DNA of 64,000 nucleotides from Agromyces soli. Lineage in GTDB: Bacteria; Actinomycetota; Actinomycetes; Actinomycetales; Microbacteriaceae. Within the stretch, counting starts at the first letter, position 1. Every line of letters begins with the position of its first letter. Shown piece by piece: positions 1 to 64,000 of the stretch. The position numbers were made by a program, and so were the translations under genes. Below the pieces are notes generated by a model that ran no database searches, was not told where the DNA came from, and saw only the letters and a program-made list of their open reading frames with translations. The stretch lies in the NCBI RefSeq assembly GCF_022811605.1, contig NZ_CP094533.1:1984001-2048000 (forward strand), in the 5' to 3' direction.

Positions 1-1172
<1,172 letters not shown>

Positions 1173-1188
1173 CGGGGCATCCGGCATC

Positions 1189-1220
1189 CGGAGGGCGCGG
1201 TCTGCCGACCGCGCCCTCCG
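1189..1220 (+). terminator. Intrinsic terminator after guaA
   Basis: A perfect 14-bp inverted repeat (arms 1189-1202 and 1207-1220) closes on a TGCC loop 18 bases after the guaA stop. There is no long T-run, as is common in high-G+C actinobacteria. Confidence 0.8.
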
Positions 1221-1279
1221 TCGTGCTTCGGGCGCATCCGCTCTGGTCGTGACGTCCGTCCCCGGGCAGGATGGTCCGC

Positions 1280-2218
1280 ATGGCGAATGCGCGCACGAAA
1301 CTGACCGTCGTCGGCGCCGGCAGCGTCGGGGTGAGCCTCGCGTACGCCGCGCTCATCCGCGAGAGCGCCGCCGAGGTGGCGCTCTACGACATCGCCGCCG
1401 AGAAGGTCGAAGCCGAGGTGCTCGACCTCGCGCACGGCACGCAGTTCACCGGCTCGGCGGTCTCCGGCGGGGCCGATCCCGCCGTCGTCGAGGGCAGCGA
1501 CGTGGTCGTCGTCACCGCGGGCGCGAAGCAGCAGCCGGGCCAGTCGCGCATGGAGCTCGCCGCGACGAACGCCGGCATCCTCGAGCGGCTCATGCCGACG
1601 CTCCTCGAGCGGGCGCCTGACGCGGTGTTCGTGATCGTGACGAATCCGGCGGACGTGATGACGGTCGTGGCGCAGCGGGGGACCGGGCTGCCGGCCGAGC
1701 GGGTCTTCGGATCCGGCACGGTGCTCGACACCTCCAGGCTCAGGTGGCGGCTCGCCGAGCGCGCGGGCGTCGGCACCGCGAGCGTGCACGCCGACATCGT
1801 GGGCGAGCACGGGGACACCGAGTTCCCGCTCTGGTCGAACGCGCGCATCGGGCCCGTGCCGATCCTGGAGTGGCGCGGCGGCGAGCCGTTCACGCGCGAG
1901 GAGCTCGACCGCGTCGCCCACGAGGTGCGCGACGCGGCGTACACGGTCATCCGCGGCAAGGGGGCGACGAACCTCGCGATCGGACTCAGCGGGGCGCGCA
2001 TCGTCGAAGCCGTGCTCCGCGACGAGCACGCCGTGCTGCCCGTCTCGACCGTGCTCGACGGCGTCCGCGGCATCCGCGGGGTGGCGCTCTCGCTGCCCTC
2101 CGTGGTCGGGGCGCACGGCGCGCGCGTCGTCGCCGAGACGCCGATGTCGGGCGAGGAGGAGGCGCGCCTCGTCGCCTCCGCCGACGCCATCCGCACCGCC
2201 GTCGAGGCGCTCGGCTGA
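1280..2218 (+). CDS. ldh: L-lactate dehydrogenase
   Basis: NAD-dependent interconversion of pyruvate and lactate in the cytosol, 312 residues, a normal length for the family. The N-terminal Rossmann fold has VVGAGSVGVSLAY. The substrate loop reads KQQPGQSR, with Gln at the position that is Arg in malate dehydrogenases, which argues for lactate. GEHGDTEFPLWS holds the catalytic His. The ATG at 1280 has GCAGG nine bases upstream; an in-frame ATG at 1271 directly abuts that sequence and is less likely. Single gene, preceded by the guaA terminator and followed by the DGPF/sigma pair. Confidence 0.9.
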   Translation: MANARTKLTVVGAGSVGVSLAYAALIRESAAEVALYDIAAEKVEAEVLDLAHGTQFTGSAVSGGADPAVVEGSDVVVVTAGAKQQPGQSRMELAATNAGILERLMPTLLERAPDAVFVIVTNPADVMTVVAQRGTGLPAERVFGSGTVLDTSRLRWRLAERAGVGTASVHADIVGEHGDTEFPLWSNARIGPVPILEWRGGEPFTREELDRVAHEVRDAAYTVIRGKGATNLAIGLSGARIVEAVLRDEHAVLPVSTVLDGVRGIRGVALSLPSVVGAHGARVVAETPMSGEEEARLVASADAIRTAVEALG

Positions 2219-2337
2219 GCCGCGAGAAGATTCTCGAGAAGTTTTTCGCGCCCGTGTCGATCTGCGCGCTTCCCGTTCGACGCCATGAGTGAGAGGGTCG
2301 GAACCGGCCCCGATCGATCCGAACAGGAGACGGAATC

Positions 2338-2769
2338 ATGACCAAGTACATGCTGATCATGCGTGCGGACGAGCGCGGCGTCGCCGCCTACGAGGAGATG
2401 GACTTCACGGAGGTCATCGCCGCGATGGGGCGCTACAACGAATCGATGATGAAGGCCGGCGTGCTGCTCGCGGGCGAGGGGCTGTCCGATGCGAGCGAGG
2501 GCTTCGTCGTCGACTTCACCGGCGAGACCCCGCTCGTCACCGACGGCCCCTACGGCGAGATCAAGGAGCTCTTCAACGGCTTCTGGATCATCGAGGTGGG
2601 CTCGAAGGCCGAGGCCGCCGAGTGGGCGAGCCGGGCACCGCTCGGGCCCGGCGCGTTCCTCGAGGTGCGCCGGGTGACCGATGCCTCCGACTTCCCTGCC
2701 GACAATGAGTGGGTGCAGAAGGAGGAGGGCTGGCGCGAGGAGCAGGCTCAGCGGGCCGCACAGGCCTGA
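2338..2769 (+). CDS. DGPF/YCII-domain protein
   Basis: Small cytosolic protein of 143 residues with one YCII-like ferredoxin-fold domain. The family signature VTDGPYGEIKE is present at about residues 61-71. No enzymatic function is established for most members; genes of this family are recurrent partners of ECF42 sigma factors, and such a sigma gene follows 13 bases after the stop. The start has CAGGAGAC upstream at good spacing. The function is probably tied to the neighbouring sigma factor, as partner or target; that part is inference. Confidence 0.88.
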   Translation: MTKYMLIMRADERGVAAYEEMDFTEVIAAMGRYNESMMKAGVLLAGEGLSDASEGFVVDFTGETPLVTDGPYGEIKELFNGFWIIEVGSKAEAAEWASRAPLGPGAFLEVRRVTDASDFPADNEWVQKEEGWREEQAQRAAQA

Positions 2770-2782
2770 GCCGGGCGGCCGC

Positions 2783-4129
2783 GTGCACGACGAGACCGAG
2801 GAGCGCCGCATCGACGAGGAGTCGGTGCGGCGCTCCGGCGCGCCCGGCGAGGCATCCGCCCGGCCTCCAGCGGCCGACCCGGCCGCCGTCGCCGAGCGCG
2901 TCGCGGCGGTCTGGCGCATCGAGGCGCCGCGCATCGTCGGCGCGCTCACGCGCTTCGTCGGCGACTTCGCGCTCGCCGAGGATCTCGCGCAGGAGGCGCT
3001 CGCCGAGGCGCTCGAGCAGTGGCCGGCCGAGGGGGTGCCGCGCAACCCCGGCGCCTGGCTCACCGCGGTCGCGAAGCGCCGTGCCATCGACGGCTGGCGG
3101 CGGCGGGAGCGCTACGAGGAGCGGGTCGCGGCGATCGCGCACGACCTCGAGGCCGAGCGCGCGGCCGAGGCGGACGCGCCGCCCTACGACCCCGACCGGA
3201 TCGACGACGACGTGCTGCGCCTCGTCTTCGTCGCCTGCCATCCGGTGTTGAGCCGCGAGGCGCGCGTCGCGCTCACGCTCCGCGTCGTCGGCGGCCTCAC
3301 GAGCGAGGAGGTCGCACGGATGTTCCTCGTGCCTGTCGCGACCGTGCAGCAGCGCGTCGTGCGGGCGAAGAAGACGCTCGCCGACGCCGGCGTCGCGTTC
3401 GAGGTGCCGCCGCGGGCGGAATTGCCCGAGCGCCTCGACGCGGTGCTCGGCGTGCTGTACCTCATCTTCACCGAGGGGCACGCCGCGAGCGGCGGCGAGG
3501 ACTGGATGCGCCCGGAGCTCAGCCGCGAGGCGCTGCGGCTCGCCCGCATCGTCGCCGCGCTGCTGCCGCGCGAGCCGGAGGCGCAGGGCCTCGTCGCGCT
3601 CATGGAGCTCACGGCGGCGCGGTTCCCCGCGCGGACGGATGCCGACGGGGCGCCGATCCTGCTCGCCGATCAGGACCGTTCCCGCTGGGATCGCGGGGCG
3701 ATCGCCCGCGGCCGCGCGGCGCTCGAGCGTGCCGAGGCGATCGGGCGGGGGCGCGGGCCGTACGGCCTGCAGGCGGCGATCGCCCTCGAGCACGACCGGG
3801 CCGCCTCGGTCGAGGACACCGATTGGGCGGCGATCGTCGCCGTGTACGACGCGCTCGCCGAGCTCTCCGGATCGCCGGTGGTCGCCCTGAACCGCGCGGT
3901 CGCCGTGTCGATGGCGTATGGCCCGGCCGCCGCCCTCGCGCTCGTCGACGGACTCGCCGGGGAGCCGCGGCTGGCGCTCTCGCACCTGCTGCCGAGCGTG
4001 CGGGGCGAGCTGCTCGCCCGGCTCGGGCGCGAGGAGGAGGCGCGGGCCGAGTTCGAGCTCGCCGCCGAGCGCGCCCAGAACGCCCGGGAGCGCGCCGTGC
4101 TGCTCGCGAAGGCGAGCGGGCGGGACTGA
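2783..4129 (+). CDS. ECF42-like RNA polymerase sigma factor with long C-terminal extension
   Basis: Extracytoplasmic-function sigma factor of 448 residues, about twice the usual ECF length. Sigma region 2 is seen around VGDFALAEDLAQEALAEAL and region 4 around LTSEEVARMFLVPVATVQQR. The remaining ~230 residues are the helical, TPR-like extension typical of the ECF42/DUF6596 class, with the familiar VLYLIFTEGHAAS and ALNRAVAVSMAYGP segments. In ECF42 factors this extension is known to control activity instead of a classical anti-sigma factor. I chose GTG 2783, just after the DGPF gene stop; an earlier in-frame start would overlap that gene. Likely one operon with it. Confidence 0.88.
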   Translation: MHDETEERRIDEESVRRSGAPGEASARPPAADPAAVAERVAAVWRIEAPRIVGALTRFVGDFALAEDLAQEALAEALEQWPAEGVPRNPGAWLTAVAKRRAIDGWRRRERYEERVAAIAHDLEAERAAEADAPPYDPDRIDDDVLRLVFVACHPVLSREARVALTLRVVGGLTSEEVARMFLVPVATVQQRVVRAKKTLADAGVAFEVPPRAELPERLDAVLGVLYLIFTEGHAASGGEDWMRPELSREALRLARIVAALLPREPEAQGLVALMELTAARFPARTDADGAPILLADQDRSRWDRGAIARGRAALERAEAIGRGRGPYGLQAAIALEHDRAASVEDTDWAAIVAVYDALAELSGSPVVALNRAVAVSMAYGPAAALALVDGLAGEPRLALSHLLPSVRGELLARLGREEEARAEFELAAERAQNARERAVLLAKASGRD

Positions 4130-4176
4130 GCGGCGGACCCGGGGCCGCCGCAAGCGGGGGCACCGCTCGGAAAACG

Positions 4177-4208
4177 ACGAACGGGCCGCCCGAAGGCGAC
4201 CCGTCCGT
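4177..4208 (-). terminator. Intrinsic terminator of the Bax-inhibitor-like gene
   Basis: Read on the minus strand, this is a 14-bp stem (two G-U pairs) closed by a TTCG tetraloop and followed by CGTCGTTTT. It lies 21 bases past the stop of the gene at 4230 and also separates it from the convergent sigma gene. Confidence 0.8.
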
Positions 4209-4229
4209 GCAGTCGAGCTGCTGCTGCGG

Positions 4230-5033
4230 CTAGTCCCTGGCGATCGCGATGAAGCGCAGGATCTCGAGGTAGAGCCAGATGACCGTGACCATGATGCCGA
4301 AGGCGCCGGACCAGCCGTACTTCTTCGGGGCGCGATTGCGCACGCCCTGCTGGATCGCGTCGAAGTCGAGCACGAGCGAGTACGCGGCCATCAGGATGAC
4401 GAGCACACCGATGACGAGGCCGAGCGGGATGCCCATGATCTCGACGCCGCGGAGGCCCCAGGGGTCGGTGCTCACGCCGGTCCAGATGAGGATCATGTTG
4501 ATGAGCGAGAAGACCAGGTAGCCGACCATCGCGATGAGGAAGACCTTGGTGGCCTTCTTCGAGGCGCGCACCTTGCCGCTCGCGAACAGCGCGAGCGTGA
4601 CGCCGAAGACGGCGAGGGTGCCGAGCACGGCCTGCGCGATGATGCCCGAGTACTGGGTCTCGTAGATCAGCGAGATGCCGCCGACGAAGAGGCCCTGCGC
4701 GGCCGCGTAGGCGAGGATCAGCGCGGGCGAGGGCTCGCGCTTGAAGATGTTGACCATCGCGAGCACGAAGCCGACGATGGCGCCGACCCAGAACACCCAG
4801 GGCATGGTCGGCGTGAGGGCGAAGCCCGCGGCGGCGCCGACGAGCAGCACGCCGAACGAGGCGACGGTCTTCGAGATGGTGTTCTCGACCGTCATGACCT
4901 CGTTGTCGGGCAGCGTGGTCGGGCGGTCGTACATCTCCTGCAGCTGCTGGGCCGACACGTCCTGCGCTGCGGCCACCGCCCCCTGCTGGGAGAATGCGGG
5001 GTTCCGCGAGAAGGCGGGATTGTCGAGTGCCAT
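4230..5033 (-). CDS. Bax inhibitor-1/YccA-family membrane protein
   Basis: Integral membrane protein of 267 residues. After an acidic, soluble N-terminal ~70 residues (MALDNPAFSRNPAFSQQG) it shows about seven hydrophobic segments, and the C-terminal part DFDAIQQGVRNRAPKKYGW matches the actinobacterial Bax inhibitor-1/YccA-like family. Roles proposed for the superfamily include ion leak and membrane stress protection; none is proven for this subgroup. The start at 5033 has AGAGGA upstream; the frame runs open for 45 more codons upstream but those residues are not family-like. Monocistronic, with its own terminator. Confidence 0.85.
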   Translation of the reverse strand: MALDNPAFSRNPAFSQQGAVAAAQDVSAQQLQEMYDRPTTLPDNEVMTVENTISKTVASFGVLLVGAAAGFALTPTMPWVFWVGAIVGFVLAMVNIFKREPSPALILAYAAAQGLFVGGISLIYETQYSGIIAQAVLGTLAVFGVTLALFASGKVRASKKATKVFLIAMVGYLVFSLINMILIWTGVSTDPWGLRGVEIMGIPLGLVIGVLVILMAAYSLVLDFDAIQQGVRNRAPKKYGWSGAFGIMVTVIWLYLEILRFIAIARD

Positions 5034-5176
5034 GGACGGTTCCTCTGCTTTCGGCGTTCGTCGGGTGGAGGGGAATCCGGGCGCGGCTGCATACCGGATT
5101 CCTACGAATCTACCGTGTCCAGCCGTGACGACGCCGAGAATGGGCCGGAGATCATCCTCTGGTGCCATGCCGTCGC

Positions 5177-5182
5177 TACGCT
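5177..5182 (+). promoter_or_regulatory. -10 box TACGCT for the glycerophosphodiesterase gene
   Basis: TACGCT ends six bases before ATG 5189, so transcription would start at about the A of the ATG. There is no Shine-Dalgarno sequence, which supports a leaderless message. Confidence 0.45.
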
Positions 5183-5188
5183 ATGCGC

Positions 5189-6214
5189 ATGCTGGCAGAC
5201 ACCGCGGGCCATCCGCTCGTCATCGGACACCGCGGCGCCTCCGGCTACCGGCCCGAGCACACCCGTGCGGCCTACGAGCTCGCCTTCGCGCTCGGCGCGG
5301 AGGCCGTCGAGCCCGATCTCGTCGCGACGCGCGACGGCGTGCTGGTGCTGCGCCACGAGAACGAGATCTCCGGCACGACGGATGTCGCGAGCCGCCCCGA
5401 GTTCGCCGGGCGCCGCACAACGCGCGAGGTCGACGGAGTCCCCCTCACGGGCTGGTTCACCGAGGACTTCACCTGGGCCGAGCTCGCGACGCTGCGCGCG
5501 ACCGAGCGCCTGGGCGCGCTGCGCCAGACGAGCGCGAGCTTCGACGGCCGCTTCCCGCTGCTGCGGCTGCGGGATCTCTTCGAGCTGGTGGAGGATGCCG
5601 CCCAGGCGGGCGAGCGTCTCCTCCGCATCGTGGCGGAGTTCAAGCACGCGAGCCACTTCGCCGGCCTCGGGCTGCCGCTCGACGAACTGTTCGCCGCCGA
5701 GCTCGAGGCGGCCGGCTGGGGCAGAGGCGACGGGCGGCTCATCCTCGAGTCCTTCGAGCCGACGATCCTCGACCGCCTGGGCGATCGCGGCGTGCGCGGG
5801 GCTCGGGTGTTCCTCATCGAGGAGTCGGGCGCGTCATGGGACCTCGTGCTCCGCGACGGCGCGGCCGCGACGAGCTACGACGAGGTCGTGACCGAGGCCG
5901 GGCTGATGCGGCTCGCCGGCCGCTTCGACGGCGTGAGCGTCTCGAAGTCGCGCCTCGTCGGCGCCGCCAAGCGCCGCGGACCGCTGCACGGCGCGGAACT
6001 CGTGGATGCCGCGCACAGCGCGGGCCTCGCCGTCTACACCTGGACGCTCCGGCCGGAGAACCGCTTCCTCGCCCCGGCGTTCCGCCGCGGCGCCTCGCGT
6101 GCGCACTGGGGCGACTGGCTGGGGGAGTTCCGCACGATCATCGCCACCGGGGTGGACGGGATCTTCGTCGACCAGCCCGACCTCGGGGTCGAGGCGCGCG
6201 GCGAGCCCGGCTGA
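5189..6214 (+). CDS. Glycerophosphodiester phosphodiesterase family protein
   Basis: TIM-barrel phosphodiesterase of 341 residues, expected to hydrolyse glycerophosphodiesters to glycerol 3-phosphate and an alcohol. The N-terminal motif IGHRGASGYRPEHT carries the catalytic His-Arg and a Glu; AVEPDLVATRDGVLVLRH gives the metal Glu/Asp and the second His. The barrel continues to YTWTLRPENRF and GVDGIFVDQPD near the end, normal for the family. There is no signal peptide, so it is probably cytosolic. ATG 5189 is chosen because a -10 box sits just upstream; ATG 5183 and GTG 5162 are in the same frame. Confidence 0.87.
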   Translation: MLADTAGHPLVIGHRGASGYRPEHTRAAYELAFALGAEAVEPDLVATRDGVLVLRHENEISGTTDVASRPEFAGRRTTREVDGVPLTGWFTEDFTWAELATLRATERLGALRQTSASFDGRFPLLRLRDLFELVEDAAQAGERLLRIVAEFKHASHFAGLGLPLDELFAAELEAAGWGRGDGRLILESFEPTILDRLGDRGVRGARVFLIEESGASWDLVLRDGAAATSYDEVVTEAGLMRLAGRFDGVSVSKSRLVGAAKRRGPLHGAELVDAAHSAGLAVYTWTLRPENRFLAPAFRRGASRAHWGDWLGEFRTIIATGVDGIFVDQPDLGVEARGEPG

Positions 6215-6287
6215 GGGCTCGGTCTCCACAGCGCGGAGTCTGTCCACAGCCGGGGCGGATGCCTCGGCCCTGCGCTTCGCGTATCGC

Positions 6288-6293
6288 TAGGCT
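6288..6293 (+). promoter_or_regulatory. -10 box TAGGCT
   Basis: TAGGCT lies 37 bases before the ATG at 6331, whose own Shine-Dalgarno sequence is AGGAGGA. No convincing -35 box is visible. Confidence 0.45.
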
Positions 6294-6330
6294 GGGGCTC
6301 CCAGGCACGCCGGCGTCGACAGGAGGAACG

Positions 6331-7344
6331 ATGTCCAGCACTACACCGGGTTCCGATCCCGCCCAGGGGTCCGTCCCAGCTCCGGGCCCCGCGCCCGTGC
6401 AGCGCTCGCGCACTGCGCGGATCGCCCTCTGGCTCTCCATCGGCATGTTGGTGGCCGCGGCCCTGCTCGGCGGCTTCTTCATCATCGTCGGCGACCAGGC
6501 CAACGTCGCCGGGCGGGCGTGGCTCACGATGCTGCTCGTCGGGGTGTTCGCCGGCACCGTGCTGCTCGACACCACCATCGCCGACGGGCCGAACCGCTGG
6601 TACCTCGCGGCGTCGACCATCGTCAACGTGGTGCTCGTGGCCATCGGCCTGATGAAGGTGTGGAACGGCTGGCTGCAGCCGGCCGACACCGCCGACCCTG
6701 GCGTCTGGGCCGCGCAGATCGGCCGCTTCATCGCCGTCGTCATCCTGTTGCGGCTCGCGCTGCTGCTCACCCAGCTCTACGGGCTGCACTTCGTCGCACG
6801 GGCGAAGAAGACGGCCACGCGCATCTCCGGCATCGTCACGCTGATCTTCGTCTGGGCGACGGCGCTCGTGCTGTCTATCCCCTCGGCGTTCCCCGAGCCC
6901 GACTGGCCCGACTGGTGGTGGCGCACCGCGGGTGCCACCTCGCTCATCGCGGTCGTCGCCGCGGTCATCCCGCTGATCCTGCGCGCGTTCGAGCCCAAGG
7001 AGCCTCGCCCGGCGCAGCCCGCCTACGGCCAGCCGGGGTACGGCCAGCCGGGGTACGGCCAGCAGCCCCCGGTGCAGCCTGGGTACGGCCAGCCGGGGTA
7101 CGGGCAGCCGGGGTACGGGCAGCCGCCGGTGCAGCCCGGCTACGGCCAGCCGCCGGCGCAGCCCGGGTACCCCGCGCCGCCGGCGCCTCCCGGGTACGGG
7201 CAGCCGGCGACCCCGCCGCCTCCGCCGCCTCCCGGGTACGCGCAGCCGACGCCGCCGCCGCCCGTTCCGGGCCAGCAGCAGTCGACGCCGCCCCCGCCTC
7301 CTGCACCTGGGCAGCAGCCGCCCGCGCCGCAGCCGCCGGCTTGA
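6331..7344 (+). CDS. Membrane protein with YGQPG-repeat, proline-rich C-terminal tail
   Basis: I do not recognise a characterised family. The protein has 337 residues: a short Pro/Ser-rich N-terminus, about five hydrophobic segments between residues 27 and 220 (for example IALWLSIGMLVAAALLGGFF), and then about 110 residues of low complexity built from YGQPG units, later turning into PPPPPPGYAQP and plain proline runs. Such tails are common on small actinobacterial membrane proteins and are probably disordered and cytosolic. The ATG has an ideal AGGAGGA site seven bases upstream. It lies between a glycerophosphodiesterase gene and pcrA, with no obvious link to either. Confidence 0.75.
   Translation: MSSTTPGSDPAQGSVPAPGPAPVQRSRTARIALWLSIGMLVAAALLGGFFIIVGDQANVAGRAWLTMLLVGVFAGTVLLDTTIADGPNRWYLAASTIVNVVLVAIGLMKVWNGWLQPADTADPGVWAAQIGRFIAVVILLRLALLLTQLYGLHFVARAKKTATRISGIVTLIFVWATALVLSIPSAFPEPDWPDWWWRTAGATSLIAVVAAVIPLILRAFEPKEPRPAQPAYGQPGYGQPGYGQQPPVQPGYGQPGYGQPGYGQPPVQPGYGQPPAQPGYPAPPAPPGYGQPATPPPPPPPGYAQPTPPPPVPGQQQSTPPPPPAPGQQPPAPQPPA
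7023..7200 (+). repeat. Imperfect 15-bp coding repeats (YGQPG units)
   Basis: Repeats of the type TACGGCCAGCCGGGG encode YGQPG within the tail of the preceding membrane protein. Spacing varies because PPV and PPA codons are inserted between copies. Confidence 0.8.
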
Positions 7345-7375
7345 GCCCGCGGGGTCGGGTGTCGGCGGTCCCGCC

Positions 7376-7381
7376 TAGACT
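7376..7381 (+). promoter_or_regulatory. -10 box TAGACT for pcrA
   Basis: TAGACT ends nine bases before the pcrA ATG, giving a very short or absent leader. GGAGGG immediately before the ATG could also act as a ribosome site in a short leader. Confidence 0.45.
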
Positions 7382-7390
7382 TGGAGGGAC

Positions 7391-9859
7391 ATGACGCTGA
7401 TCCTCGACCCCGACGACCCGGCCGGCTGGCGCGAGGCCGATGCTCCCGTGCGCGACGGCGCCGGCAGCCGCCTCACCGACGGACTCAACCCCCAGCAGAA
7501 GGCCGCGGTCGAGTACCGTGGCCCGGCGCTGCTGATCGTGGCAGGCGCGGGGTCCGGCAAGACCCGGGTGCTCACGCACCGCATCGCGCACCTCATCGAG
7601 ACGCGCGAGGCCTGGCCGAGCCAGATCCTCGCGATCACCTTCACGAACAAGGCGGCCGCCGAGATGCGCGAGCGCGTGCAGGCGCTGCTCGGCGACAGCG
7701 CGCAGGGCATGTGGATCTCCACCTTCCACTCCGCCTGCGTGCGCATCCTCCGCCGCGAGGCCGAGTCGCTCGGGCTCAGCTCGACCTTCACCATCTACGA
7801 CTCGGCCGATCAGCGCACCATCCTGAAGCGCATCATCAAAGAGCTGAACGCCGACACGATGGGTTTCACCCCGGCCGGCGCCCAGAGCAAGATCTCCAAG
7901 CTCAAGAACGAGCTCGCCGACGTCGAGACGTACGCGCGCAACGTCAACACGAACGATCCGCAGGAGCTGACGTTCCTCGAGATCTTCCGCCAGTACACGC
8001 GCCGGCTCCGCGAGGCCAGCGCCCTCGACTTCGACGACCTGATCGCCGAGACCGTCTACCTGTTCCGGGCGTTCCCGAAGGTCGCCGCGCTCTACCAGCG
8101 GCGCTTCCGGCACATCCTCGTCGACGAGTACCAGGACACCAACCACGCCCAGTACTCGCTCATCCACGAGCTCACCCGCCCGGTCGAGCCCGAGATCGTC
8201 GCCGAACTCGACCAGCACGGCGTCCTCGTGCGCGGCCTCACCGACCGCAACGGCCGCATCCCCGGGGCATCCCTCACGGTCGTCGGAGATTCCGATCAGT
8301 CGATCTACGCCTTCCGCGGCGCCGACATCCGCAACATCGCCGAGTTCGAGCGCGACTTCCCGGGGGCGGAGGTCGTGCTCCTCGAGCAGAACTACCGCTC
8401 CACGCAGAACATCCTCTCCGCCGCGAACGCGGTCATCTCGAACAACTTCGACCGCAAAGACAAGAAGCTCTGGACGGCCGACGGCGACGGCGACAAGATC
8501 GTCGGCTACACGGGGTACACCGCGCACGACGAGGCGCAGTTCATCGCCGACGAGATCGAGGCGCTGCACCGCGACGGCGTCGCCTACCGCGACATCGCCG
8601 TGTTCTACCGCACCAATGCGCAGACCCGAGCACTGGAAGAGATCTTCGTGCGCTCGGCCCTGCCGTACCGCGTCGTCGGCGGCACCAAGTTCTACGAGCG
8701 CGCCGAGATCAAGGACGCCATGGCGTACCTCATCGCGGTGGCGAACCCCCTCGACGAGCTCGCGCTGCGACGCATCCTGAACACCCCCAAGCGCGGCATC
8801 GGGCCGGCGACCGAGACCGCGATCGCGAACTACGCCGAGCAGAACGAACTGAGCTTCCGGCAGGCCATGCGGCACGCGGGATCGCTCGGGCTCGGGCCGA
8901 AAGTCACCGGGGCGATCACCGCGCTCGCCGACGTGCTCGACGAGGCCGCGGCGATGCTCGTGCCCTCGCAGGCCGGCATCGACGCGGGCACCAACGAGGG
9001 CGCCGCGAAGGTGTCCGACGTACTCGTCCACCTCGTGCAGCGCTCCGGGCTCATCGACGCGCTGCGCAACAGCCGCGACCCGCAGGACGAGACCCGCGCC
9101 GAGAACGTCGACGAGCTCGTCGCGCAGACGCGCGACTTCGATCGCGAGAATCCGGGCGCGACCCTCGTCGACTTCCTCACCCAGGTCTCGCTCGTCGCGG
9201 CGGCCGACGAGATCGACGACGAGTCCGGCACCGTCTCGCTCATGACGCTGCACACCGCGAAGGGTCTCGAGTACCACGCGGTCTTCCTCACCGGCATCGA
9301 GGAGGGGCTGCTGCCGCACCAGATGTCGGCCTCCGAACCCGGCGGTCCCGCCGAGGAGCGGCGCCTGTTCTACGTCGGCATCACCCGGGCGCGCAAGCGC
9401 CTCTACCTCTCGCTCGCGATGAGCCGGGCCCAGTTCGGCGAGGTGGCGGTCGCGATGCCGAGCCGGTACCTGCAGGAGATCCCCGACGAGCTGATCGACT
9501 GGAAGCAGTCGCCCGGCATGGCCACGAGCCGGGGCGGCACCCAGCCCCGCGCGCTCAACGCCCGGCGTGGTTCCGAACGCTGGGGCGGCGGCTTCGAGTC
9601 GCGGCGCGACCTCGACCGCTTCAGCGTCACCCGGGCGCCGACGACGAAGACCGAGTGGGCGAACAAGGTCACCGGCACGGTGCGCGACAACGGCGACCTC
9701 ACGCTCGAAGCGGGCGACCGCATCCGCCACACCGACTTCGGCGAGGGGCGCGTCACCCAGGTGACCGGCGAGGGCACCAAGCGCATCGCGCACGTCGCCT
9801 TCGACACGGCCGGGCAGAAGAAGCTCCTCATCAAGATCGCCCCCATCGAGAAGCTGTGA
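7391..9859 (+). CDS. pcrA: ATP-dependent DNA helicase PcrA/UvrD1
   Basis: Superfamily 1A 3'-5' helicase acting in excision repair and replication-fork maintenance; 822 residues, near the family norm. Motifs in order: NPQQKAAVEYRGPALLIVAG with Walker A AGAGSGKTR, GFT-type TFTNKAAAEMRERV, VDEYQDTNHAQY (motif II), GDSDQSIYAFRGAD (III), QNYRST (IV), TLHTAKGLEYHAVF (V) and YVGITRARKRLYLS (VI). About 30 extra residues (from RPVEPEIVAELD to IPGASL) separate motifs II and III. The C-terminal ~80 residues end in a Tudor-like HTDFGEGRVTQVTGEG segment known to bind RNA polymerase in PcrA. The downstream gene overlaps by 4 nt. Confidence 0.95.
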   Translation: MTLILDPDDPAGWREADAPVRDGAGSRLTDGLNPQQKAAVEYRGPALLIVAGAGSGKTRVLTHRIAHLIETREAWPSQILAITFTNKAAAEMRERVQALLGDSAQGMWISTFHSACVRILRREAESLGLSSTFTIYDSADQRTILKRIIKELNADTMGFTPAGAQSKISKLKNELADVETYARNVNTNDPQELTFLEIFRQYTRRLREASALDFDDLIAETVYLFRAFPKVAALYQRRFRHILVDEYQDTNHAQYSLIHELTRPVEPEIVAELDQHGVLVRGLTDRNGRIPGASLTVVGDSDQSIYAFRGADIRNIAEFERDFPGAEVVLLEQNYRSTQNILSAANAVISNNFDRKDKKLWTADGDGDKIVGYTGYTAHDEAQFIADEIEALHRDGVAYRDIAVFYRTNAQTRALEEIFVRSALPYRVVGGTKFYERAEIKDAMAYLIAVANPLDELALRRILNTPKRGIGPATETAIANYAEQNELSFRQAMRHAGSLGLGPKVTGAITALADVLDEAAAMLVPSQAGIDAGTNEGAAKVSDVLVHLVQRSGLIDALRNSRDPQDETRAENVDELVAQTRDFDRENPGATLVDFLTQVSLVAAADEIDDESGTVSLMTLHTAKGLEYHAVFLTGIEEGLLPHQMSASEPGGPAEERRLFYVGITRARKRLYLSLAMSRAQFGEVAVAMPSRYLQEIPDELIDWKQSPGMATSRGGTQPRALNARRGSERWGGGFESRRDLDRFSVTRAPTTKTEWANKVTGTVRDNGDLTLEAGDRIRHTDFGEGRVTQVTGEGTKRIAHVAFDTAGQKKLLIKIAPIEKL

Positions 9860-10962
9860 ACGCCGCGGCCGCCGCGATGGCCGGCTGGTGGCGCTCCGCA
9901 CGGCAGCTCGACCTCGAGGTCGCGTTCCGCGCCGCCGTCGCGGCCGCGGTGCCGCTCGCGATCCTCGTGGCGGTCGGCCGCATCGACTGGGCCGCCTACG
10001 CCGCGTTCGGCGGCATGACGGCGATCTTCGGCCGCAGCGAGCCGTACCGCACCCGGCTCCGCACCGTCACCGCCGCGGCGGTCGTGCAGCTCGCGGCGAC
10101 CGGCCTCGGCATCCTGCTCTCCGCGAGCGGCGCCGGGCCGATCATTCAGGCGGCCGTGCTCGCGCTCGTCGTCGCGGCCGTCATCGTCGCATACAACATG
10201 CTCGGCGTGACCCCCGCGACTCCGCTGTTCGCGGTCTTCGGGCTGCTCGTCTGCGCGGCGCTCCCCGTCGACGACGGCACCGGGTGGCAGCGCTGGGGCG
10301 TCGCGGCGGCGGCGACCGTGTTCGCCTGGCTGCTCGCCATGTCCGGCTGGCTGCTGCGCAGGCTCGCCGGCCGGCACGCGCGGCGGCTGTTCCGGCCGCT
10401 GCCGCGGACCACGCCGGTCCGCGGGCGCGGGCACACCGATCCACGGCTCTGGCTGAACGTCGCGCAGAACGTCGTCGCCGCGCTCGCCGCCGGGGCGATC
10501 GCGCTGGCGCTCGGCACCGGCCACCCGTACTGGGCGGTCGTGAGCGCGGTCGCGGTGATCCCGCCGGCGCGAGCCGCGCACACGGTCTCCCGCGCCGTGC
10601 ACCGCGTGCTCGGCACGATCGCGGGCGTCGCGGTCGCCGCGCTGCTGCTCTGGCCCGAGCCCTCGGTGTGGCTGCTCGTGGCGGCCGTCGCGATCTGCCA
10701 GTTCGGCGCGGAGGTGCTCGTGGGCCGGCACTACGGCACCGCGCTCGTCTTCATCACCCCGATGGCACTGACGGTGGCGCACCTGGCCTCGCCGGCTCCC
10801 CTCATCGGGCTGCTCGGCGACCGGGTGCTCGAGACCGTCGTCGGGGCGGCCGTCGGCGTCCTCGCGGTGCTCGCCGCCCGGCGCTTCGTCGAGTCGGTGC
10901 CGATGCCCCCGCCGACGACGGCGACGCCCAGCATCGCCCCGACGGACCCGCGCCGGCCGTAG
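9856..10962 (+). CDS. FUSC-family membrane protein
   Basis: Membrane protein of 368 residues with two similar halves of hydrophobic segments (first half from about residue 25, second from about 200, WLNVAQNVVAALAAGAIALAL), the layout of the fusaric-acid-resistance/aromatic acid exporter family. An export role is inferred from family only, and the substrate is unknown. I chose GTG 9856, which overlaps the pcrA stop as GTGA and so suggests translational coupling; ATG 9877 is an alternative. The C-terminus is a short Pro/Thr-rich tail. Confidence 0.75.
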   Translation: MNAAAAAMAGWWRSARQLDLEVAFRAAVAAAVPLAILVAVGRIDWAAYAAFGGMTAIFGRSEPYRTRLRTVTAAAVVQLAATGLGILLSASGAGPIIQAAVLALVVAAVIVAYNMLGVTPATPLFAVFGLLVCAALPVDDGTGWQRWGVAAAATVFAWLLAMSGWLLRRLAGRHARRLFRPLPRTTPVRGRGHTDPRLWLNVAQNVVAALAAGAIALALGTGHPYWAVVSAVAVIPPARAAHTVSRAVHRVLGTIAGVAVAALLLWPEPSVWLLVAAVAICQFGAEVLVGRHYGTALVFITPMALTVAHLASPAPLIGLLGDRVLETVVGAAVGVLAVLAARRFVESVPMPPPTTATPSIAPTDPRRP

Positions 10963-10968
10963 CGCGGG

Positions 10969-11691
10969 CTAGACCGCGCCGCCGATGAGCCAGCCGATCA
11001 GCCAGGTGACGGCGAGCGCGAGCGCGCCGCCGACGACGACGCGCAGCACCGCGCGCCCGCGGGGCGAGCCGCCGATCCAGGCCGACAGCCAGCCGGTGAC
11101 CGCGAGGGCGACGACGACCGCGGCGAACGTCGTGGCGATCCGCCACTCGGGCGGTGGCAGCAGGATCGCGAGCATCGGCAGCACCGCGCCGACCAGGAAC
11201 GAGAGCGCCGAGGCGCCGGCTGCGTGCCAGGGGTTCACGACGTCGGCCTCGGCGATGTGCAGCTCGGCCTCGAGGTGCGCCGCGAGCGCGTCGTGCGCCG
11301 TGAGCTCGCGGGCCACCCGCTCGGCCGTCTCCGGGCTGAGGCCCTTCGCGCGGTAGATGCCGGCGAGCTCGGCGAGCTCCTGCTCGGGCATGGCGGCGAG
11401 CTCCCACCGTTCCTTCGCGATGAGCGCGTGCTCGGTGTCGCGCTGGCTCGACACCGAGACGTACTCGCCGAGTCCCATCGAGATCGCGCCGGCGACGACG
11501 GAGGCGACGCCCGCGACGAGGATCGGGCCGCTGTCGCTCGTCGCGGCGGCGACGCCGACGACGAGCGCGGCGACGGAGATGATGCCGTCGTTCGCGCCGA
11601 GCACGCCGGCGCGGAGCCAGTTCAGCCGCTCGTGCACGCGCGGGTCGTGCGGCTCGTCGCCGTGGAAGGGAGCTGCTTCGCCGTCCGTCAT
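10969..11691 (-). CDS. VIT1/CCC1-family transporter
   Basis: Membrane protein of 240 residues of the vacuolar iron transporter/CCC1 family, whose characterised members move Fe(II) or Mn(II). The family signature LRAGVLGANDGIISVAALVVG lies at about residues 26-46 and GAISMGLGEYVSVSSQRDTE follows. A hydrophilic, Glu-rich cytosolic segment (EQELAELAGIYRAKG), which in characterised homologues is a metal-binding helical domain, sits before the last two or three membrane helices. ATG 11691 is the first start that keeps the signature intact. It converges with the FUSC gene, six bases apart. Confidence 0.88.
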   Translation of the reverse strand: MTDGEAAPFHGDEPHDPRVHERLNWLRAGVLGANDGIISVAALVVGVAAATSDSGPILVAGVASVVAGAISMGLGEYVSVSSQRDTEHALIAKERWELAAMPEQELAELAGIYRAKGLSPETAERVARELTAHDALAAHLEAELHIAEADVVNPWHAAGASALSFLVGAVLPMLAILLPPPEWRIATTFAAVVVALAVTGWLSAWIGGSPRGRAVLRVVVGGALALAVTWLIGWLIGGAV

Positions 11692-11743
11692 GTCTGCAGT
11701 CTCGCAGCGCACGCGCGCGACCGCCAGGATGCCGAGGCTGTCC

Positions 11744-12583
11744 TCACCTGCGCAGCCGGGCGATGAGCGCCATCGCGTCGACCGGGGCGCGCACCTTCGC
11801 GTCGTTGTCGAAGTAGAGGTACGCGTCGCGGCCGCCCGCGAGATGGCCAGAAGCCCAGGCCGCCCAACGGTCGAGCGCCGCATCGTCGTAGCCCGAGACG
11901 TAGAGCTCCTCGTCGCCGTGCAGCCGCGCGTAGGCGAAGTCGGCCGTCGTCCGGTCGAGGCGCGGGTATCGTCCGGCGGTGTCCGCCACGACGCTCGCGA
12001 CGCCGAACCTGGCGAGCAGCGCGATCCACGCCTCCTCGGCATCGACGAAGGACGGATGGCGCACCTCGATCGCGTGCCGGAGCGGGGCATCCTCCTCGAC
12101 GGCGAACGCGCTGCGTCCCTCCATCCGCTCGTCGTGCGCGGCGGCGAGCCGCGCTGCGGCCCGTCGCGTCCGCGGCAGACGCTCGAGGAACGCGGTGAGC
12201 AGCGCCTCGTCGTACGCGAGGGTCGGCGGCAGCTGCCAGAGGACCGGCCCGAGCTTCGGCCCGAGTTCGAGCACGCCCGAGGCGAAGAAGTTCGCGAGCG
12301 GAGCGTCGACGTCGCCGAGGCGTTTGACATGGCTGATGAAGCGCGGGCCCTTGACGGCGAAGACGAAGTCGTCGGGCGTCGCATCGCGCCAGCGGTGCCA
12401 GCTCGCGGGGCGCTGCAGCGCGTAGAACGAGCCGTTGATCTCGATCGAGGTCATCCGCTCGGCGGCGTAGCGGAGCTCGTCGGCCTGCCGGAGCCCCTTC
12501 GGGTAGAAGCTGCGTCGCCACGCCGGGTACACCCAGCCGGAGATGCCGACCCGGGCCTGCCGGCGGCGTGCTGGCTCGCTCAT
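11744..12583 (-). CDS. DUF72-domain protein
   Basis: Soluble protein of 279 residues with the DUF72 TIM-barrel-like fold. Visible family motifs: VGISGWVYPAWRRSFYPKGL at the N-terminus, SIEINGSFYALQ, FVFAVKGPRFISHVKRL, and YARLHGDEELYVSGY with LYFDNDAK near the end. No biochemical function is established for the family. ATG 12583 is chosen because the 30 residues upstream in the open frame are Pro/Arg-rich and unlike the family. It is transcribed away from the ABC operon that begins at 12724, so the region between holds divergent promoters. Confidence 0.85.
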   Translation of the reverse strand: MSEPARRRQARVGISGWVYPAWRRSFYPKGLRQADELRYAAERMTSIEINGSFYALQRPASWHRWRDATPDDFVFAVKGPRFISHVKRLGDVDAPLANFFASGVLELGPKLGPVLWQLPPTLAYDEALLTAFLERLPRTRRAAARLAAAHDERMEGRSAFAVEEDAPLRHAIEVRHPSFVDAEEAWIALLARFGVASVVADTAGRYPRLDRTTADFAYARLHGDEELYVSGYDDAALDRWAAWASGHLAGGRDAYLYFDNDAKVRAPVDAMALIARLRR

Positions 12584-12671
12584 GCCGCCAGTCTTCCGAG
12601 GTCGCCGCGGTCGCGGAAGGGGGTGGCGGGCGGCGGTGGGACGGGGCAGGGGTGGCACCGACGGTCGGAGC

Positions 12672-12691
12672 ATGTAGCATAAGTGCTACAT
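12672..12691. promoter_or_regulatory. Palindromic candidate operator of the ABC-XRE operon
   Basis: Two perfect 8-bp arms (ATGTAGCA and TGCTACAT) flank a TAAG spacer. It sits 33 bases before the first ATG of the operon and contains TANNNT sequences that could be the -10 box. The operon ends with a gene for an XRE-type repressor, the obvious candidate to bind here; that assignment is inference. Confidence 0.6.
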
Positions 12692-12723
12692 CTGGTAGCG
12701 ATTCAACGACGAGAGGATGCCCC

Positions 12724-13605
12724 ATGGTCACCGCTCCCGTCGTCGAGGTGCACGGGCTGCGCATGCGCTACGGCGCGCGCACCGTGCTCGACGGCATCGA
12801 CTTCCGGCTCGACCGCGGCGAGGTGGTCGCGCTCCTCGGACCGAACGGTGCGGGAAAGACGACGACGATCGAAGTGCTCGAGGGCTTCCGGCGGCCGGAT
12901 GCCGGCGAGATCCGCGTGCTCGGCGAGGCGCCCGAGACCGCGGGCGACGCCTGGCGCGCCCGGATCGGCGTCGTGCTCCAGTCGTGGCGCGATCACGCGC
13001 GCTGGCGGGTGGGCCCGCTGCTCGAGCAGTTCGCGACCCTCTACCTCCCGTACGCGGCGAGCACCGGCCGGCAGCCGCACGACGTCGCCGAGCTGCTCGA
13101 CCTCGTGGGCCTCTCCGGGCATCGCGGGGCCCTCGTCCGTTCCCTCTCCGGCGGCCAGCGCCGCCGTCTCGACGTCGCGATCGGCCTGATCGGCCGGCCC
13201 GAGCTGCTCTTCCTCGACGAGCCGACGACGGGGTTCGACCCCGTCGCCCGGCACGAGTTCCACGAGCTCATCCATGCGCTCAGCGACTTCGACGACACGA
13301 CCGTGCTGCTCACCACGCACGACCTCGCCGAGGCGGAGAAGATCGCGGGACGCATCCTGATCCTCGACCGCGGCGTCATCGTCGCCGACGGCAGCCCGGC
13401 AGAGCTCGCCCGCGCCGTGCCGAGCGCGAGCGAGATCAGCTGGCGGGAGGACGGCGTGCGACAGGTGCACAGCGCGGTCGACGCCGAACCCTTCGTCCGC
13501 GAGCTGCTCGCCCGCACCGACGTGACCGTGACCGAGCTCGTCGTCCGCGCGCAGACCCTCGAGGAGACCTACCTCGCCATGATCGCCAAGGAGGACGCCC
13601 GATGA
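12724..13605 (+). CDS. ABC transporter ATP-binding protein (DrrA/CcmA type)
   Basis: Nucleotide-binding subunit of 293 residues. Walker A is GPNGAGKTTT (about residues 38-47), the signature SLSGGQRRRLDVA, Walker B LLFLDEPTTGFD, and the switch His is in LLTTHDLAEAEK. The last ~70 residues form the C-terminal extension seen in DrrA/NatA-like exporter ATPases. It is the first gene of a three-gene operon with 4-nt overlaps (permease, then XRE regulator), so it probably powers the ABC-2 permease encoded next. The substrate is unknown; drugs or lipids are typical for the class. Confidence 0.92.
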   Translation: MVTAPVVEVHGLRMRYGARTVLDGIDFRLDRGEVVALLGPNGAGKTTTIEVLEGFRRPDAGEIRVLGEAPETAGDAWRARIGVVLQSWRDHARWRVGPLLEQFATLYLPYAASTGRQPHDVAELLDLVGLSGHRGALVRSLSGGQRRRLDVAIGLIGRPELLFLDEPTTGFDPVARHEFHELIHALSDFDDTTVLLTTHDLAEAEKIAGRILILDRGVIVADGSPAELARAVPSASEISWREDGVRQVHSAVDAEPFVRELLARTDVTVTELVVRAQTLEETYLAMIAKEDAR

Positions 13606-14441
13606 TCACCGCCGTCCGCGCCGGCTTCCGCCGGGGCCTGACCGAGTTCGGCATCTCGCTGCGCACCCCGTCGGACGTGGTGTTCATCCTCATCGGCCTG
13701 GTCGCCGTCGGCGTCGTGCTCTGGCTGTACCGCGACGCGGAGGCGGCCCCGGGCGCGCCGCTCGCCTGGTTCATCCTGCCCAGCATCCTCACGATCCAAC
13801 TCGTGTTCATCGCCGGCTACGGGCTCGGCACCGTCGTCGTCACCGAGCGCGAGGACGGCACCCTGCTGCGGGCCCGCACCCTGCCGCGCGGCCTGCCGGT
13901 CTACGCGAGCGGGGTCGTCACCAAGACCCTCGCCGAGCTCGTCTGCACCTTCGTGCCCACGCTCGCGATCGCCGCGATCCTGCTCGGCGGCCGCTTCGGG
14001 CTCGACACCGTCGACCTCGCGATCGTGCTGGCCATGCTCGTGCTCGGCACGCTCGCGCTCACGCCCTTCGGCTTCGTCATCGGGACGGTCTTCCGCAACC
14101 CGCGCTCGGTGAGCGGCTGGGGCTTCCTCGTCGTCGGCGTGCTCGCCTTCGTCTCCGGCCTCGTGCAACCGCTGGCCTCGCTGCCGGTCTGGGTGCAGCC
14201 GCTCGGGCTCGCGCTGCCGCTCTACTGGATCGGCCACGCGCTCCGCGGGGCGTTCCTTCCCGCCGAGCTCGGCGCGTTCGAGGTCTACGGCGACTGGCAG
14301 TTCGGACTCGCCTTCCTCGTCGTCGGCGTCTGGGCCGTCGCGGGGCTCCTGCTCGCGCCGCGGCTCCTGCGCCGCGTCGCGCGCCGTGAGACGGCCTCGG
14401 GCATCGAGCTGCGCCGTCAGGCCGCACTGCAGCGGGCATGA
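13602..14441 (+). CDS. ABC-2 type transporter permease
   Basis: Membrane subunit of 279 residues with six hydrophobic segments: one after about residue 25 ([17 protein letters not shown]), then [20 protein letters not shown], and four more to the C-terminus. [21 protein letters not shown] is the cytosolic coupling-helix region usual for ABC-2 permeases. It starts with ATGA overlapping the ATPase stop and ends with ATGA overlapping the regulator start, so all three should be translated together. Exports an unknown substrate with the ATPase at 12724. Confidence 0.9.
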
Positions 14442-14707
14442 GCGGCGCGGCAGGGGAGAGCGGGCGCAGCGACCTGGTGCACAACCGGGTCGCCATGCTG
14501 CGCGCCGAGCGACGCGTCACGAGACGGGAGCTCGCCGAGGCGATCGGCGTGCACTACCAGACCGTCGGCTACCTGGAACGGGGCGAGTTCAACCCGAGCC
14601 TGCACCTCGCGCTGCGCATCGCGCGCTTCTTCGAGGTGCCGGTCGAGTTCGTCTTCTCGCTCGACGAGTTCCCCCGGATCGCGCCCGAGGGGATGCCTCG
14701 CGGCTGA
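14438..14707 (+). CDS. XRE-family transcriptional regulator
   Basis: Compact DNA-binding protein of 89 residues. The Cro/CI-type helix-turn-helix covers about residues 18-72: [40 protein letters not shown], and the closing helices around [15 protein letters not shown]. This small YgzD-like class commonly sits beside ABC-2 transporters and represses them. Its ATG overlaps the permease stop. Likely autoregulatory through the palindrome at 12672-12691; no effector domain is visible, so the signal would have to come from a partner or simple abundance. Confidence 0.9.
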
Positions 14708-14901
14708 CCCCGCGCGCGGTCCGGCGGCGCTTCCTGCATCGGTCCGGGCGACGCCGGGCGACCCCGGTTCGGCGGCGTCGAACAAGGGGAGTAGCATGGC
14801 AGGCGGCCCGTGCCGATAGCTCGACATCGAGAGAGTTTCGGGGCCGGGTCCCTCACCCACCATCCCTGCGCGAACCCGCGCGGACCGATTGGAAGCAGAG
14901 C

Positions 14902-16065
14902 GTGGATCTTTACGAGTACCAGGCCAGAGACCTCTTCGAGCAGTACGGGGTGCCGGTGCTCCCCGGCATCGTGGCCGACACCCCCGAAGAGGTGCGTGCG
15001 GCCGCCGAGCAGCTCGGCGGCGTCGTCGTGGTCAAGGCCCAGGTGAAGACGGGCGGCCGCGGCAAGGCCGGCGGCGTCAAGGTCGCGAAGACCCCCGACG
15101 AGGCGTACGAGGCGGCCAAGGCCATCCTCGGGCTCGACATCAAGGGCCATGTCGTGAAGCGCGTCATGGTCGCCGGTGGCGCGCGCATCGCGCAGGAGTT
15201 CTACTTCTCCGTGCTGCTCGACCGGGCCAACCGCTCCTACCTCTCGCTCACGAGCGTCGAGGGCGGCATGGAGATCGAGCAGCTCGCCGTCGAGAAGCCC
15301 GAGGCGCTCGCGCGCATCGAGGTCGACCCCATCGCCGGCATCTCGCTCGAGAAGGCGAAGGAGATCGCCGTCGCCGCGAACTTCCCGGCCGAGCTCGTCG
15401 ACCGCGTCGCCGAGGTCTTCGTGAAGCTCTACGAGGTGTACGACAAGGAAGACGCGACCCTCGTCGAGGTCAACCCGCTCATCCTCGACGAGGACGGCAA
15501 GATCATCGCCCTCGACGGCAAGGTCAGCCTCGACGAGAACGCCGAGTTCCGTCACGCCGGGCACGCGCTGCTCGAGGACAAGGACGCCGCCGACCCGCTC
15601 GAGGCGAAGGCCAAGGCGCTCGACCTCAACTACGTCAAGCTCGACGGCGAGGTCGGCATCATCGGCAACGGCGCGGGCCTCGTCATGTCGACGCTCGACG
15701 TCGTCGCCTACGCCGGCGAGAACCACGGCTCGGTCAAGCCCGCGAACTTCCTCGACATCGGCGGCGGCGCCTCGGCCGAGGTCATGGCCAACGGCCTCTC
15801 GATCATCCTCGGCGACCCGCAGGTGAAGAGCGTCTTCGTGAACGTCTTCGGCGGCATCACCGCCTGCGACCAGGTCGCGAAGGGCATCGTCGGCGCGCTC
15901 GCCGAGCTCGGCTCGGCGGCGAACAAGCCGCTCGTCGTGCGTCTCGACGGCAACAACGTCGTCGAGGGCCGCCGCATCCTCGAGGAGGCGGCGCACCCGC
16001 TCGTGACCCTCGCCGAGAACATGGACCAGGGCGCCGACAAGGCCGCCGAGCTGGCGAACGCGTAA
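14902..16065 (+). CDS. sucC: Succinyl-CoA synthetase (ADP-forming), beta subunit
   Basis: Beta subunit of the TCA-cycle enzyme that makes ATP or GTP from succinyl-CoA; 387 residues, normal length. The protein begins [21 protein letters not shown], the usual N-terminus, and has the ATP-grasp stretch [17 protein letters not shown], the metal/nucleotide region VEVNPLIL and the CoA-ligase-like [14 protein letters not shown] at the end. The start is GTG 14902, with GGAAG nine bases upstream; no ATG in frame fits. sucD follows after 13 bases. A weak TAGCAT at 14792-14797 is a possible -10 box. Confidence 0.97.
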
Positions 16066-16078
16066 GGACAGCAGAACC

Positions 16079-16981
16079 ATGACGATCTTCCTCAACAAGG
16101 ACTCCAAGGTCATCGTCCAGGGCATCACCGGCGGCGAGGGCTCGAAGCACACCGCCCGCATGCTCGCGGCCGGCACCCAGGTGGTCGGCGGCGTGAACGC
16201 CCGCAAGGCCGGCACCACCGTGCTGCACCAGGACGCCTCGGGCGCCGACGTCGAGCTGCCGGTGTTCGCCACGGTCGCCGAGGCCATCGCCGCGACCGGC
16301 GCCGACGTCTCGATCGCCTTCGTCCCGCCGGCCTTCACGAAGGACGCCGTGATCGAGGCCATCGACGCCGAGATCCCGCTCCTCGTCATCATCACCGAGG
16401 GCGTGCCCGTGCAGGACTCGGCCGAGTTCTGGGCCTACGCCAAGGAGAAGGGCGGCTCGACCCGCATCATCGGGCCGAACTGCCCCGGCATCATCAGCCC
16501 CGGTGAGTCGCTCGTCGGCATCACCCCGGCGAACATCACCGGCAAGGGCCCGATCGGCCTCGTCTCGAAGTCGGGCACCCTCACGTACCAGATGATGTAC
16601 GAGCTGCGCGACCTCGGCTTCTCGACCGCCATCGGCATCGGCGGCGACCCCGTCATCGGCACCACGCACATCGACGCGCTCGCCGCGTTCGAGGCCGACC
16701 CCGAGACGAAGGCGATCGTCATGATCGGCGAGATCGGCGGCGACGCCGAGGAGCGCGCGGCCGACTTCATCAAGGCGAACGTGACGAAGCCGGTCGTCGG
16801 CTACGTCGCGGGCTTCACCGCGCCCGAGGGCAAGACCATGGGCCACGCCGGCGCCATCGTCTCCGGCTCGGCCGGCACCGCCCAGGCGAAGAAGGAGGCC
16901 CTCGAGGCCGCGGGCGTCAAGGTCGGCAAGACGCCGAGCGAGACCGCCCGCCTCCTGCGCGAGGTGTACGCGGCCCTCTGA
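16079..16981 (+). CDS. sucD: Succinyl-CoA synthetase (ADP-forming), alpha subunit
   Basis: Alpha subunit of 300 residues that binds CoA and carries the phosphohistidine. The N-terminal CoA-binding motif [15 protein letters not shown] is present; [12 protein letters not shown] and the active-site loop near the end, [19 protein letters not shown], hold the catalytic His. It pairs with sucC, 13 bases upstream, in one operon, and a strong terminator follows. Confidence 0.97.
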
Positions 16982-17006
16982 TCGTCCGGAGTACTCCACT
17001 CCGCAC

Positions 17007-17041
17007 CGAAGGCCCCGCCGGTCCGTCCGGCGGGGCCTTCG
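17007..17041 (+). terminator. Intrinsic terminator of sucCD
   Basis: Perfect 15-bp arms (17007-17021 and 17027-17041) around a five-base loop, 26 bases after the sucD stop. Confidence 0.85.
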
Positions 17042-17084
17042 TCGTACCCGGATCCCGCTCTGTCGCCCGCGCCGCCACAGCCGC

Positions 17085-17090
17085 TAGGGT
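17085..17090 (+). promoter_or_regulatory. -10 box TAGGGT
   Basis: TAGGGT ends 17 bases before ATG 17108; a GGGGGGA ribosome site lies between them, so a very short leader is expected. Confidence 0.45.
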
Positions 17091-17107
17091 CGTGCCCAGG
17101 GGGGATC

Positions 17108-18571
17108 ATGGCGAAGACGCAGGCGGACCTCGAAGCGCGCATCGCGCAGCTCGAGGCGGAGAATCGCGAGCTGCGCTCGCGCGAGTCCGAGCTCGGGACG
17201 GCCGGCGACGAGGCGGATGCCTCGGCAGGCACCGGGGGCCGCCGGAAGTCCGGGCGCTGGCGCTCGGTGGTGTCCGGCATCCTCGTGGTGCTCGCCCTGC
17301 TGCTCACCCCGGTCGCGCTGCTCAGCTCCTGGGCACGGCTCGAACTCGTCGACACCGACCGCTTCGTGGCGACCTTCGCCCCGCTCGCCGACGACCCGGA
17401 GGTGCAGGCGTTCGTCGCCGACACGGTCACCGGCATCATCGAGGAGCAGGTCGACATCCCGGGGCTCACCTCCCAGGTGTTCGACGGCATCCGCTCGCTC
17501 GATCTGCCGCCGCGCGCGGCCGACGCGCTCGGCCTCCTCGAGGGCCCCGCGGCCCAGGGGCTGCAGGCCCTCGTCGCGCAGACGGTGAGCCAGGTCATCG
17601 CCTCCGACGCCTTCGCCGACACCTGGGCGACGGCGCTGCGGGTGAGCCACCGGCAGGCGATCGCCGCGATCCAGGGCGACCCGAACGCCGCCCTCGAGAT
17701 CGGCCCGGGCGGGCAGCTCTCGGTGCAACTCGGCCCGATCATCGAGACGGTGAAGCAGCAGCTCATCGACCGGGGCGTCGGCTTCGCGAGCGCGATCCCG
17801 GTCGTGAACCAGAGCATCGCGATCGCCCAGGCGGACTCGCTCGTGCTCGTGCAGACGGTGTACGCGCTGGCCGTGGCGGTCGGCACCTGGCTGCCCTGGG
17901 TGGTGCTCGCGATGCTCGTGGGCGGCGTGCTGCTCGCCCGCAACCGGCCGCGGGCGTTCGTCTGGACCGCCGCGGGCTTCGCGCTCGTGATGGCGACCCT
18001 CGCCGCCGGGGTCGGCATCGGGCGGCTGTTCTTCGTCGGCACGGTGAGCCCCTCGATCATGCCCGCGGGCGCAGCGGGCGCCCTGTACGAGCAGATCATC
18101 GAGCTCATCCGCTCCACGATCGTCGCAGGACTCGTGCTCGGCCTCCTGACGGCGATCATCGCCTGGTGGGCCGGCCCATTCCGGCCGGCGCGGGCGCTCC
18201 GCGGCTTCTCGAACGCGATGTTCGCGGCGATCCGGCGGCAGGCGGCCAAGTACGGGGTGACGACGGGCGCGTTCGGCGTCGCCCTCGACCGCTTCCGTTC
18301 GGCCGCCTACCTCGGCATCGCGCTCATCGCGGTGCTCGTCGTGCTGTTCGGGCGTCCGCTCACGACCGGGCTCGTCGTGACGACCGTGCTCGTCGCGCTA
18401 CTTGCCATCCTGCTGGTCGAGCTGCTGCGCCGGCCGGCCGAGGAGGGCCTGGACGCGCAGCAGGCGGACGCCGACGGCGAGGCGGACGCCGTCGCCGCCG
18501 TCGCCGCCGGCGGCACACCCGATGCCACGGTCGCCGACGAGGCGGTCGCGACGGCGCGCGGACGGGAGTGA
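17108..18571 (+). CDS. Membrane protein with N-terminal coiled coil
   Basis: Uncharacterised protein of 487 residues. It opens with a heptad-rich coiled coil (ADLEARIAQLEAENRELRSR), then a basic stretch and a membrane helix near residues 53-77. A soluble, probably extracytoplasmic region of ~170 residues follows (DTDRFVATFAPLADDPEVQA), then four more hydrophobic segments and a cytosolic acidic tail of low complexity. Similar proteins occur widely in actinobacteria without assigned function. Encoded between sucCD and the PerM-like gene, but with its own -10 box. I cannot assign a role. Confidence 0.8.
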   Translation: MAKTQADLEARIAQLEAENRELRSRESELGTAGDEADASAGTGGRRKSGRWRSVVSGILVVLALLLTPVALLSSWARLELVDTDRFVATFAPLADDPEVQAFVADTVTGIIEEQVDIPGLTSQVFDGIRSLDLPPRAADALGLLEGPAAQGLQALVAQTVSQVIASDAFADTWATALRVSHRQAIAAIQGDPNAALEIGPGGQLSVQLGPIIETVKQQLIDRGVGFASAIPVVNQSIAIAQADSLVLVQTVYALAVAVGTWLPWVVLAMLVGGVLLARNRPRAFVWTAAGFALVMATLAAGVGIGRLFFVGTVSPSIMPAGAAGALYEQIIELIRSTIVAGLVLGLLTAIIAWWAGPFRPARALRGFSNAMFAAIRRQAAKYGVTTGAFGVALDRFRSAAYLGIALIAVLVVLFGRPLTTGLVVTTVLVALLAILLVELLRRPAEEGLDAQQADADGEADAVAAVAAGGTPDATVADEAVATARGRE

Positions 18572-18613
18572 CGCACCCCCGTCGTGGCGAGCGGCGAGGC
18601 GGGCGCGGTCCGC

Positions 18614-18619
18614 TAGGCT
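18614..18619 (+). promoter_or_regulatory. -10 box TAGGCT (leaderless)
   Basis: TAGGCT ends 10 bases before ATG 18630, and no ribosome site is present in between. Confidence 0.5.
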
Positions 18620-18629
18620 CGACCGGGTC

Positions 18630-19991
18630 ATGAGACGCACCACGGTCGCCCTGCTCGCCGCACTCGAGGCGCTCGTCTCGGCGCTCGTCGGCTACGGCAT
18701 CGCCCTCGTGCCGCTCATGCTGCTCTGGGGCATGCACTTCCAGCTCGGTCTCGGGCTCGACGTCGTGTTCCGCGCCGCCGCCGACGTCTGGCTCCTCGGG
18801 CACGGCGTCGACCTCACCGTGCAGCTCGACGAGGTGACAGCCGCCCGGACCGGCGTCCCCGGCGCGGAGGCGGCCTTCCCGATCACGATCGCGCTGCTCG
18901 GGTTCGCCCTGCTCACCCTGCTCGTCGCGCGCCGCATCGGTCGCCGTGCGGTCGCCGCCGGGGCGCCCGTCGCGGGCCTCGTGGCGGCCGTCGCCGTCTC
19001 CGCCGGCGTCGGGCTCGTCGCGACCCTCGCCGCCCGCCACCCGGCCGCGCACGCCTCGGTCTGGCAGGGGGCGCTGCTGCCCGCCGCGATCACCGCCGCC
19101 GGCGTGCTCATCGGTCTGCTGAGCTCGGAGCAACTGCGCGACCGGCTCCTCGACCGGCTGCCCGCCGCCGTGCCCGACGAGTGGCTCGAGCTCGCGGGGC
19201 GCGCATGGCGCGTCGGCGTCGGCTCGGCGTTCGCGGTGCTCGCCGTGTCCGGGCTCGTCGTCGCGTGGGCGATCGTGTCGAGCTACGCCACGATCACGGG
19301 GCTGCATCAGGTGCTCGGCGCGGGCTTCGACGGCGGCGTCGCCATCTTCGTCGCGGAGCTGGCGCTGCTGCCGAACCTCGTGCTCTGGGGCGCGTCCTGG
19401 CTGCTCGGCCCCGGCTTCGCGATCGGCGCCGGGACCCAGGTCACGCCCGCCGGCACCCTGCTCGGGCCTGTCCCGGGGCTGCCGATCGCCGGCGCGCTGC
19501 CGAGCGACGGCGCCCCGATGTCGGCGCTCTGGCTCCTCGTGCCGGTGCTCGCGGCCTTCGTCGGCGCATATCTCGTCTCCCGGGTCTCGGGCGCCGGCAC
19601 GGATGCCCCGACCCGCTCCGACGTCGCACGCGACGAGCCCGACGTCGACCGGGCCGCCGACGAGCCCGCCGACGGCGGATGGGCCGACGGCGGATGGGCC
19701 CTCGGCTCGGCCCCCCGGTCAGGCCAGACGCCGTGGTGGCATCCGCTCGCCGTCGGGCTGGGCGCCGGCCTCCTCGCCGCGCTCGTCCTCGGCCTCGGCG
19801 CCTGGTGGTCGGGTGGCGCGATCGGCCCCGGCCGGCTCGCCGACGCGGGTCCGAACGGCTGGGCCGTCGCCGGGGTCGCCGCGCTCACCGTGGCCGTCGG
19901 CGCGGTGGTCGGCGGCTTCACCGCCCGGGCCCGCACCGGTCGCCGGACGTCACCGGCCGAATCGACCCCGGCCGAACCCGATACACTCTGA
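18630..19991 (+). CDS. DUF6350 protein, PerM-like cell-division membrane protein
   Basis: Polytopic membrane protein of 453 residues with about nine or ten hydrophobic segments and few soluble stretches except a Pro/Asp-rich loop near residues 325-365 ([20 protein letters not shown]). The family (DUF6350) includes mycobacterial PerM, which supports cell division during persistence and lies directly upstream of purN and purH, exactly as here. The identification rests on this position plus topology and overall composition rather than a sharp motif. Start ATG 18630, leaderless by the upstream -10 box. Confidence 0.8.
19982..19987 (+). promoter_or_regulatory. -10 box TACACT for purN (leaderless)
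   Basis: TACACT ends six bases before the purN GTG, placing the transcription start at about the start codon. It overlaps the stop of the upstream gene. Confidence 0.5.
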
Positions 19992-19993
19992 GC

Positions 19994-20583
19994 GTGCTGA
20001 AGCTCGTCGTGCTCATCTCCGGCGGCGGCTCGAACCTCCGCGCGCTGCTCGAAGCCTCCCGCGATGCCGAGTTCCCCGCCCGGGTCGTGGCCATCGGCGC
20101 CGACCGCGAGGCCGACGGGCTCGCGCTCGGCGAGGAGTTCGGCATCCCGACCTTCACCGTGCCGTACACGGCCTACGAGAGCCGTGACGCCTGGGGCGAG
20201 GCGCTCATCGAAGAGGTGCGCCGCTGGGACGCCGAGCTCGTCGTGCTCTCCGGGCTCATGCGGCTCGTGCCGCCCGCCGTCGTCCGCGCGTTCTCGCCGC
20301 AGCTCATCAACACCCACCCGGCGTACCTGCCGGAGTTCCCTGGCGCGCACGCCGTGCGCGACGCGATCGCCGCCGGCGTCACGCAGACCGGCGCGAGCCT
20401 CATCGTCGTCGACGACTCCGTCGACGGCGGCCCGATCGTCGCCCAGGAGCGCGTGCCCGTGCTGCCCGGCGACACCGAGGCCAGCCTGCACGAGCGCATC
20501 AAACCCGTCGAACGCCGCCTCCTCATCGAGGCCGTGCTCGACATCGCCAACGCCCACCTCGATCTGAAGGACCTCGCGCGATC

Positions 20584-20587
<4 letters not shown>
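19994..20587 (+). CDS. purN: Phosphoribosylglycinamide formyltransferase
   Basis: Transfers a formyl group from 10-formyltetrahydrofolate to GAR in purine synthesis; 197 residues. The phosphate loop [14 protein letters not shown] is near the N-terminus, [16 protein letters not shown] carries the catalytic Asn and His, and [15 protein letters not shown] the catalytic Asp. The GTG start at 19994 has no ribosome site but lies right after a -10 box. purH overlaps the stop by 4 nt. Confidence 0.96.
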
Positions 20588-22194
<1,607 letters not shown>

Positions 22195-22240
22195 TCCCTC
22201 GCCCGGGCTCCGCCCGGATCCGGCACGCTCCGCCGGGCGG

Positions 22241-22246
22241 TACGCT
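22241..22246 (+). promoter_or_regulatory. -10 box TACGCT
   Basis: TACGCT lies 74 bases before ATG 22321 and just after the short hairpin behind purH. The -35 region is not clear. Confidence 0.35.
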
Positions 22247-22320
22247 GGGAGCGACGGGCGCTCACGAGGCGCTCGCACCAGCATGCCCACGAGGCGTCAG
22301 AGTCCGAGGAGAACCGATCG

Positions 22321-23415
22321 ATGTCGATCACCCCTGCACCGGCCGCACCCGCGACCGAGGTCCACGTCCAGCTGCCCCAGGCGGCCCCCGATCATGAACG
22401 GGTGCTCATCACCCGCGGGCCGCGATCCGGGCTCACCATCATCGTCGCCGTGCACTCCACGGTGCTCGGCCAGGCGCTCGGCGGGGCCCGCCTCTGGCGC
22501 TACGAGCACTGGACCGATGCGCTCGGCGACGCGCTGCGGCTCTCCCAGGCGATGACGATGAAGAACGCCGCGGCGGGTCTCGCGCGCGGCGGCGGCAAGT
22601 CGGTCGTGGCGATCCCGTCCGGGGTCGAGCTCGACGAGGTCGGCCGACGCGACGCCATGCTCGACCTCGGCGACGCGGTCGAGTCGCTCGGCGGCGCGTA
22701 CATGACCGCCGAGGACGTCGGCACGAGCGCCGAGCTGATGGCCGTCGTGCACGAGCGCACCCAGCACGTCTGCGGGCTGCCCGCCGAGGCCGGCGGGGTC
22801 GGCGAGCCCGCCGATGCCACCGCCGCGGGCGTCTTCGCCGGCATGCTCGCGACGCTCGAGCACGTCTTCGGCTCCGCAGACCCCGCCGGCCGCCACTTCG
22901 TCGTGGCCGGGCTCGGTCAGGTCGGCGGACGGCTCGCCCGCATGCTCGCGGCACGCGGCGCCCGGCTCACCGTCACGGACGTGTTCGAGGGCAAGCGGGC
23001 GCTCGCCGAGGAGCTCGGGGCCGCCTGGGTCTCGCCAGCGGAGGCCCACCTCGTCGAGGCCGACGTCTTCGTGCCCTGCGGGCTCGGCGGCGTGCTCACC
23101 GGCCAGGTCGTCTCCGAACTGCGGGTGCGCGCCGTCGTCGGTGCGGCGAACAACCAGCTCGCGGCGCGCGGCGTCGCCGACCGGCTGCGCGAGCGCGGCA
23201 TCGTGTGGGCGCCCGACTTCGTCGTGAACGCCGGCGGGGTCGTCTACCTCGACCTGGCCTCCGCACCGGGCGTCACGGCCGCCGAGCTCGACGACCGCAT
23301 CGCGGGCATCGGCGACACGATCGGCGCGATCCTGCGCGAAGCGGATGCCTCGGGCACGACCACCCTCGAGTCCGCCGAGCGTCTCGCCCTCGCCCGGCTG
23401 CACGCCGCCGGCTGA
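22321..23415 (+). CDS. Glu/Leu/Phe/Val dehydrogenase family protein
   Basis: NAD(P)-dependent oxidative deamination of an amino acid, probably a branched-chain one; 364 residues, close to leucine and valine dehydrogenases and shorter than glutamate dehydrogenases. MTMKNAAAGLARGGGKSVV carries the catalytic Lys in the GGGKS motif, MTAEDVGTSAELM follows, and the Rossmann motif is VAGLGQVGGRLARML. VVGAANNQLA and VNAGGVV are also family-typical. The start has GAGGAGAA upstream. The exact substrate cannot be read from the sequence. Confidence 0.88.
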   Translation: MSITPAPAAPATEVHVQLPQAAPDHERVLITRGPRSGLTIIVAVHSTVLGQALGGARLWRYEHWTDALGDALRLSQAMTMKNAAAGLARGGGKSVVAIPSGVELDEVGRRDAMLDLGDAVESLGGAYMTAEDVGTSAELMAVVHERTQHVCGLPAEAGGVGEPADATAAGVFAGMLATLEHVFGSADPAGRHFVVAGLGQVGGRLARMLAARGARLTVTDVFEGKRALAEELGAAWVSPAEAHLVEADVFVPCGLGGVLTGQVVSELRVRAVVGAANNQLAARGVADRLRERGIVWAPDFVVNAGGVVYLDLASAPGVTAAELDDRIAGIGDTIGAILREADASGTTTLESAERLALARLHAAG

Positions 23416-23491
23416 TCGGGTGACGAACGGCGCCACCGGTCGGCCGGGGGCGCGGGCGGCAGCGGAGACGCACCGCCCGCGGCCCGGCCGC

Positions 23492-23497
23492 TAGGCT
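23492..23497 (+). promoter_or_regulatory. -10 box TAGGCT (leaderless)
   Basis: TAGGCT ends eight bases before ATG 23506; no ribosome site lies in between. Confidence 0.5.
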
Positions 23498-23505
23498 CGG
23501 TGACC

Positions 23506-24795
23506 ATGACGTCCCCCGCGCCAGCCGATCCCGCCGACGAATCCGGCGGCGATCCCGCCGAGCCAGCCACGCGACCCGCGCCCGCCCGCCGCACCGGGGG
23601 CGGTCGAGCGGTGCTCGCCGTGCTCGGCTCGTCCGCGGCCGTCGGCGCCCTGGGCTTCCTCGGCGCCCTGCTCGCCTTCTTCATCGGCAACGGGCACACG
23701 CCCGAGGTGTTCGTGCAGCTCACCGGGCACTTCGCCCTCGCCGGCTTCTTCGCGGCCGCGCTGCTCGCGATCTCGAACGCCGCCGGCGCCCTGCGCACCT
23801 GGTTCCTGGCGCTCATCTCTGGCTTCGCCGCGGCCGTGCTCGCGGCCATCCTCGCGACCACGGTGACGGTGCTCGCCACGGGGCGCGGGATCTCCGGCGA
23901 GCTGTTCCTCTTCGTCGTCGGCTCGCTCGTCAGCCTCAACCTCGTGTTCGTGCTGCTCGTGACGTTCGGCGAGCTCTGGCTCGCGCCGTTCGTCGCCCGG
24001 GCCATCCAGTCGTACCAGCCGGAGCGGATGCCCCGGCGCATCGCCCTCGTCCGCATCCCCGCCTCGAACCTCGCCGACGGCGAGCTCACCCACCTCGAGC
24101 GTCTGCCCGTCGACCAGGCCAAGGCCGACGAGCAGTGGGACAACTACTGCGCCACCCTCGTCGCCGAGGGCTGGGAGACCGTCGAGGTCGACGCGGCCCC
24201 CGAACTCGCCGACTCGGTGTTCGTCGAGGACACGGTCGTGCTCTTCGAGGACCTGGCCGTCATCACGAGTCCGGGCGCGGCCTCGAGGCGCGGCGAGATC
24301 GAGGGCGTCGAGCGCAGCGTCCGCGACCTGCCCGGGCTCGAGCTCGCCCGCATCGAGGCGCCCGGCACGCTCGAGGGCGGCGACGTGCTGAAGGTCGGCC
24401 GCACCGTGTACGTCGGCGCCTCCAGTCGCACGAACGCGGAGGGCATCCGCCAGCTCCGCGCCCTGCTCGACGGGCGCGACTACACCGTCGTCGCCGTGCC
24501 CGTGACGCGGGCGCTGCACCTGAAGAGCGCGGTCACGGCGCTGCCGGACGGCACGGTGATCGGGCACCCCGAGCTCGTCGACGCGCCGAGCCTGTTCCCG
24601 CGCTTCCTGCCCGTGCCGGAGCGGGAGGGCGTCGCGGTCGTGCTGGTCGCGGACGACACGCTGCTGATGTCGGCGGCTGCTCCGCGGACGGCGGAGCTGC
24701 TGTCGGGCCTCGGCTACCGTGTGCTCACGGTCGACATCAGCGAGTTCGAGAAGCTCGAGGGCTGCGTCACCTGTCTGTCGGTCCGGGTGCGCTGA
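23506..24795 (+). CDS. Membrane-domain/dimethylargininase fusion
   Basis: Protein of 429 residues with two parts. Residues ~1-30 are Pro/Ala/Asp-rich; ~33-165 hold four membrane helices (VLAVLGSSAAVGALGFLG, FFAAALLAISNAAGALRTW and two more). From ~178 (RIALVRIPASNLADGELTHL) it is a complete dimethylarginine dimethylaminohydrolase-like domain of the guanidino-group-modifying superfamily, with FVEDTVVLFED, TLEGGDVLKVGRTVYVG, the catalytic His in LHLKSAV (~H337) and the nucleophile Cys in GCVTCLS (~C422). Expected reaction: dimethylarginine to citrulline and dimethylamine. Its 3' end overlaps the convergent ABC gene by 29 bases. Confidence 0.88.
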   Translation: MTSPAPADPADESGGDPAEPATRPAPARRTGGGRAVLAVLGSSAAVGALGFLGALLAFFIGNGHTPEVFVQLTGHFALAGFFAAALLAISNAAGALRTWFLALISGFAAAVLAAILATTVTVLATGRGISGELFLFVVGSLVSLNLVFVLLVTFGELWLAPFVARAIQSYQPERMPRRIALVRIPASNLADGELTHLERLPVDQAKADEQWDNYCATLVAEGWETVEVDAAPELADSVFVEDTVVLFEDLAVITSPGAASRRGEIEGVERSVRDLPGLELARIEAPGTLEGGDVLKVGRTVYVGASSRTNAEGIRQLRALLDGRDYTVVAVPVTRALHLKSAVTALPDGTVIGHPELVDAPSLFPRFLPVPEREGVAVVLVADDTLLMSAAAPRTAELLSGLGYRVLTVDISEFEKLEGCVTCLSVRVR

Positions 24796-25483
24796 GCCCC
24801 GGCGCCGGGCGGGGCGTCCCGACGCCGTCGTGCAGCTCGAGCAGCTGATCCGCCCGCTTCACGAGCGAGGGGTCGTGCGTCGTCACGACCGCCGCGACAC
24901 CGTGCTCGTGGACGAGCTCGCCGATGAGGTCCATCACCTGCGCCGCCGTGCCGCTGTCGAGCTGCCCGGTCGGCTCGTCGGCGAGCAGCAGGTGCGGACG
25001 CGCGACGAGGGCGCGGGCGATGCCCACGCGCTGCTGCTGACCGCCGGAGAGCTCGTACGGCCGCTGGGCCGCATGCTCGGCGAGGCCGACGAGCCGGAGC
25101 GCCTCGGCGACGCGCTCGTCCCGCTCGGCGGGCTCCACCCGCTGCAGCCGGAGCGGGACCGAGACGTTCTCGGCGGCCGAGAGCACCGGGATGAGCCCGA
25201 AGGACTGGAAGATGTAGCCGAGGCGATCACGACGCACCTCCGCGAGTGCGGTCTCGTCGAGCGCGGAGAGCTCCAGCTCGCCCAGATGCACCCGGCCGGC
25301 ATCCGGGCGGTCCAGGCCACCGAGGAGGTTCAGCAGCGTCGTCTTTCCGGCGCCCGAGGGGCCGGTCACGACGAGGAGCTCGCCCGGGCGCACCTCGAGC
25401 GAGACCTCGCGGACGGCGTGCACCTCGCCCGCCCGCCCCGAGAAGGTGCGGGTGATCGATTCGGCGCGCAGCGCGGCGGTCAT
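24767..25483 (-). CDS. ABC transporter ATP-binding protein (MacB/LolD type)
   Basis: Nucleotide-binding subunit of 238 residues. Walker A is GPSGAGKTT, the Q-loop FQSFGLIPVLSA, signature LSGGQQQRVGIARAL, Walker B LLLADEPTGQLD and switch His in VVTTHDPSL. The sequence is of the MacB/LolD class that works with FtsX-like permeases, which in this operon are the two large genes at 26559 and 29303. Its ATG overlaps the stop of the other ATPase gene by 4 nt. Last gene of the operon. Confidence 0.93.
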   Translation of the reverse strand: MTAALRAESITRTFSGRAGEVHAVREVSLEVRPGELLVVTGPSGAGKTTLLNLLGGLDRPDAGRVHLGELELSALDETALAEVRRDRLGYIFQSFGLIPVLSAAENVSVPLRLQRVEPAERDERVAEALRLVGLAEHAAQRPYELSGGQQQRVGIARALVARPHLLLADEPTGQLDSGTAAQVMDLIGELVHEHGVAAVVTTHDPSLVKRADQLLELHDGVGTPRPAPGLSAPGPTDR

Positions 25484-26562
25484 GCGGCTCCTCCGTTCGG
25501 GGCCGGCCGGTCGCCGGCGTCGGGGTCGGCGTCGGCGCCGGGGTCGGGTGCGGCGTGCCGACCGCGGCGGCGCGGGGCGTCGTCGGCGGGTGCCGACTCG
25601 CGCGGCGAAGGCCCGGGCGGCCACGGCTCGCGCGGCGCCGGCTCGGGCGGCGCCGACTCGCGCGGCCGGGGCGGCGGGGCGCCCTCGTGGCCGGGCCAGA
25701 CGCCCACGTGGTCGGGCTCCAGCGCGAGCCGCACCCGCTCCTGCAGCTCGAGCGAGGCCACGAAGTCGTGCGGGAGCTGCAGCCGGCCCACCCGGTCGAG
25801 CACCGCGAACTCCTCGGCCACCGCCTGCTCGGCGCCGTGCTCGTCGAGCCGTGTGGAGCGCAGCACCTCGGTGGACGTGCGGCCGTCGCGGATCTGCACG
25901 GTGCGCCGGACGTGCTCCGAGACGGTCGGGTCGTGCGTGACGATGAGCGTCGTGACACCGAGCTCCTCGTTGACCCGGCGCATCGCCTCGAGCACGGAGG
26001 CGCTCGTCGCCTCGTCCAGTTCTCCCGTCGGCTCGTCGGCGAGCAGCACCCGCGGGCCGTTCGCGAGCGCGACGGCGATCGCCACGCGCTGCTGCTGGCC
26101 GCCGGACAGCTCGCCCGGACGGCGGTCGGCGAACTCGGCCACCTCGAGCAGGTCGAGGAGCTCGGCGATCCGTTGCGCCCGCGCGCCGCCCTTCGCGGTG
26201 CCCGCGACATTGATCGCGAGCGCCAGGTTCTCGGCCGCGGTGAGGTACGGCAGCAGGTTGCGCGAGGTCTGCTGCCAGATGAAGCCCACCGTGCGGCGCT
26301 GGTACCCGACGCGCTCGCGGCCGCCCATGGTCAGCAGGTCGTGCCCTGCGACGCGTGCGACGCCCGCGGTGGCGGTGTCGAGCCCGGAGAGGATCGTCAG
26401 GAGGGTCGACTTGCCGGAGCCGGACGCGCCGACCACGGCGACCATCTCGCCCGCCTCGACCCGGAGGTTCAGCCCCTGCAGCGCCTGCACCTCGACCCCG
26501 TCGGCGCTGAAGATGCGCACGAGGTCGACGCAGAGGATGTGCGGTTCGGCGACGTCGGTCAT
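25480..26562 (-). CDS. ABC transporter ATP-binding protein with AbrB-like C-terminal domain
   Basis: ATP-binding subunit of 360 residues. Residues ~1-235 form a MacB/LolD-type ATPase: Walker A GASGSGKST, signature LSGGQQQRVAIAVAL, Walker B VLLADEPTGELD and switch region VTHDPTVSEHVRR. Residues ~250-292 (FAVLDRVGRLQLPHDFVASL, then ELQERVRLALEPDHVGVWPG) look like a swapped-hairpin AbrB/SpoVT DNA-binding or dimerisation unit. The remaining ~65 residues are Pro/Arg/Glu-rich and probably disordered. It overlaps both neighbours by 4 nt. The AbrB call is based on pattern only. Confidence 0.85.
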   Translation of the reverse strand: MTDVAEPHILCVDLVRIFSADGVEVQALQGLNLRVEAGEMVAVVGASGSGKSTLLTILSGLDTATAGVARVAGHDLLTMGGRERVGYQRRTVGFIWQQTSRNLLPYLTAAENLALAINVAGTAKGGARAQRIAELLDLLEVAEFADRRPGELSGGQQQRVAIAVALANGPRVLLADEPTGELDEATSASVLEAMRRVNEELGVTTLIVTHDPTVSEHVRRTVQIRDGRTSTEVLRSTRLDEHGAEQAVAEEFAVLDRVGRLQLPHDFVASLELQERVRLALEPDHVGVWPGHEGAPPPRPRESAPPEPAPREPWPPGPSPRESAPADDAPRRRGRHAAPDPGADADPDAGDRPAPNGGAA

Positions 26563-29306
26563 GATTCCTCCTCCTTGCGGAGCGCTCTGGCGGCATCCAC
26601 CCGGCCCCCGATGCTCGCGGCGACCCAGGCGCCGATCCCGGAGACCGCGATCGCGCCGGCGAGCACGCCGCCGACGAGCAGCGGGTCGATCGAGATGGGC
26701 GGTTGGACGATCGCGCCCGTGAACGCGGCGATGTTGATGGCCGGCAGCACGACCACCGGCAGCAGCATCCCGAGCGCCGCGCCGGCGACGACCGCCGCGA
26801 CGACGACCGGGCCGATCTCCCAGGCGACGAGTGCCCGCTCCTCGCGACGACGCAGGCCGAGCGTCGACAGCAGCGGCAGCAGCCGCTCTCGAGCGGGGCG
26901 GCCGACGACGAGCGTGAGCACGATGGCGAGCGCCGTGGCGAGGCTCGTGAGCACGATGGCGATCGCGAGCGCGATCATGAGGCCCCGCGCCGCCGGACTG
27001 GCCGACAGGGAATCGGCCAGCGAGTCCGGGGTGTCGGCCGTCGCGCCGTCACCGGCGACGGCGACGGCGGCGTCCGCGATCGCGTCGGCGGAGGCGTCGG
27101 GCGCGACCCGGATGAGCACGGTGCGCGGCACGAGGGTATCGGTGAACGGCCGCGCCTTCGAGCGGTCGACGAGCAGCCAGTCGCGGCGCGGCGTGAACGC
27201 CGTCTCGGCCGTCACGCCCTCGACGACGTCGATCTCCTGCCCGTCGAGCCGGACCCGGTCACCGCCCGCGAGCCGCTCGGCGAGCGCGCCGGAGGCGAGC
27301 ACCGGCACCGGGCGGTCGTCGGCGTCTCCCGCGCCGAGCGCCGCAGGCAGCGGCAGCACGCCGCTCCGCCCCTCCTGCACGGCGGTCATCTCGGCGACGT
27401 CCACCACGACGACCGTGGTCGGTCGGCGCTGACCGTCGACCTCGAGCGGGGCGGAGCCCGTCGAGTACACGGGGGCGATGGCCTCGACCCCGTCGATCGC
27501 GCGCAGCTCGTCGAGCTGCGCGGTCGTCATCGGGCCCGCGTGCAGCTGCACGTCGGCACCGACCTGGACGGCGGCGGATGCCTCGATCCCGCCCCGCACG
27601 GTGCCGAGCAGCACCGCCGAGAAGACGGCGACCGCGACGCCGACGACGACCGCGAGCACGGGGACGAGCCCGGCGGACGGGTCGCGCAGCGCGCGGGCCG
27701 CACCGAGGAAGGCGACGAGCGAGCGACGTCGTTCGAGCACCGTCACCAGACGGCGCAGCGGCAGCGGGTAGACGCGGAGCACGACGACGCAGACGACGAG
27801 GGCGAGCAGCAGCGGCACGGCCGCGAGGAGCGGGTCGACGCTCGCCGGCCCCGCCGCGTCGGTGCTCGAGAGGCCGCGGCGGAACAGCAGCACGACGGCG
27901 GTGGCGGCGACGAGGGTCACCGCGAGCTCGGCGATCCAGCGGCCGCGGGCCGGGACCCCGCCGAGGTCGACCCTCGCGCGTCGCAAGGGGCTCAGCTGCC
28001 CGGCCGAAGCCGCCAGCAGAACACCGGGGGCGAGGGCGAAGGCCGCGGCGAGCCACCAGCCGCCCGCGCCGGTCTGTGCGGGCAGGACGAGGGTGCCGGC
28101 GATGCCGCCCACGAGCAGTGCGGGCAGGCCGATGATCGCGCCCTCGGCGCCGAGCACGGTGCGGAGCTGCCCGGTGGACCCGCCGCGCGCGGCGGCGAGT
28201 TCGAGGCCCGTGCGGCGGCGCTCGAACACCACGAGCGCGCCGAGCACGAGCACGGCGATCGTGACGCCGATCGGGCCGGAGGCGACAGTGGCGAGCACGG
28301 CGTCGACCGCGACCGCCTCGCTGCGCGCCTGGATCAGCACGTCGCGAAGTCCGCTGCGGAAGGTGATGCTGTCGGCCGTGCGGAAGGACAGGGTCTCGGC
28401 GCTCTGGTCGAGCGGCTCCATGCGGGACTCGACCTCGCCGAGCTGGTCGATGAGCGTCGACACCTGGTCCGCGCCGACCTCCCCGTACTCCAGCGGGAAC
28501 CACACCTGGAGCTCGATCGGGAGCGAGACGGACTGCACCGTCTCCCAGGAGCTCGGATCGAACATGGCGACGCCCGTGATGATGGGCGGGCTGAGGCCGA
28601 CCTGCTCGCGATTCGCGCGGAGCGCCGTCGGCACGTGGCTCCAGAACGGATCGGCGGGATCGATCGCGGTGTACGTGCCGGTGACGACCGCGGGCACTCG
28701 GCCCGTCGGGAAGTCGAGGGTGCGGGTCTCGCCGACCGCCCACTCGAGGCGTTCGGCGACGGGGACCGAGAGCACGACCTCCATCGGCTCCTCGCCGGGG
28801 ACCGCGCCGTCGAAGCGGGCGGGCCACTCGCCCTCGCTCAGCTCGGCGTGCTCGCGCAGTCGAGGGTCGAAGCCGGGCTGGACGCGGAAGATGGTGCTGC
28901 CGATGCCCTGCTCCGCGGTGCTCGCGACCACCGGGTCGCCGACGACGACGGCGCTCGGCGGCCCGAGCACGGTGCGGAGCTCCTCGGGCAGCCGGTCCCG
29001 GATCTGCTCGGCCTGCGCGGCCTGCGAGCCCCAGACGGCGGCGACGTCCTCCGGCAGGGTGGATTCGCCGGGTCCGACCGGCGGTCGGTCTCTCGTCGAC
29101 GCGGTCAGGTCGAGTTCCCGCGGCGCGACGGCCGCCATCGACTGCTGCAGCGACTCGGTGTGCAGGGCGGTGATCGCCCGGGGCAGCGCGACCGCCGCGA
29201 AGGCGGCGACGGCGACGAGCACCGCCAGCAGGATCGACGCGGTGGGGGAGGCCTGGAACTGCCGGCCGACGAGGCCCGCCGAGGACAGCCGGGAGTGTCG
29301 GCTCAT
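26559..29306 (-). CDS. FtsX-like ABC transporter permease
   Basis: Large membrane subunit of 915 residues. One N-terminal helix (SILLAVLVAVAAFAAVALP) is followed by an extracytoplasmic domain of ~350 residues, a central group of hydrophobic segments (TIAVLVLGALVVFERRRTG onward), a second extracytoplasmic domain (VQVGADVQLHAGPMTTAQLD) and a final three-helix FtsX block ending near ALRKEEES. This two-domain layout belongs to MacB/FtsX-type transporters that act on lipids, peptides or drugs from the membrane. ATG 29306 overlaps the upstream permease stop, and the stop overlaps the ATPase ATG. Confidence 0.88.
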   Translation of the reverse strand: MSRHSRLSSAGLVGRQFQASPTASILLAVLVAVAAFAAVALPRAITALHTESLQQSMAAVAPRELDLTASTRDRPPVGPGESTLPEDVAAVWGSQAAQAEQIRDRLPEELRTVLGPPSAVVVGDPVVASTAEQGIGSTIFRVQPGFDPRLREHAELSEGEWPARFDGAVPGEEPMEVVLSVPVAERLEWAVGETRTLDFPTGRVPAVVTGTYTAIDPADPFWSHVPTALRANREQVGLSPPIITGVAMFDPSSWETVQSVSLPIELQVWFPLEYGEVGADQVSTLIDQLGEVESRMEPLDQSAETLSFRTADSITFRSGLRDVLIQARSEAVAVDAVLATVASGPIGVTIAVLVLGALVVFERRRTGLELAAARGGSTGQLRTVLGAEGAIIGLPALLVGGIAGTLVLPAQTGAGGWWLAAAFALAPGVLLAASAGQLSPLRRARVDLGGVPARGRWIAELAVTLVAATAVVLLFRRGLSSTDAAGPASVDPLLAAVPLLLALVVCVVVLRVYPLPLRRLVTVLERRRSLVAFLGAARALRDPSAGLVPVLAVVVGVAVAVFSAVLLGTVRGGIEASAAVQVGADVQLHAGPMTTAQLDELRAIDGVEAIAPVYSTGSAPLEVDGQRRPTTVVVVDVAEMTAVQEGRSGVLPLPAALGAGDADDRPVPVLASGALAERLAGGDRVRLDGQEIDVVEGVTAETAFTPRRDWLLVDRSKARPFTDTLVPRTVLIRVAPDASADAIADAAVAVAGDGATADTPDSLADSLSASPAARGLMIALAIAIVLTSLATALAIVLTLVVGRPARERLLPLLSTLGLRRREERALVAWEIGPVVVAAVVAGAALGMLLPVVVLPAINIAAFTGAIVQPPISIDPLLVGGVLAGAIAVSGIGAWVAASIGGRVDAARALRKEEES

Positions 29307-31981
29307 CGCACCTCCTCCCGCCCGGGGCGGCCCGCGGCGACCGTGACCGCGCGGGCGGCGATCAGGGCGACCACTGCGGTCGCCACCGCGAACGCGCCGA
29401 GCGTCGCGACGAGCGGCCACCAGTCGAGCACGATGGCCGGGGTGAGCGCGGCCGGCGCGCCGGGCACGGCGGCGCGCGCGAGCTCGGCCGAGGTCGCCCA
29501 CGCCGCGACCGCACCGATCGCCGCCCCCAGGACGATGGCGGTGCCGACGGCCGCCGCGAGCTCGGCGAATCGCGCCCGCCCCTGCATCGCGGCCGGCGCG
29601 CCCAGGGCGCGGAGCACGAGCACCTCGCCCCGCCGGGAGGCGCCGAGCGCGGCGGCGAGGGCGATGAGCGCGGCGAGGGCGGCGGCGAGGGCGCCGATCG
29701 CGCCGAGCCAGAGCGCGGTGATCGCGGGGGAGACGAGGCTCGCCGTCGACGCCGCGCCCCGGGCGAGCGCCACCGCGCCGCCGGGCCGGTCCCGGTCGAG
29801 GGCGGCGACGACGGCAGCCGGATCGGCGGCGCCGAGCCACAGCTCGTCGGCGCTCGGCGTGCGTGCGCCGGCCGCCGTCACGGCGGCGTCGAGCTCCGCG
29901 CGGTCGGCGAGCACGCCGAACTCGCCCGCTCCCGGGACGACCTGCGCGACGGCGGCGACGCGCGCGTCGATCGTGCCGTCGGCGCTGCCGAGCCGGAGGG
30001 AGATGCGGTCGCCGGGGCCCGCGCTCGTGCTGGCGGCGAGCTGTTCGTCGATCGCGACCGGGAGGAGCGAGGCATCCGCCGCGTCGATCGCCCGGATCGC
30101 GAGCTGCACGTCATCGGGGAGCCCCGGCGCCACCTGCGGCAGCACGTCGAGCCCCGTGGCGATGAGCGTCGCCGTCTCCGGCCCCACTCGGATCTCGCGC
30201 CGCACGACCGGCTCGACGACCACCTCGGGCAGCGCTGCGGCGGCGTCGGCCGCGGCAGCCGGGTCCGCGGCGCCGACGACCCGGACCTCGCCGCCCGTGG
30301 CGAGTGCGGCGACGTCGGCGTCGAACCGCTGCCAGGTGCCCGCGACGCTCGCGGTGAGCACGATGCCGGCGACGCCGAGCATCGCGGTGAAGGAGGCCGC
30401 AGCGAACATGGGGGCCCGCCGGGCCAGCTGGCGGAGCGGGAGCGAAGGCACGAGCCCCGGCCGCGCCGAGGCGATGCGCTCGAGCAGCCGGGAGACGAAC
30501 GGCGTGCAGGCGAGGGCGCCGAGCGCGAGCGCGAGCAGCACGAGCACGGGGGCCAGCACCGCGAGCGGATCGACCGCCGTGCCGCCGTCGGCGGAGCGCA
30601 CGAGCGGGGAGCCGTAGAGCCGGAACTGCCAGAGCGACACGGCCGCCGCGACCGCGACGAGGACCGTGCCGCCGAGGGCCGCGGCGCGGGTGCCGCGGCC
30701 GCTGTCGTCCCCGGTCGAGCGGGTGACGGGCCGCCGTGCCTCGCCCCACGCGCTCGCCGCGAGCAGGACGACGGCGACGAGCACCGAGACGGCGGCGACC
30801 GCCGCGGCGATCCACAGCGATCGTGGCTCGCCCGGGCGGAGCAGGAGCAGCGCGAGTTCGCCGGCCGAGGCGCCGAGGATCGCCGCGGGGGCGCCGACGG
30901 CGGCCGCCTCGCCCGCCTGCCAGCCGACGAGCTGTCGGGTCGCGGCTCCCCGGGCGCGCAGCAGCACCGTCTCGCCCCGGCGGGCGCCGGCGAGCAGCGT
31001 GCCGAGCCGGCCGAGGGCGGCGATGCCGGCCGCCCCGAGGAGCAGCAGCGGCAGCGGCGTGATCGCGCGCACCGCGTCGAGGCCGGCCGTCGCCGCGTCG
31101 ATCGTCGCGGGCAGGCCGCCGAGCCGGGTCAGACCGTCCTCGCCGATGCCCGGCTGCGCGGCGAGCGCCGGGGTCGTGCGCGCGATGTCGCCGGTAAGCT
31201 CGCGCGCGGAGTCCGGAGTGAGCGCGTCGATGATCGGCGTCGCCGTCCAGCGCACCCGGACGGCGACCGGCAGTCCGTCGAGGGCGGTCTCATCGACGAG
31301 GAAGGGGCCGGCGGCTCCGTCGGCCGAACCGGTGGCGATGAGCGGCTCGCCGAACCAGGCGGGCGCCCTGGCGTCGTCGGGCAGCCAGGTGCCGACGATC
31401 TGCAGGCGACGGTCGGCGAGCTCGACGGTGTCGCCGAGCGCGAGCCCGAGTGCGTCCGCCGCGCCCCGGTGGACGGCGGTCGGGATGGCGGCTGCCTCGT
31501 CGGCGCTCGTCGCATCCGGCCAGACGCCGTCGACGAGCCGGGCCCGTTCCGCGATCGCCGGGTCGGCGAGGAGTACGACGCCGACCGCCGCGGCGTCGGT
31601 GCCGTCGGCCGTGGTGCCGTCGGGCGCGGTGCCGTCGGGCGCGGTGCCGTCGGGCGCGGTGCCGTCGCCCAGCGGCACGGCCGAGCTTTCGGCCGAGCGG
31701 TCCCAGCCGATCGTCTCGGCGGACAGGGTGCGGTCGAGCACGGCCGCGCCGGCCTCGGCCTGTGCCTCGGGATCGATCGAGCGGCGGATCTCCCAGCGCA
31801 CGGCCCCGTCGGCTCCGGCGGCGGCGGCAACGCGCTCGCGCAACGCGGTGACGGCGGCGCCGGCGGCCTGATCGATGATCGCAGTGCCGACACCGGAGAG
31901 GATGAGGACGACGGCGGCCACGCCGGCGAGCACACCCGAGCGCGCACGGGCACGAGCCAGTGCCAGCCGGGCGGATGCCAC
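29303..31981 (-). CDS. FtsX-like ABC transporter permease (first gene of operon)
   Basis: Second FtsX-like permease, 892 residues, organised like its neighbour at 26559: an N-terminal helix (GVLAGVAAVVLILSGVGTAI), a large extracytoplasmic domain, central helices and a final FtsX block (ALWLGAIGALAAALAALIAL). I chose GTG 31981 because GAGGAGG precedes it at good spacing and the membrane helix then begins at residue ~15; the open frame extends further upstream without membrane-protein character. A run of DGTAP repeats lies in the first extracytoplasmic domain. Together with the ATPases it may form a heteromeric MacB-like system. Confidence 0.87.
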   Translation of the reverse strand: MASARLALARARARSGVLAGVAAVVLILSGVGTAIIDQAAGAAVTALRERVAAAAGADGAVRWEIRRSIDPEAQAEAGAAVLDRTLSAETIGWDRSAESSAVPLGDGTAPDGTAPDGTAPDGTTADGTDAAAVGVVLLADPAIAERARLVDGVWPDATSADEAAAIPTAVHRGAADALGLALGDTVELADRRLQIVGTWLPDDARAPAWFGEPLIATGSADGAAGPFLVDETALDGLPVAVRVRWTATPIIDALTPDSARELTGDIARTTPALAAQPGIGEDGLTRLGGLPATIDAATAGLDAVRAITPLPLLLLGAAGIAALGRLGTLLAGARRGETVLLRARGAATRQLVGWQAGEAAAVGAPAAILGASAGELALLLLRPGEPRSLWIAAAVAAVSVLVAVVLLAASAWGEARRPVTRSTGDDSGRGTRAAALGGTVLVAVAAAVSLWQFRLYGSPLVRSADGGTAVDPLAVLAPVLVLLALALGALACTPFVSRLLERIASARPGLVPSLPLRQLARRAPMFAAASFTAMLGVAGIVLTASVAGTWQRFDADVAALATGGEVRVVGAADPAAAADAAAALPEVVVEPVVRREIRVGPETATLIATGLDVLPQVAPGLPDDVQLAIRAIDAADASLLPVAIDEQLAASTSAGPGDRISLRLGSADGTIDARVAAVAQVVPGAGEFGVLADRAELDAAVTAAGARTPSADELWLGAADPAAVVAALDRDRPGGAVALARGAASTASLVSPAITALWLGAIGALAAALAALIALAAALGASRRGEVLVLRALGAPAAMQGRARFAELAAAVGTAIVLGAAIGAVAAWATSAELARAAVPGAPAALTPAIVLDWWPLVATLGAFAVATAVVALIAARAVTVAAGRPGREEVR
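31598..31670 (-). repeat. 15-bp coding tandem repeat (DGTAP units)
   Basis: Three perfect copies of GGTGCCGTCGGGCGC (plus-strand reading, from 31613), flanked by two degenerate copies, encode a Gly/Thr/Pro-rich linker in the permease's extracytoplasmic domain. Copy number could vary in frame. Confidence 0.8.
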
Positions 31982-32057
31982 GCGCGGAGCCTCCTCGATG
32001 CAGGGTTCGGGTCGCCGCGGCGATCGGTGCAGCGGTGCGCCGGCGTCGAATTCGGAC

Positions 32058-32063
32058 AGCTTA
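32058..32063 (-). promoter_or_regulatory. -10 box TAAGCT for the FtsX/MacB-type operon
   Basis: On the minus strand TAAGCT lies 76 bases before the GTG at 31981. It is only 15 bases from the -35 box of the divergent exporter promoter, so the two promoters are close to face-to-back. Confidence 0.35.
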
Positions 32064-32078
32064 CCCCGCACCGGGGAC

Positions 32079-32108
32079 TTGCGTACCACTCCGATCTCTG
32101 AATATTCT
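32079..32108 (+). promoter_or_regulatory. Promoter of the leader ORF and heterodimeric ABC exporter
   Basis: TTGCGT (32079-32084) and TATTCT (32103-32108) are separated by 18 bases, the best-formed promoter in the window. The local AT-rich patch around AATATTCT stands out from the surrounding sequence. Expected start at about 32115. Confidence 0.55.
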
Positions 32109-32545
32109 GTAAGGCTGTCGCACCACGAGTTCGGCAGGCTATGGATCACGAGACGATGACGCAGGAGGACCCGATGTCAACAGCCCACACTTCCGCCCCT
32201 TCGGTCGCGGTCGCTGGCGCTGGCATCCGCGCCCCGCGCCGTCCCGCTGCCACGCCGGAGCACTAGCTCCGACCCGTCGAGCCGGACTCGGTCCGGCCGA
32301 AGCGCCGCTCCCGCGGCCATCATCGCCGGGCGCCCCCGGTCGCGCGAACTCCTTGCGGAGCCTCGCCGTCGGGCGCTCCGGGCCCCCATCCAGGCACCGG
32401 TCCCGGTTCGTGTAGATTCCGGCTCCGCTTCCGCATCGGCACCGTTCGCCGTCGACGACGACGCTCCGGTCCGCCATCCGCATCTCATCGCACGCCTCCG
32501 CGTGCGCGGCCCTCGCCGCCGCACGCCGTTCCGAAAGGGCCATCC
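32109..32545 (+). promoter_or_regulatory. Long structured 5' leader of the ABC exporter operon
   Basis: About 430 bases separate the promoter from the exporter start. The stretch holds the 30-codon leader ORF (32174-32266), then, 14 bases after its stop, a hairpin with arms GCCGGAC and GTCCGGC (32281-32297), and a second possible stem CGGAGC/GCTCCG (32356-32361 with 32375-32380). No T-run that would mark a classical terminator is visible. The rest is GC-rich sequence without another recognisable gene on this strand. Confidence 0.45.
32174..32266 (+). CDS. Candidate leader peptide of the ABC exporter (30 residues)
   Basis: Small ORF beginning ATGTCAACAGCC and ending CACTAG. AGGAGG lies five bases before the ATG, a better ribosome site than that of the exporter gene itself. 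The peptide starts MSTAHTSAPSVAVAGAG and ends IRAPRRPAATPEH; its Arg-Pro-rich C-terminus could slow ribosomes. An in-frame ATG at 32156 has no ribosome site. Position between a good promoter and a multidrug-type exporter resembles leader peptides that sense ribosome-targeting antibiotics, such as that of Bacillus bmrCD. I did not recognise any homologue, and the function is inferred only from position. Confidence 0.5.
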   Translation: MSTAHTSAPSVAVAGAGIRAPRRPAATPEH

Positions 32546-34438
32546 TTGACCACCCCACCCACCCATCCGCCCGGTCACGCCGCCGAGGCGCCCCGTCTCG
32601 GCGCGGTGCGTGCGCTCTGGCGCCTCCGCGAGTACGCGGGGCCCGCGCTGCCGGCCTTCGCGATGAGCATGGGCGCGGCACTGATCGCGCAGCTGTTCGC
32701 CCTCGCGATCCCGCAGGTGATGCAGCAGATCGTCGACGGGCCGCTCGCGCAGCGCGACGCGACCGCGGTCTGGCCGCTCGCGATCCTCGTCTTCGTGCTC
32801 GGCGCGATCGAATCGATCCTCTACGCGCTCCGTCGTTGGCTCGTCGTCGGCCCGGGCACCAAGGTCGAAGCGCGCATGCGCGACGCCCTGTACGCGAAGC
32901 TGCAGGATCTCCCGGTGAGCTTCCACGACCGCTGGCCGAGCGGGCAGCTGCTCTCGCGCGCCGTCAGCGACCTGAGCCTCATCCGCCGCTGGCTGAGCTT
33001 CGGCCTCGTACTGACCGGGGCGAACCTCGTCATCATCGTGGTCGGCGTCGGCATCCTGATGTCGATGAACTGGCTGCTCGGTCTCATCTTCCTCGTCTGC
33101 TCGCTGCCGCTCTGGTGGGCCGGCTACCGCTTCGAGGGGGAGTACTCCGAGAAGTCGCGCCTCAGCCAGGACCAGCAGGGCGACCTCGCGACCGCGGTCG
33201 AGGAGTCGGTGCACGGCATCCGCGTGCTCAAGGCGTTCGGCCGGGGCAAGCACGCGCTGTCGACGTTCCGGGCGCAGGCCGAGTCGCTGCGCCGCACCGA
33301 GATCGAGAAGGCGCGCCTCGACGCGAACATCTGGGTGTGGATCATGGTCGTGCCGGCCATCGCGCTCGGCGCGTGCCTCGTCGTCGGCATCTGGCTCGCG
33401 GCGAACGGGCAGCTGACGGTCGGCGAACTCGTCGCGTTCTTCGCGACCGCGACGGTGCTCGCCTGGCCGATCGAGTCGATCGGCTTCATGCTCGCGTTCG
33501 CCCTCGACGCGCGCACCGCGACCGACCGGTTCTTCGACATCATGGACAGCGAGAACACGATCCTCGACCCGGACGCGCCGCGCACGCTCGAGCGTCCGCG
33601 CGGCGAGCTCGCGTTCGAGGGGGTGCACTTCCGCTACCAGGATGCGCCGTCGCGATTCCCCGACCTGCTGGACGACGTGGAGCTCGTCGTCCGGCCGGGC
33701 GAGACCATGGCGCTCGTCGGGCTCACCGGCAGCGGCAAGACCACGATCACCGCGCTCACGACCCGCCTGTACGACGTGACCGGCGGCGCCGTCACGCTCG
33801 ACGGCGTCGACGTGCGCGCGTTCACCCGCGAGGAACTGCGCCGCCACATCGCCATGGCGTTCGAGGACGCCACGCTGTTCAGCGCCTCGGTGCGCGAGAA
33901 CGTGCTGCTCGGGCGTCCCGAGCTCGCCGGGGACGACCCGGCCGTGCAAGCGGAGGCGCAGCGCGTCCTCGAGGAGGCGCTGCGCATCGCGCAGGCCGGC
34001 TTCGCGTACGAGCTGCCCGAGGGGCTCGAGACGAAGGTCGGCGAAGAGGGCATGAGCCTGTCCGGCGGTCAGCGCCAGCGGCTCGCCCTCGCGCGCGCGG
34101 TCGCGGCCAAGCCGGCCGTGCTCGTGCTCGACGACCCGCTGTCCGCGCTCGACGTCACCACCGAGGCGAAGGTCGAGGAGGAGTTGCGGAGCGTGCTCGC
34201 CGACACCACCGCGCTCATCGTCGCGCACCGCCCCTCGACGGTCATGATGGCCGACCGGGTGGCGCTGCTCGAGGCCGGGCGCATCACGGCCGTCGGCACG
34301 CACTCCGAGCTGCTGCGGGAGTCGGAGCACTACCGCTTCGTCATCTCCAGCCTCGAAGAGGAGGAACGCGCCGGCAGCGACCCGGCCGACTCCATCCGCG
34401 AAGAACCCGAGACCGATCGAGAGGAGGTCGCCCGATGA
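32546..34438 (+). CDS. Heterodimeric ABC exporter, subunit A (degenerate Walker B)
   Basis: Membrane-ATPase half-transporter of 630 residues: six membrane helices to about residue 330, then the ATPase. Walker A is GLTGSGKTT (~391), signature [12 protein letters not shown] (~504), Walker [12 protein letters not shown] (~525), with Asp where the catalytic Glu should be, and switch His in IVAHRPST. It therefore contributes the non-catalytic Walker site and the good signature. The start is TTG 32546 with GAAAGG eight bases upstream; no ATG lies before the first helix. The partner gene overlaps its stop by 4 nt. Probably exports drugs or amphiphiles as a BmrCD/TmrAB-like pair. Confidence 0.92.
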
Positions 34439-36240
34439 GCGTCACCGGCGTTCAGGGAGAAGAGCGCGAGCACTACACGCGCGCCGAATCGCGGCAGATC
34501 CGCCGGCGCTCCATGCGGCTGCTCGGCTCGCTGCTGCATCCGCTCCGCCCCACCCTGTGGCTCACCGTCATCGCGGTGATGCTCTCGTCCGCCGCGCAGG
34601 TCGCGGGCCCGGCGATCATCGCGTACGGCATCGACACGGGCATCCCCGCCCTGATCGGGCAGAACTGGTGGCCGGCGGCGCTGTCGGGCGCCGCGTACGT
34701 CGTGACCGGCCTCGTCGGCGCGTTCCTCATCGCGGTGTACATCCGGCTCTCGGCGCGGATCAGCCAGGCCGTGCTCATCGACCTGCGCACGCGGGTGTTC
34801 CTGCACACGCAGAAGCTCTCGCTCGAGTTCCACGAGTCGTACACGTCCGGCCGGATCATCTCGCGCCAGACGAGCGACCTCGACGCCATCCGCGAGCTCA
34901 TGGACGAGGGGCTCACGCTGCTCGTCCGCGGGCTCATGTACATGGTGTTCACCGCGGTGATGCTCATCATCCTCGACTGGCCGTCGGGTGTGGTGCTGCT
35001 CATCGCGCTCGTGCCGCTCGGCATCCTGACCCGGTGGTTCCAGGTGCGCTCGCAACAGCTGTTCCGCCGCTCGCGCGTCGCCTCGGCCCGCCTCATCGTG
35101 CAGTTCGTGGAGACGATGACCGGCATCCGTGCGGTGCAGGCGTTCCGCAAGGAGCGGCGCAACGAGCGGGAGTTCGGCGCGCTCGTCGAGGACTACCGGG
35201 ATGTCAACGCGAAGGTGCTCGGCCTGTTCGCGGTGTTCAACCCCGGGCTCGCGCTCATCGGAAACACCGCGGTGGCCGCGACGATCGTGCTCGGCGGCTT
35301 CCGCGTCGTCGACGGCTCGTTGCAGGTCGGCGTGCTGCTCGCGGCCGTGCTGTACACGAAGCGCTTCTTCGACCCCATGGAAGATCTCGCGATGTTCTAC
35401 AACGGGTACCAGTCCGCCGCGAGCGCGCTCGAGAAGATCTCGGGCGTGCTCGAGGAGGAGCCGAGCGTTCCCGACCCCGAGCGACCGGTCGACCTGTGGA
35501 ACGCGAGCGGCCGCGTGCGCTTCGACGGCGTCGAATTCGCGTACACGAAGGACCGGGTCGTGCTGCCGCGCTTCGATCTCGACATCCCCGCCGGGCAGAC
35601 GATCGCCCTCGTGGGATCCACGGGCGCCGGTAAATCGACGCTCGCGAAGCTGATCGCCCGGTTCTACGACCCGAGCGACGGTGCGGTCACGCTCGACGAC
35701 CTCGACCTGCGCACCCTGCACCCCAAGGACCTGCGCCGCGCGATCGTCATGGTCACGCAGGAGGCGTACCTGTTCTCGGGTTCCGTCGCGGACAACATCG
35801 CGCTCGGCAAGCCGGACGCCTCGTTCGACGAGGTGGTCGCTGCGGCGAAGGCGGTGGGTGCGCACGAGTTCATCGAGGGACTGCCGAACGGCTACGACAC
35901 CGACGTGAACAAGCGCGGCGGCCGGGTGAGTGCGGGACAGCGGCAGCTGATCTCCTTCGCCCGGGCGTTCCTGGCGAACCCGGCCGTGCTGATCCTCGAC
36001 GAGGCGACGAGCTCGCTCGACATCCCGAGCGAGCGGCTCGTGCAGGAGGGACTCACGAAGCTCCTCGCCGACCGCACGGCGATCATCATCGCGCACCGGC
36101 TGTCGACGGTCGCGATCGCGGACCGGGTGCTCGTCATGGAGCACGGCCGGATCGTCGAAGACGGCTCGCCGGCCGAGCTGATCGGCGGCGACGGCCGCTT
36201 CGCCGCGCTGCACGCGGCGTGGCGCGACTCGCTCGTGTGA
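34435..36240 (+). CDS. Heterodimeric ABC exporter, subunit B (degenerate signature)
   Basis: Partner half-transporter of 601 residues. Six membrane helices occupy about residues 40-330. The ATPase has Walker [10 protein letters not shown] (~392), a degenerate signature [15 protein letters not shown] (~497) in place of LSGGQ, a canonical Walker [12 protein letters not shown] (~518) with the catalytic Glu, and the switch His in [10 protein letters not shown] (~552). With subunit A it gives one complete and one dead ATP site. Translationally coupled by ATGA overlap with a GAGGAGG ribosome site inside the upstream gene. A strong two-way terminator follows. Confidence 0.94.
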
Positions 36241-36255
36241 GCGGATCCTGAGCAG

Positions 36256-36294
36256 CACGAAGGCGGGCGACCCGATGGGTCACCCGCCTTCGTG
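36256..36294. terminator. Bidirectional terminator between the exporter and the secreted protein gene
   Basis: Outer arms of 12 bp (36256-36267 and 36283-36294), a 1x1 mismatch and an inner 5-bp stem GACCC/GGGTC around GAT make a long hairpin 15 bases after the exporter stop. Confidence 0.8.
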
Positions 36295-36380
36295 GGCGCG
36301 TGGGCGCGTGGGCGCGTGGGCGCGTGGGCGCGTTGCGCGCGTGACGCGTGGGCGCGTGGGCGCGTGGGCGCGTTGCGCGC
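36293..36380. repeat. 8-bp tandem repeat array (TGGGCGCG)
   Basis: Five perfect TGGGCGCG copies (36293-36332), a 16-base interruption TTGCGCGCGTGACGCG, three more copies (36349-36372) and a second TTGCGCGC. Every element is a multiple of 8 bases, so the phase is kept throughout. It begins inside the terminator stem and ends 12 bases before the stop of the peptidoglycan-binding gene, in the 3' untranslated region. Confidence 0.9.
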
Positions 36381-36392
36381 GTGCGGGTACGG

Positions 36393-36791
36393 CTAGATGC
36401 TGCAGCCCGCCGCACGTGCCGCGGCGTAGGGGAAGCCCGGGATGGGGCCCGGGCCCTTCTGCGGGTAGCAGATGATGTTCCAGGTCCGCGGTCCGACGAT
36501 GCCGTCGGCGGTGAGGCGGAAGATCGACTGCACCCGGATGACGGCGGAACGCGTCTTCGGCCCGAAGTTGTTGTCGACCGCGAGCCCGGCGCCCGTGTGG
36601 TAGTTGACCAGCTGCTGGATGTAGCCGATGCAGCTCGAGTAGCCGCCCTGGGAGTAGTTGTAGTCGACGCACCGGCCGGCCGCCTCGGCGGGGGCGGCGC
36701 TGGTGCCCACCGCACCGACGGTCCCGGCCGCGGCCATCGCGAGTGCCGCGACGGCGAGGGTGAACTTGTGTCGCCTGGTTCGAAGTTCCAC
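36393..36791 (-). CDS. Secreted peptidoglycan-binding-domain protein
   Basis: Small exported protein of 132 residues. A basic start (LRTRRHKF) and hydrophobic core (TLAVAALAMAAAGTVGAVG) followed by SAAPAEAAG make a Sec signal peptide of about 42 residues. The mature part is a PG_binding_1-like domain: SSCIGYIQQLVNYH, LAVDNNFGPKTRSAVIRVQ and LTADGIVGPRTWNIICYP. Four Cys in the mature part could form two disulfides. No catalytic domain is present, so it may bind cell wall or act as a regulator or inhibitor. GTG 36791 is chosen, with GGAGAT upstream. Divergent from the two-component genes. Confidence 0.85.
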   Translation of the reverse strand: MELRTRRHKFTLAVAALAMAAAGTVGAVGTSAAPAEAAGRCVDYNYSQGGYSSCIGYIQQLVNYHTGAGLAVDNNFGPKTRSAVIRVQSIFRLTADGIVGPRTWNIICYPQKGPGPIPGFPYAAARAAGCSI

Positions 36792-36857
36792 GGTGATCTC
36801 CAATCGGTGCGGGATGGGTCGTGCGAGGCGATCGTACGTACGGTCGTCAGAGCGTGT

Positions 36858-36879
36858 CGATGGGCAGCGCTGCCCATCG
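36858..36879. promoter_or_regulatory. 22-bp perfect palindrome plus third half-site
   Basis: Arms CGATGGGCAGC and GCTGCCCATCG meet without a spacer. The core ATGGGCA (36860-36866), its inverse TGCCCAT (36871-36877) and a third direct copy at 36901-36907 lie in the divergent region between the secreted-protein gene and the response-regulator gene. Best explained as an operator, possibly for that LuxR-type regulator. Confidence 0.55.
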
Positions 36880-36945
36880 TTTCCGTGCGGAGCCCCCGCA
36901 ATGGGCACCCCCGGATTGGGACCTGCCCCGCCGTTTCCGGCGCGA

Positions 36946-36951
36946 TACAGT
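36946..36951 (+). promoter_or_regulatory. -10 box TACAGT for the two-component operon
   Basis: TACAGT lies 59 bases before ATG 37011, downstream of the palindrome and third half-site. Confidence 0.4.
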
Positions 36952-37010
36952 GAGCGGGGCGGTGTGTGCGCCCACGGCCGCGCGCCCGAGCGCCGTCGAA
37001 CGGAGGAGCA

Positions 37011-37676
37011 ATGGGCGATTCGACCACGCCCCTGCGAGTCGTCATCGCGGACGATGCGATGCTGCTCCGCGAGGGAATTCAGAAGGTGCTCGAGGACGCC
37101 GGCATCGAGGTCGTCGCATCCGTCGGGACGGCCGACGAACTGCTCGCCGTGCTCGAGGAACTGCCGGTGGACGCCGCGGTCCTGGATATCCGGATGCCGC
37201 CGGGGCACAGCGACGAGGGCGTCGTCGCACTCGAACGGATCCGGGCGGGCGGCTCGACGATCGGCGTGCTGCTGCTGTCGATGTACGCGACGCCGGAGTA
37301 CGCCTTGCGCGTGATGGGGGCCGGCAGCGGCACCGGCTACCTGCTGAAGGAGCGCGTCGCCCAGCCGCAGACGCTGGTGCGCGCCGTGGAGACCGTCGCC
37401 TCGGGTGGTTCCGTCGTCGACCCCGAGGTCGTTGAGCAGCTGGTCGGCCGCAGCCGGGTCGACGACCCCATCACCCGCCTGACCGAGCGTGAACGCTCGG
37501 TGCTCGAGCTGATGGCGCAGGGCTACTCGAACGGCGGAATCGCGCAGGCGCTCTTCCTCGGGCTGAAGACGGTCGAGACGCACGTGCGGAGCATCCTGCA
37601 GAAGCTCGGGCTCGAGGAGTCGCCCGACCACCATCGCCGCGTCCTCGCGGTGCTCGCGCTCCTCGGCGAGCGGTGA
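37011..37676 (+). CDS. LuxR/NarL-family response regulator
   Basis: Two-component regulator of 221 residues. The receiver domain begins LRVVIADDAMLLREG (acidic pair D14-D15), has the phosphoacceptor Asp at about 59 in VLDIRMPPGHSDEG, and the conserved Lys in GYLLKERV. A linker leads to a LuxR-type helix-turn-helix near the C-terminus: LTERERSVLELMAQGYSNGG and LKTVETHVRSILQKL. GGAGGAGC precedes ATG 37011. The histidine kinase gene follows 52 bases later, so they form a pair. Confidence 0.95.
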   Translation: MGDSTTPLRVVIADDAMLLREGIQKVLEDAGIEVVASVGTADELLAVLEELPVDAAVLDIRMPPGHSDEGVVALERIRAGGSTIGVLLLSMYATPEYALRVMGAGSGTGYLLKERVAQPQTLVRAVETVASGGSVVDPEVVEQLVGRSRVDDPITRLTERERSVLELMAQGYSNGGIAQALFLGLKTVETHVRSILQKLGLEESPDHHRRVLAVLALLGER

Positions 37677-37728
37677 CGGCGCGTCGACGCCGAGCCGGCG
37701 GCGGGATGGCGGCAGGAGTGATCGCGCG

Positions 37729-39558
37729 ATGATGGCGCCGGGCCGGAACGGCCGCATCGTCCGTCGGGCGATCACGCTCGCGATCGCCGTCGGCTTGAGC
37801 CTGGCGATGGCGATCTCCGGATATTGGGCGACGCCGGTCGAGGCGCGTCCGGAGACCTCGTACGCGACGCTGCACGCACTCGTTCCGCTCGTGTTCGCCG
37901 CCTGCGCCGGAGTGGCGTGGGCGATCAGCGAGAGCCGCTGGCCCGCCCGTTTGATGGTCGCGTTCGTCGTGCTCTGGATCCCGCAGTCGATCTACGCCGT
38001 CATCGGCGACCTCGGTTGGCTCTGGCCGATCGTCCGCGGACTCGACTTGAGCTGGGCGGTCGTGACCGGGATCATCGTGCTCATCTATCCCCGCGGCATC
38101 CTGCGTGAGCGCTTCGACCGCTGGGTGGTGGGCATCGCCGCGGTCGCTTCGGTGGTGAATCTCTTCGCCGTGCTGCTGCTGGCCGAGCCCGGTGACGGCG
38201 TGTGCGCCTGCAACGCGCCGAACCCGTACCGTGTGGCCGCGGTGCCGGAGCTCTTCGCCGCGATCGACGTCGGCTACCGGATCATCGGCGTGGGCCTGGC
38301 GCTCGCCATCGCGGTGCGGCTGCTCTTCCGCTGGATGCGGGGCAGCGTGCCGGCGCGGACCGTCGCGTTCCTGATGCCGCTCGCCCTGCTCGCCTGGGCG
38401 ACGACGCTCACCGCGCAGGCGGTGAGCTACGCAGCGGAGGCGCGGGGCGACCAGATGCTCGCGACGATCTCGCTGATCGCGATCGCCTCGATTCCCGTGA
38501 GCTTCGTCGCGGGCGTGGCGCACGCCAGGAACATGCGAGCGCGGGTCGCCGACCTGATGAGGATCACCCGGGAAGGCGCCGACCGAGGGCTCTGGGCCGA
38601 GTCGCTCGCGCGGACGCTGCGGGACGCCTCGGTGCGGGTGTACTGGTGGGATGAAGAGCGTGGGGTGTACGCCGATGCGACCGGCACGCCCATCCCAGAC
38701 GGCGACGCCGATCCGCGGGGGAGCCAGAGCGTGCTCCCGGTCGCCTCGCCGCTCGGCGTGCCGATCGCGCTCATCCGGCATGACCGGGTGCTGACGGACA
38801 ACATGCGCCTGCTCGACGGCGTGTCGAGCGCGCTGCGGCTCTCGGTGGACAACGGCCGCCTCCGCTCCGAGATCGAGCGCACGCTCGCGCACGTTCGCGA
38901 GTCTCGGCAGCGCATCGTCGAGGCGGGGGACGAAGCCAGGCGGCGCATTGAGCGCGACCTGCACGACGGGGCCCAACAGCAGCTCGTGTCCCTCGCCATG
39001 CGGCTGCGGCGGACGTCGGATCAGGCGCGGGATCGGGGCATTCCGGCGATCGCCGACGAGGTGGACGCGGAGATCCTGCTCCTGAACGCCGCGCTGAAAG
39101 AGCTTCGCGAGCTGGCCCAGGGCATCCATCCGAGCCTGCTCGCCCAGGGGGGACTGCCGCTGGCGCTGCCCGAGCTCGCCGGCAGGTGCTCGGTGCCGAC
39201 TGAAGTGCGGGTCGATGTCGCCGGCCGGCTGCCGGAAGTCGTCGAGGCGACCGCCTACTTCGTCGTGGCGGAGGCGCTCGCGAACATCGACAAGCACGCC
39301 AGGGCAACACGAGCATGGATCGACGCGGCGTCGGACGGCGGCGAGCTCCGGCTGGGCGTCCGCGACAACGGCGCGGGAGGCGCCAGGCTCGACGCCGGAA
39401 CCGGCATCGTCGGGGTCGTCGACCGTGTCGAGGCGGTCGGCGGGATCCTCGACCTCGTCAGCGAGCCGGGGCACGGCACGACTCTCGCCGTCCGGCTGCC
39501 GCTCGTCGACGGCGCGAGCGGGCCGCAGCCGCAGCCACCGCAGCCGCACCCGAGCTGA
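37729..39558 (+). CDS. Sensor histidine kinase (HisKA_3/NarX type)
   Basis: Membrane sensor kinase of 609 residues. About eight hydrophobic segments fill residues 10-265, a possible membrane-embedded sensor. A GAF-like stretch (ARTLRDASVRVYWWDEERG) comes next, then the dimerisation/phosphoacceptor box RRRIERDLHDGAQQQLVSLA, in which His in DLHDG is phosphorylated, and an ATPase domain with EALANIDKHARAT, RDNGAGGA and GIVGVVDRVEAVGG. The short C-terminal PQPQPPQP tail runs into the first unit of a tandem repeat, which supplies the stop codon. ATG 37732 is an alternative start. Confidence 0.93.
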   Translation: MMAPGRNGRIVRRAITLAIAVGLSLAMAISGYWATPVEARPETSYATLHALVPLVFAACAGVAWAISESRWPARLMVAFVVLWIPQSIYAVIGDLGWLWPIVRGLDLSWAVVTGIIVLIYPRGILRERFDRWVVGIAAVASVVNLFAVLLLAEPGDGVCACNAPNPYRVAAVPELFAAIDVGYRIIGVGLALAIAVRLLFRWMRGSVPARTVAFLMPLALLAWATTLTAQAVSYAAEARGDQMLATISLIAIASIPVSFVAGVAHARNMRARVADLMRITREGADRGLWAESLARTLRDASVRVYWWDEERGVYADATGTPIPDGDADPRGSQSVLPVASPLGVPIALIRHDRVLTDNMRLLDGVSSALRLSVDNGRLRSEIERTLAHVRESRQRIVEAGDEARRRIERDLHDGAQQQLVSLAMRLRRTSDQARDRGIPAIADEVDAEILLLNAALKELRELAQGIHPSLLAQGGLPLALPELAGRCSVPTEVRVDVAGRLPEVVEATAYFVVAEALANIDKHARATRAWIDAASDGGELRLGVRDNGAGGARLDAGTGIVGVVDRVEAVGGILDLVSEPGHGTTLAVRLPLVDGASGPQPQPPQPHPS

Positions 39559-39771
39559 CACCAGCAAACCGAGCTGACACCAGCAAACCGAGCTGACACC
39601 AGCAAACCGAGCTGACACCAGCAAACCGAGCTGACACCAGCAAACCGAGCTGACACCAGCAAACCGAGCTGACACCGGCAACCGAGCTGACACCGGCAAC
39701 CGAGCCGACACCGGCAACCGAGCTGACACCAGCCACCGAGCTGACACCAGCCACCGAGCTGACACCCGCAG
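39550..39771. repeat. 18/19-bp tandem hairpin repeat array, 12 units
   Basis: Six identical 19-bp units (CCGAGCTGACACCAGCAAA) are followed by six 18-bp variants with CCGGCAA, CAGCCA or CCGCAG endings. Most units contain GCTG-ACAC-CAGC or a close variant, a small 4-bp stem with 4-base loop. The first unit contains the kinase stop codon TGA. There are no spacers, so this is not a CRISPR. The plus strand carries frequent stops, while the minus strand is open in all three frames. Confidence 0.95.
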
Positions 39772-39814
39772 CGGGCCGCCGCCGCCGGCCCGCCCCTCCG
39801 CCGGGGCGGACGCC

Positions 39815-41317
39815 TCAGTCCGGCGCGAACGGGTCGAGCACATCTGCCGGGGTCTTCGACGGCATCGCTCGGGGGCGTTGCCGGGGATCGACCCGCGGTG
39901 GAGGGATCAGCCAGTAGTCGCTTCCTTCGCGACGGACTTCCCAGCCCTCGTTGTGGTAGCGGAGGTGGTCTCGACGGCAGAGCAGGATGCCGTCGGCGAG
40001 ATCGGTGCGGCCGTCGTCGCGACGCCAGTGCGCGATGTGGTGAGCCTCGGTCCACGACGGCGGGCGGTCGCACTCGGGATCGCGGCAGCCACCGTCTCGC
40101 ACCGCCATCGCCGCCTTCTGCGCGTCGCTGAACAGGCGCTCGTCGCGCCCGAGGTCGAGCACCGCCCCGCCGTCGAAGCGAACCGGGAGGTACCCCTCGC
40201 AGAGGCCGGCGGCGGCCGTTGCGAGCGGCACCCGATCGCGGTGGCCCTCGAGGGCGCCGCTGCCTCGGCCGCGCTCGAGCGATGCCGCGTTCACGATGAG
40301 ATGCACCGCGGGCCGGCGCTCGCCGAGGACGCGATGCGGGTTCACCGAGGCGCCGGCGCGCAGCAGCTGCGCGAGCCCCTCGGCGGCGTTGCGCTCGCGG
40401 CTCGTGCGCGCCTCGGCGTATGCGCGCTCGCCGTGGACCGGATGACCGAACGCCCTCCGGACACGCCGATCGAGTCGGCGGGGATGGCTGAGTCGATCGA
40501 AGAGCGCCTTGACCTCGGCGCCGGCGACCGGTTCGAGTTCGAACTCACCGCGGAACATGCCCGATTCGGTCTGCCACATGCGCCAGAACTGCGCACGCCG
40601 CTGGCCCTCCGCGCGACGTTCGACGCCGGCGGGATCGAGGCGGTCGCGCAGGGAGCGCGCCGCTCGTCTCGCCTGCTCGGGGGTGCGAGTGCGGCAGGTC
40701 GCGATGAGTTCGGGGAGTGCCCGGGCGATGCGGACGAAGAGTGCTTCGGCACCCGGCTCGCCGTCGGCAGGGGAAGGGTCGTCGAGCTCGTCGATCGGAC
40801 CGATGCCCCAACGGAGCGCGTCGGCGACGGCGACGGTCAGCTCGCCGCGCGCGACCGCGAGACCGATGGCCGCATGCCAGGGCGCCTCGACGGGCATGGC
40901 GGTGGCAGCGCGCGCGCCACTTCCGTCGAGCACGGCCCCGTTCGTGTCGTCTGCGTCGGCGTCGCCGTCGGGTCGGCCGGGGCCTGCCGAGGCCGCGGCC
41001 TCGGCGGCGATGCGCCCCACTTCGAGCAGCGCCTCCGCCTCGCGCTTCGTGGCCCCGGTGACGTGCTGCACGAGGGCCGTCGTCGTCGCGTGGCCGTCGC
41101 GGCGGGCGAGCCCCTGCGCGCCGAACACGGTTCGCGAGCGACGCGCCGCCTCGGCCGCGGCGAGGGCTTGGAGCCGCTCGACCTCGTGACGGAGCTCGCT
41201 CAGCGCGCGAAGGGTTTCGAGCAGCTCCTGATCGGAGCGCTCGGCCGGGTGCCAGGCCCGGGCCGCCGTGCGCACGGCTTCGCCGAGTTCAGCGAAGGGC
41301 GGGAACGCAGCGGACAT
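39815..41317 (-). CDS. DUF222/HNH endonuclease-domain protein (13E12-repeat family)
   Basis: Protein of 500 residues. The N-terminal ~330 residues are DUF222 (LETLRALSELRHEVERLQAL, then ATTTALVQHVTGATKREAE and the AFFWRMW-type QFWRMWQTESGMFRG). The C-terminal HNH motif lies around residues 415-450: CRDPECDRPPSWTEAHHI, HWRRDDGRTDLADGILLC and RRDHLRYH, with Cys pairs that bind zinc. Many actinobacterial genomes hold many copies of this family; they may be DNA-modifying or selfish genes, but no function is proven. ATG 41317 is the first start compatible with the domain. It converges on the tandem array. Confidence 0.88.
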   Translation of the reverse strand: MSAAFPPFAELGEAVRTAARAWHPAERSDQELLETLRALSELRHEVERLQALAAAEAARRSRTVFGAQGLARRDGHATTTALVQHVTGATKREAEALLEVGRIAAEAAASAGPGRPDGDADADDTNGAVLDGSGARAATAMPVEAPWHAAIGLAVARGELTVAVADALRWGIGPIDELDDPSPADGEPGAEALFVRIARALPELIATCRTRTPEQARRAARSLRDRLDPAGVERRAEGQRRAQFWRMWQTESGMFRGEFELEPVAGAEVKALFDRLSHPRRLDRRVRRAFGHPVHGERAYAEARTSRERNAAEGLAQLLRAGASVNPHRVLGERRPAVHLIVNAASLERGRGSGALEGHRDRVPLATAAAGLCEGYLPVRFDGGAVLDLGRDERLFSDAQKAAMAVRDGGCRDPECDRPPSWTEAHHIAHWRRDDGRTDLADGILLCRRDHLRYHNEGWEVRREGSDYWLIPPPRVDPRQRPRAMPSKTPADVLDPFAPD

Positions 41318-41412
41318 GGGTCCATGCTGCGTCGAGGTGGAGCGGTCGCGAGACGGGGCGACGCGGGTTGGTGGAGGAGGAGGGCGGGTGCCGGGGTGGG
41401 GAGGATGACCGC

Positions 41413-41754
41413 TCAGGCTCGCCAGCGGCAGGCGGCGAGGTCGACGCGGTAGCCGTCGTCGGAGTCGACGGCGATCAGCGGCGTGCCCTCGCGTTCGTAG
41501 TGCGCACGGGCCTCCGCTCCGTGCCCGCTCGGCGGGTGCCCGCCGGCGCGGATGACCCGCCACCACGGAACGGTGCCGCCCGAGAGTGCCATGACGCGCC
41601 CGACGGCGCGAGCCCCGCGGGTGCCGAGGATCGCGGCGACGTCGCCGTAGGTGGCCACGCGGCCGGAGGGGATGTCGGCGACGACGGCGAGCACGGCGTC
41701 GGCGAAGCTGCCGAACGGCTCGCCGGGACCGGGACTCGCCGAGTCAGCGCCCAC
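41413..41754 (-). CDS. Alkyltransferase-like (MGMT-family) protein
   Basis: DNA-binding domain protein of 113 residues related to O6-alkylguanine transferases. [25 protein letters not shown] is the helix-turn-helix with arginine finger, and the active-site region reads [11 protein letters not shown], with Trp-Trp where true transferases have PCHR. It therefore cannot accept an alkyl group and should instead flag alkylated guanine for nucleotide-excision repair, as shown for ATL proteins. GTG 41754 start, two bases after the stop of the acetyltransferase gene, so they are probably cotranscribed. Confidence 0.88.
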
Positions 41755-41756
41755 CG

Positions 41757-42209
41757 TCAGAGCTCGAGCGCCCCGATGACGTCGCCGTAGGCGGTCTCGC
41801 CGACGTCGGTGAAGCCGACCCGGTGGAAGAACGCCTCGGGGCCTTCGTCGCCGGGCTCCCAGAGCACGGTGATGCGGTCGAAGCCGCGCTGCTTGGCCTC
41901 TTCGGCGAGGGCGGTCGCGAGGAAGCGGCCGACGCCCTGGCCCTGCACCTCGGCGTCGACGTTGATGCGCCAGATGCAGGCGCGGAACTCCTCGTGCACG
42001 TTCTCGGGGTCGAAGTTGCCGTGGATGAACCCGACGACCCGGTCGTCGAGCAGCGCGACCCGCTGCCAGGCGGTCTCGGGGTTCACGACGGAGGCCTCGG
42101 CGGAGTAGGTGACGGGGGCGATGAACTGCTCCTGCCCGGGCTTCAGCGACAGCGTGTTGGCCGCGACGATGTTCGAGGCGGACAGGTCTTCAAGTCTCAG
42201 CGCACCCAT
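41757..42209 (-). CDS. GNAT-family N-acetyltransferase
   Basis: Acetyltransferase of 150 residues. The acetyl-CoA loop is [20 protein letters not shown] (Q-x-x-G-x-G). [17 protein letters not shown] and the C-terminal [14 protein letters not shown] resemble diamine/spermidine acetyltransferases of the BltD type, as does the N-terminal [16 protein letters not shown] polyamine or similar amine substrate is plausible but unproven. ATG 42209 is leaderless by the -10 box at 42216-42221. Confidence 0.85.
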
Positions 42210-42215
42210 GCGAAC

Positions 42216-42221
42216 AGGCTA
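42216..42221 (-). promoter_or_regulatory. -10 box TAGCCT for the acetyltransferase gene (leaderless)
   Basis: On the minus strand TAGCCT ends six bases before the ATG at 42209. Confidence 0.5.
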
Positions 42222-42333
42222 ACGGCTCGCGGGCCGCGCCGGTATCCGCCTCCGGTCGCATCCTCCGCACCCCCGTGGTACCGCGGAACGACGGGGACGG
42301 ATCTCTCGATGTCGAGATATTCGCGCGACACGG

Positions 42334-42339
42334 TAAACT
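42334..42339 (+). promoter_or_regulatory. -10 box TAAACT for icd
   Basis: TAAACT with TCGAGA 16 bases upstream as a weak -35. It leaves an ~80-base leader with AAGGAGA before the TTG start. Confidence 0.45.
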
Positions 42340-42425
42340 GTCCGGCGGCGCGAACTCGCGCCCCGCCGGTTCTCGAGCCCGCACGACGGGCCCGCTTCCC
42401 CGCCCGCATTCAAGGAGACATCCCT

Positions 42426-43643
42426 TTGTCGAAGATCAAGGTTGAAGGCACCGTCGTCGAACTCGACGGCGACGAGATGACGCGCATCATCTGGCAGGCC
42501 ATCAAAGACCAGCTCATCCACCCCTACCTCGATGTGAACCTCGAGTACTACGACCTCTCGATCCAGAAGCGCGACGAGACCGACGACCAGATCACGATCG
42601 ACGCCGCGAACGCCATCAAGGCGCACGGCGTCGGCGTGAAGTGCGCCACCATCACCCCCGACGAGGCCCGCGTCGAGGAGTTCGGCCTGAAGAAGATGTG
42701 GCGGTCGCCGAACGGCACGATCCGCAACATCCTCGGCGGCGTGATCTTCCGCGAGCCGATCATCATCTCGAACATCCCGCGCCTGGTGCCGGGCTGGAAC
42801 AAGCCGATCATCGTCGGCCGCCACGCCTTCGGCGACCAGTACCGCGCCACGGACTTCAAGTTCGAGGGCGAGGGCACGCTCACGATGACCTTCACCCCGA
42901 AGGACGGCTCGGAGCCGCAGTCGTTCGAGGTCTTCCAGGCCCCGGGCGCCGGCGTCGCGATGGGCATGTACAACCTCGACGACTCGATCCGCGACTTCGC
43001 GCGCGCTTCGCTGAACTACGGCCTCTCGCGCAACTACCCGGTCTACCTCTCGACGAAGAACACGATCCTGAAGGCCTACGACGGCCGCTTCAAGGACCTG
43101 TTCCAGGAGGTCTTCGACACCGAGTTCAAGGACGCGTTCGACGCGGCGGGCCTGACCTACGAGCACCGCCTCATCGACGACATGGTCGCCTCCTCGCTGA
43201 AGTGGGAGGGCGGCTACGTCTGGGCGTGCAAGAACTACGACGGCGACGTGCAGTCCGACACGGTCGCGCAGGGCTTCGGCTCGCTCGGCCTCATGACGAG
43301 CGTGCTCACGACGCCCGACGGCAAGATCGTCGAGGCCGAGGCGGCGCACGGCACCGTCACGCGCCACTACCGTCAGCACCAGCAGGGCAAGCCGACCTCG
43401 ACGAACCCGATCGCCTCGATCTACGCCTGGACGCGCGGCCTCGCGCACCGCGGCAAGCTCGACGGCAACCAGGAGCTCATCGACTTCTCGAACACCCTCG
43501 AGGACGTCGTCGTGAAGACGGTCGAGTCGGGCGCCATGACGAAGGACCTCGCGCTCCTCGTCGGCCCGGAGCAGGAGTACCTGACGACCGAGGGCTTCCT
43601 CGACGCGATCGACGCGAACCTGAAGGCGCGCCTCGCGGCCTGA
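42426..43643 (+). CDS. icd: Isocitrate dehydrogenase (NADP+), homodimeric type
   Basis: TCA-cycle oxidation of isocitrate to 2-oxoglutarate; 405 residues. The sequence resembles the eukaryote-like subfamily [22 protein letters not shown] at the N-terminus, [33 protein letters not shown] (substrate Ser and Arg) and [20 protein letters not shown] near the end for NADP binding. The start is TTG 42426, with AAGGAGA about eight bases upstream; the first in-frame ATG comes only inside the conserved DGDEMTR motif. A strong terminator follows. Confidence 0.96.
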
Positions 43644-43666
43644 TGACGCGGGCCGCGATGCGGCCG

Positions 43667-43706
43667 ACGACGAAGGGCGGATGCTTCGGCATCCGCCCTT
43701 CGTCGT
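43667..43706 (+). terminator. Intrinsic terminator of icd with TTCG tetraloop
   Basis: Perfect 18-bp arms (43667-43684 and 43689-43706) closed by TTCG, 23 bases after the icd stop. Confidence 0.88.
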
Positions 43707-43779
43707 TCCGGTGAGCGGGCGCGCGGGACGGGTGCCCCGCGAGCGGAGCGGATACCGGGCGCGAACGCCGGCCGCGTCG

Positions 43780-43785
43780 TAGGCT
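43780..43785 (+). promoter_or_regulatory. -10 box TAGGCT for the metal ATPase gene
   Basis: TAGGCT lies 43 bases before GTG 43829, leaving a short leader that contains GGGAGGAG. Confidence 0.45.
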
Positions 43786-43828
43786 TGGCCGTGACCGGCG
43801 CGGGGGAGCCGGCGGGAGGAGCGGGCTC

Positions 43829-45721
43829 GTGACACGGATCCTGCGCATCGCCAGGCGGTACTGGGCGGTCACCCTGACGGTGATCGTCGGGCTCACGGGG
43901 CTCGTCCTGTGGGCGGCGGGCGGCGGAGCCGCGGTGCCGTGGCTGTTCAGCGTCTACGCGCTCGCGATCGCGGCCTGGCAGGGCGTGGGCATGGTGCGCG
44001 ACCTGCTCCGCGGCCACTGGGGCCTCGATGTGCTGGCGATCACGGCGATCGTCGCGACGGTGCTCGTCGGCGAGTACATCGCCGCCGTGCTGGTCGTGCT
44101 GATGCTGACCGGCGGCGAGGCGCTGGAGGACTACGCCAATCGCCGAGCGAAGCGCGAGCTCGACGCCCTGCTCACCCGGGCCCCGCAGCAGGCGCACGTG
44201 CGCCGCGACGGCGAGATCGTCGACGTGCCCGCCGACGCGGTGCGGTCGGGCGAGGTGCTGCTCATCCGGCCTTCGGAGCTCGTGCCGGTCGACGCGGTGC
44301 TGCTCTCGCCGGAGACCACGATGGACGAGTCGCAGATCACCGGCGAGAGCGTGCCGGCCGAGAAGCGCTCGGGCGACGCGGTGCTGAGCGGCTCGGTGAA
44401 CGGCAGCGCCGCCGTGGAGGTGCGGGCGACCGCGACCGCGGCCGACAGCCAGTACCAGCAGATCGTCGCGCTCGTCGCCGGGGCCGCCGAGTCGAAGGCG
44501 CCGGTCGTGCGTCTCGCCGACCGCTACGCGGTGCCGTTCACGGTCTTCTCGCTCGCGCTCGGCGGGATCGCCTGGTGGGCCTCGGGCGACCCGGTGCGCT
44601 TCGCCGAGGTGCTTGTGCTCGCGACGCCCTGCCCGCTGCTCATCGCGGCGCCGGTCGCGTTCCTCGGCGGGATGAGCCGGGCTGCGAAGAACGGACTCAT
44701 CGTGAAGTCCGGCGGGGTGCTCGAGCTGCTGGCGAGGGTGCGCACCGCGGTCTTCGACAAGACGGGCACGTTGACGAGCGGCGAGCCGGAGCTCGCGGAG
44801 ATCCGCCCGGAGCCGGGCTTCGACGAGGGCGAACTGCTGCGGCTCGTCGCGAGCGCCGAGCAGTACTCCTCGCACGTGCTGGCCGCCGCGATGCTCCGGG
44901 CGGCCGCCGGGCGCGGCCTCGCGCTCTCCGAGGCGGATCGCGCGGGCGAGACGGCCACGAACGGCGTCGTCGCGACGATCGAGGGGCGCGAGGTCGTGGT
45001 CGGAAAGTTCCGCTTCGTCGCCGAGCACGCGCCGGACGCCCGGCGCACCGAGATCGCCGCCGGTCAGCTCGCCGTCTACGTCGCGGTCGGCGGCCGCTAC
45101 GCGGGGGCGGTGCTCGCCGCGGACCACGTGCGGCCGGATGCCGAGGCCACCCTCGCCGAGCTCCGCCGCCTCGGCGTGGAGGAGACCATGATGCTGACGG
45201 GCGACGCGGAGGCGACCGCCCGGCACATCGCGGAGGAGATCGGCATCACCCGCGTGCATGCCGAGTGCCTGCCCGGCGACAAGGTGCGCGACGTGCAGGC
45301 GGTGGAGCGGCGACCCGTGATGATGGTCGGCGACGGCGTGAACGACGCCCCGGTGCTCGCCGCGGCCGACGTCGGTGTGGCGATGGGTGCGAAGGGCACC
45401 ACGGCGGCGAGCGAATCGGCGAACGTGGTCGTGCTCGTCGACGAGATCTCCCGGGTGGCACGGGCCGTGCGGATCGGGCAGGATACGGTTCGGATCGCCC
45501 TGCAGAGCATCTGGCTCGGCATCCTGGTGAGCGTCGGACTGATGCTCATCGCGGCGTTCGGGGTCATCCCGGCGACGCTCGGTGCGGTGCTGCAGGAGGT
45601 CGTGGATCTCGTGGCGATCCTGGCCGCACTGCGCGCGATCGGGGGCCGGCTGGATCGGCGGGAGGCCGTGCCGAGCGGGACGCGAACGGCGGCGCCGGCG
45701 CCCGAGCCCGAGCGCCGATGA
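43829..45721 (+). CDS. P1B-type metal-transporting ATPase with TPC motif
   Basis: Metal-exporting P-type ATPase of 630 residues without an N-terminal metal-binding domain. The actuator motif is DESQITGESVPAEKRSGD, the membrane metal site LATPCPLLIAAP (~266), the phosphorylated Asp in VFDKTGTLTSGEPE (~310), and the hinge MVGDGVNDAPVLAAADVGVAMG. TPC replaces the CPC of copper and zinc pumps, and the N-domain His-Pro reads SSHVLAA, without the Pro. QEVVDLVAILAALRA in the last helix may supply metal ligands. The transported metal is therefore uncertain. GTG start with GGGAGGAG upstream. Confidence 0.88.
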   Translation: MTRILRIARRYWAVTLTVIVGLTGLVLWAAGGGAAVPWLFSVYALAIAAWQGVGMVRDLLRGHWGLDVLAITAIVATVLVGEYIAAVLVVLMLTGGEALEDYANRRAKRELDALLTRAPQQAHVRRDGEIVDVPADAVRSGEVLLIRPSELVPVDAVLLSPETTMDESQITGESVPAEKRSGDAVLSGSVNGSAAVEVRATATAADSQYQQIVALVAGAAESKAPVVRLADRYAVPFTVFSLALGGIAWWASGDPVRFAEVLVLATPCPLLIAAPVAFLGGMSRAAKNGLIVKSGGVLELLARVRTAVFDKTGTLTSGEPELAEIRPEPGFDEGELLRLVASAEQYSSHVLAAAMLRAAAGRGLALSEADRAGETATNGVVATIEGREVVVGKFRFVAEHAPDARRTEIAAGQLAVYVAVGGRYAGAVLAADHVRPDAEATLAELRRLGVEETMMLTGDAEATARHIAEEIGITRVHAECLPGDKVRDVQAVERRPVMMVGDGVNDAPVLAAADVGVAMGAKGTTAASESANVVVLVDEISRVARAVRIGQDTVRIALQSIWLGILVSVGLMLIAAFGVIPATLGAVLQEVVDLVAILAALRAIGGRLDRREAVPSGTRTAAPAPEPERR

Positions 45722-45780
45722 AGCGCATCACAACTCGGTAACGAGGGGTGCGCATCGGGGATTCCTCTTGCGCGAAGTTT

Positions 45781-45799
45781 GTTCGTAAGCTTTACTAAC
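45781..45799. promoter_or_regulatory. Candidate ROK operator overlapping the amino-sugar operon promoter
   Basis: GTTCGTAAG and TTTACTAAC form an imperfect inverted repeat (7 of 9 pairs match) around one central base. TTGCGC at 45768 with TTTACT 17 bases later could be the promoter, whose start would fall at the GTG 45804, so a bound repressor would block it. The adjacent ROK regulator is the likely ligand. Confidence 0.6.
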
Positions 45800-45803
45800 T
45801 TTC

Positions 45804-47027
45804 GTGACTGCTACGGAAGCACCTCGCGGAACGGCGCAGGCGGAGCTCGCGGGCCCCGCCACCGCCGCCGGCCCCGGCGCGCTCGCCGGTCTCTCCAGCC
45901 GGAGCCGCGCCCTTCGCCCCTCGGGCAAGGTGCTCCCCGAGCACGCGCGCAGCCACAACCGGGCGCTCGTGCTGCAGACCCTCTACACGACCGGCGCGCA
46001 GAGCCGTGCCGACCTCGCCCGCGGCACCGGTCTCACCCGCGTCACGGTCTCCGACCTCGTGGCCGAGCTGATGGGCGAGGGCCTCGTGGTCGAACTCGGG
46101 CAGCGCGAGGACGCCCGGCCGGGGAAGCCCGCGACCCTCCTCGACGTCGCTCGCAGCGCGTTCCGCATCGTCGGGATCGACGTCTCCGGCCACCGCGTCG
46201 TCCGCGGCGCCGTGCTCGACCTCTCCGGCACGATCCTCGAGCGCGCCGAGTCGCCGCTCGGGGGCGCGACGGGGGAGCGGGCCTTCGAGCTCGTCGCCGA
46301 GCTCGCCGCCCGTCTCGTCGGACTCGCCACCGCACCCGTGCTCGGCGTCGGCATCGGCACCCCCGGTGTGGTCGACCCCCGCGGCACGGTGCGCTCGGCC
46401 CCAAACCTCGGCTGGGCCGACCTCCCGCTCCAGGCGCGGCTCTCCGCCCGCCTCGGCCTGGCGGTGCACGCCACCAACGACGCCAACGCCGCCGTGCTCG
46501 CCGAGCATGGCGCCGCCGAAGCCGACGACCTCATGCTGGTGAAGATCGGGCACGGCGTCGGTGCCGGGCTCATCGTCGGCGGGCGCCTCGTCACCGGATC
46601 GGGATTCGCCTCCGGTGAGATCGGGCACGTGGTCGTCGGCACCGACGGCGGCCCCCGCTGCGTCTGCGGCCGCGACGGCTGCCTCGAGGCCTGGCTGTCC
46701 GTGCCCCGCCTCACCGAACAGCTCGACGCCCTCGGCGCCGACGCCGACGAGGCGGCCCGAGACGACGTCCTCGCCGAGGCCGGCCGTCGGCTCGGCATCG
46801 TCCTCGCGCCCGTCGTGGGCGCCCTCGATCTGCCGGAGATCGTGCTCAGCGGTCCGGCTCACCTGCTCGACGGGCCGCTCATCGCGGCGGCCCTCGAAAC
46901 GCTCCGGAAGCGGACGATGGCGGAACAGACCCGCGATCTGAGGCTCCGGATGACCGCGCACGGGCAGGACATCGTCCTGCACGGCACGGCCGTCATGGTC
47001 CTGTCCGGAGAACTCGGGGTCTCGTAG
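45804..47027 (+). CDS. ROK-family transcriptional repressor (NagC-like)
   Basis: Regulator of 407 residues. An N-terminal winged helix-turn-helix covers about residues 50-110 (HNRALVLQTLYTTGAQSRAD, LARGTGLTRVTVSDLVAEL). The ROK sugar-binding part follows, with GIDVSGHRVVRGAVLDLSG, ATNDANAAVLAEHG, the zinc/sugar motif GEIGHVVV and CVCGRDGCLEAW. The kinase-like DxGxT phosphate loop is altered to DVSGHR, as in repressors. Placed first in an amino-sugar operon, it probably senses N-acetylglucosamine or its phosphate. Leaderless GTG start; the operator sits on its own promoter, so it should autoregulate. Confidence 0.9.
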   Translation: MTATEAPRGTAQAELAGPATAAGPGALAGLSSRSRALRPSGKVLPEHARSHNRALVLQTLYTTGAQSRADLARGTGLTRVTVSDLVAELMGEGLVVELGQREDARPGKPATLLDVARSAFRIVGIDVSGHRVVRGAVLDLSGTILERAESPLGGATGERAFELVAELAARLVGLATAPVLGVGIGTPGVVDPRGTVRSAPNLGWADLPLQARLSARLGLAVHATNDANAAVLAEHGAAEADDLMLVKIGHGVGAGLIVGGRLVTGSGFASGEIGHVVVGTDGGPRCVCGRDGCLEAWLSVPRLTEQLDALGADADEAARDDVLAEAGRRLGIVLAPVVGALDLPEIVLSGPAHLLDGPLIAAALETLRKRTMAEQTRDLRLRMTAHGQDIVLHGTAVMVLSGELGVS

Positions 47028-47092
47028 ACGAGCCCTCGCCCTGAGAGAACAGCGTCCTGCTGCTCCTTCACCCCCAGAAAGGAAACAACGCA

Positions 47093-48358
47093 ATGCGGAA
47101 ACTCGGCATCGTGGCCCTCGGCGCCGCTGCTGCGCTCACCCTCGCCGGCTGTGCCTCGGGAGACACCGGCGGCGGTTCCGACGAGAACGCCACCATCCGC
47201 GTGTGGCTCGTCGGCACCGACACGCCCGACACGGCTCGCGACTACCTGGTGAAGACCTTCGAAGAGGAGCACCCCGGCTCGAAGCTCGTCATCGAGGAGC
47301 AGGCCTGGGACGGCCTCGTCGACCGCCTCACCACGAGCCTCTCCGGCTCGGACAGCCCCGACGTGGTCGAGGTCGGCAACACGCAGGCCTCCGCCTTCAC
47401 CTCGGCGGGCGCGTTCCTCGACCTCACCGACCAGTACGAGGACCTCGGCGGCGACGACCTGCTGCCCGGCTTCGTCGAGGCCGGCACCTACGACGGCAAG
47501 TTCTACGCCGCCCCGCTCTACTCGGGCTCGCGCCTCGTGTTCTACAAGAAGGACGCCATGGAGGCGGCCGGCCAGACCGTGCCGACCACGCTCGACGAGT
47601 ACGTCGCCACCGGCGCGGCCCTCGCGAAGGCGAACCCCGGCAAGTCGGGCATCTGGTGGCCCGGTCAGGACTGGCGCAACGCGCTCCCCTTCATCTGGGA
47701 GAACGGCGGCGAGGTCGCGGTCCCGGACGGCGACAAGTGGGACGCGCAGCTGAGCTCGCCCGAGTCGGTCAAGGGCCTCGAAGAGGTCCAGCAGGCCATG
47801 GCCACCGCCTCGGTCGCGCCGAAGGACGCGAACGAGACCAGCCCTGAGGTCGGCTTCTGCGACGGCACCACGCTGCAGCTCTCGGCCCCGAGCTGGGTCA
47901 AGTTCTCGATCCTCGCTCCGGTCGACGCCGAGGCGCCCGGCTGCCCCGACCAGGAGGCCAACCTCGGCGTCTACGCCCTCCCGGGCAAGGACGGCGGCGC
48001 GGCGCAGGTCTTCGCCGGCGGCTCGAACATCGGCGTCTCGGCCAAGTCGGCTCACCCCGAGCTCGCGGTCGACGCGCTGAAGATCATCCTCTCGGACGAG
48101 TTCCAGACGATCTACGCCGAGGGCGGCCTGGTTCCGGCCAAGCTCTCCCTGGCCGACAAGCTCGGCACCGACGAGGTCGCGCAGGCGATCGCCGCCGCGG
48201 CCGGCAACGCGAAGCTCACGCCGGCCTCGCCGCGCTGGGCCGACGTCGAGGCCGCGCGCATCCTCGAGGACCTCTTCGTGAACATCGCCCAGGGCGGCGA
48301 CGTGAAGAGCCTCGCCGAGGAGGCGGACAAGCAGATCGAGGACATCCTCAACAGCTAG
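47093..48358 (+). CDS. Sugar ABC transporter substrate-binding lipoprotein
   Basis: Extracellular solute-binding protein of 421 residues. A lipoprotein signal peptide ends in the lipobox LAGC at residue ~20, so it is anchored outside the membrane. The mature part is a family 1 (sugar) binding protein: IRVWLVGTDTPDTARDYLVK, SDSPDVVEVGNTQASAF, LYSGSRLVFYKKDAMEAAG and GGSNIGVSAKSAH. The operon context (GH3 hexosaminidase, ROK kinase, nagB) suggests chitobiose or N-acetylglucosamine as ligand, like DasA/NgcE systems. AAAGGAAA precedes the ATG. Strong hairpins follow the gene. Confidence 0.92.
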   Translation: MRKLGIVALGAAAALTLAGCASGDTGGGSDENATIRVWLVGTDTPDTARDYLVKTFEEEHPGSKLVIEEQAWDGLVDRLTTSLSGSDSPDVVEVGNTQASAFTSAGAFLDLTDQYEDLGGDDLLPGFVEAGTYDGKFYAAPLYSGSRLVFYKKDAMEAAGQTVPTTLDEYVATGAALAKANPGKSGIWWPGQDWRNALPFIWENGGEVAVPDGDKWDAQLSSPESVKGLEEVQQAMATASVAPKDANETSPEVGFCDGTTLQLSAPSWVKFSILAPVDAEAPGCPDQEANLGVYALPGKDGGAAQVFAGGSNIGVSAKSAHPELAVDALKIILSDEFQTIYAEGGLVPAKLSLADKLGTDEVAQAIAAAAGNAKLTPASPRWADVEAARILEDLFVNIAQGGDVKSLAEEADKQIEDILNS

Positions 48359-48368
48359 TCGGCTCCCC

Positions 48369-48478
48369 ACCGACGAAGCGAGTCGGTACCCGCCGACTGC
48401 GCGGTGCCGCGGGCTCCATTCCTCCGCGGCACCGCACCCGACCGGGGTCGGCGACGACCACACACGTCGCCGGCCCCG
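48369..48478 (+). promoter_or_regulatory. Three consecutive hairpins between binding protein and permease genes
   Basis: Stems: 48369-48374 with 48382-48387 (6 bp); 48401-48412 with 48424-48435 (12 bp, perfect); 48443-48456 with 48465-48478 (14 bp, one G-U). They sit inside the operon with no new promoter visible, and most likely protect the upstream mRNA end and reduce read-through, making more binding protein than permease. Confidence 0.7.
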
Positions 48479-48540
48479 TTCCCCGGGGGCGAGACCCGAA
48501 CCCGCCCCCGGACTTCCCTCGATCTTTCAGGAGTACCAGC

Positions 48541-49533
48541 ATGACCACGGTCGATCAGGACCTCGAGCCGGCCGCCCCGAGCGCCGTCGAGGGCGAACGG
48601 CTCATCGCACCGGGCGGGGGCAAGCCGCAGCGTCGCGGCCGTCGCACCGCCGGCTTCACCCCCTACGCGCTCATCACGCCGGCCATCATCGTGCTGGCGG
48701 CGATCGTCGGCTGGCCGCTCGTCCAGCTGATCATCACGTCCTTCCAGGAGTTCGGCCGGGCCCAGGTCTTCGGCGCCCCGCCGAGCTGGGTCTGGTTCGA
48801 CAACTACATCGACGTCTTCACCGATCCGGTCTTCTACGGCGTGCTCGGCCGCACCCTCCTGTTCGCCGGCGCGTGCGTGCTGGTGACGATGGTGCTGAGC
48901 ACGCTCATCGCCCTCATGCTCGTGCGCCTGCCCAAGGGCTTCCGCATGCTCCTCACCGTGGGCATGCTCCTCGCCTGGGCGATGCCGGCCCTCACCGCCA
49001 CCATCGTGTGGGGCTGGATGTTCGACACGGCGTACGGCGTCATCAACTACGCCCTCGTGAACTGGTTCGGCCTCGCCGAGTTCGATCAGCACCAGTGGCT
49101 CATCAACCCGCTGAGCTTCTTCATGGTCGCGGGCATCATCGTCGTCTGGGGCGCCGTGCCGTTCGCGGCGTTCACCCTCTACGCGGGCCTCACGCAGGTG
49201 CCCGGCGAGGTGCTCGAGGCCGCCCAGCTCGACGGCGCAGGCGGCTTCGCCCGGTTCCGGCTGATCATCTTCCCCTACTTGAAGCCGATCTTCATGATCG
49301 TCACGATGCTGCAGGTGATCTGGGACCTCAAGGTGTTCACGCAGATCTTCGCGCTGCAGGACATCGGCGGCATCCGCGCCCAGACCAACACGCTCGGCGT
49401 GTACATCTACCAGACCTCGATCGCCGGCGGCGACTTCGGCCACGGCGGTGCGATCGCCGTCATCACCGCGGTCCTGCTGATGGCGATCTCCATCTACTAC
49501 ATCCGTCAGGTACTCAAGGAGGAGGAGCTGTGA
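48541..49533 (+). CDS. Sugar ABC transporter permease (MalF type)
   Basis: Membrane subunit of 330 residues with six helices after a ~35-residue cytosolic N-terminus (first helix YALITPAIIVLAAIVGWPL). The EAA coupling loop reads EVLEAAQLDGAGGFARFRLI. It pairs with the permease at 49530, which overlaps by 4 nt. AGGAG lies upstream of the ATG. No gene for an ATP-binding subunit is in the operon, so a shared MsiK-type ATPase encoded elsewhere is expected. Confidence 0.93.
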   Translation: MTTVDQDLEPAAPSAVEGERLIAPGGGKPQRRGRRTAGFTPYALITPAIIVLAAIVGWPLVQLIITSFQEFGRAQVFGAPPSWVWFDNYIDVFTDPVFYGVLGRTLLFAGACVLVTMVLSTLIALMLVRLPKGFRMLLTVGMLLAWAMPALTATIVWGWMFDTAYGVINYALVNWFGLAEFDQHQWLINPLSFFMVAGIIVVWGAVPFAAFTLYAGLTQVPGEVLEAAQLDGAGGFARFRLIIFPYLKPIFMIVTMLQVIWDLKVFTQIFALQDIGGIRAQTNTLGVYIYQTSIAGGDFGHGGAIAVITAVLLMAISIYYIRQVLKEEEL

Positions 49534-50444
49534 GCGCCGCCGTCACCCCGACCACCCGCGCGGTCACCGCGCCCGGCTCGCTCGATCGCGCCCGGCGCGG
49601 CGGCGGCCGCCGCCGGGTCACGACGTGGCTGCTCTCGGCGCTCTCCGTCGTGCTGTTCGTGCTGTTCGTGTTCCCCGTGTACTGGATGGTGAACACCTCC
49701 TTCCAGCCGAACAACGACGTGCGCGGCTCCGACGTGCACTTCTTCCCGGACAACTTCACGCTCCGCAACTACGAGACGGTCATCTTCGACCCGGGCCGCA
49801 CGCCCTTCCTCCCCGCGGCGGCGAACTCGCTCGTCGTCACGCTGCTGACGGTGATCATCGCGCTCGTCTTCGCCTTTCTCGCCTCGGTCGCCGTCACCCG
49901 GTTCCGCTTCAAGAGCCGCCGGGCGTTCATCCTGACGATCCTCGTCATCCAGATGATCCCCGGCGAGGCGATGATCGTCTCCGTGTTCCGCGTCATCGAC
50001 GGCTGGCAGCTGCTGAACACGATCGCGGGCCTCACGATCGTGTACATCGCGACCGTGCTGCCGTTCACCATCTGGACGCTGCGCGGCTTCGTGAACGGCG
50101 TGCCCGTCGAACTCGAGGAGGCCGCCATGATCGACGGCTGTTCGAGAGCCGGCGCCTTCTGGCGGGTCACCTTCCCGCTGCTCGCCCCCGGCCTCATCGC
50201 GACCGGCGTCTTCGGCTTCATCCAGGCGTGGAACGAGTTCATCATGGCGCTCGTGCTGAACGCCCGCCCGGAGATGATGACGCTGCCCGTGTGGCTGCGC
50301 ACCTTCCTCGTCGCGAACGGCACCACGAACTGGGCCGGCATCATGGCCGGTTCGACGCTGATGGCGATCCCCGTCATCGTCTTCTTCCTCATCGTGCAGG
50401 GGCGGATGACGAGCGGACTCGTGAGCGGAGCCGTCAAGGGATGA
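49530..50444 (+). CDS. Carbohydrate ABC transporter permease (MalG type)
   Basis: Second permease subunit of 304 residues with six helices; WLLSALSVVLFVLFVFPVYW is the first. The EAA loop is ELEEAAMIDGCSRAGAFWRV, and the C-terminus MTSGLVSGAVKG is the usual MalG-like end. GTG 49530 overlaps the first permease stop as GTGA and follows GGAGGAG. Together with the lipoprotein at 47093 it should form the importer for the sugars handled by the downstream enzymes. Confidence 0.93.
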   Translation: MSAAVTPTTRAVTAPGSLDRARRGGGRRRVTTWLLSALSVVLFVLFVFPVYWMVNTSFQPNNDVRGSDVHFFPDNFTLRNYETVIFDPGRTPFLPAAANSLVVTLLTVIIALVFAFLASVAVTRFRFKSRRAFILTILVIQMIPGEAMIVSVFRVIDGWQLLNTIAGLTIVYIATVLPFTIWTLRGFVNGVPVELEEAAMIDGCSRAGAFWRVTFPLLAPGLIATGVFGFIQAWNEFIMALVLNARPEMMTLPVWLRTFLVANGTTNWAGIMAGSTLMAIPVIVFFLIVQGRMTSGLVSGAVKG

Positions 50445-51946
50445 GCGAGCAGATCCGACCCGACGCGGCCGAGACGCTGCGCCGGGACATCCTGACGACC
50501 CTGCTTCCGGGCTTCGACGGACCCGTGGCGCCCGAGTGGCTGCTGCGCCGGCTCCGCGACGGGCTCGGCGGCGTGTGCCTCTTCGGCATGAACGTCGACG
50601 GCCCGGAGCAGCTGGCCGCGTTGAACGCCTCGCTCCGCGAGGCGAACCCCGCCGCCGTGATCGCGATCGACGAGGAGGGCGGCGACGTCACCCGCCTCTT
50701 CTACGACCGCGGGGCGCCCTACCCTGGCAACGCCCTGCTCGGCCGGCTCGACGACGTCGCCCTCACCGAGGGGGTCGCCCGGGCGGTCGGCGAGGCGCTC
50801 GCCGCGACCGGCTGCACGCTCGCCTTCGCCCCGGACGCCGACGCGAACTCCGATCCGGATAACCCGGTCATCGGCGTGCGCAGCTTCGGCAGCGACCCCG
50901 AGCTCGTCGCCAGGCACACCGCGGCGTGGGTGCGCGGCATCCAGTCCACGGGCGTCGCCGCCAGCGCGAAGCACTTCCCGGGGCACGGCGACACCGCGAC
51001 GGACTCGCACCTCGCGCTGCCCGTCGTCGACGTCGACCTCGAGACGCTGCGCTCGCGCGAGCTCGTGCCGTTCCGGGCGGCCGTGGCCGCGGGCACCGCG
51101 ACGATCATGACGAGCCACATCCTGCTCCCGCAGCTCGATGCGGAGAACCCGGCCACCCTCTCCCCGCACATCCTGCATCGCCTGCTCCGCGGGGAGCTGG
51201 GCTTCGAGGGCGTCATCGTGACCGATGCCCTCGACATGCAGGGGGCGAGCGGCGTGCACGGCATCCCGGAGGCGGCCGTGCGCGCCCTCGCCGCCGGCTG
51301 CGACCTGCTCTGCATCGGCTCGGACAACGACGACGCCGAGCTGGAGTCGATCGTCGTCGCGGTCGAGGCCGCGGTCGCCGAGGGACGAGTCGGCGCCGAT
51401 CGGATCGCCGAGGCCGCGGCCCGAGTGCGGGCCCTCGCCGAGCTGCCGCTCGCCGTCGAGGCGGTGGCCGGGCGGATGCCCGAGCCGAGCGAGCTCGTGC
51501 CGGCGTTCGAGATCTCGGCGGCCGCTGCGGCGGTGCTCGCCGGCGGGGTGGGGACCGTGGTGCGCGTCGAGACCGAGGCGAACATCGCCATCGGCGAGGC
51601 GCCGTGGGGCGTGTTCGCCGCGGAGGCCGAGGCGGCGCGGCCGGGCTGGGTCAGCCTCGCCCGACGCGAACGGCTCGCCGACGGCGAAGCCGAGCCGGAC
51701 TGGGCGGCGCTCCCCGGGCCCGTGCTCGTCATCGGCAAGGATCTGCACCGGCACGACTTCGCCCGCCGGGCGATCGACGCGCTGCGGGCCCTGCGGCCCG
51801 ACGTCGTCGCCCTCGACATGGGCTGGCCGTCGGACGACCGGCGCTACGCAGACGTCGCCACCTTCGGGGCTTCGCGCCTCGTCGGCGACGCCGTGATCGG
51901 GCTCGTCGAGGAGGCGGGCCGGGCGACGCCCGCGAGCTTCGCGTGA
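50441..51946 (+). CDS. Glycoside hydrolase family 3, NagZ-like beta-N-acetylhexosaminidase
   Basis: Hydrolase of 501 residues. The GH3 N-terminal barrel has AIDEEGGDVTRLFYDRGAPY, the NagZ loop SAKHFPGHGDTATDSH (~174) whose Asp-His dyad is the acid/base, and the nucleophile Asp at ~260 in VTDALDMQGA. The last ~150 residues form a second, less conserved domain. There is no signal peptide, so it acts in the cytosol, presumably on imported N,N'-diacetylchitobiose or wall fragments to release N-acetylglucosamine for the kinase that follows. ATGA and GTGA overlaps link it to both neighbours. Confidence 0.92.
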   Translation: MSEQIRPDAAETLRRDILTTLLPGFDGPVAPEWLLRRLRDGLGGVCLFGMNVDGPEQLAALNASLREANPAAVIAIDEEGGDVTRLFYDRGAPYPGNALLGRLDDVALTEGVARAVGEALAATGCTLAFAPDADANSDPDNPVIGVRSFGSDPELVARHTAAWVRGIQSTGVAASAKHFPGHGDTATDSHLALPVVDVDLETLRSRELVPFRAAVAAGTATIMTSHILLPQLDAENPATLSPHILHRLLRGELGFEGVIVTDALDMQGASGVHGIPEAAVRALAAGCDLLCIGSDNDDAELESIVVAVEAAVAEGRVGADRIAEAAARVRALAELPLAVEAVAGRMPEPSELVPAFEISAAAAAVLAGGVGTVVRVETEANIAIGEAPWGVFAAEAEAARPGWVSLARRERLADGEAEPDWAALPGPVLVIGKDLHRHDFARRAIDALRALRPDVVALDMGWPSDDRRYADVATFGASRLVGDAVIGLVEEAGRATPASFA

Positions 51947-52866
51947 GGCTCGGCATCGACATCGGCGGCACGAAGACCGCCGCCATCGCCCTGGATGAGG
52001 CGGACGCGCTCAGCGAGATGCTGCGCATCCCGACCGCGATCGGCGCGGAGGGCGTCCTCGAGACGGCCGTCGCGACCGCGGAACGGATGCGGGAGCTCGC
52101 GGGCGCCCCCGTCGGCGGCTTCAGCTCGATCGGCATCGGCATCCCCGGCACGGTCGACACGAGCACCGGCCGGGTCGCGCACGCGGTCAACCTCGGTGTC
52201 GAGGGGCTCGACCTGGGACCGCGTCTGAGCGACCGGCTGGGCGTGGAGGTCCGCGTCGAGAACGATGTGAAGGCGGCAGCCCTCGGCGCGCAGCACCTGC
52301 TCGCGGCGAGCGGCGAGGCGCCGCGCTCCATGGCCTACGTGAACCTCGGCACGGGGCTCGCCGCCGGCATCCTCCAGGACGGCGTGCTGCTGCGCGGCGC
52401 GAGCGGCGTCGCAGGCGAGGTCGGGCACGTCCCGGTCGACCCGGGCGGGGTTCGCTGCGCCTGCGGGCAGCGCGGATGCCTCGAGACCGCCGCGTCGGGA
52501 TCCGCCATCGCGAGGATGTGGCCGAGCCGGCATCCGCTGCCCGCGCTGGAGCTCTTCGACGCCGCCGACGCCGGCGACGAGCGCGCACTGGAGGTGCGCG
52601 ATCGCTTCCTCTCGGGCGTCGCGGCGACCGTTCGAACCCTCGTGCTGACCGCGGACGTGGAGCAACTCGTCATCGGCGGCGGGCTCGCCGCGCTCGGTGG
52701 CCGACTCGAGGCGGGCGTGCACCGTATCCTGGGGGAGTGGTCCGCCGAATCGGCGTTCCTCGACTCTCTGGACCTCGCCCGACGGGTGCGGGTCATCCCC
52801 CTCGGATTCCCCGCGGCCGCTGTCGGCGCCGCGCTCGTAGGAGAACAGCTATGGCCGAAGTCGTGA
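51943..52866 (+). CDS. ROK-family sugar kinase (probable N-acetylglucosamine kinase)
   Basis: Kinase of 307 residues. The phosphate loop is GIDIGGTKTAAIALDE at the N-terminus, followed by GIGIPGTVD, VENDVKAAALG with the catalytic Asp, GEVGHVPVDPGG and the zinc motif CACGQRGCLE. Unlike the repressor at 45804 it has no DNA-binding domain. In this operon it should phosphorylate the free N-acetylglucosamine made by the GH3 enzyme. GTG overlaps the GH3 stop, and its 3' end overlaps nagB by 16 bases. Confidence 0.9.
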   Translation: MRLGIDIGGTKTAAIALDEADALSEMLRIPTAIGAEGVLETAVATAERMRELAGAPVGGFSSIGIGIPGTVDTSTGRVAHAVNLGVEGLDLGPRLSDRLGVEVRVENDVKAAALGAQHLLAASGEAPRSMAYVNLGTGLAAGILQDGVLLRGASGVAGEVGHVPVDPGGVRCACGQRGCLETAASGSAIARMWPSRHPLPALELFDAADAGDERALEVRDRFLSGVAATVRTLVLTADVEQLVIGGGLAALGGRLEAGVHRILGEWSAESAFLDSLDLARRVRVIPLGFPAAAVGAALVGEQLWPKS

Positions 52867-53636
52867 TCGTCTCCGACCAGGACGCCGCGGGCGCCCTGGT
52901 CGCCGATGCCATCGTGCAGCTCATCCGTCGCACGCCCGACGCGGTGCTCGGGCTCGCGACCGGCTCGACCCCGCTCGCCACCTACCGGGCCCTCGCGGCG
53001 CGCATCGAGGCCGACGGTCTCGACGTGCGCGGCGTGCGCGGCTTCGCGCTCGACGAGTACGTCGGGCTGCCCGCCGGCCACCCCGAAAGCTACCGAGCGG
53101 TGATCACGCGAGAGGTCGTCGAGCCGCTCGGGCTCACCCCGGAGCTCGTGCGCGTGCCCAACGGCGACCCGGCCGAGGTGCAGCACGCCGGCGCGGACTA
53201 CGAGGCGGCGATCACGGCCTCGGGCGGCGTGGACCTGCAGATCCTCGGCATCGGCCGCACGGGGCACATCGGCTTCAACGAGCCGGGATCGTCCCTGGCC
53301 TCCCTCACCCGCGTGAAGACGCTCACCGAGCCGACGCGGGCCGACAACGCCCGCTTCTTCGACTCGCCCGACGACGTGCCCATGCACTGCATCACGCAGG
53401 GCATCGGCACGATCCTGCGCGCGAAGCACCTCGTCCTCCTCGCCTTCGGCGAGGCCAAGGCCGACGCGGTCGCCGCAGCGGTCGAGGGGCCGGTCTCGGC
53501 GAGCCAGCCCGGTTCGGCGATCCAGCTGCACCCGCACGCCACCGTCGTGGTCGACGAGGCGGCGGCGTCGAAGCTGCAGCAGACGGCGTACTACCGGCAC
53601 GCCTGGGCGAACAAGCCGGCCTGGCAGGGCATCTAA
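52851..53636 (+). CDS. nagB: Glucosamine-6-phosphate deaminase
   Basis: Converts glucosamine 6-phosphate to fructose 6-phosphate and ammonia; 261 residues. GLATGSTPLATYRAL binds phosphate, FALDEYVGL holds the catalytic Asp, and GIGRTGHIGFNEPGS the catalytic His and Glu. PMHCITQGIGTIL and the C-terminal QQTAYYRHAW are also typical. ATG 52851 has GGAGAA upstream and lies inside the kinase gene's end. It closes the plus-strand operon; the deacetylase nagA that should feed it is encoded 5 kb away on the other strand. Confidence 0.96.
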   Translation: MAEVVIVSDQDAAGALVADAIVQLIRRTPDAVLGLATGSTPLATYRALAARIEADGLDVRGVRGFALDEYVGLPAGHPESYRAVITREVVEPLGLTPELVRVPNGDPAEVQHAGADYEAAITASGGVDLQILGIGRTGHIGFNEPGSSLASLTRVKTLTEPTRADNARFFDSPDDVPMHCITQGIGTILRAKHLVLLAFGEAKADAVAAAVEGPVSASQPGSAIQLHPHATVVVDEAAASKLQQTAYYRHAWANKPAWQGI

Positions 53637-53682
53637 CCGCGGGCGGTCAGCCTCGCGCCTTCGTGCGCCCGGTGCGCCCGGC

Positions 53683-54045
53683 TCAGGCGCTGAACTCCCG
53701 GCGGCCGTTGATCACGCCGCTCACGGCCGCGACGACGGCGAACACGATCGCGACGATCGGCTGTCCCATCACCCACCAGGCGATCGCGGCGGAGGAGAAC
53801 ACGGCGATCTCGACGAGCGCCTTCACGAACGGATCGACCGCGAACACCGCCTTGGGCGACCGGAACAGCGCCCAGAGCAGGATCGCGAAGAGCGGGGCGC
53901 CGATGCCGATCAGCACACCGGGCCAGGGAAGCGGGAACGCGGTGAAGCCGAAGATGCCGAGCGTGACGATCGCGAAGAGCTCGAGGACGAAGCGGAGCAG
54001 GTCGTTGAAGCCGATCTTCGGTTGGGCGGTGCTGGGGGCGTTCAC
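53683..54045 (-). CDS. YrdB-like DUF2568 membrane protein
   Basis: Small membrane protein of 120 residues with four hydrophobic segments: LLRFVLELFAIVTLGIFGFT, GVLIGIGAPLFAILLWALFR, VEIAVFSSAAIAWWVMG and PIVAIVFAVVAAVSGVI. FRSPKAVFAVDP in the middle is a family mark of DUF2568. Function unknown. GTG 54045 lies eight bases after a -10 box and is preferred over GTG 54069, which lies upstream of that box. Confidence 0.8.
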   Translation of the reverse strand: MNAPSTAQPKIGFNDLLRFVLELFAIVTLGIFGFTAFPLPWPGVLIGIGAPLFAILLWALFRSPKAVFAVDPFVKALVEIAVFSSAAIAWWVMGQPIVAIVFAVVAAVSGVINGRREFSA

Positions 54046-54053
54046 GACGTTCA

Positions 54054-54059
54054 AGCCTA
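54054..54059 (-). promoter_or_regulatory. -10 box TAGGCT for the DUF2568 gene (leaderless)
   Basis: On the minus strand TAGGCT lies eight bases before GTG 54045 and decides that start. Confidence 0.5.
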
Positions 54060-54114
54060 GTCGCGCCACGAGGCATCCGCGGCCAGTCCGGCCGGACTCC
54101 TGCGGCGCGCGAGC

Positions 54115-54993
54115 TCAGCGGAAGATGATCGTGCGCGCCCCGTCGGCGAGCACGCGACGCTCCGCGAACCACTTGACCGCCTGGCTGAGCGTGCGGCTCT
54201 CCTCGTCCTGACCGATCGCGACGAGTTCGGCCACCGAGCGCGAGTGGTCGACGCGCACGACGTTCTGCTCGATGATGGGCCCCTCGTCGAGGTCGCTCGT
54301 CACGAAGTGCGCCGTCGCGCCGATGAGCTTCACGCCGCGCGCGTGCGCCTGCCGGTAGGGGTTCGCGCCCTTGAAGCCGGGCAGGAAGGAGTGGTGGATG
54401 TTGATGCAACGGCCGGCGAGCGCCTCGCAGAGCTCGGGCGAGAGGATCTGCATGTAGCGGGCGAGCACCACGAGCTCGATGTCGTGCTGGTCGATCGCCT
54501 CGAGCACCCGCCGCTCGAACGCCGCCTTCTCCTCGGCGTTCGTGACGGCGAGGGACTCGAACGGCACCCCGTAGAAGTCGACGAGGTCGCGCAGCGTGCC
54601 GTGGTTCGAGAGCACGAGGGGGATGTCGACCGGCAGCTGCCCGGCGCGCTGTCGGAACAGTAGATCGTTCACGCAGTGCCCGGCCGTGGAGGCGAGCACG
54701 AGCGTACGGAGCGGGCGCGCGACCTCGTCGAGGTGCCACTCCATGCCGTAGCGCTCGGTGACGGGCAGGATGGCGCCCTCGAACTCCGCGCGGTCCGCAT
54801 GCGACTCGACCTGCAGCCGCATGAAGAAGCGGCCCGTGTCGAGGCTCGCGAACTGCTGGCTCTCGGTGATGTTGCCGCGCGCCGCGACGATCGCCCCGCT
54901 CACCGCATGCACGATGCCCGGTCCGTCGACGCAGACGAGGGTCAGCACCCAGTGGTGCAAGTGCGCGGGGGCGAGGTCGGCGGCGGAGGTCAT
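54115..54993 (-). CDS. purU: Formyltetrahydrofolate deformylase
   Basis: Hydrolyses 10-formyltetrahydrofolate to formate and tetrahydrofolate; 292 residues. An N-terminal ACT domain (LTLVCVDGPGIVHAVSGAI) is followed by a transformylase-like catalytic domain with INIHHSFLPGFKGANPY and ATAHFVTSDLDEGPIIEQ, which carry the Asn-His and Asp residues. ATG 54993 overlaps the stop of the large sigma-fusion gene, yet TACTCT just upstream could also start a leaderless transcript of its own. Confidence 0.95.
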   Translation of the reverse strand: MTSAADLAPAHLHHWVLTLVCVDGPGIVHAVSGAIVAARGNITESQQFASLDTGRFFMRLQVESHADRAEFEGAILPVTERYGMEWHLDEVARPLRTLVLASTAGHCVNDLLFRQRAGQLPVDIPLVLSNHGTLRDLVDFYGVPFESLAVTNAEEKAAFERRVLEAIDQHDIELVVLARYMQILSPELCEALAGRCINIHHSFLPGFKGANPYRQAHARGVKLIGATAHFVTSDLDEGPIIEQNVVRVDHSRSVAELVAIGQDEESRTLSQAVKWFAERRVLADGARTIIFR

Positions 54994-56969
54994 CCCGCCA
55001 GAGTACCGGGTTCGACGGGGCCGACCGCCCCGTCGGCGAGCTCGTCGGCGGCCGCGTCGGGCAGGGCGACGCCCGCCAGGAGACCGCCCTCCTCGCCCCA
55101 GGAACGCAGGCCCGGCACGAACGGGCCGGTTCGCTCGCCGACGGCGTAGCGCACGCCGATGCTCGAGGGGTCGCGGACCTCGCCGACATAGCCCCGCTCG
55201 GACCAGCCGCCCTCGCCGAGCTGCAGGCGATCGACCACGCGCCCGTCGGCGAGGAGCTCGATGGTCGCCTCGGGGACGCCGTTGAAGAGGCCGTACCACG
55301 CCGTGTCGAAGACCCCGCCGTAGTAGAGCGCGGGCGCCTGGAGGGTGATCGGCACCTCGGTGGGATCCGAGACGTTGCCCGCGACGTCGCGCTGCACGAC
55401 CGCCACCCGGCTGTCGCCGGCCGGCAGGGTGAGGAGCTCGATCGTCCAGCTCCCGTCGGTCGCGGCCACGGCGCTCACCGAGCCGTCGACGGCGGATGCC
55501 TCGGCACCGTCGCCGCTCGCGGCGAACACCGTCGCCACGTCCTGGCGCAGGGGAGTCGCCGTGACCGTCGCGCCCGGCTCGGCAGTGCCGCGCAGGCGGG
55601 GGAAGACGAGGCCTCCCGCCGTGTCGACGTCTCGGTCGACCGTCGGCGGCAGCGCGACCGTGTCCGTCGGGGTCGGGGTCGGCGTCGGCGTCGGCGTCGG
55701 GGTCGGGGTGGGCTTCGGGGTGGGCTTCGGGGTCGGCTTCGTCGCGGGTGCGGCCGGTTCGGCCGGGGCCGGGGCCGGCTCGACGGTCGGGGGGTCGTTG
55801 GAGGGCGGCGGCTGCACGGTCGGCGGGGTGACCGGCGGAGCCACGGGCGGGGCGACGACGGGCGGTGCCACGGGGACGTCGTCGGTGCCGGCCGCGGGCG
55901 CTTCGACGGCCGGCGCTTCGGCGACGAGCTGCTCCTCGGGGGTGCCGGCCGTGAGTCCGGGCAGCACGACGGCCGCCGCGACGACCGCGGAGACGAGCAC
56001 GAGCGCACCGACGCCGGCACCGACCGCGAGGCCGGCGCCGCCGACCCCGCCGGCGGTCCCACCGGCCGCGGCGCCTCCGGCGCCGGCTCCACCCACTCCA
56101 CCGGCGCCGCCAGCGCCCGCGGCTCCGCTCGCGACTCCGGCGGCGAGCCCGGCGCCGCCGACGCCCATGGCGACGTCGACGACGGGCGTGTGCTGCTGCA
56201 GCCACGCGGAGTACGCGGTGGCGCCGCCGATGCCGGCCGCGAGCGGCAGCAGCACCAGTGCCAGCCGGGATCCGACCTCCTTCGCCTCCGCGGCGACGAT
56301 CGTGCACTTCGCGCAGTCGTCGAGGTGCCGCTCGAGCCGAGCGGTGTCGCGCTTGCCGAGCTTGCCGCGGGCGTAGCCGCCGAGATGGTCGATGGTCCAG
56401 CGGCACTCGGGCTCACTGGCCGACTTCAGGTGCGCACGGATCCAGGCCTGCCGCAGCCCTTCGCGCGCGCGGTAGGCCAGCGCCGCCGTCGAGTTCGCGC
56501 TCATGCCGACGAGCGGGGCGATCTGCGCGGGCGTCATCTGCTCGACCTCGGAGTACCAGAGCACCTCCTGCCACCGCGTCGGCAGCGAGCGGAACGCCTG
56601 CGCCGTCGTACTGCGGTCCAGGGCGTCGAGGGTCGACTGCTCGTTCGACTCCGGATCCTCGAAGGACTCGAGGGTCTCGAGGTTCGTCTCCTGGCGGGCT
56701 CGACCCCAGCCGGCCGCCGTGTTGCGGATGGTCGTGAAGAGGTACGGGCGGAACGCGCCGCGCGGACCGCCGCCGGCGAGGATCGCATCGTAGATCTTCG
56801 TGAAGGACTCGGAGACGAGGTCGTCCGGGTCGAGGCTGCTGTACGAGCGCGCCACCGTGCGGCCGGAGGCGGCGTGCCGTTGCCACAGCTCGGCGTACGC
56901 GGCCGAGTCGCCCTGCCTCGTCTGGTCGACGAGCTCGAGGTCCGAGACCTCGCTCACGGCGTTCCGCAT
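54990..56969 (-). CDS. ECF sigma factor fused to anti-sigma zinc finger and extracellular domain
   Basis: Single polypeptide of 659 residues. Residues ~1-175 form an ECF sigma factor (region 2: LDPDDLVSESFTKIYDAILAG; region 4: MTPAQIAPLVGMSANSTAAL). Around 205-215 an anti-sigma-type zinc motif HLDDCAKC follows an upstream His-rich segment. Hydrophobic stretches lie at ~230-252 and ~318-340, joined by an Ala/Gly-rich run, then a Pro/Thr linker (about 410-450, PTPKPTPKPTPTPTP) and ~190 residues with Ig-like beta pattern. ATG 56969 has GAGG six bases before it; ATG 56975 overlaps that site. It seems to join sensor, anti-sigma and sigma factor in one chain. Confidence 0.85.
   Translation of the reverse strand: MRNAVSEVSDLELVDQTRQGDSAAYAELWQRHAASGRTVARSYSSLDPDDLVSESFTKIYDAILAGGGPRGAFRPYLFTTIRNTAAGWGRARQETNLETLESFEDPESNEQSTLDALDRSTTAQAFRSLPTRWQEVLWYSEVEQMTPAQIAPLVGMSANSTAALAYRAREGLRQAWIRAHLKSASEPECRWTIDHLGGYARGKLGKRDTARLERHLDDCAKCTIVAAEAKEVGSRLALVLLPLAAGIGGATAYSAWLQQHTPVVDVAMGVGGAGLAAGVASGAAGAGGAGGVGGAGAGGAAAGGTAGGVGGAGLAVGAGVGALVLVSAVVAAAVVLPGLTAGTPEEQLVAEAPAVEAPAAGTDDVPVAPPVVAPPVAPPVTPPTVQPPPSNDPPTVEPAPAPAEPAAPATKPTPKPTPKPTPTPTPTPTPTPTPTDTVALPPTVDRDVDTAGGLVFPRLRGTAEPGATVTATPLRQDVATVFAASGDGAEASAVDGSVSAVAATDGSWTIELLTLPAGDSRVAVVQRDVAGNVSDPTEVPITLQAPALYYGGVFDTAWYGLFNGVPEATIELLADGRVVDRLQLGEGGWSERGYVGEVRDPSSIGVRYAVGERTGPFVPGLRSWGEEGGLLAGVALPDAAADELADGAVGPVEPGTLAG
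55000..55005 (-). promoter_or_regulatory. -10 box TACTCT for purU (leaderless)
   Basis: On the minus strand TACTCT ends six bases before the purU ATG, within the last codons of the upstream gene. Confidence 0.4.
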
Positions 56970-57325
56970 CGTCATCCTCTTCCCGGGCGCATCGCATGCA
57001 GGCCCGATCGAGAGACGGTGAAGCAGCCGCGTCATGACGCGGAAAATGATCGGGTCACAGCATTTCAGCAGATTTCTCTGGAAATCGCGTCATGATCGCG
57101 TCCAGACCGCATCTGTTCAGCGAAGGCATCCGCACGGATCGCGGCGCCTGGAGACCCGAACTCCGGCGAGATCCGTCCCGAGCGGAGGCTCTGAACCGGG
57201 CGGGGGAAGCCCGGTTCGGCACCCGGCCGGGCTTCGGAGGCGATGGGGAACACGCCTCCGAACCCGGTCCACCGGGCCCTGGGTCCCTGAGCTCGTCGAA
57301 TGGGACGCGGCGCGCTTCGACAGGC
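56970..57325. other. Intergenic region with palindromes and a dispersed repeat
   Basis: No gene is visible in these 356 bases. The part next to the sigma-fusion start is AT-richer than its surroundings and holds a 16-bp palindrome (57027-57042), a second copy of its core (57086-57095) and a stem GATTTC-TCTG-GAAATC (57071-57086). The far end is occupied by a repeat that runs into the neighbouring sigma gene. Confidence 0.6.
57027..57042. promoter_or_regulatory. Palindrome upstream of the sigma-fusion gene
   Basis: CCGCGTCATGACGCGG is a perfect palindrome. Its core CGCGTCATGA recurs at 57086-57095, 57 bases further upstream of the gene on the minus strand. Possible operator or sigma-dependent promoter elements. 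Confidence 0.45.
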
Positions 57326-57329
57326 TCAG
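57287..57329. repeat. Dispersed inverted repeat, copy 1
   Basis: Arms CTGAGCTCGTCGAA (57287-57300) and TTCGACAGGCTCAG (57316-57329) match at 12 of 14 positions around a 15-base loop. The right arm includes the stop codon of the ECF sigma gene at 57326. I recall similar GTCGAAG/CTCAGGGAC-like elements as common between genes in Micrococcales. Confidence 0.7.
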
Positions 57330-57835
57330 CGCACTCGTCCGTGCTCGGTAAGCGCCGCCTGCAGGGCTGCGCGGGCCGACGCGTACCTGCCGCGCGCGGT
57401 GGACGGGTTCACGCCGAGCAGCGCCGCCGCATCCGCGATCGAGAACCCGTCCCAGTGCACCAGCCGCACGAGCTCGGCGTGCTCGGGAGGCAGCGCCGCG
57501 ATCGCCGCGGCCACGTCGAGCCGCACCTCGACCTCTTCGGGCGGCGCAGCCTGAAGCTCGACGTGCAAGCGCTGCACCGCCGCGCTGCCCCGACGTCGGG
57601 AACGGTTCGTGTTCAGCATCACCTTGCGCAGCACGCCGAACAGGTACATCCGAGCCGCGAGCGGCTCCGTGGGCAGCTTGGCGCTGCGTCGCCACACGAT
57701 CTCGAGGGCGTCGCCGAGCGCATCGGCGGCGTCGCCACGGTCGACGGCGCGGCGTTCGGCGTAGGCGAGCAGATCGTCGAGGTTGGCGGCGATCGCCGCT
57801 TCGACGTGGCCGTCGCGAGTTGCGCGGCGGCTCAC
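57326..57835 (-). CDS. ECF RNA polymerase sigma factor
   Basis: Sigma factor of 169 residues. Region 2 is seen around ALGDALEIVWRRSAKLPTE and MYLFGVLRKVMLN, and region 4 around ALPPEHAELVRLVHWDGFSI with IADAAALLGVNPSTARGRY as the helix-turn-helix. GTG 57835 overlaps the stop of the upstream membrane-protein gene, so the pair is coupled; this is the reverse of the more usual sigma then anti-sigma order. The last bases, including the stop codon, lie in a dispersed repeat. Confidence 0.88.
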   Translation of the reverse strand: MSRRATRDGHVEAAIAANLDDLLAYAERRAVDRGDAADALGDALEIVWRRSAKLPTEPLAARMYLFGVLRKVMLNTNRSRRRGSAAVQRLHVELQAAPPEEVEVRLDVAAAIAALPPEHAELVRLVHWDGFSIADAAALLGVNPSTARGRYASARAALQAALTEHGRVR

Positions 57836-58425
57836 CGGCCTGCCCGCTCGCACGTGACCGAGCTGGCGACGTCGACCCGCACGATGCCGCGCTCGGCGAA
57901 CGCCAGGCCGAGCGCGTCGTTCAGCGTCTCGGAGACCGTCCAGTCCTCGAAGTCGCCCGCGTCGAGCGCGAGCCATGGCGATGCCGGGTCGGCGGCCTGG
58001 AGCTCGGCACGCTGGGAGGCGACGAGTTCGGCGATGCGGGCCGGGGTGAGATCGAGCCGGTCGGCGGCGGACATCGCCGTCTCGTACACCTCAGCCTCGG
58101 AGTGCACGAGGCCGTGCTGCTTCTGCTGATACGTGAGCCGGAACGCGGCCGTGCACGCCTCGCCCTCCGTGCTCAGGTAGCTGATCGTGCGGTCGGGCGT
58201 CCAACCCAACCACTGCCGCACCTCCGGTGAAGCCGCCGCCGCGCCGGCGCTCGCGACGACGAGGAGTCCGCTCAGCCCGGCGGTCAGCGCCCAGCCGCGT
58301 CGCCGACGGCGCGTCACGCGGGCCTCCGCGCCCACCGCGCTCAACGCCTCGCGCAGCCGCGCGGTTCGTCCGGCGATCGGCGGCGCGCTCTCCCGGAGCA
58401 GCGAATCGAGCCGTGCGTCATCCAT
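57832..58425 (-). CDS. Single-pass membrane protein, putative partner of the ECF sigma factor
   Basis: Protein of 197 residues with a cytosolic N-terminal ~40 residues (MDDARLDSLLRESAPP), an Arg cluster (RRRRRGW), one membrane helix (ALTAGLSGLLVVASAGAAAA) and an extracytoplasmic region of ~130 residues containing two Cys. No zinc-finger motif is visible. Gene coupling to an ECF sigma factor suggests an anti-sigma or sensor role, but the sequence alone does not prove it. ATG 58425 with GAGGA eight bases upstream is preferred over a start 16 codons earlier. Confidence 0.75.
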   Translation of the reverse strand: MDDARLDSLLRESAPPIAGRTARLREALSAVGAEARVTRRRRRGWALTAGLSGLLVVASAGAAAASPEVRQWLGWTPDRTISYLSTEGEACTAAFRLTYQQKQHGLVHSEAEVYETAMSAADRLDLTPARIAELVASQRAELQAADPASPWLALDAGDFEDWTVSETLNDALGLAFAERGIVRVDVASSVTCERAGR

Positions 58426-58545
58426 GTGTCCATCCTCACGTCGTCTCGGACCGTCACTTGGACATGTCCGCACGACCGCGGAATGTCCGCGACGGGTCGA
58501 GATCGAGCCGGTCGAGCCGGGAGACGGCAGGAGGGATGCCTCGGT

Positions 58546-58561
58546 GCGCTTCGACAGGCTC
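58546..58561. repeat. Dispersed repeat, copy 2 (half)
   Basis: GCGCTTCGACAGGCTC is identical to bases 57312-57327 of copy 1. It lies between the sigma/membrane-protein pair and nagA, so that pair is flanked by the repeat on both sides. Confidence 0.7.
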
Positions 58562-58579
58562 GGCGAACCAACCCCGGGG

Positions 58580-59749
58580 TCAGCCGGTGAACGGCACCAG
58601 CGTGCGGCCCGCGCCCCACACGGCCCGCACGGCGAGCTCGTCGTCGAGCAGCACGGCGTCGGCCGCGAAGCCGCGGTCGAGGCGGCCGAGCTCGTGCGCC
58701 CGGCCGATCGCGGCGGCGGGCGTGGACGTCAACGCGCCGATCGCCTCGTTCAGCGGGATGCCGCAGTCGAGCACGGCACGTCGCAGCGCCACGTCCTGCG
58801 TCAGCGTCGAACCGGCGATGGAGCCGCCGTGCTTCAGCCGGGCGACCCCGTCGAGCACGACGACCTCGAGCGAACCGAGGATGTACTCGCCGTCGGCCGC
58901 GCCCGTGGCCGCCATGGCGTCGGTGATGAGCGCGAGCCGACCCGGTGCGCCGGAGAAGGCGAGCTTCACGACGTCGGCATGCACGTGCACCCCGTCGTTG
59001 ATGATCTCGAGAGTCACGTGATCGGCGTGCATCGCGGCCACCACGGGGCCGGGGGCGCGGTGGTGGATGCCGCGCATGCCGTTGAAGGCATGCGTCAGGA
59101 TGGAGGCCCCGGCGTCGAAGGCGGCGAGGGCCTGCTCGAAGTCCGCCCCCGTGTGTCCGACGGCGACGGCGACGCCCTGATCGACGAAGCGGGTGATCGC
59201 GTCGGCGGCCCCGTCGTGCTCGGGGGCGATCGTGATCTGACGGAGCGTGCTGCCTGCGGCATCCAGCAGCGCGTCGACATCGGCGAGGGTGGCCCGCCGC
59301 AGCAGCTCGGGATCGTGCGCCCCGCGGAACTCATGGTCGAGGAACGGGCCCTCGAGGTGCGAGCCGAGGATCCGCTGGTCGTGCGTCGCGAGCTCCGAGA
59401 TCATGCGCAGCCGATCGGCGAGCACCCCGACGGGGGCGGTGACGAGCGAGAGCACCGAGCGGGTCGTGCCGTGCGCGGTGTGCACCTCGAGCGTGCGCTC
59501 GACGCCCTCCGGGCCGTCGTCGACGGAGGACCCGCCGGCGCCGTGGCAGTGCAGGTCGATGAAGCCGGGCGCGAGCCATCCGCCCGCCGCGTCGACCACC
59601 TCGGTGCCGGCGGCGAGCTCGGTGCGCCAGCCCTCGCCGAGGCCGCGCGCGGCGACGACGCCGTCCTCGAAACGCACCCAGGCGTCGGGCGTGGTCTCCG
59701 CATCGGTGACGAGGCGGGCCGAGTGGATGACGACGGGCGCGGTGCTCAC
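58580..59749 (-). CDS. nagA: N-acetylglucosamine-6-phosphate deacetylase
   Basis: Amidohydrolase of 389 residues that removes acetate from GlcNAc-6-P (and often GalNAc-6-P). Metal and catalytic residues are in GFIDLHCHGAGG, GSHLEGPFLDHEFRGAH, AVGHTGAD, LTHAFNGMRGIHHR and the catalytic Asp in LALITDAMAATG. The usual THLFNAM is THAFNGM here. GTG 59749 is leaderless by the -10 box at 59756-59761. It faces the plus-strand nagB operon across ~5 kb and lies next to the DeoR gene, so it may feed both routes. Confidence 0.95.
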   Translation of the reverse strand: MSTAPVVIHSARLVTDAETTPDAWVRFEDGVVAARGLGEGWRTELAAGTEVVDAAGGWLAPGFIDLHCHGAGGSSVDDGPEGVERTLEVHTAHGTTRSVLSLVTAPVGVLADRLRMISELATHDQRILGSHLEGPFLDHEFRGAHDPELLRRATLADVDALLDAAGSTLRQITIAPEHDGAADAITRFVDQGVAVAVGHTGADFEQALAAFDAGASILTHAFNGMRGIHHRAPGPVVAAMHADHVTLEIINDGVHVHADVVKLAFSGAPGRLALITDAMAATGAADGEYILGSLEVVVLDGVARLKHGGSIAGSTLTQDVALRRAVLDCGIPLNEAIGALTSTPAAAIGRAHELGRLDRGFAADAVLLDDELAVRAVWGAGRTLVPFTG

Positions 59750-59755
59750 GCGTTC

Positions 59756-59761
59756 AGCCTA
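59756..59761 (-). promoter_or_regulatory. -10 box TAGGCT for nagA (leaderless)
   Basis: On the minus strand TAGGCT ends six bases before GTG 59749, just after the stop of the DeoR gene at 59781. Confidence 0.5.
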
Positions 59762-59780
59762 GTTGCGCGGGAAACGACGC

Positions 59781-60575
59781 TCATTCGGCGACCAGCACCT
59801 CGTAGCCGTGCTCGGCGAGCGCGTCGCGCTGCTCTTTCGTGATCCCCGAGTCGGTGATGACGAGCGGGAACAGGCGCGGCCCGCCCATCGTCGCGAACGC
59901 GGTGCGGCCGAGCTTCGAGGAGTCCGCCACGATGATCGCGCGCCCTGCGCGGGTGGCCATCAGCCGGTTCACCGCGGCCTCGCGCTCGTCGTGGGTCGTC
60001 GGGCCCTTGACCGGGTCGATGCCGTTGACGCCGATGAACGCGATGTCGACGGTCACCGAGTTCAGCACCTGCTCGGCGTAGCTGCCGACGAGCTCGTAGC
60101 TGCGCGGGTGCAGCACGCCGCCCGTGACGACGAGCTTGATCTGCGGCCGGGTCGCGAGCTGGGTCGCGATGTTCACCGCGTTCGTCACGACGGTGAGGTT
60201 CGGCGTCGGCGACGGCTCCATGATGTCGGGCCGCATCGCGAGCGCGTTGCCGATGGCGGTGGTCGTCGTGCCGCCGGACAGGCCGATCACGGCGCCCGCG
60301 GGCACGAGCCGGCTCGCGACCTGGGCGATGCGTTCCTTCTCGTCGGTGCGCTGGTGGTTCTTGTAGCGCAGCGGCAGGTCGTAGGCGACGGTCTGCGCGA
60401 CGGCGCCGCCCCGCGTGCGGGTGAGCAGCTGCTGCTCGGCGAGCGTGTCGAGGTCGCGGCGGGCGGTCGCGGGCGAGACGCCGAGGCGTTCGACGAGCTC
60501 CTCCACCTCGACCCGTCCGCCGTCCGCGAGCAGGTCGAGCACCGCGTTCAGCCGCTCGGCACGATTCATGGTCAC
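59781..60575 (-). CDS. DeoR/GlpR-family regulator (AgaR-like by context)
   Basis: Sugar-phosphate-responsive repressor of 264 residues. The N-terminal helix-turn-helix is VEVEELVERLGVSPATARRD with LTRTRGGA as the wing. The effector domain begins VIGLSGGTTTTAIGNAL, with TNAVNIATQLA and ADSSKLGRTAFATMG typical of the family. It is the last gene of a minus-strand operon for hexosamine or tagatose breakdown, so a product of that route is the likely signal. GTG 60575 overlaps the aldolase stop as GTGA. Confidence 0.92.
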   Translation of the reverse strand: MTMNRAERLNAVLDLLADGGRVEVEELVERLGVSPATARRDLDTLAEQQLLTRTRGGAVAQTVAYDLPLRYKNHQRTDEKERIAQVASRLVPAGAVIGLSGGTTTTAIGNALAMRPDIMEPSPTPNLTVVTNAVNIATQLATRPQIKLVVTGGVLHPRSYELVGSYAEQVLNSVTVDIAFIGVNGIDPVKGPTTHDEREAAVNRLMATRAGRAIIVADSSKLGRTAFATMGGPRLFPLVITDSGITKEQRDALAEHGYEVLVAE

Positions 60576-61414
60576 CCCTCGGTCAGCGCGAAGTTCCGCA
60601 GCATCCGCGCCGCTTCGACGGCGACGGCCTCCCGGCCCTCGCGCACGTACTTCCGGGAGTCGACGATATCGGGCCGGGCGGCGAGGACCTCGCGGATGGC
60701 GCGCGTGAAGTGCCCGTTCAGGTGGGTGGAGACGTTGATCTTGGTCATCCCGGCGGCGATCGCCCGGGCGATCTCCTCGTCGGCCACGCCGGAGGAGCCG
60801 TGCAGCACCAGCGGCACGGGGAGCGCCTCGTGCAGGCGTGCGACGAGGTCGAGGTCGAGGGCGGCCGTGCGGTCGGTCATCGCGTGCGAGGAGCCGACGG
60901 CCACGGCGAGGGCGTCGACGCCGGTCGCCGCGACGAAAGCGACCGCTTCGGCGGGGTCGGTGCGGACGCCGGGCGCGTGCGCGCCGTCCTTGCCGCCGAC
61001 CTCGCCGAGCTCGCCCTCGACGAAGACCCCGGCGGCGTGCGCCTTCGCGGTCACCCGGGCGGTGACCGCGACGTTCTCCTCATAGGGCAGGGCGCCGCCG
61101 TCGAACATGACCGAACCGAAGCCGAGCGCGATCGCCTCGTCGACGAGCTCCTCGCGCTCCGCGTGGTCGAGGTGCACCGCCACGGGCGTCGCCGCGCGGC
61201 GGGCGACTGCGAGGGTCGCGAGCCCGATCGGCTCGAGCGCGCCGTGGTAGTCGGCGCAGTTCTGGGAGAGCTGCAGGATGACGGGCAGCCCGGCCCGCTC
61301 GGACGCGGCGACGAGCGCCTCGGCCGTCTCCAGGTGGATCACGTTGAAGGCGCCGAGGCCGGTGCCGGCCGCGGCGGCGGCGCCGACGAGCTCGGCGGCG
61401 GGGACGAGGGGCAT
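60572..61414 (-). CDS. Class II aldolase (KbaY/AgaY/GatY-like)
   Basis: Zinc-dependent aldolase of 280 residues that splits a ketohexose bisphosphate. Visible: GAFNVIHLETAEALVAASER at the start, zinc-ligand region VAVHLDHAEREELVDEA, GFGSVMFDGGALPYEENV, EGELGEVGGKDG, VPLVLHGSSGVADEEI and KINVSTHLNGHF. The length and the LDHAE/MFDGG motifs suit tagatose-1,6-bisphosphate aldolases as well as fructose-bisphosphate aldolases; the operon (AgaS-like, PfkB) favours tagatose. GAAAGG upstream of ATG 61414. Confidence 0.88.
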   Translation of the reverse strand: MPLVPAAELVGAAAAAGTGLGAFNVIHLETAEALVAASERAGLPVILQLSQNCADYHGALEPIGLATLAVARRAATPVAVHLDHAEREELVDEAIALGFGSVMFDGGALPYEENVAVTARVTAKAHAAGVFVEGELGEVGGKDGAHAPGVRTDPAEAVAFVAATGVDALAVAVGSSHAMTDRTAALDLDLVARLHEALPVPLVLHGSSGVADEEIARAIAAGMTKINVSTHLNGHFTRAIREVLAARPDIVDSRKYVREGREAVAVEAARMLRNFALTEG

Positions 61415-61440
61415 GCGTGGCCTTTCGGTGGGCGGGGCTG

Positions 61441-62370
61441 TCAGACTCCGGCGAGGCGGTCGACGATGAGGCGGGCGGCGAGCTCGGGATGCCGCGGCGA
61501 GATCTCGCCCGCGCCGGGAGCGAGCACGGCGGCGGCCGACCAGGACGCGGCCGCGACGAGCAGCCGTTCGTCGTCGACGTCGGGGTCGTCGTGGAGCAGC
61601 ACGGCGGCGGCGGCGACCGCGGCGTCGCCGGCGCCGGTGGGGTTGCCGGCGAGCGGCTCGGGCAGGCGGGCGCGGAGCGGCGGGGCGTCGGCGCGGATGA
61701 GCAGCAGGCCCTCGGCGCCGAGGGAGCAGAGCACGCGCCGGGCGCCGAGCCGGAGCAGTTCGCGCGCGCCGTCGACGGGGTCGTCGAGCCCGGTGGCGTC
61801 GGCGAGCTCGGCCCGGTTGGGCTTCAGCAGGGCGGCGCCGGCCGCCGCGGCCGCGAGCATCGCGGGGCCGGAGACGTCGACGACGACAGGCAGGCCGCGC
61901 TCCGCGGCGAGGCCGAGGAGTCGCGGCACGAGCCCGGGATCGGCGCCCCGAGGCAGGCTTCCTGAGACGACGAGCACACCCGCGCCGGGCAGGGCCGCCT
62001 GCACCTCGTGGAGGAGGGCGGCCCACTCGGCGGGGCTCGGGCTCGTGCCGCGTTCGTTGAAGATCATGGTGTCGCCGAGCGTCTCGTCGACGATCGCGGC
62101 GCTGCGCCGGGTCTCCGCAGCCACGGGCACGAGCCGGTGCGGCACCCCGCTCGCGCGCAGTTCGCTCGCGAACTCCTCGCCGACCGGGCCGCCCGCGGTC
62201 GTGACGGCGAGGACCTCCGCACCCTGCGCGTGGGCCACCCGGGCGACGTTCACTCCCTTGCCGCCGGCGCGGGCCAGTGCGGCGTCGACGCGGTGCGAGC
62301 CGCCGGGCACGACGCGTTCGGCGCGCCAGGTCAGGTCGAGCGCGGGGTTCGGCGTGACGGTGACGATCAT
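61441..62370 (-). CDS. PfkB-family hexose-phosphate kinase (tagatose-6-P kinase or 1-phosphofructokinase)
   Basis: Kinase of 309 residues. MIVTVTPNPALDLTW is the standard N-terminus of the 1-phosphofructokinase/tagatose-6-phosphate kinase group; GGKGVNVARV binds sugar phosphate; NPTGAGDAAVAAAA carries the catalytic Asp and anion hole. LLKPNRAELA is also typical. The aldolase gene is next, so this should make its bisphosphate substrate. ATG 62370 overlaps the stop of the ROK kinase gene. Confidence 0.9.
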   Translation of the reverse strand: MIVTVTPNPALDLTWRAERVVPGGSHRVDAALARAGGKGVNVARVAHAQGAEVLAVTTAGGPVGEEFASELRASGVPHRLVPVAAETRRSAAIVDETLGDTMIFNERGTSPSPAEWAALLHEVQAALPGAGVLVVSGSLPRGADPGLVPRLLGLAAERGLPVVVDVSGPAMLAAAAAGAALLKPNRAELADATGLDDPVDGARELLRLGARRVLCSLGAEGLLLIRADAPPLRARLPEPLAGNPTGAGDAAVAAAAVLLHDDPDVDDERLLVAAASWSAAAVLAPGAGEISPRHPELAARLIVDRLAGV

Positions 62371-63371
62371 CCGGCGGCCTCGGCATCCGCGGCATCCACG
62401 TCGCCCGCCGAGGCGTCGCCATCGAGCTCGCGGGCGATGAGCGCGGCGCCGAGGAGTCCGGCGTCCTCGCCGAGCTCCGCCGGGACGAGCTCGGGCCGGC
62501 GGTGGAAGCTCAGCCGGGCGTCGAGCCGCTCGCGGAGCGGGCCGAACAGGCCGTCGCCGGCGCGGGACAGTCCGCCGCCGATCACGACGGCGCGCGGCGC
62601 GAGCACCGCGGTGAGCTGGGCGATCGAGAAGGCGAGCGCGTCGAGCGCCTCCGACCAGACCGCGGATGCCTCGGCGTCGCCGCCGGCCGCCAGCGCGAGC
62701 ACCTCGCGGGCCCCGTCGGCGGGGCGTCCGGAGCGCTCGACGTAGTGCCTCGCGATGGCGCCGGCGGAGGCGATCGCCTCGAGGCAGCCCATCGCCCCGC
62801 ACGCGCAGCGCGGGCCGTCGGCGACGGGGGAGTGCCCGATCTCGCCCGCGTAGCCGCCGGCGGTGTGCGGACGGCCGTCGAGGATGAGCGATCCGGCGAT
62901 GCCGGTGCCGATGACGAGCACGACGACGTCGTCGAAGGCGCGGGCGGCGCCGAGCCGGTGCTCGGCCCAGCTCGCGGCGCGGACGTCGTGGTCGAAGGCG
63001 ACGGGCAGACCGATCTCGCGCGCCGCGAGGTCCCGGATCGGGGCATCGGTCCAGCCGAGGTTGCTGGCGAAGACGCCGACGCCGCGTTCGGCGTCGACGA
63101 TGCCAGGCACGACGACGCCCGCGGCGACCGGTTCGACCCCGGGGAAGCGTGCGCGCAGCTCCCGGGAGAGCTCTCCGAGCCGGCGCGTCACGGAGGCGGC
63201 GGTGCGCCCTGGCTCGAGCGGGGTCGACGTCCGGCTGAGGCCGAGCACGCGCCCGGCGTCGTCGAAGAGCGCCGCCTTGATGTCGGTCCCGCCGACGTCG
63301 AAGGCGAGCACCGCCGGACCGGTGCCCACTGGGGCCGGCCCGACGGCGGGAAGGTCGGAGGATCGGTTCAC
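62367..63371 (-). CDS. ROK-family sugar kinase (second)
   Basis: Kinase of 334 residues. Phosphate loop LAFDVGGTDIKAALFDDAG, then VVPGIVDAERGVGVFASNLG, the catalytic Asp in AFDHDVRAASWAEH, GEIGHSPVADGPRCACGAMG for zinc and IGGGLSRAGDG near the end. No DNA-binding domain. The substrate should be a hexosamine; N-acetylgalactosamine fits the AgaS-like and tagatose enzymes in the same operon, but glucose or mannosamine analogues cannot be excluded. GTG 63371 overlaps the stop of the SIS gene. Confidence 0.88.
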   Translation of the reverse strand: MNRSSDLPAVGPAPVGTGPAVLAFDVGGTDIKAALFDDAGRVLGLSRTSTPLEPGRTAASVTRRLGELSRELRARFPGVEPVAAGVVVPGIVDAERGVGVFASNLGWTDAPIRDLAAREIGLPVAFDHDVRAASWAEHRLGAARAFDDVVVLVIGTGIAGSLILDGRPHTAGGYAGEIGHSPVADGPRCACGAMGCLEAIASAGAIARHYVERSGRPADGAREVLALAAGGDAEASAVWSEALDALAFSIAQLTAVLAPRAVVIGGGLSRAGDGLFGPLRERLDARLSFHRRPELVPAELGEDAGLLGAALIARELDGDASAGDVDAADAEAAG

Positions 63372-64000
63372 GGATTCAGGATGACCGATCGCGAGAGGTT
63401 CCGGGGGCGGTCGGGGTCGAGTCCCTTGGCCCGCGCCCGGGCGAGGGCCACGCGCTGGGCGCGGACGAGGTCGGCCATCGGGTCGAGCGTGCTCGTCTCG
63501 TAGCGGGCGCCGGTCGCGGCGACGTCGGCGGCGAGCCCCTCGGGCGCCGCCCCGAACTGCCAGGTGACCCGGCCGGGCGCGGCGATCGCGATCGGGCCGT
63601 GCCGGTACTCCATCGACGGGTACGACTCGGTCCACGACTGGGAGGCCTCGCGCATCTTCAGCGCCGCCTCGTGGGCGAGGCCGACGGTCCAGCCGCGGCC
63701 GAGGTAGCTGAACTGCTCGGCGTCGACGAGGGCGGGGTCGAGGTCCGCGGAGACGGCCGCCGAGGCATCCGCGATCGCTCCGTCGAGGTTCTCGCCGAGG
63801 CTCGCCCGGAAGAGCGCGAGCGCGGTGGTGGCGAAGCGCGTCTGCACGACCGACTGCTCGTCGGCGAAGGGGAGCAGCACGGCGTCGTCGACGAGCGAGA
63901 CGAGCGGGGAGCCGGGGTCGCCGATCACGCCGATCGTGCGCACTCGGCCGCGGAGGCGCTCGACGAGCTCGAGCACCTCGGTCGTGGTGCCCGAGCGGGT
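63368..64000 (-). CDS. SIS-domain sugar-phosphate deaminase/isomerase (AgaS-like), 3' part
   Basis: The frame is open to the right edge, so the N-terminus lies outside; 210 residues are visible. SGTTTEVLELVERLRGR at the edge is the end of the first SIS domain's phosphate loop. The second SIS domain reads YLGRGWTVGLAHEAALKMRE, SQSWTESYPSMEYRHGP, as in AgaS and the isomerase half of GlmS. In an operon with a ROK kinase, PfkB kinase and aldolase it should deaminate galactosamine 6-phosphate to tagatose 6-phosphate. First visible gene of the operon. Confidence 0.85.
   Translation of the reverse strand, partial: TRSGTTTEVLELVERLRGRVRTIGVIGDPGSPLVSLVDDAVLLPFADEQSVVQTRFATTALALFRASLGENLDGAIADASAAVSADLDPALVDAEQFSYLGRGWTVGLAHEAALKMREASQSWTESYPSMEYRHGPIAIAAPGRVTWQFGAAPEGLAADVAATGARYETSTLDPMADLVRAQRVALARARAKGLDPDRPRNLSRSVILNP

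Follow-up and report, generated by a model that had tools for sequence, protein, structure and literature searches.

Introduction

In the tryptophanase operon of Escherichia coli, a ribosome held at the tnaC stop codon shields a downstream Rho-loading site, which requires a specific arrest peptide as well as tryptophan. In Bacillus subtilis, the short open reading frame (ORF) bmrB precedes bmrCD, whose product is a heterodimeric ABC multidrug exporter (PMC10632425), and translation of bmrB gates this exporter; the bmrB coding region is described as containing an intrinsic terminator together with a putative antiterminator (PMC4191407). For topAI-yjhQ of E. coli, the ribosome on the upstream ORF (uORF) toiL is reported to signal stress on translation, and Rho terminates transcription further downstream (PMC12121999). 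An actinobacterial uORF, located before the resistance determinant whiB7/wblC, is described as responding to several translation inhibitors (PMC12121999, PMC7157823).

Here, we analyse a leader ORF that precedes the genes of a multidrug-type ABC exporter in a stretch of Agromyces DNA (the window, 64,000 nt in full length). The leader is documented across an actinobacterial family, in which leader-less relatives serve as natural controls, and an unexpected mark of it is a strong preference for UAG as stop codon. Among the papers searched on Microbacteriaceae leader peptides and uORFs, none described this leader, which is weak evidence of absence, as subscription papers were mostly outside the coverage of the search. 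The original prediction had proposed ribosome-mediated control of the exporter. A conserved leader ORF of the class known for such control was indeed found before a multidrug-type exporter; the stalling Arg-Pro peptide end and the special RNA structure that formed part of the proposal were not borne out.

Organisation of the locus

The features of the locus are as follows (positions of the window).

32079..32108, + strand: promoter with -35 TTGCGT (32079-32084), an 18-nt spacer and -10 TATTCT (32103-32108), from the letters and their conservation
32109..32120, + strand: discriminator and predicted transcript start
32115..32137, + strand: 5' hairpin P1 (CTGTCG / CGGCAG), from 38 aligned Agromyces leaders
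32163..32168, + strand: leader ribosome-binding site AGGAGG, 5 nt before the ATG at 32174
32174..32266, + strand: leader ORF of 30 codons, MSTAHTSAPSVAVAGAGIRAPRRPAATPEH, with UAG stop at 32264-32266 and counterparts in relatives
32281..32297, + strand: post-stop hairpin H1, GCCGGAC-TCG-GTCCGGC, 14 nt past the leader stop
32267..32545, + strand: C-rich, G-poor, untranslated spacer, a candidate Rho-loading stretch by its C-G skew
32533..32538, + strand: exporter ribosome-binding site GAAAGG, preceding the TTG at 32546
32546..34438, + strand: ABC exporter subunit 1, 630 aa, TTG start (Pfam, PDB sequence matches, motifs)
34435..36240, + strand: ABC exporter subunit 2, 601 aa, in ATGA overlap with subunit 1 (Pfam, motifs)

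Read letter by letter, the promoter, the AGGAGG-led ORF of 30 codons, the hairpin and the TTG start of the exporter all lie where the original prediction had placed them.

The exporter operon encodes two ABC half-transporters, both with Pfam ABC_membrane and ABC_tran domains, of which subunit 1 carries a degenerate Walker B motif (LVLDD) and subunit 2 a canonical one (LILDE). In PDB sequence searches, the top matches of both subunits were eukaryotic P-glycoprotein-type chains, followed by half-transporters such as TM288 and 5mkk, the latter presumably TmrAB; subunit 1 additionally matched YheI, which we take to be BmrC. Because both subunits match multidrug exporters in the PDB, we classify the exporter by sequence as heterodimeric and multidrug-type, with one degenerate site and a presumed pairing of the two subunits. 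These same matches of subunit 1 (YheI, TM288, 5mkk) indicate that the original prediction went too far in regarding leader control as not known for this exporter family, as BmrCD belongs to the same class. The nearest records are those of A. mediolanus, with exporter identities of 98% and 96%.

A consensus scan yielded no sigma-70-like site at the scan threshold, so that the promoter call rests on conservation. The promoter motif, which sits upstream of the leader ORF, was present in 115 of the 126 leader loci as compared to none of their 126 reverse complements and 0.6 of 126 shuffles, and the element at 32109..32120 contains a GGCTG that is invariant in 38 aligned Agromyces leaders and may be conserved as part of the promoter rather than for pairing. 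The window gave no match to Rfam families at gathering scores.

Several further observations concern the neighbourhood. Upstream of the exporter promoter, the minus-strand gene of an FtsX-type permease contains a 15-bp tandem repeat in five copies (31592-31667), read as a repeated DGTAP in the permease, and an 8-bp/40-bp tandem repeat lies directly 3' of the second exporter gene (36291-36383). A third, 19-bp tandem repeat of about 12 copies with 96% matches (39550-39770) lies where a histidine kinase-like gene (ORF 37729-39558) ends. In several relatives the upstream neighbour differs: the ORF that precedes the promoter has FEKLEGCVTCLSVRVR as its end in L089, L099, L108, and L155, with SVRIR in L118 and L122, the FEKLEGCVTCLSVRVR end presumably resembling the C-terminus of the dimethylarginine dimethylaminohydrolase/arginine deiminase family, whereas the window has its FtsX-type gene on the opposite strand at this place.

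Conservation and spread of the leader ORF

Orthologues of the exporter were found in 58 of 60 genomes of the genus and in 171 of 199 genomes of the family, and among named genomes 80 of 243 were kept. Loci were taken from part of these genomes and from 60 further regions, and the exporter was matched in 213 of 215 (L212 and L215 were dropped for want of an exporter match); another 35 duplicate loci were set aside. For the leader count only loci with at least 500 nt upstream were used (177 loci), while at least 300 nt were required for the counts of promoter motif, promoter distance and skew and for the rows of the tree. As near-identical strains remain, none of these locus counts equals a number of independent events.

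A strict detector asked for an ATG, 15-48 codons and a suitably spaced GGAGG or AGGAG. It identified a counterpart of the leader ORF in 132 of the 177 unique upstream regions of 480 nt, 103 of them with the full AGGAGG, so that, as in bmrB, a small ORF led by a ribosome site of its own lies between promoter and exporter. Among the loci with at least 70% exporter identity, all 61 carried it. The controls stayed near zero, i.e., none of 177 reverse complements, a mean of 2.9 of 177 in base shuffles (which, here and for the post-stop hairpin below, keep base composition only), and none in exporter-internal stretches (127 of the 177 loci being long enough). The small ORF predicted to be conserved upstream of orthologous exporters is thus present, and the loss of the ORF or its ribosome site in close relatives, named as one refuting outcome, did not occur, both being kept. 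As to the other such outcome, a transcription start downstream of 32266, the conserved promoter lies on the upstream side of the ORF. We regard it as nearly certain, judged from these sequences, that a conserved leader ORF exists before the exporter.

The strict detector found no leader in 45 of the 177 loci, among them L061, L065, L117, and L191, which upon inspection have a leader with a weaker Shine-Dalgarno sequence or greater length. The five loci that represent other families of this order, L026-L030, have no leader ORF. One Agromyces genome (G061) holds two relatives of the exporter, at loci L169 and L170 with 54% and 74% identity; the 74% relative has a leader and for the 54% one none was detected.

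The leader appears as a single element of its genome. The 5'-end motif TANNCTGNARGGCTG has a single occurrence in the complete genome of the window. For the leader start motif, 38 of 60 Agromyces genomes gave one match each and the remaining 22 gave none, the window's own among them at 3 mismatches. A looser search returned 22 matches to the start motif in the window's own genome, and none of the six that were read leads a right-sized short ORF before an exporter. Membership of the leader in a regulon was accordingly rejected, given the single 5'-end motif and the looser matches that lack the leader-exporter arrangement. Across the family, the 5'-end motif was present in 111 of 199 genomes, mostly once; part of these matches is due to chance, as a backward control pattern also matched in roughly 55 of 199.

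Stop codon, start region and peptide

Of the 126 leader ORFs, 101 end in TAG, 16 in TAA, and 9 in TGA, and TAG also prevails in leaders from beyond the Agromyces clade (44 of 64). Neighbouring genes show the opposite preference, with 150 TGA and 39 TAG among 199 stops, a set that includes the exporter genes (80 loci, L076-L155), and 48 TGA and 12 TAG among the 60 stops of non-exporter genes; these reference genes were called by codon bias and not by annotation. In the other two frames of the leader ORFs, TGA outnumbers TAG by 101 to 14, and therefore composition does not explain the UAG preference. The bias argues that ribosomes do terminate at the leader stop. Readthrough of UAG into the exporter was considered and rejected, since the length of the spacer modulo 3 is spread over 0, 1, and 2 (23/16/23 in 62 loci); in the window itself, the length of the spacer is divisible by 3, and an open frame extends 93 codons above the TTG.

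A second bias marks the start of the ORF. At leader positions 2-8, ACA accounts for 109 of 286 Thr codons as compared to 8 of 124 in other genes, an enrichment that may reflect an effect on initiation or a built-in pause. The leader of the window begins with TCA-ACA (32177-32182), the rare ACA falling within positions 2-8. Threonine makes up 12.4% of the leader-peptide residues and is concentrated near the start, and the peptides are rich in Ala, Ser, and Thr overall (0.403 versus 0.208 in the exporter; 0.335 in the +1 frame).

The body of the peptide differs between loci. Gaps are absent from the ORF in all ten sets of close relatives chosen for comparison, and in each the similarity of the ORF exceeds that of the spacer behind it. 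Among codons with a single difference, 43 of 142 changes were synonymous where 34.7 were expected, the other two frames giving 50 versus 42.4 and 49 versus 49.2, in ten groups that were picked by the analyst and in which pairs share sequences; changes at the three codon positions numbered 53/43/46. A clear synonymous bias, as anticipated in the original prediction, did not emerge from this test. Likewise, the Arg-Pro end that had been suggested as a stall motif (RAPRRP) occurs, among the loci printed, in the A. mediolanus group only, and the body differs elsewhere. A long run of a single residue, as looked for in an amino-acid attenuator, was absent from the printed leader peptides, and a conserved arrest peptide of the tnaC type was not found, the peptide body being hardly constrained. 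Judged from these comparisons, start, ribosome site, length and stop of the leader are kept and its peptide is hardly constrained.

The C-rich spacer and a proposed model of attenuation

The roughly 280 bases between leader and exporter had been taken for structured RNA, which was not confirmed: the fold of the spacer in the window has a z of +0.46 against dinucleotide shuffles, 66 of 100 of which are at least as stable. In the 97 of 126 leader loci that were long enough, the spacer was less stable than the exporter coding sequence in 85; compared with its own antisense, it gave the less stable fold in 96. What distinguishes the spacer is its base composition. Its C-G skew in the window (0.206) is reached by 0.8% of 6374 overlapping stretches of the window on both strands, and in 126 loci the mean is 0.257, with values above 0.1 in 123. 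The untranslated region before the leader ORF has a skew of -0.055 (above 0.1 in 15 of 109), and leader-less 5' untranslated regions behind the same promoter have 0.072 (above 0.1 in 9 of 19), a control of 19 loci with shorter regions (median 72 nt versus 134.5) from which nine loci had been removed, four for a weak or long leader and five from other families. C-richness is a hallmark of Rho loading and not proof of it. As in tnaC, C-rich, G-poor and poorly folded RNA thus lies directly past the leader stop, and Rho is encoded in the window's genome.

The conserved set comprises the promoter, a hairpin at the 5' end, an ORF of 16-45 codons with a strong ribosome site, an ACA-rich start and mostly a UAG stop, in Agromyces also a hairpin some 16 nt past this stop, and a C-rich, G-poor, weakly folding stretch. 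From this set, attenuation by the leader ORF appears likely, and the leader is probably a translation-sensing switch for the pump. Our tentative preference among more specific models is a cis-acting attenuator in which the fate of the ribosome at the UAG would decide whether Rho gains access to the C-rich spacer. In unstressed cells, ribosomes would frequently initiate on the leader, finish at the UAG and depart, and the exposed spacer would allow Rho to end most transcripts before the exporter. If translation is perturbed, for example, by a drug, slow termination or a shortage of release factor, a ribosome would be held at or near the stop and shield the start of the spacer, so that Rho would be kept off and the exporter be made. 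Given that the peptide sequence is nearly free, the sensor would be the progress of the ribosome and its exit at UAG and not a specific arrest peptide. Furthermore, a stall early in the ORF exposes the spacer and should raise Rho termination, and the model therefore needs stalling near the stop. Also counting against it are the 45 of 177 loci in which the strict detector saw no leader, the weaker post-stop hairpin outside the Agromyces clade, and the wide movement of this hairpin under a ribosome mask in the window's own leader, which would rather suit a switch based on the hairpin. Translation of the ORF, the action of Rho, the direction of control and the sensing of a drug or other inducer are what we infer here.

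A more pointed version, in which a family of uORFs reads UAG termination itself, independent of the peptide but dependent on the identity of the stop codon, with the rare-codon start and the Rho-loading spacer kept, is conceivable although somewhat doubtful; in this version, slowing at the stop by a drug or a shortage of RF1 would let the exporter be transcribed. If the mechanism holds, these leaders would be a tractable system in which to study, for high-GC bacteria, the gating of Rho by ribosomes that leave a stop codon, and they could help to predict the translation inhibitors that increase intrinsic export of drugs.

Alternative explanations

The main rival of the Rho-based reading, which we hold to be rather unlikely, is transcription attenuation as in bmrB, where translation of the leader would choose between a post-stop terminator hairpin without U-run and an antiterminator, such that drugs that slow translation raise the exporter. 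The class of the exporter and the order of the parts are as described for bmrB-bmrCD (PMC4191407), and a hairpin with a compensatory change does follow the stop. In 38 Agromyces leaders, 91.2% of the cells of H1 are paired and an A-U/C-G exchange is seen, which may reflect few events; for the 5' hairpin P1, the corresponding values are 87.6% and compensatory changes in four of five pairs. No shuffle out of 500 reached the pairing of either hairpin, although the shuffles do not allow for relatedness. A second hairpin after H1 was paired in 44.6% of cells as tested, one column off, and in 88.5% with a one-column slide. A post-stop hairpin scoring at least 15 was present in 87% of 54 Agromyces-clade leaders versus 16% of base shuffles, starting at a median offset of 16 nt from the stop (with quartiles of 15 and 17). 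This places it just beyond the footprint of a terminating ribosome, in line with the Rho-based reading; outside the clade the signal is weaker (38% of 64 versus 11%).

The evidence for an actual switch is less favourable to this rival. H1 comprises 6-7 bp and lacks a T-run, and no intrinsic terminator-like site was found in the scanned region 31900-32700 of the window. When a ribosome was masked along the ORF during folding, the probability of the hairpin in the window swung from 0.32 with the ribosome at codon 18 to 0.96 at the stop, and the hairpin was likelier with a ribosome at the stop than without one in 21 of 47 loci and less likely in three; averaged over the 47 loci, however, it moved merely between 0.62 and 0.83. 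The alternative pairing has no compensatory support: the long-range 5'-ORF pairing and the ORF hairpin proposed by RNAalifold for the Agromyces leaders showed zero compensatory changes. The covariation analysis suggested in the original prediction thus lends support to P1 and H1 and none to long-range pairing between the 5' end and the ORF.

Less probable still is that the leader merely sets a fixed low level, in that ribosomes on it protect or expose the message and lower the expression of the exporter with no signal being sensed. Such a role would agree with the hardly constrained peptide and with the distribution of the leader, which resembles that of an adjustable dimmer. Of the 49 loci in which no leader was detected, 33 keep the promoter motif, versus none of their 49 reverse complements and 0.1 of 49 shuffles. 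The motif lies a median of 86.5 nt from the exporter in such loci (n = 32) as compared to 304 nt in loci with a leader (n = 115). On an exporter tree of 126 rows (FastTree), the leader state changes at least 10 times, 8 of which are forced by well-supported branches, and none of 500 shuffles gave as few changes; the 8-10 changes are a slight overcount, as L061, L065, L117, and L191 have leaders on inspection. Since the promoter is constant and the leader came or went no fewer than 8 times, we regard the leader as a separable insert that lies between promoter and exporter. The choice of UAG over UGA and of early ACA, on the other hand, suggests that the kinetics of ribosomes matter, which speaks against a fixed level.

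Translation attenuation of the ermC/toiL type, in which leader RNA hides the ribosome site of the exporter until a stalled ribosome frees it, appears distinctly improbable. The order of the parts would fit, a precedent is reported in E. coli toiL-topAI (PMC12121999), and small YYCC-GNRA-GGRR stems were seen by eye around the exporter site in several Agromyces. Nevertheless, the site is on average as open as with shuffled spacers (0.39 versus 0.36; 45 of 54 clade loci tested), falls below its own shuffles in only 15 of 45 loci and has pairing partners that vary by locus. A ribosome mask on the ORF left the mean openness at 0.42-0.44 (47 of 54 clade loci), the window alone dropping to 0.20 with the ribosome at codon 1. 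In these predicted folds and locus averages, a leader RNA that covers the exporter ribosome site was therefore not found.

That the leader ORF encodes a working small protein or a trans-acting peptide is very improbable, for although its ribosome site is conserved and peTrpL of Sinorhizobium is reported as a precedent in multidrug regulation (PMC7298713), there is little or no synonymous bias, and neither Pfam (0 matches for six leader peptides) nor NCBIfam (0 for the peptide of the window) recognised a family.

Finally, the mark of WhiB7 is an AT-hook, and membership in a WhiB7 regulon with an incidental uORF was rejected as scarcely credible: a GAAA at most 17 nt before the -35, which resembles the GAAAWY box described for WblC promoters (PMC7157823), occurs in 35% of the leader loci from beyond the Agromyces clade (n = 54) but in 15% of 61 Agromyces-clade promoters and not in the window, and none of the 14 WhiB proteins tested, out of 15 matches in the window's own and six related genomes, has RGR or GRP past WGGLSE, the two WhiB proteins of the own genome being devoid of a hook-like motif.

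Comparison with known systems

The preferred Rho-based reading shares its central element with tnaC, namely the shielding of a Rho-loading site by a ribosome at the stop codon, which is proposed here, but the Agromyces leader peptide is hardly conserved. With bmrB-bmrCD, the locus has in common that a small ORF precedes the genes of a heterodimeric ABC exporter of the multidrug type, whose gating by translation of the ORF is a proposal in the present case. Unlike in bmrB, a terminator-like site was not found in the Agromyces window, the spacer is C-rich, and UAG is preferred. The uORF toiL opens a hairpin over the next ribosome site, and such a hairpin is unsupported in the Agromyces leader; what the two may share is a ribosome that reports on translation ahead of Rho. 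The uORF of whiB7/wblC is likewise actinobacterial, but it controls a regulator and not an exporter, and a WhiB7-like AT-hook protein was not found in the genomes examined. In mycobacteria, both uORF-linked attenuation and Rho-dependent ends in leaders are described (PMC12810186, PMC13236596), which provides a precedent for each in actinobacterial leaders.
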